Source: Candidatus Hodarchaeota archaeon
Lineage (GTDB): Archaea; Asgardarchaeota; Heimdallarchaeia; Hodarchaeales; YT1-039
Direction: 5' to 3'
Assembly (NCBI GenBank): GCA_016840025.1
Contig: JAEOTF010000453.1
Location: forward strand, 1-15,621
Length of the DNA stretch: 15,621 nucleotides
Under the pieces are notes generated by a model that saw only the letters and a list, made by a program, of their open reading frames with translations, made no database searches and had not been told where the DNA came from. Within the stretch, counting starts at the first letter, position 1. Each line of letters starts with the position of its first letter. A program made the position numbers and the translations under genes. Positions 1 to 15,621 of the stretch are shown in pieces.

Positions 1-162
1 CCAACGCTAGAAACTACACCTGAAGTCGCACCAGAAATGATTCCATCCCCTACGCCAACGCTAGAAACTACACCTGAAGTCGCACCAGAAATGATTCCAT
101 CCCCTACGCCAACGCTAGAAACTACACCTGAAGTCGCACCAGAAACAGTTCCATCCGCTATA
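1..162 (+). repeat. 54-bp in-frame tandem repeat, 3 copies visible
   Basis: Units start at 1, 55 and 109. The first two are identical over 54 bp; the third matches until about position 144 and then diverges, keeping the reading frame. Nucleotide identity, not just protein similarity, points to recent expansion by slippage or recombination. The array runs into the window edge, so the copy number is a minimum. Confidence 0.9.
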
Positions 163-882
163 CCAGATGCAGTAACTGAGGGGATTCCTCCACCCCCCAT
201 AGAAATTGGAGAGAATGATTATGCTTTTGCAACAGCCCCTATTGTGCTACTCACTCAAGAATTTGTCACTAACACACCCAATCCCTCATCAGGAAGCCAG
301 TATAGGGGAAGAATAGAAATTAGAATAGGAGTCCCTAAGGTGGGGGATATAGTAGAGGTTACTGTAATTCTCCCTGCAGGTCGAACTTCAGACTTCAGTA
401 AAGAGATCAAATCAGGGCATCCAGACCTGCCAGAGCCTGTTGTTGTACAAGGAGACGCAACGATTATTCCTGTTCCTACCTACAACCTTAATAAGTTCAT
501 TAGAATGATTTCATGGCAAGTTATTGCAGAATATCTAATTGAAGTACAAAAAGGGGTCATAGAAAAGTCTGATGCCTTTACATTTCCACCAGAGGGTTCA
601 ATAATGCTTATACCTCCTGATAGAGATTTCGTTCGCAAAAGTTTGCCGCGCCAAATAAAAGATATCGTGAGCGAGAAAGAAGTTCGAGGAAGTATGGAAA
701 CAACTCATCCAAGGAGTGCAGGTGTCTCTGTAGATAAGATTATATTAGAAATAGTAAAATATCTCAAAGCAGGCGAAGGTGTTGCTTTCATTCCTCATCC
801 CGAGGACCATGAGATGAGCGAGATCATGTTATTCTTACTCCTGACCTCTGAAACTATGGGAATTGCATTCTCCAGATGGTAA
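1..882 (+). CDS. Hypothetical protein with PET-rich tandem repeats, 5' truncated
   Basis: The reading frame is open from base 1, so the true start lies outside the window; the ATG at 37 is inside the repeat and is unlikely to be the start. About 293 residues are visible. The first 54 or so are an 18-residue Pro/Glu/Thr-rich repeat (PTLETTPEVAPEMIPSPT), with two exact copies and a third that diverges after 'PEVAPE'. This looks like a flexible linker. The remaining ~240 residues look folded: a beta-rich stretch, then a segment with 'SIMLIPPDRDFVRKSL', then a helical C-terminal part with a hydrophobic run (MLFLLL) near the end. I see no catalytic motif and do not recognise the family. A T-rich tract follows the stop directly. 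A secreted or surface protein with a repeat stalk is possible, but the N-terminus needed to test this is missing. Confidence 0.75.
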   Translation, partial: PTLETTPEVAPEMIPSPTPTLETTPEVAPEMIPSPTPTLETTPEVAPETVPSAIPDAVTEGIPPPPIEIGENDYAFATAPIVLLTQEFVTNTPNPSSGSQYRGRIEIRIGVPKVGDIVEVTVILPAGRTSDFSKEIKSGHPDLPEPVVVQGDATIIPVPTYNLNKFIRMISWQVIAEYLIEVQKGVIEKSDAFTFPPEGSIMLIPPDRDFVRKSLPRQIKDIVSEKEVRGSMETTHPRSAGVSVDKIILEIVKYLKAGEGVAFIPHPEDHEMSEIMLFLLLTSETMGIAFSRW

Positions 883-893
883 AAAGTTTTTTA
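883..893 (+). terminator. T-rich tract after the first gene
   Basis: Six consecutive T residues (887-892) lie directly after the stop codon at 880-882. Archaeal RNA polymerase commonly terminates at T-runs without needing a hairpin, so this is a plausible terminator. No convincing stem is visible. Confidence 0.35.
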
Positions 894-1082
894 AACAATC
901 TATGGACTTGATAAACTCGATACTTAATGAAAAAAGGAGATTCCAGAGAAATCAGCCTCTAAAAAGGATGAATGAGCTTTATTAATCCGGAGCAGTGATT
1001 TTTATCTGTCCAAGGAGTTGCATACATCTCTGGGACTCCACCAAGGATAGCTATTTTCCCGCTAAGAATTCATGTCTCTTAG

Positions 1083-1298
1083 AAAAATTCAAACCACAAT
1101 GTTTCTCGTGAGAATGTTAACAAGAACAAGAGTTTTTTCATTAAATATCAAGATTTACACTTGCATCAAGTTTGGGAATTTTGCTATTTAACAATCTCAA
1201 ATGAGATAACGGCTTTAAAGGACAACGATGCTTTTAAAAATCTGCAGAATGATCCTGAATGGCAAGAATTACTACAAAGACTAGAAAAACAAAAATAA
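1083..1298 (+). pseudogene. Possible remnant of a TPR-like protein C-terminus
   Basis: This lies in the 465-bp stretch between the first gene and map, which otherwise holds no convincing gene. The frame is open from 1083 (just after a TAG) to a TAA at 1296-1298. The last ~45 codons read like protein, ending 'AFKNLQNDPEWQELLQRLEK'. That resembles the closing segment of many tetratricopeptide-repeat proteins, where a final '..L+NDP.F..LL..L' follows the last repeat. No upstream TPR helices and no ATG are present in frame; the only candidate start is a TTG at 1161, giving 45 residues. I read it as the decayed 3' end of a larger gene, or less likely a small TTG-started gene. The rest of 883-1347 shows nothing I can assign. 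Confidence 0.3.
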
Positions 1299-1347
1299 TT
1301 AGTATAACATTTTTGGTAAATGAACGAAAAATATTGTGAAATGAACG

Positions 1348-2229
1348 ATGGTAAACAGAGAAGCTCTGAATCAAGCCGGAACTATTGCAGTAGAAGTTTT
1401 AAGGCAGAGTTGGCAGGAAGTTCAACCTGGCGCTTCCATCTTAAGCATCTGCAAAAATGTTGAACGACGAATTCAAGACAAGGGAGCTCAACCCGCTTTC
1501 CCGCTAAATTTCTCAATAGATTCCTGTGCTGCTCACGATACCGCTGCTCCAAATGATAAACGGACAATCCACGAATCATGCATGGTAAAAATAGATATTG
1601 GAGTACATATAGATGGATTTATAGCAGATTGTGCTTCCACCAAATTAATTGGACAAATGAATGGAGAAAAGTTAATTAAAACTTCAAAAATTGCATTAGA
1701 AGCAGCTATTGATAATATTAGAGCAGGTATAACTCCTGGAGATATTGGAAAAGTAGTAGAAAGCACGATAAATAGCGAAGGTTTTCGTCCTATCGCAAAT
1801 CTAACAGGACATTCGATAGAGAGATACAACCTTCATTCAGGTATATCGATTCCCAGTATCGAAGGCCGAGGATTAAATGATGATCGTAAGTTAAAAGAAG
1901 GAACGGTTTTAGCTATCGAGCCTTTTGTTACTTACCAAGAGAAAAAAGGATGGGTAGATTATGCTCCTAGACCATTGATTTTTAGTTTAATGAAAAGTGG
2001 AAAGAATCCATTAAGAAAGGAGATTGAAAAAAGGTTTGGGTTTCTTCCATTTGCTTCAAGATGGATCTTTGACCTACGTCTTGATTCTAAATTGTCATTT
2101 AACTATGAAGGGCTAAGAAGTTATCCTCCTTTAATTGAAAAAACGGATGGATTAGTTGCTCAAAGTGAAGTAACTGTTATCGTCACAAGGAATGGATGTG
2201 AGGTTACTACTCCAATCTTCGGAATATAA
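1348..2229 (+). CDS. map: Methionine aminopeptidase, type II (archaeal)
   Basis: It removes the initiator methionine from nascent proteins in the cytoplasm with a dinuclear metal centre. The 293-residue length fits the archaeal type II enzyme. The full pita-bread ligand set is visible: D83 in 'KIDIGVHIDG', D94 in 'FIADCAST', H155 in 'LTGHSI', E191 in 'AIEPF' and E274 in 'QSEVTVIV'. The substrate-pocket histidine is H63 in 'AAHDTA', and a further histidine is H163. The insertion between about residues 210 and 265 corresponds to the helical subdomain that distinguishes type II from type I. ATG 1348 is the first possible start, because a stop lies two codons upstream in frame; no strong Shine-Dalgarno sequence precedes it. 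The next gene starts 14 bp after the stop, so the two are probably co-transcribed. Confidence 0.95.
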   Translation: MVNREALNQAGTIAVEVLRQSWQEVQPGASILSICKNVERRIQDKGAQPAFPLNFSIDSCAAHDTAAPNDKRTIHESCMVKIDIGVHIDGFIADCASTKLIGQMNGEKLIKTSKIALEAAIDNIRAGITPGDIGKVVESTINSEGFRPIANLTGHSIERYNLHSGISIPSIEGRGLNDDRKLKEGTVLAIEPFVTYQEKKGWVDYAPRPLIFSLMKSGKNPLRKEIEKRFGFLPFASRWIFDLRLDSKLSFNYEGLRSYPPLIEKTDGLVAQSEVTVIVTRNGCEVTTPIFGI

Positions 2230-2243
2230 GGCAAGGAAAACCG

Positions 2244-4364
2244 ATGTGCTCCATTATTGGCTTTTTTGGATTTAAGAATGCTATTGATAAAGCAATCGTC
2301 GGCTTAACTGAAATGCAGAATCGAGGACAAGATGGTTGTGGTATCTGTGGCGATAATTGGAAGCAATATGCAAAAAACCCTGAAGGATTACACATAAAAT
2401 CTTCTTCCACGCAAGTTATGGGACATTTACTTCACGCAATGATAAATGAGGTCCAACAACCGCTAATAAAGGATGATAAAAGAAAAATTGTAGCAAATTG
2501 TGAAATATACAATTGGAGAGAGCTTAGTCGCCGAATTAATGTAACAGTTCAAAATGACGCTGAACTTTTACTAGAAATATTGGCAAAACCCGATCTTACA
2601 ATTCAAACAGCTATTGAAATGCTATACGGTCCATTTGCATTTGCCTATTGGGAAGATGATCATTTGGTTCTCGCTCGTGACAAAATTGGAGTTAAACCAT
2701 TATGGTATTATGAACAAAATGGAAAATTCGCGTTTGCCTCGGAAAAAAGAGCCTTAATGAAAGTTGGAATTTATCCGCGAGAACTTAATCCGCGTATTAT
2801 TCTTGACTATAATATCAAAACAGGGAAACTTCATAGGTTTCCGCGTTCTTTTTTTTCAATAATTCCTGAATTAACGGAAAATTTAGATGAAATAGTTGAC
2901 CAAACAACTCAATTATTAACACATGCTGTTGAGAATCGTCTAGCTAATCATAAGATTGGAGTTTTATTCTCGGGTGGGATCGATTCCACATTAATTGCAT
3001 ATATTCTAAAACATAAAGGATTTCCTTTCTATTGCTATACCGCTGCAGCCTCTGAAAACGCGCAGGATCTACAGTGGGCGAAAAAAGTAGCAAAAGAGCT
3101 CGATTTTCCGTTGAAATATAAAATAATCAAACAGGATCAGGTTCCGACCTATCTCAAGAAAATTGCTCTTCTACTTCAAGATTCAAATGTGGTAAAGGTC
3201 GGGGTTGCTCTTACTTTTTTCCCTGCCTGTGAATTAGCCCAAAGGGATGAAGTGAAGTATGTTTTCTCTGGATTGGGTGCTGATGAGCTTTTTGGGGGAT
3301 ATTATAGACAAAAAATGAGCCCCCAAGTTAATTTAGATTGCTTATCGGATATTAGAGCGATGTACGAGAAGAATACAACTCGGGATGATCTAATAGCAAT
3401 GGCAAACCAACTTGAACTCAGAGTGCCTTTCCTTGATCATAAGCTCACAGAATATGCATTGCGAATCCCTGCAAAATTCAAAATTAATGAAGAAGAAACA
3501 AAGATCGTTTTACGTGAAGTTGCCAAAAAATTAGGTATTCCGCCCGAAATTGCACATCGTCCCAAAAAAGCGGCTCAATATGGAAGTAAATTCGACAAAC
3601 ATATTTTATATTTAGCCAGAATTGAGAATCAAAGTAAATCTCAATATCTCTATACTTTTTATCCTCAACCTATTCTCAATTTAGGAGCTTTAGTCAGTTC
3701 GGGAAAAGATAGCTTGTTCGCACTCCACCTGATGCGCCAACGCAATTATGCGATCCGTTGCTTAATTTCCCTCCACAGTCACAACCCCGAATCCTATATG
3801 TTCCACACACCGACTATTGAACTTGTCAAGCTGCAGGCCCGCGCCCTAGGTATTCCCCTTGTGTTTCTTGAAACCACAGGGGAAAAAGAACATGAACTCT
3901 ACGATTTACAAAAAGCTATTCAACAAGCGATTAATGACTATCAAATCGAGGGGATTATCACTGGGGCACTTTATAGTAATTATCAACGCACACGTATTGA
4001 ACACATCGGTGATCTGCTAGACCTGAAGGTTTTTAGTCCCCTGTGGCATACTGATCAAGAAAGGGAGATGCGGAAGTTACTTAGTGCGGGATTTGAATTT
4101 ATTTTTTCCAGTGTGGGATCCATGGGATTAAATAAGAATTGGCTGGGAAAAATTATTACCCATGCGGATGTAGATAAATTAGCGGTATTAAACAAGAAAT
4201 ATGGACTCAATATCGCTGGAGAAGGGGGAGAATATGAATCCCTGGTCTTATTCGCCCCTGGGTTTTCACATCGCATTCAAATCGAGGAGTATGAGATTAT
4301 TGAGGAAGATTCATATACGGCTAAATTAGCAGTGAGGAAGGCATTTTTGGAAAAGATAGCGTAG
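2244..4364 (+). CDS. Asparagine-synthetase-like / diphthine-ammonia ligase (Dph6) fusion
   Basis: The 706-residue polypeptide has three modules. Residues 1-195 are an Ntn glutaminase domain with nucleophile Cys2 after Met1 ('MCSIIGFFG'), 'NRGQDG' at 26-31 and 'NCEIYN' at 85-90. Residues ~225-455 are an asparagine-synthetase ATP-pyrophosphatase domain with PP-loop SGGIDS (243-248), 'GLGADELFGGY' (343-353) and 'ELRVPFLDH' (391-399). Residues ~475-706 are a complete second PP-loop ATPase of the Dph6/DUF71 family: SSGKDS (485-490), 'GALYSNYQRTRIEHI' (574-588) and the family signature 'GEGGEYES' (659-666). Dph6 makes the ATP-dependent last step of diphthamide synthesis on EF2, using ammonia. The fusion suggests that the N-terminal part supplies ammonia from glutamine, but independent asparagine synthesis is also possible. 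The canonical glutamine-binding Arg of AsnB ('HxRLSI') is not seen at the equivalent 'GHLLHAM'. The start is supported by 'AAGGAA' upstream. The Dph6 half looks richer in GC than the first half. Confidence 0.9.
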   Translation: MCSIIGFFGFKNAIDKAIVGLTEMQNRGQDGCGICGDNWKQYAKNPEGLHIKSSSTQVMGHLLHAMINEVQQPLIKDDKRKIVANCEIYNWRELSRRINVTVQNDAELLLEILAKPDLTIQTAIEMLYGPFAFAYWEDDHLVLARDKIGVKPLWYYEQNGKFAFASEKRALMKVGIYPRELNPRIILDYNIKTGKLHRFPRSFFSIIPELTENLDEIVDQTTQLLTHAVENRLANHKIGVLFSGGIDSTLIAYILKHKGFPFYCYTAAASENAQDLQWAKKVAKELDFPLKYKIIKQDQVPTYLKKIALLLQDSNVVKVGVALTFFPACELAQRDEVKYVFSGLGADELFGGYYRQKMSPQVNLDCLSDIRAMYEKNTTRDDLIAMANQLELRVPFLDHKLTEYALRIPAKFKINEEETKIVLREVAKKLGIPPEIAHRPKKAAQYGSKFDKHILYLARIENQSKSQYLYTFYPQPILNLGALVSSGKDSLFALHLMRQRNYAIRCLISLHSHNPESYMFHTPTIELVKLQARALGIPLVFLETTGEKEHELYDLQKAIQQAINDYQIEGIITGALYSNYQRTRIEHIGDLLDLKVFSPLWHTDQEREMRKLLSAGFEFIFSSVGSMGLNKNWLGKIITHADVDKLAVLNKKYGLNIAGEGGEYESLVLFAPGFSHRIQIEEYEIIEEDSYTAKLAVRKAFLEKIA

Positions 4365-4433
4365 TGAAACAAAAAGCTAAGGTAAAAATGATGTAAAGCT
4401 ATATTTTCAAAAAATAGACATTGAGGCGATGAA

Positions 4434-4538
4434 ATGGCGAAAAAAAAGAGAATAGGACCGCTGTCATTTGCAATAATTTTCATGTTTGCTTGTATTGTTG
4501 CAGGAATTATTACATATTATCTTCAAAATGCAAACTAG
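4434..4538 (+). CDS. Small single-span membrane protein, 34 aa
   Basis: The short frame encodes MAKKKRIGPLSF followed by about 20 hydrophobic residues (AIIFMFACIVAGIITYYL) and the tail QNAN. A basic N-terminus before one membrane helix predicts a cytoplasmic N-terminus under the positive-inside rule. A good Shine-Dalgarno-like 'GAGGCGAT' (4423-4430) sits just ahead of the ATG, which argues for real translation. It lies between the dph6 fusion and carS. The size and layout recall tiny archaeal membrane subunits such as Sec61-beta-like or oligosaccharyltransferase accessory peptides, but no family motif is visible and I assign no function. Confidence 0.55.
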   Translation: MAKKKRIGPLSFAIIFMFACIVAGIITYYLQNAN

Positions 4539-4589
4539 ACTGTAATTAAGTTAGTTTTGATATTAGACAGAAAAAATGAAGATAATTCC

Positions 4590-4613
4590 CTAAATATATT
4601 AGTGATTATAAAA
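4590..4613 (+). promoter_or_regulatory. TATA-like promoter candidate for carS
   Basis: Two AT-rich elements, 'CTAAATATAT' and 'GATTATAAAA', lie 40-64 bp before the GTG start of carS, in a 115-bp gap after the small membrane gene. Either could serve as an archaeal TATA box. The background is AT-rich, so this is weak. Confidence 0.25.
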
Positions 4614-4653
4614 TTGGGCGCAAAAAGATCCAAAACCAAAAAAGTGATTACTA

Positions 4654-5178
4654 GTGGATATTCTTGGAGAAGCTCTGCGCGCAATCTGGTTTGTTGGACC
4701 AGCGTATATAGCTAATGGTTTTACACCCATTTGGGGACGCGGGGAGCGATTTAATGCTCCAATTGATATGAACCGAAATTTTCGTGATGGACATCGCATA
4801 TTGGGAGATGGGAAAACTATCCGAGGAGGATTGGGAGGATTACTAATGGGAACTTTATCAGGAATTATTCAAAATGAGCTGCTAATCTTTGAAATGGATT
4901 TTCCATTGCTTTTAGGTTTTTTATTAGCCTTTGGCGCGATTTTGGGTGACATAATAGGCTCATTTATTAAAAGAAGGTTCAATAAACCCCGAGGTGAATC
5001 AGTTTTTGGATTAGACCAACTAGGATTTCTTGTCACTGCATTATTTCTAGCATTTATCGCTTTTCCTGAGCGAGTTTTACTTCAATATTGGATAATCCTC
5101 GTCCCTGCGACCCTTATCATTCATAGAGTAATGAACATCCTTGCTTATCTTGTACACATTAAGAATGTACCACACTAA
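4654..5178 (+). CDS. carS: CDP-2,3-bis-(O-geranylgeranyl)-sn-glycerol synthase (CDP-archaeol synthase)
   Basis: This integral membrane enzyme transfers CMP from CTP to digeranylgeranylglyceryl phosphate, the activating step before polar head-group attachment in archaeal ether lipids. The 174-residue length and motifs fit the CarS (formerly DUF46) family: 'PAYIANG' (16-22), 'DGHRILGDGKTIRGG' (45-59), 'LGDIIGSFIKRRF' (97-109), 'LDQLGF' (120-125) and 'HRVMNILAY' (157-165). Four to five hydrophobic segments are visible, at about 7-25, 57-73, 82-105, 119-137 and 141-165. The start is GTG at 4654; a TGA stop three codons upstream in frame excludes anything longer. 'AGTGAT' just upstream may act as a ribosome binding site. 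A 9-bp inverted repeat begins directly after the stop. Confidence 0.93.
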   Translation: MDILGEALRAIWFVGPAYIANGFTPIWGRGERFNAPIDMNRNFRDGHRILGDGKTIRGGLGGLLMGTLSGIIQNELLIFEMDFPLLLGFLLAFGAILGDIIGSFIKRRFNKPRGESVFGLDQLGFLVTALFLAFIAFPERVLLQYWIILVPATLIIHRVMNILAYLVHIKNVPH

Positions 5179-5200
5179 CTTTTTAAAATAATTTAAAAAG
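5179..5200 (+). terminator. 9-bp perfect inverted repeat after carS
   Basis: CTTTTTAAA (5179-5187) and TTTAAAAAG (5192-5200) form a perfect 9-bp stem with a 4-nt loop, starting at the base after the carS stop. The T-rich arm could end carS transcription; a regulatory role for the next gene is also possible. The stem is almost all A/T and so not very stable. Confidence 0.35.
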
Positions 5201-5222
5201 AGTTTCGTTCCTTTAACGCGAT

Positions 5223-5246
5223 TTTTAACATTTTAAACTGTTAAAA
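5223..5246 (+). promoter_or_regulatory. Inverted repeat upstream of the VOC gene, possible operator
   Basis: TTTTAAC (5223-5229) and GTTAAAA (5240-5246) are 7-bp inverted half-sites with a 10-bp spacer, a spacing typical of dimeric helix-turn-helix regulators. They lie 55-78 bp before the ATG at 5301, where an archaeal promoter would be expected, and AT-rich TATA-like sequence follows. AT-rich background makes chance palindromes common. Confidence 0.3.
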
Positions 5247-5286
5247 TTAATTTTTAAATTGTATTTTAGGAAAGAAAGCCGATACG

Positions 5287-5292
5287 AAGGAG
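5287..5292 (+). promoter_or_regulatory. Ribosome binding site deciding the VOC start
   Basis: AAGGAG sits 8 nt before the ATG at 5301. The frame is open further upstream to a TTG at 5259, but only the ATG has a well-placed Shine-Dalgarno sequence, so 5301 is chosen. Confidence 0.7.
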
Positions 5293-5300
5293 TTAGACAC

Positions 5301-5849
5301 ATGACAGCTGATTGGGTAAAAATCGAAGAAGAGAGAAAAAAAGCGGGAATTGACGAATATATACTCAGGTTAGATCATATTGCCTATCGAGTTGAAAAAG
5401 GAGAACGTAGTAAAGCCGTAGGTCAATTAATGAACATTTTACCATATAGGCAATATAAAGAATTCCATGTGAAGTCACAAAATGCAATTACGGCGGCTTA
5501 TAAACTGGATGAAACGCTTCCAGTGCTTGTAATTAGCGAAGGACTAACCGAAGATTCAGTTGTGCAAAAATATTGTAAAAAATATGGAAATCGGGTACAT
5601 CATCTTGCATACTTAGTTAGCGACATTGAGAAGGTCGTCGCAGTTCAAAAAGCACGAGGTGTTCAATTCACAACAGACAATGTCATTGGTAGTGAGGAAG
5701 AAGGCATTAAACAGATCTTTACCCTTCCATTGACACCTATAAACCATATTATTGAATATATTCAGCGTTTTGGTGATTTTGATGGATTTTTCACACCATC
5801 TAATATAGCATCTCTCATGAAGTCCACTGAAAAATTGGGGGAAGCATGA
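5301..5849 (+). CDS. VOC-superfamily metalloprotein, HPPD-like
   Basis: The 182-residue protein has two vicinal-oxygen-chelate modules. The first opens with 'LDHIAYRV' (24-31) and the second with 'VHHLAYLVSDI' (99-109); the end is 'IIEYIQRFGDFDGFF' (150-164). The pattern of H26, H101 and E152, followed by 'EYIQR.GD' and a final 'NIASLMKSTE', parallels the iron-binding C-terminal half of 4-hydroxyphenylpyruvate dioxygenase ('HIA', 'E.I.R.GD.GF', 'N...L...IE'). The protein is about half the length of a full HPPD, so it probably is a stand-alone VOC enzyme or metal-binding protein whose substrate cannot be read from sequence. The C-terminal helix that closes the HPPD active site seems kept. It has its own upstream region with inverted repeats and faces the convergent PEPCK gene. 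Confidence 0.75.
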   Translation: MTADWVKIEEERKKAGIDEYILRLDHIAYRVEKGERSKAVGQLMNILPYRQYKEFHVKSQNAITAAYKLDETLPVLVISEGLTEDSVVQKYCKKYGNRVHHLAYLVSDIEKVVAVQKARGVQFTTDNVIGSEEEGIKQIFTLPLTPINHIIEYIQRFGDFDGFFTPSNIASLMKSTEKLGEA

Positions 5850-5894
5850 AAATCAGAGTTTTTTGACATAACATGCTGAATTATTGAACTAAAA

Positions 5895-7811
5895 TCAATT
5901 CACTTCTCCGTAGTGAGTTTCATAGAATTTACGGATCTTTGTAGGAGTAGGAAGCTTTCTACCATTCCACACAGTGAAGATTTCTTGAAGCCGCGTCGAG
6001 ATTGTTTGGTTGTCAAATAGAACTTCAAGAAATTCTGTCCTCTCTGAAGCATCTCTTTGATAAAATTGAAGGATTTCCTCAGGGGTGTAGTAATGAAGTA
6101 AATTGAAACGGTTCCTAAAATTCATCAGTCCGTGTTCTACTTCCAATTCTTTAGGGTCTGGGATCAAGTAATTAAAGTAGGGATGTGGAATCCAATTTTT
6201 AATTTGGTTTGTCTCTACTAGATGGATTAATCGTTTGGAGTCCTCTACAGAGATTTTTTCACCTTGATCAATACATCCATTACCATTATTACTGGTAATT
6301 TGGATTTGACGTCCCGAAAGGTCGTGTGCTCCAACTATTCCTGCATTATTGATGAAAAAGGTTATACCGCCGTCTAAGTCTAATCCTATGTCTTTCATCA
6401 CCTTTAGTTTGATTGCTGCTTGATTTGCTTCCTCACCAACCATGAAGTCAGTTGCAGCATATCTTCGTACCCGTGTACCAGGTCTTTGCCCAGAAATAGC
6501 TGATGTAATGATAGTTTCACAGGATGAGTCTAATGCAACAGCTGTAGCAGGGTCGGTTACTCTAATGATCGGTTCTAATATATCAAACCGTTTAAATGAG
6601 AGAGCTTCTGTTTGCAACCATAATGGTTCTTCTTTCCCCCACCGAGGGTTAAGTTCATTGAATCGGAATACGAAGCGACCATTGGTCGTCTCGCTTTGAG
6701 AATACTGAGTGCATAGCAGGGAACCAACTCCTTCTCCATTTTTTTGAACTGGAACTTTCACTTGATGACCCTTGACATCCATTATTCGGTATTCAATTCC
6801 TTCACAATCGATGTTCAGAGCGAGAACTATCGGTTTGCTACCATCAGGATTAACATCCCTTGATTTCATTAATCCCTTATATTCGGGGCTTTTTTGAGTA
6901 AGACCTTCACTTTTGGCAAAGCTAGCAGCTTCAAGACCAATGATCTGAACTTTTTCAACCTTATTATCTCCATTGTAGATAAGCTTACCGAGACACGCGT
7001 CATCTTGCTGGATATCAGGACCTACAGTCAAGGTTGTCTTTCCTGTACCGCTTAACCCCTTCATAACTCGGGAAGCAGTTGCACCCGCATGATAAGAGAT
7101 TAATCCATCAAGTTCAGCTTTATTCCAAATCATAGTTAGGTGTGGCTTCTTATAAGCTCCACCAAAATAGTCCACACGGAGACTCATGACACGCCTGATA
7201 CCCTTGTCGATTTCTGTAAAATCATAGAGAGTTAATGGTTCATCTGGATCAAACTCAGGCCAAAATTCGTGTATTTCTGAAATAACCTCTTTTGGAAGCT
7301 TTTCTGGAATAATATAATTCCAGCAATCGGTTTTTAACCCCTCTATGGGCGGAAAAATCATTAGACGACCAAACCAACCGATATAAGCAGAATGAGGATT
7401 TTCTATTGAGATGGTTACTTTCAAACTAGTACGATAAGCGCTTGTTCCTTGATTCCCATCTTGAACTATAACCCGACAATGGCTCAAATATCTCTGGATA
7501 ACTTGGTATAGTTTTTTCCCGATTTCAACATTGAAAGATTTTTGGTTCCAGCCTAAATGGTAATCTTTAGGAATCATATAAAATGCACGATCAGGCCGAC
7601 GACCTGGTTGAGTACTTGCAAAGAGATACTGACCATCTTTAGTAAATACATAATAGGGATGTAAAAACTCTGCAAACCATTGATCGGTTGGATTCATCAC
7701 TACTTTTGTGGAATCTAAGCTCAAATCATCTTCTATCACTACTAATTCCATAGTAACCGCCCTAGAGTTGGGAATTACGTTGTTTATAGAAAGGATTTTG
7801 AGTTTTTTCAA
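5895..7811 (-). CDS. ATP-type phosphoenolpyruvate carboxykinase family protein, divergent
   Basis: PEPCK interconverts oxaloacetate + ATP with PEP + CO2 + ADP. Much of the active site of the ATP enzyme can be aligned by eye: 'GRRPDRAFY' (70-78) with the substrate-binding Arg71, 'YFGGAYKK' (215-222) with K221/K222, His241 in 'SYHAGAT', the P-loop GLSGTGKTTL (252-261), the metal-binding aspartates D270-D271, and 'GLEAASFAK' (292-300), which matches the 'EGGCYAK' region. The protein is 638 residues, against roughly 530-540 for typical ATP-PEPCK, and its C-terminal half does not show the usual end motifs, so a change of substrate or an unusual subfamily is possible. The frame opens at a TTG (7811) with no clear ribosome site. 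An in-frame ATG at 7751 (residue 21), preceded by 'AGGGCGGT', is an alternative start. Confidence 0.72.
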   Translation of the reverse strand: MKKLKILSINNVIPNSRAVTMELVVIEDDLSLDSTKVVMNPTDQWFAEFLHPYYVFTKDGQYLFASTQPGRRPDRAFYMIPKDYHLGWNQKSFNVEIGKKLYQVIQRYLSHCRVIVQDGNQGTSAYRTSLKVTISIENPHSAYIGWFGRLMIFPPIEGLKTDCWNYIIPEKLPKEVISEIHEFWPEFDPDEPLTLYDFTEIDKGIRRVMSLRVDYFGGAYKKPHLTMIWNKAELDGLISYHAGATASRVMKGLSGTGKTTLTVGPDIQQDDACLGKLIYNGDNKVEKVQIIGLEAASFAKSEGLTQKSPEYKGLMKSRDVNPDGSKPIVLALNIDCEGIEYRIMDVKGHQVKVPVQKNGEGVGSLLCTQYSQSETTNGRFVFRFNELNPRWGKEEPLWLQTEALSFKRFDILEPIIRVTDPATAVALDSSCETIITSAISGQRPGTRVRRYAATDFMVGEEANQAAIKLKVMKDIGLDLDGGITFFINNAGIVGAHDLSGRQIQITSNNGNGCIDQGEKISVEDSKRLIHLVETNQIKNWIPHPYFNYLIPDPKELEVEHGLMNFRNRFNLLHYYTPEEILQFYQRDASERTEFLEVLFDNQTISTRLQEIFTVWNGRKLPTPTKIRKFYETHYGEVN

Positions 7812-8011
7812 GATTATTAATAGAATTCATATGAAACTTAATAGGGGGGAGTCTCATGGACATGTAACTAAACACAGTTAACAGGTCAAAAAAATGAAAT
7901 TATTATGAAGTATTAGTTAGCATTGTTAAGTTTTAAATAAAGAAGAATACGGACACGTGAGATTCCTGTTGAGGTTGAACGTATTTCATTTTTAGTTGGG
8001 TCTAAAATTGG

Positions 8012-8019
8012 TTTTTAAA
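8012..8019 (+). promoter_or_regulatory. TATA box candidate for the nurA-herA-hel308 unit
   Basis: TTTTTAAA lies 31-38 bp before the nurA ATG. With the usual ~25-bp distance from TATA to start site, transcription would begin close to 8040, giving a nearly leaderless mRNA. It is in the 238-bp divergent region between the PEPCK gene and nurA; I see nothing else there that I can assign. Confidence 0.4.
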
Positions 8020-8049
8020 GACTTAGAATAGATACAGAATAGATGAAGA

Positions 8050-9234
8050 ATGATCGAAATCCCTCTACAATCGAGATCAATAGGCGGTTCAACTCCTAGA
8101 TCATTGACGCAACAACTCGAGGATATCGCAAAAGTAATCCGCAAGGCAGGGTTAGAACGAAAAAAGTTAGCAGATTGCTTAACCAAGGCAAACGGCTTAT
8201 TTAACGACTTATCGCTCCACTACAAAGACAAAATCTGTGAAGAAGAATTTGTATATCAAGAAGTTATTCAATCTGATCTGAACGGGCTTACAGTGTGTGG
8301 AGTTGATGGAGGATTAATTGTAAAGTCTCTTCTAGGTGCAGATGTCCTGTTAACACGAGCAATCGCGGTAGTAATCACGTATGGGAGGAAAGGAATCTTT
8401 AAAGCAACTTATTTCCCATCTAAACTCCCAGAACTGAAGTTCATGTTGAGTACCGAAGCTATGAGGGGAGGTGAATTTGACACGCTTGCCGGGATAATGA
8501 GGACACATCAAGAGCTTGAAACCGCTTATCGCCTTCTTTCAGCAGAAGATAAGCATGTCGACATCATAATTATGGATGGTGCACTAAGATCGGTGATCAA
8601 TTCATATCAACGCTCTAGTGGAAACCAAGAAGTCCAAAAACACGCTGCAGCTCTCCAAAACACATTGCAAAAATTCCTAAATCTAGCAGACGAACAAGAT
8701 ACATTAATAGCGTGGTGTATCAAAGATAGCAAAACATCTGAATTCCTTACATTTCTAGGGCGTACACTTCCATCATTAGCTTCAAATATCAGTGGACTTC
8801 TAGATATTGACTATCGAAAGATCCTGAAAACATCAAGGGATATTGAAATCTTCTATTTTTTGTTACCTTTGGGCTATCGGTCTTTCGTTATGCAGCTTGG
8901 AGAAGAAGGTAGACCCTTAGATCCAACACTGGACACGTCTATTTATACGTTCTTTCTAAGATGTGCACCCTATGACGCCCCATTACGCATCGAGCTTGCC
9001 TATCCCCAATCAAAAAAGCATGTCCCGAATATTGCAAATAAGATAGCAAGTGTAATATTACCTTTATCACAATTTCATGCGGGATATTCTGTTCCCGCAC
9101 CTATTGTTGAAGCCGACGGGCGTGCACGAATCCGTAATGAGGAATTTAGCACTATTATAGGAATATTGCAACGACGATCACTTCAACCCGGAATATGGAT
9201 GCAAAGAAGAGAAAGATCACCTTTTAAGTTTTGA
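8050..9234 (+). CDS. nurA: NurA 5'-3' nuclease
   Basis: NurA is a Mn-dependent nuclease that, with the HerA translocase, resects DNA ends to give 3' single strands for homologous recombination. The 394-residue sequence carries the family's scattered active-site motifs: 'GVDGG' (84-88) with the first metal-binding Asp, 'IMDGAL' (174-179) with D176, 'CIKDSK' (223-228), and the C-terminal 'PAPIVEADGRARI' (349-361). The N-terminal ~75 residues are charged and helical. HerA follows 19 bp after the stop, and the two products work as one complex, which supports both assignments. A TATA-like element stands about 31 bp before the ATG. Confidence 0.9.
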   Translation: MIEIPLQSRSIGGSTPRSLTQQLEDIAKVIRKAGLERKKLADCLTKANGLFNDLSLHYKDKICEEEFVYQEVIQSDLNGLTVCGVDGGLIVKSLLGADVLLTRAIAVVITYGRKGIFKATYFPSKLPELKFMLSTEAMRGGEFDTLAGIMRTHQELETAYRLLSAEDKHVDIIIMDGALRSVINSYQRSSGNQEVQKHAAALQNTLQKFLNLADEQDTLIAWCIKDSKTSEFLTFLGRTLPSLASNISGLLDIDYRKILKTSRDIEIFYFLLPLGYRSFVMQLGEEGRPLDPTLDTSIYTFFLRCAPYDAPLRIELAYPQSKKHVPNIANKIASVILPLSQFHAGYSVPAPIVEADGRARIRNEEFSTIIGILQRRSLQPGIWMQRRERSPFKF

Positions 9235-9253
9235 AAGATTAACGGCGATTGAT

Positions 9254-10729
9254 ATGTTAGGAACCCAACGTACTCTATTAGGAACGGTTATTGCTACACC
9301 AGACTCTCCTTCTACGCAAAAAATTGATTTTGTCTTATCTTCGGACAAAATACGGGTAATGAAAGGCGAATTTATTGAGATAGAGTTCGATCAACGAACC
9401 GTTCTTGCTTTAGTGACCGAAATCCAAAAGATGAATGCTTATTTTGCCAGTGCAGATTCTGTAAAAGTATACGAAGAAGCTGCTCGTTCTTTACAGTCTA
9501 TTTTCCCTACCGATGAATGGAACTATGTTGTTTGTTCAGCTCGCCCCTTAGGGGAACTCCAAGATCAAGTTAGGAGACTTTCTTTTCCTGTTTCACCAGG
9601 ATCGCCGGTTTATCGAAGCCGTTCTCCTGTTCTTCGGGAATTTCTTGGTCTAAAAAAGGATGGGATTCAATTAGGAAGAATCATTCAGCCTTCCTTAGAA
9701 ATAAGTTTGGACCCTACTCGGTTATTACAGAAACATATAGCAATTATGGCTATTTCAGGGGCAGGTAAGTCCTATACAGTAGCAGTACTAATTGAAGAGT
9801 TACTCAAGAGATCTCAAGATCAAGGACGATTAGCAGTTGTGGTAATAGATCCTCATGGAGAATACAGTAGCTTTGAAGAAGATGATATTTATGGAAGTAT
9901 GACGGAAGTGACTAGAGGTAGCTTTGTTCAGATAGCAGTACCTCAACTTTCAGCTTACCAAATAAGAGAATATGCACCTGATATAACAGAAGTGCAATTA
10001 CGGGCACTGGAACAGATTTACAAAAATTTATGGAAATCTGGCAAGGCTTTTTCATTAAAAGAAATCATTAGTTCAATTAATCACTCAGAAGAAATTAAAC
10101 AAACTACAAAAGATTCTTTGATAAGTCGACTTCTAGGTTTAGAAAGAACAACCTTTTTTGGCTATGAAGAAAATCCAAATCTTGATCATTTACTTACCCC
10201 AGGGAAAATAAATATCTTTGATTTGTCTGAAATTATATCTTCGTATAAAAAACAGCTTCTTACGACTTATATCTGCCGACGACTCTTTGAACTGAGAAGG
10301 AAGCAAAAGATTCCTCCATTTCTATTAATAATCGAAGAAGCCCATCAGTTCTGTCCAGAAGGAACAGCTATATGCAAGTCAATAATTGAGACAATAGCAA
10401 GAGAGGGTAGGAAATTTTTTGCAGCTCTTTGTCTTATTTCTCAACGTCCCGTTCGTCTCTCAACTACAGCATTATCACAATGTAATACTCATCTTATCAT
10501 GCGAATCAGAAATCCAAATGACCTTGATCACATTGCAGTGACGTCAGAAGGGATTGATCGATCTACTCTAAGACTATTACCAGATTTGGAGATTGGTGAA
10601 GCGGTTTTAGTCGGTAATGCTGTAAATTACCCTGTTTTCTTTCGGGTAAGAACTCGAACATCCCGACCGTCAAAATTCGAACTCTCTTTAGAGGAGGCAG
10701 CTCGAGTTTATGAACAGAAAGGAGCATAA
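9254..10729 (+). CDS. herA: HerA bipolar DNA translocase/helicase
   Basis: HerA is a hexameric FtsK/HerA-type ATPase that pumps duplex DNA into NurA during end resection. Residues 1-~125 form the small N-terminal beta-barrel (HAS-barrel) region. The ATPase core shows Walker A 'AISGAGKS' (166-173), the HerA-typical 'DPHGEY' (199-204), Walker B 'LLIIEEAHQF' (357-366), 'SQRP' (396-399), a sensor-like segment, and 'IMRIRNPNDLDHI' (415-427) near the C-terminus. The 491-residue length is normal. The ATG at 9254 is preceded by 'GGCGAT' (9244-9249), a Shine-Dalgarno-like sequence resembling those before the 34-aa gene and hel308. It sits between nurA and hel308 with gaps of 19 and 30 bp, consistent with an operon. 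Confidence 0.93.
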   Translation: MLGTQRTLLGTVIATPDSPSTQKIDFVLSSDKIRVMKGEFIEIEFDQRTVLALVTEIQKMNAYFASADSVKVYEEAARSLQSIFPTDEWNYVVCSARPLGELQDQVRRLSFPVSPGSPVYRSRSPVLREFLGLKKDGIQLGRIIQPSLEISLDPTRLLQKHIAIMAISGAGKSYTVAVLIEELLKRSQDQGRLAVVVIDPHGEYSSFEEDDIYGSMTEVTRGSFVQIAVPQLSAYQIREYAPDITEVQLRALEQIYKNLWKSGKAFSLKEIISSINHSEEIKQTTKDSLISRLLGLERTTFFGYEENPNLDHLLTPGKINIFDLSEIISSYKKQLLTTYICRRLFELRRKQKIPPFLLIIEEAHQFCPEGTAICKSIIETIAREGRKFFAALCLISQRPVRLSTTALSQCNTHLIMRIRNPNDLDHIAVTSEGIDRSTLRLLPDLEIGEAVLVGNAVNYPVFFRVRTRTSRPSKFELSLEEAARVYEQKGA

Positions 10730-10748
10730 CCATTCTAATTCTTCCCTT

Positions 10749-10754
10749 GGTGAT
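10749..10754 (+). promoter_or_regulatory. Ribosome binding site deciding the hel308 GTG start
   Basis: GGTGAT is a perfect match to part of the archaeal Shine-Dalgarno consensus and ends 5 nt before the GTG at 10760. It supports that non-ATG start for hel308. Confidence 0.65.
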
Positions 10755-10759
10755 GATCG

Positions 10760-13700
10760 GTGTTAATCCGTGATCTCGAGCTGGATGATCAGGTTAAGGA
10801 TATTTTTCTTCTCAAGGATGGAATTAAAGAATTATATCCACCACAAGCCACAACTGTTGCAGCAGGGTTATTGAAGGATGAAAATCTAGTCTTGGCAATC
10901 CCCACAGCTTCAGGAAAGACATTAATTGCCGAATTAGCAGCATTAAACCATTTTATGCGACAAAAAGGAAAAACACTCTATCTTTGTCCATTACGAGCCC
11001 TAGCATCTGAGAAATACGAGGAATTTCAAAGATTTGAACCCTTAGGACTTCGGGTAGGTATGTCGTCAGGAGATTTTGATTCTGATGATCGCTGGCTAGC
11101 TAGTGCAGACATTATTATTTCTACAAATGAAAAAATGGACGCATTATTACGACATAACGTAGAATGGATTAATTACGTCTCACTCATCGTAATTGATGAA
11201 TGCCACTTAATTGATGAAGTAGACCGAGGACCAACTCTCGAGATCCTAATTGCACGTTTGCGCAGTTTACTCCATAATGTTCAGATATTAGCACTGTCTG
11301 CTACGATCCGAAATGCAGATGAGATTGCGGATTGGCTGAATGCAAAGCTTATTCTCAGTGATTGGCGTCCAGTCTCACTTAAAGAGGGCGTGTATTATGA
11401 AGGAAGAGTTTACTTTAATGATGGGACGTCTATCGATGTTACTGATATTAATGCTGATCCCAAAATCAATCTCATTTATGACGTCGTTTCGCAGAATGCT
11501 CAGGCATTAGTTTTCAATTCATCGAGGAGAAATGCTGAAGGATTTGCTAAAAGAGTAAGGACGGTCATCAAAAGAAGTTTGACAAAAGAAACACTAAAAG
11601 AATTGAAGAAATTAGCTAAAGAAGTAGAGGAAACTGACCAACTTAGTCAAAAGCTTGCATTATGTGTTAAAAGTGGAGTTGCGTTCCATCATGCGGGTTT
11701 AAATGCCAGACAACGAGGAATTATTGAAAAAGCATTTAAGAAGAATCAGTTAAAGGTGATTTCCGCAACACCTACATTGTGTCTTGCACAAGGTACCCAT
11801 ATATGGTATGAAACTTCTGAAACTGAGGTCTCTATTTTTGATAAATCACAACCACTTCATGTTCTTTCAAACAACAAACTTATTCCCATGACTGCCCAAG
11901 ACATTCTAGATAATGGGAGTAACTCGCGTTTGATTGAAATCACTTCAATTTCTGGCTATTCAATTAGAGTTACGCCAAATCATAAGATGTATATCAAAAG
12001 AAGAAATCAAAAAATGACTATTCCTGCTGAAATGGTTAGGAAAACTGACAAAATTGCTACAGTAAGAAGATTAGACATTATTAAAACATTTTCGTATACT
12101 TTAAGTGACTTTGTTCAAGAAAACAATTTAAATAATTTTGACTGTAATTTTGACTCTAAAATTGCTTATTTCATCGGTTTAATGTTGGGGGATGGGTATT
12201 CTGGAGGGGAAATAATTAATAAAAGACTAACCTATAAGGGAAGTCCACTCTTAGTAAATTCTGATGAGGATATTTTATCACATGCTGAGGTCATCGCAGA
12301 TAAGCTAAATATTAGTTCTAAAAGAGGGGAAAATGTTTATGGATGTCCACAAATCCGTTTAGGTAAGAATAAATGGTTTAGGGAGTTTTTAGTTAGATGT
12401 GGGGTTGATGTTAAGGAAAAAAAGCACATTTCTGAAAAAATTTTGAATATGGACTTAGAAATTGTCTCTAATTTATTAAAAGGTCTTTTTGACTCTGATG
12501 GTTATACTGTTCGTAAAAGAGGAGTAGGTTTCTCTAGTATCTCAGAACTTTTGATAAAACAGGTTCAAAAGTTACTTCTCAGATTTGGAATTGTTTGTAG
12601 ACTTAGAAAGCGAAAGGGTAAACCTATGCAACTTCATACAAAGAAATATCAAACAAAATCCACTTATGAACTATTTATCTCTCAAAACCAATGTATACTA
12701 GATTTTCACAGATTTATTGGTTTTAATATTAAACGAAAACAAGTAGCTTTAGAGAAATTAGTAAATAAAATCCAATCGAACTTACTCTATATTTCATGTG
12801 AGGAATGCGGTTACAAAATATACAAAGATCTTTTTTCAGGTCGAACGAAATCACAAAAAGAATGGGGACAAACAAAATTCGAAGTTATCAACATACTTGG
12901 TAAAAAAGGGGAATTAGGTTCTCGAATTATTGCAAGTATTATTGGTACTGAGCCAAAGAAAGGAGAAAAACGACTTGATCATCATTATGAGTTGATAAGA
13001 AAAAGAAAAATTGGTCATATAAGCCAGACAGAATGGTTTTGGAGTTTAAATGAGATTGGTCAATGGATATATGACAATTATATAAGTTTAAAGGAACCAT
13101 TTGAATTAGTTTTCAAATTAAAAAACTGTCCACTGTGTGGATCTCAATTCAATAAGGTAACAAGAAAAAATTGGCGAGTGTCAGATTTAGATGAAGACAT
13201 TCATTGGGATCTAATAAGAGATGTAAAGAAAATTGTCGATAACTCTCATGTTTACGATGTTGTACTCCCAAATCACCCTCAAAATGATCATATGTTTGTG
13301 GCTAATGGATTCATTGTGCATAATTCTGCAGGATGCAACTTGCCTGCTCGCCGAGTAATCATTAGTAGCGTCTATAGATTTGAGAGAGGGAGTATGAAAG
13401 GCATCAAGGTCTTAGAATACAAGCAGATGAGTGGAAGGGCGGGGAGACCAAAATATGACCCTTACGGAGAATCAATCATTCTCGCTCAAAACCACTCTGA
13501 GATGGATGAATTAAGGGAGCGTTATATTGAAGCAAAACCAGAACGAGTAATTTCAAAACTAGCAAGTGAACCTGCTCTAAGAAAAAGTCTTTTAGGACTC
13601 ATTACATCGCATATTGTAAAAAATGAAGATGATCTCCTTGAATTTTTTGAAAAAACCCTTTACATCAAACAGTCTGAGATTGAATTCATTATAGACCGAA

Positions 13701-14554
13701 TAAAAAGAGTTTTACACTTTTTAAATGACGAAGAATTCATTAGTTATGACGGTTATGCATGTTCACCGACACCCTACGGCATTCGAGTAGCACAATTGTA
13801 TTTAGACCCACTTTCTGCAGCAATACTACGGAATGGAATTGATGTAGCAAAAAAGAAAGACAAAGATCTATTTACACCAATTGGCATCATGCAGTTACTT
13901 GCTACGACCCCAGATATGATCAATTTATATTTAAGAAAAAAAGATTGGGAGTTATTGGATGCAGTTCTAGCACAACATGAAGAAGAATTTTTAGTTGACA
14001 TTCCTGAGTCTTACTCAATCGCGTATGAGTCCTTCTTACAATCATTGAAAACAGCTTTACTCATGGAGCAGTGGATTGAAGAAACCCCTATGGAAAATAT
14101 TATTCGACAATTCAACGTAGGCAGTGGAGATATTGCGAGATATGCTGAAACTGCAAGATGGCTTTCATATGCTGGTGTACAAATTGCTAAACTCCTTTTT
14201 TCGAAGTATCCTGAATCTGAATGGCTCATCAAGGCTTTTATTGATCTCGAGCTTCGAGTTCTTCATGGAGTAAGGGAAGAAGCTATTGCATTATGTTATC
14301 TAAAAGGAGTAGGGAGAGTAAGAGCACGAGCCCTAATTAAGGCAGACATAAAATCAATTACTGATCTAAAGGAAGCTAACCCAGAAAAACTTCTAAAAAT
14401 ACCTGGTTTTGGACCAGAGATTGTTCGTTCTCTAAAAGAACAGGTTTCGTCAGAGAAGAAGATTTCACAAAACAACATCACCTTTGATGAAGAATTAGGG
14501 ACGAAAGAAAAAACGACTCAATCCCAGAAGGATCTCTTGGAATTTCTTTCGTAA
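10760..14554 (+). CDS. hel308: Hel308 (Hjm) superfamily 2 DNA helicase precursor with intein
   Basis: Hel308 is a 3'-5' helicase acting on stalled forks and recombination intermediates. The 1264-residue precursor shows Walker A 'PTASGKT' (48-54), DECH box (146-149), 'SAT' (180-182) and motif VI 'QMSGRAGRP' (889-897). Winged-helix and ratchet regions follow, with helix-hairpin-helix signatures 'LKGVGRVRARALI' (1181-1193) and 'LLKIPGFGPEIV' (1211-1222). A 515-residue intein (341-855) splits the motif that normally reads 'TPTLxAGxNLPARR'; joining L340 to S856 restores it and gives a ~749-residue helicase, the expected size. The last residues, 'QKDLLEFLS' (1256-1264), resemble a PIP box for the PCNA clamp. 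The start is GTG with a perfect upstream GGTGAT. Activity should depend on splicing, because the intein sits in a core ATPase/DNA motif. Confidence 0.95.
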   Translation: MLIRDLELDDQVKDIFLLKDGIKELYPPQATTVAAGLLKDENLVLAIPTASGKTLIAELAALNHFMRQKGKTLYLCPLRALASEKYEEFQRFEPLGLRVGMSSGDFDSDDRWLASADIIISTNEKMDALLRHNVEWINYVSLIVIDECHLIDEVDRGPTLEILIARLRSLLHNVQILALSATIRNADEIADWLNAKLILSDWRPVSLKEGVYYEGRVYFNDGTSIDVTDINADPKINLIYDVVSQNAQALVFNSSRRNAEGFAKRVRTVIKRSLTKETLKELKKLAKEVEETDQLSQKLALCVKSGVAFHHAGLNARQRGIIEKAFKKNQLKVISATPTLCLAQGTHIWYETSETEVSIFDKSQPLHVLSNNKLIPMTAQDILDNGSNSRLIEITSISGYSIRVTPNHKMYIKRRNQKMTIPAEMVRKTDKIATVRRLDIIKTFSYTLSDFVQENNLNNFDCNFDSKIAYFIGLMLGDGYSGGEIINKRLTYKGSPLLVNSDEDILSHAEVIADKLNISSKRGENVYGCPQIRLGKNKWFREFLVRCGVDVKEKKHISEKILNMDLEIVSNLLKGLFDSDGYTVRKRGVGFSSISELLIKQVQKLLLRFGIVCRLRKRKGKPMQLHTKKYQTKSTYELFISQNQCILDFHRFIGFNIKRKQVALEKLVNKIQSNLLYISCEECGYKIYKDLFSGRTKSQKEWGQTKFEVINILGKKGELGSRIIASIIGTEPKKGEKRLDHHYELIRKRKIGHISQTEWFWSLNEIGQWIYDNYISLKEPFELVFKLKNCPLCGSQFNKVTRKNWRVSDLDEDIHWDLIRDVKKIVDNSHVYDVVLPNHPQNDHMFVANGFIVHNSAGCNLPARRVIISSVYRFERGSMKGIKVLEYKQMSGRAGRPKYDPYGESIILAQNHSEMDELRERYIEAKPERVISKLASEPALRKSLLGLITSHIVKNEDDLLEFFEKTLYIKQSEIEFIIDRIKRVLHFLNDEEFISYDGYACSPTPYGIRVAQLYLDPLSAAILRNGIDVAKKKDKDLFTPIGIMQLLATTPDMINLYLRKKDWELLDAVLAQHEEEFLVDIPESYSIAYESFLQSLKTALLMEQWIEETPMENIIRQFNVGSGDIARYAETARWLSYAGVQIAKLLFSKYPESEWLIKAFIDLELRVLHGVREEAIALCYLKGVGRVRARALIKADIKSITDLKEANPEKLLKIPGFGPEIVRSLKEQVSSEKKISQNNITFDEELGTKEKTTQSQKDLLEFLS
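11780..13324 (+). mobile_element. Intein with LAGLIDADG homing endonuclease in hel308
   Basis: The self-splicing element spans 515 residues, from Cys1 ('CLAQGT', precursor residue 341) to the terminal 'NGFIVHN' (849-855), followed by extein Ser856. Splicing blocks are visible: block A at the N-terminus, block B 'RVTPNH' (403-408), block F from 'VYDVVLP' (831-837) and block G with His854-Asn855. Two LAGLIDADG motifs, 'FIGLMLGDG' (471-479) and 'LLKGLFDSDG' (572-581), define a homing endonuclease that would spread the element into intein-less hel308 alleles; the acidic residue of each motif is kept, so it could be active. Residues ~660-800 are an extra region with paired cysteines CEEC (680-683) and CPLC (790-793). 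The DNA looks more AT-rich than the flanking exteins. Confidence 0.93.
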
Positions 14555-14620
14555 GCTGCTTCTCTTCAGAAAATTCATGCGATTTGATAAATTAGTTGTT
14601 CCTCCCCAACATTAAAACAG

Positions 14621-14628
14621 AAAAAAAA
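14621..14628 (-). terminator. T-run terminator of the 155-aa gene
   Basis: On the - strand, eight consecutive T residues come directly after the stop codon at 14629-14631, followed by more T-rich sequence. This is a typical archaeal T-tract terminator and lies in the 74-bp gap facing the end of hel308. Confidence 0.5.
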
Positions 14629-15096
14629 CTATCGAACAATCGCCTCAATCTTTTTGAGTTTTTGATTGAGAGTACAGAGTAAATTACCTTGTCTTGCTTC
14701 TGGTTTGACCGTAATTTTGCTTTCGCTCCACCCAATTTCAATAACTTGTCCCTTAAAAGTTCTTTTTTGAAGATGAGGTTCCCCTTGGACAACAACCGCC
14801 TCGGGGTCATCAAAATTAATCATGATCACAGTATTTTTACGTATAGCATCTAGAAGAGGATGAATTTCTTCTCTAATCTCAAACCCTGTTGAAAACCATT
14901 TAATCCGAGTCCTAGATCGAACACGACCTTCATGTTGAACTGCAATAAGTCGAACACCGCTGAGGAGGAACCCAATCTTGCCAGATTTTCCACCTTTCCC
15001 CTTTAAGCCCGTCACATAAAATCCTTGTAGATTATTTTTTGCATTTCTTATGGGAACCATTTGCATTTTAGAAACTGTGACCTCTTTTGTTGCCAT
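14629..15096 (-). CDS. Hypothetical protein, 155 aa, basic N-terminal region
   Basis: I do not recognise the family. The protein starts 'MATKEVTVSKMQMVPIRNA', then has a Gly/Lys-rich segment 'GLKGKGGKSGKIGF' (about 30-43) and an alternating pattern of hydrophobic and polar residues that suggests mainly beta structure. A helix is likely around 'EIHPLLDAIRK', followed by 'VIMINFDDPEAVVVQGEP'. No membrane helix, metal-binding pair or ATPase motif is visible. The basic patches would fit nucleic-acid binding, but that is inference only. The ATG at 15096 has GGAG 10 nt upstream on its strand. It has its own promoter region with palindromic and direct repeats and a T-tract after the stop, so it looks like a single-gene unit. 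Confidence 0.75.
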   Translation of the reverse strand: MATKEVTVSKMQMVPIRNAKNNLQGFYVTGLKGKGGKSGKIGFLLSGVRLIAVQHEGRVRSRTRIKWFSTGFEIREEIHPLLDAIRKNTVIMINFDDPEAVVVQGEPHLQKRTFKGQVIEIGWSESKITVKPEARQGNLLCTLNQKLKKIEAIVR

Positions 15097-15183
15097 TATT
15101 GGTTGACTCCGCGATGTGCTCTTTTTGTCTAATGCTCCAGCTTCTCAGTCTAATACACTGTAATAACTTCTCTTCTTTTTATT

Positions 15184-15216
15184 AGTTCTTTTAAGAACTT
15201 TATAAGTACTTTATAA
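15184..15216 (-). promoter_or_regulatory. TATA region with palindrome and direct repeat upstream of the 155-aa gene
   Basis: AGTTCTT and AAGAACT (15184-15190, 15193-15199) form a near-continuous palindrome. Overlapping it, ACTTTATAA occurs twice (15197-15205 and 15208-15216), 11 bp apart, about one helical turn. Read on the - strand, each repeat is TTATAAAGT, a good TATA box. It would give a leader of about 80 nt before the ATG at 15096. The palindrome touching the TATA box is a plausible operator. Confidence 0.45.
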
Positions 15217-15236
15217 ATTAAGCAAAACAAATTGGC

Positions 15237-15621
15237 TCATAATGACCAGTACGGGGACAAAATGCCTAATAATAAATCTTCCAAGTTCATGGTCTGAACA
15301 CTAGGCTCATTCGAAGAAACAGTATGATGAAAATTCCATTCAGGATAATAAGGAGAAATATAGGCCTCTAAAAGGGAAGGAAGTTCTCCTAAATTATAAC
15401 CACCTTCTAATACATGAACTATAGGAATTTTAAGCTCATCACCGAATTTTCGAATAATAAACTCTCCTAACATTCGGAAGCCACCAGCAGTGAGACCTAA
15501 AGAGCCGAGAGGATCTGCTTGATATGCATCAAAACCTGCAGACACTAACAGTAAATCAGGCTTAAACTGGTGGACGATAGGAATGACAATCCATTCGAAG
15601 AGGTATTTATAGTCCCCATCA
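15237..15621 (-). CDS. Histone-deacetylase-family hydrolase, C-terminal part (5' end outside window)
   Basis: About 127 C-terminal residues are visible, and the frame is open to the window edge. The first visible residues are 'DGDYKYLFEWIVIPIVHQF'. Diagnostic features are 'LLLVSAGFDAYQADPLG', where the Asp of 'GFDA' is a zinc ligand of the HDAC/AcuC/APAH superfamily, and 'VLEGGYN', which carries the catalytic Tyr. The 'D.DY...F...V.P....F.PDL..VSAGFDA' layout fits class II-type deacetylases and archaeal or bacterial acetoin-utilisation-like proteins. Substrates could be acetyl-lysine proteins, acetylpolyamines or other amides; the sequence here cannot tell. The GTG at 15543-15545 is an internal Val codon, not a start. 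Confidence 0.85.
   Translation of the reverse strand, partial: DGDYKYLFEWIVIPIVHQFKPDLLLVSAGFDAYQADPLGSLGLTAGGFRMLGEFIIRKFGDELKIPIVHVLEGGYNLGELPSLLEAYISPYYPEWNFHHTVSSNEPSVQTMNLEDLLLGILSPYWSL

Follow-up and report, generated by a model that had tools for sequence, protein, structure and literature searches.

The window, the whole stretch of 15,621 nucleotides analysed here, carries one uninterrupted and intact frame of 706 amino acids, in which Pfam detected class-II glutaminase, Asn_synthase and Diphthami_syn_2 domains (Table 1); the middle, AsnB-like PP-loop domain is called AsnX below. The protein passed both TIGR01536 (asparagine synthase; 272.9 bits, cut-off 267.1) and TIGR03679 (archaeal Dph6; 268.7 bits, cut-off 197.3), and the Pfam and NCBIfam cut-offs thus confirm the preliminary description of a single frame with a Cys2 glutaminase, an AsnB-type PP-loop and a full Dph6. 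The AlphaFold2 model of the fusion (116 sequences, mean pLDDT 95.0, pTM 0.91) matched the structures of human asparagine synthetase within residues 2-479 and of PF0828 within residues 478-705. C2, R27-G28-x-D30, N85, E87 and D105 are retained, and the asparagine synthetase features present in the window are the Cys nucleophile (C2), the PP-loop SGGIDS and the Lys-466 equivalent, K441.

Table 1. Features of the fusion gene in the window, and class-I amidotransferase genes found beside dph6 at other loci
Feature	Position	Strand	Basis or remark
706-aa fusion: Ntn glutaminase, AsnB-like PP-loop (AsnX), Dph6	2244..4364	+	
Class-II (Ntn) glutaminase domain, about residues 1-200	2244..2843	+	Pfam GATase_7/GATase_6; structure rows ASNS, PurF, GlmS
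Cys2 codon, expected nucleophile after Met1 removal	2247..2249	+	Cys in 119/119 rows with a residue there
H61-L62-L63-H64 (GHxLH)	2424..2435	+	Segment corresponds to HERL in E. coli AsnB
AsnX, AsnB-type PP-loop synthetase domain, residues 205-470	2856..3653	+	Pfam Asn_synthase
PP-loop SGGIDS, residues 243-248	2970..2987	+	S243, D247, S248 in 116/116
Leu344, place of human ASNS Glu-364	3273..3275	+	Alignments with human and E. coli SGEGSDE
RPKKAAQYGS, residues 439-448	3558..3587	+	K441 aligns with Lys-466 of human ASNS RPKEA
Dph6 domain, residues 476-706	3669..4361	+	
Dph6 PP-loop SSGKDS, residues 485-490	3696..3713	+	
EGGEYE, residues 660-665	4221..4238	+	E660, G661, G662, E663, E665 invariant in 116
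Class-I amidotransferase genes downstream of dph6	L002:1134-1676, L003:4041-4667, L196:2859-3413		And 29 further genomes

The M24 peptidase gene (1348-2229, plus strand) ends 14 bases upstream of the fusion gene. We take this peptidase to be of the methionine aminopeptidase type; Met1 would have to be removed to expose Cys2. Elsewhere in the window, the plus-strand frame of a Hel308-type helicase (10760-14554), adjoining NurA and HerA genes, contains an intein that carries a LAGLIDADG domain (Pfam matches Intein_splicing and LAGLIDADG_3), and the open frame at 1-882 on the plus strand encodes a tandem Pro/Thr/Glu-rich repeat (PTLETTPEVAPEMIPSP) with no Pfam match.

The Dph6 part of the window protein retains all but one of the residues listed for the modelled EF-2 interface. 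The residues S44, Y45, E78, Y103, Q104, A149, E183, E186 and E188 of PF0828 are conserved at its modelled EF-2 interface, of which the EGGEYE motif is a part (PMC3541065). Their counterparts in the window are S517, Y518, E551, Y580, Q581, E660, E663 and E665, only A149 being different (Ser626), and S517, E551, Y580, Q581, E660, E663 and E665 are invariant across the 116 aligned fusions.

The database search with the window protein gave 3,310 matches, of which we considered the best 120, one of them the window's own protein. Each of the 119 others carries both domains; the named sources include Hodarchaeota (85% identity), Promethearchaeota, Methanolobus, Woesearchaeota and Nanoarchaeota. The layout had been presented as new and testable in the preliminary description, but it is already known, since the AsnB-DUF71 fusion was described in 2012 in Methanohalophilus mahii, Methanosalsum zhilinae and a nanohaloarchaeon, where the GAT-II domain was proposed as the ammonia source for both synthetase sites and a reviewer raised the role of the second PP-loop (PMC3541065). 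The Hodarchaeota-like host is a further member. New beyond the fusions and proposals of that source are the changes in the pockets of synthetase and glutaminase and the glutaminase decay in many members.

To place the fusion among related arrangements, we surveyed 196 genomes from the phylum to which the Methanophagales MAG G001 belongs; PF01902 was detected in 193 of them, and 167 gave a match to the N-terminal half at E 1e-15. The 51 genomes studied, many of which consist of many contigs, are the 49 best of these 167 by score together with the fused G136 and G067. AsnX and Dph6 are fused in one frame in 41 of the 51, and the Dph6 part is degenerate in two of the 41 (G061 and G054), where Dph6 is also encoded by a gene of its own. 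The halves are adjacent genes with overlapping longest frames in five genomes (G025, G103, G058, G035, G044), and in another five (G018, G106, G079, G121, G150) they lie apart or only a Dph6 remnant is found. Mapping against dph2 and dph5, also suggested in the preliminary description, detected Dph2 in 46/51 of the studied genomes and Dph5 above the cut-off in 46/51. AsnX is retained at three loci (L100, L105 and L098, in G061, G054 and G018) where the fused Dph6 part is either degenerate or truncated, and a separate Dph6 gene is present in each genome. Long frames in two Thermoplasmatota genomes (G240, G298) were rejected as fusions; judged by eye, they resemble GC-rich open frames around a stand-alone Dph6.

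The 119 fused best matches and the five genomes with adjacent genes show that the link between the two halves is maintained. The five adjacent pairs also bear on the suspicion that a frameshift or assembly error merged two neighbouring genes in the window, for which separate adjacent genes in relatives had been named as the telling observation. Such pairs do exist; they are natural variants, and the window shows no sign of error. With 119 of 119 best other matches from several sources listed as fusions, and with one continuous model of pTM 0.91, a merging artefact is extremely improbable, and we consider it ruled out by the 119 other fusions.

In the AsnX tree (FastTree, midpoint-rooted, sequences reduced at 75% identity), 119 tips of the fusion subfamily (support 0.86) stand apart from 10 stand-alone relatives (0.998), and the window protein groups with proteins of Hodarchaeota and Promethearchaeota MAGs (support 1.0). 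The backbone of the fusion family has weak support, and we therefore draw no direction of transfer. Among the stand-alone loci with the K-K-A-x-Q-Y motif, 10/16 (L076, L077, L085, L096, L121-L126) lie just upstream of gatC-gatA(-gatB), the tRNA-dependent amidotransferase genes, and the neighbours at L076 pass Pfam GatC, Amidase and GatB.

The AsnX motifs are strongly conserved. In the fusion alignment R439 and A443-S448 are found in 116/116 and K441 in 115/116; in the survey S243, D247 and S248 are found in 50 of 51 genomes (one gap) and K441, Q445, Y446 and G447 in all 51, and in the Dph6 part K488 is found in 44/46 and E660 in 39/46 (six gaps). The place of human Glu-364 is different. The human ASNS variants E364A and E364Q are inactive with ammonia, so that Glu-364 is required (PMC6748925). 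Position 344, which aligns with it, is Leu in the window and never Glu elsewhere in the family, neither in the 116 fusions (L 93, S 13, N 5, M 2, A 1, V 1, F 1) nor in the 51 genomes (L 29, S 15, A 4, N 2, I 1). The window protein thus has no Glu at the place of Glu-364, and judged by its residues AsnX is not a textbook asparagine synthetase, despite passing TIGR01536. Gln occupies the same place in the stand-alone archaeal AsnB-type proteins whose motif was read, in 9/9 of one set and in 8/8 of a second set with a canonical-looking glutaminase, and the search for the Glu motif in a further high-scoring Asn_synthase protein (G091:C62, L120) gave no pattern match. The missing Glu is thus wider than the fusion and no proof of lost activity, and it may represent an archaeal variant of a working enzyme.

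The glutaminase half is conserved in most fusions and decayed in many of the surveyed genomes. In the fusion alignment Cys2 and H61 are each present in 109/116 and H64 in 106/116; all eight checked residues are present in 99 of the 116 rows and at least one is missing in 17. In the survey, the set of C2, R27, G28, D30, H64, N85 and D105 is complete in 11/51 genomes and incomplete in 40/51, with Cys2 present in 30/51. Four of the split pairs (G103, G058, G035, G044) have Gly or Ser in place of Cys2, and the Syntrophoarchaeum protein P0241 has Thr and P0245 Ser. The window belongs with the intact group, as do most DPANN and Methanolobus members. These counts, together with the kept AsnX motifs, indicate that the family does not strictly require a supply of glutamine. 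The glutamine pocket of human ASNS contains Arg-48 (PMC6748925). The equivalent position in the fusions is uncertain because of a 2-residue gap in the alignment, and across columns 57-74 no column has Arg in more than 7/116 fusions, the window having none. The lack of a conserved Arg at the expected position suggests that glutamine binding may be unusual even in members that look intact.

We detected an unrelated glutaminase beside dph6 at other loci. In a Thermoplasmata MAG (L002) and a Methanospirillum MAG (L003), a stand-alone dph6 is directly followed by a class-I glutamine amidotransferase gene (PF00117). We scored this partner by a profile made from three such proteins, on the same strand with a gap below 400 bases, and found it in 27 of 40 further loci, which had been picked as likely, in 3/50 Thermoplasmatota loci and in none of the 30 loci of the best PF01902 matches in the phylum sample (L008-L037). 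The total is 32 genomes, including one weak partner that is cut short and lies 158 bases off (L190), and the proteins form 22 clusters at 70% identity with a median identity of 43%. Identification as the GMP synthase subunit A (GuaAa) was rejected, the eight of the 32 that were tested all scoring 36-81 bits against the NF001975 cut-off of 198, and 6/6 tested Dph6 partners of the class-I protein pass TIGR03679. The nucleophile position is Cys in 20/32, Ser in 11/32 and Ala in 1/32, with the His kept in 25/32. None of the 46 fused or adjacent AsnX-Dph6 loci has the class-I partner, 43 of them having at least 300 bases of downstream sequence. The presence of two unrelated glutaminases next to Dph6 speaks for amidation that depends on glutamine, and the loss of the nucleophile in both groups (12/32 in class I) indicates that glutamine is a dispensable donor.

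The idea of the preliminary description that the attached glutaminase supplies ammonia from glutamine is reasonable. The reading that we prefer, with a probability of a little under one half, is that the fusion is a glutamine-assisted diphthine-ammonia ligase, which brings its own ammonia source on a modified AsnB body. Met1 would be removed from the fusion, exposing Cys2, which would hydrolyse glutamine to release ammonia; the ammonia would then serve the C-terminal Dph6 site, at which the carboxylate of diphthine on EF-2 would be adenylated by ATP. The AsnB-like middle domain would most likely be a re-purposed body that bears the glutaminase and passes or gates the ammonia, and a second ATP-using reaction at AsnX is possible. 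The architecture, the conservation, the missing Glu and Arg, the naturally split versions and the class-I amidotransferase beside dph6 elsewhere are observed; that the glutaminase is active, that ammonia passes to Dph6 and what the middle domain does are inferred. Against a purely passive body, the catalytic motifs of AsnX are kept more strictly than such a body needs.

An alternative is that the protein is bifunctional, the N-terminal half making asparagine from aspartate and glutamine and the C-terminal half amidating diphthine, with the fusion serving joint expression or a shared ammonia pool. Its TIGR01536 score above the cut-off and the kept PP-loop, K441 and R380 are consistent with this, and so is the genomic context: AsnA is absent in 21/21 genomes tested, and among the PF00733 matches listed there is no other full-size Asn_synthase in 10 Methanolobus-like fused and five split genomes, so that AsnX could be the only route to free asparagine there. 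The Gln of the stand-alone archaeal AsnB-type proteins also weakens the residue argument against a working synthetase. Against a working synthetase, Glu is absent from position 344 in 116/116 fusions and 51/51 genomes and both substitutions of human Glu-364 abolish activity (PMC6748925); in addition, six fusion genomes have a separate full-length AsnB-like gene, though these read GQGADE. We consider a bifunctional enzyme rather unlikely. Another possibility is that the N-terminal half is no longer a glutaminase and is a docking or regulatory module (EF-2, ATP sensing, complex formation), with Dph6 using free ammonia. The proteins do persist where nucleophile or pocket has been lost, both in the class-II group (40/51 incomplete) and in the class-I group (Cys gone in 12/32), and there is no conserved glutamine-binding Arg. 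On the other hand, Cys2, RGxD, N85 and D105 are kept in the window and in most of its closest relatives and are not needed for pure docking, which makes this alternative improbable for the window protein.

Returning to the glutamine-assisted ligase, the class-I partners suggest a wider reading, which we offer tentatively: in many archaea the last diphthamide step may be carried out by a glutamine amidotransferase and not with free ammonia. Dph6 would have separately gained two unrelated glutaminases, the class-II type, fused or adjacent, on a modified AsnB body and the class-I type encoded downstream of dph6 in Methanospirillum-type genomes and some Thermoplasmata; the AsnB body would no longer make asparagine, and some lineages would later have lost the nucleophile and kept the shell. 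In 2012, it was from fusions that the source of the ammonia in archaeal diphthamide was deduced (PMC3541065). With two unrelated dph6-tied glutaminases, found in non-overlapping genome sets in our sample, and natural nucleophile-less versions of both, this question can be put to a direct test on small proteins. It also bears on Hodarchaeales, reportedly the only Asgards in which dph genes occur together with a single canonical EF-2 (PMC10307638): the Hodarchaeota-like Dph6 of the window is of the fused type seen in DPANN and methanogens, not of the RidA-fused type of many eukaryotes.

Among known systems, the AsnB-DUF71 fusions have the same three domains in the same order as the window protein and were given the same ammonia proposal (PMC3541065), the difference being the Hodarchaeota-like host of the window; the fusions of Methanolobus, Woesearchaeota and Nanoarchaeota are about 48-53% identical to the window protein. 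Compared with asparagine synthetase B (E. coli 1ct9, human ASNS 6gq3), the fusion never has Glu at the Glu-364 equivalent, is without the conserved Arg in the glutamine-binding segment, and has the KKAAQYGS motif and the fused Dph6. Stand-alone archaeal Dph6 proteins (PF0828, PH1257), unlike the window fusion, are without the N-terminal glutaminase and AsnX. Eukaryotic Dph6 is likewise joined to domains proposed as ammonia suppliers, but these are RidA domains at the C-terminus, whereas the glutaminase of the window fusion is N-terminal (PMC3541065).
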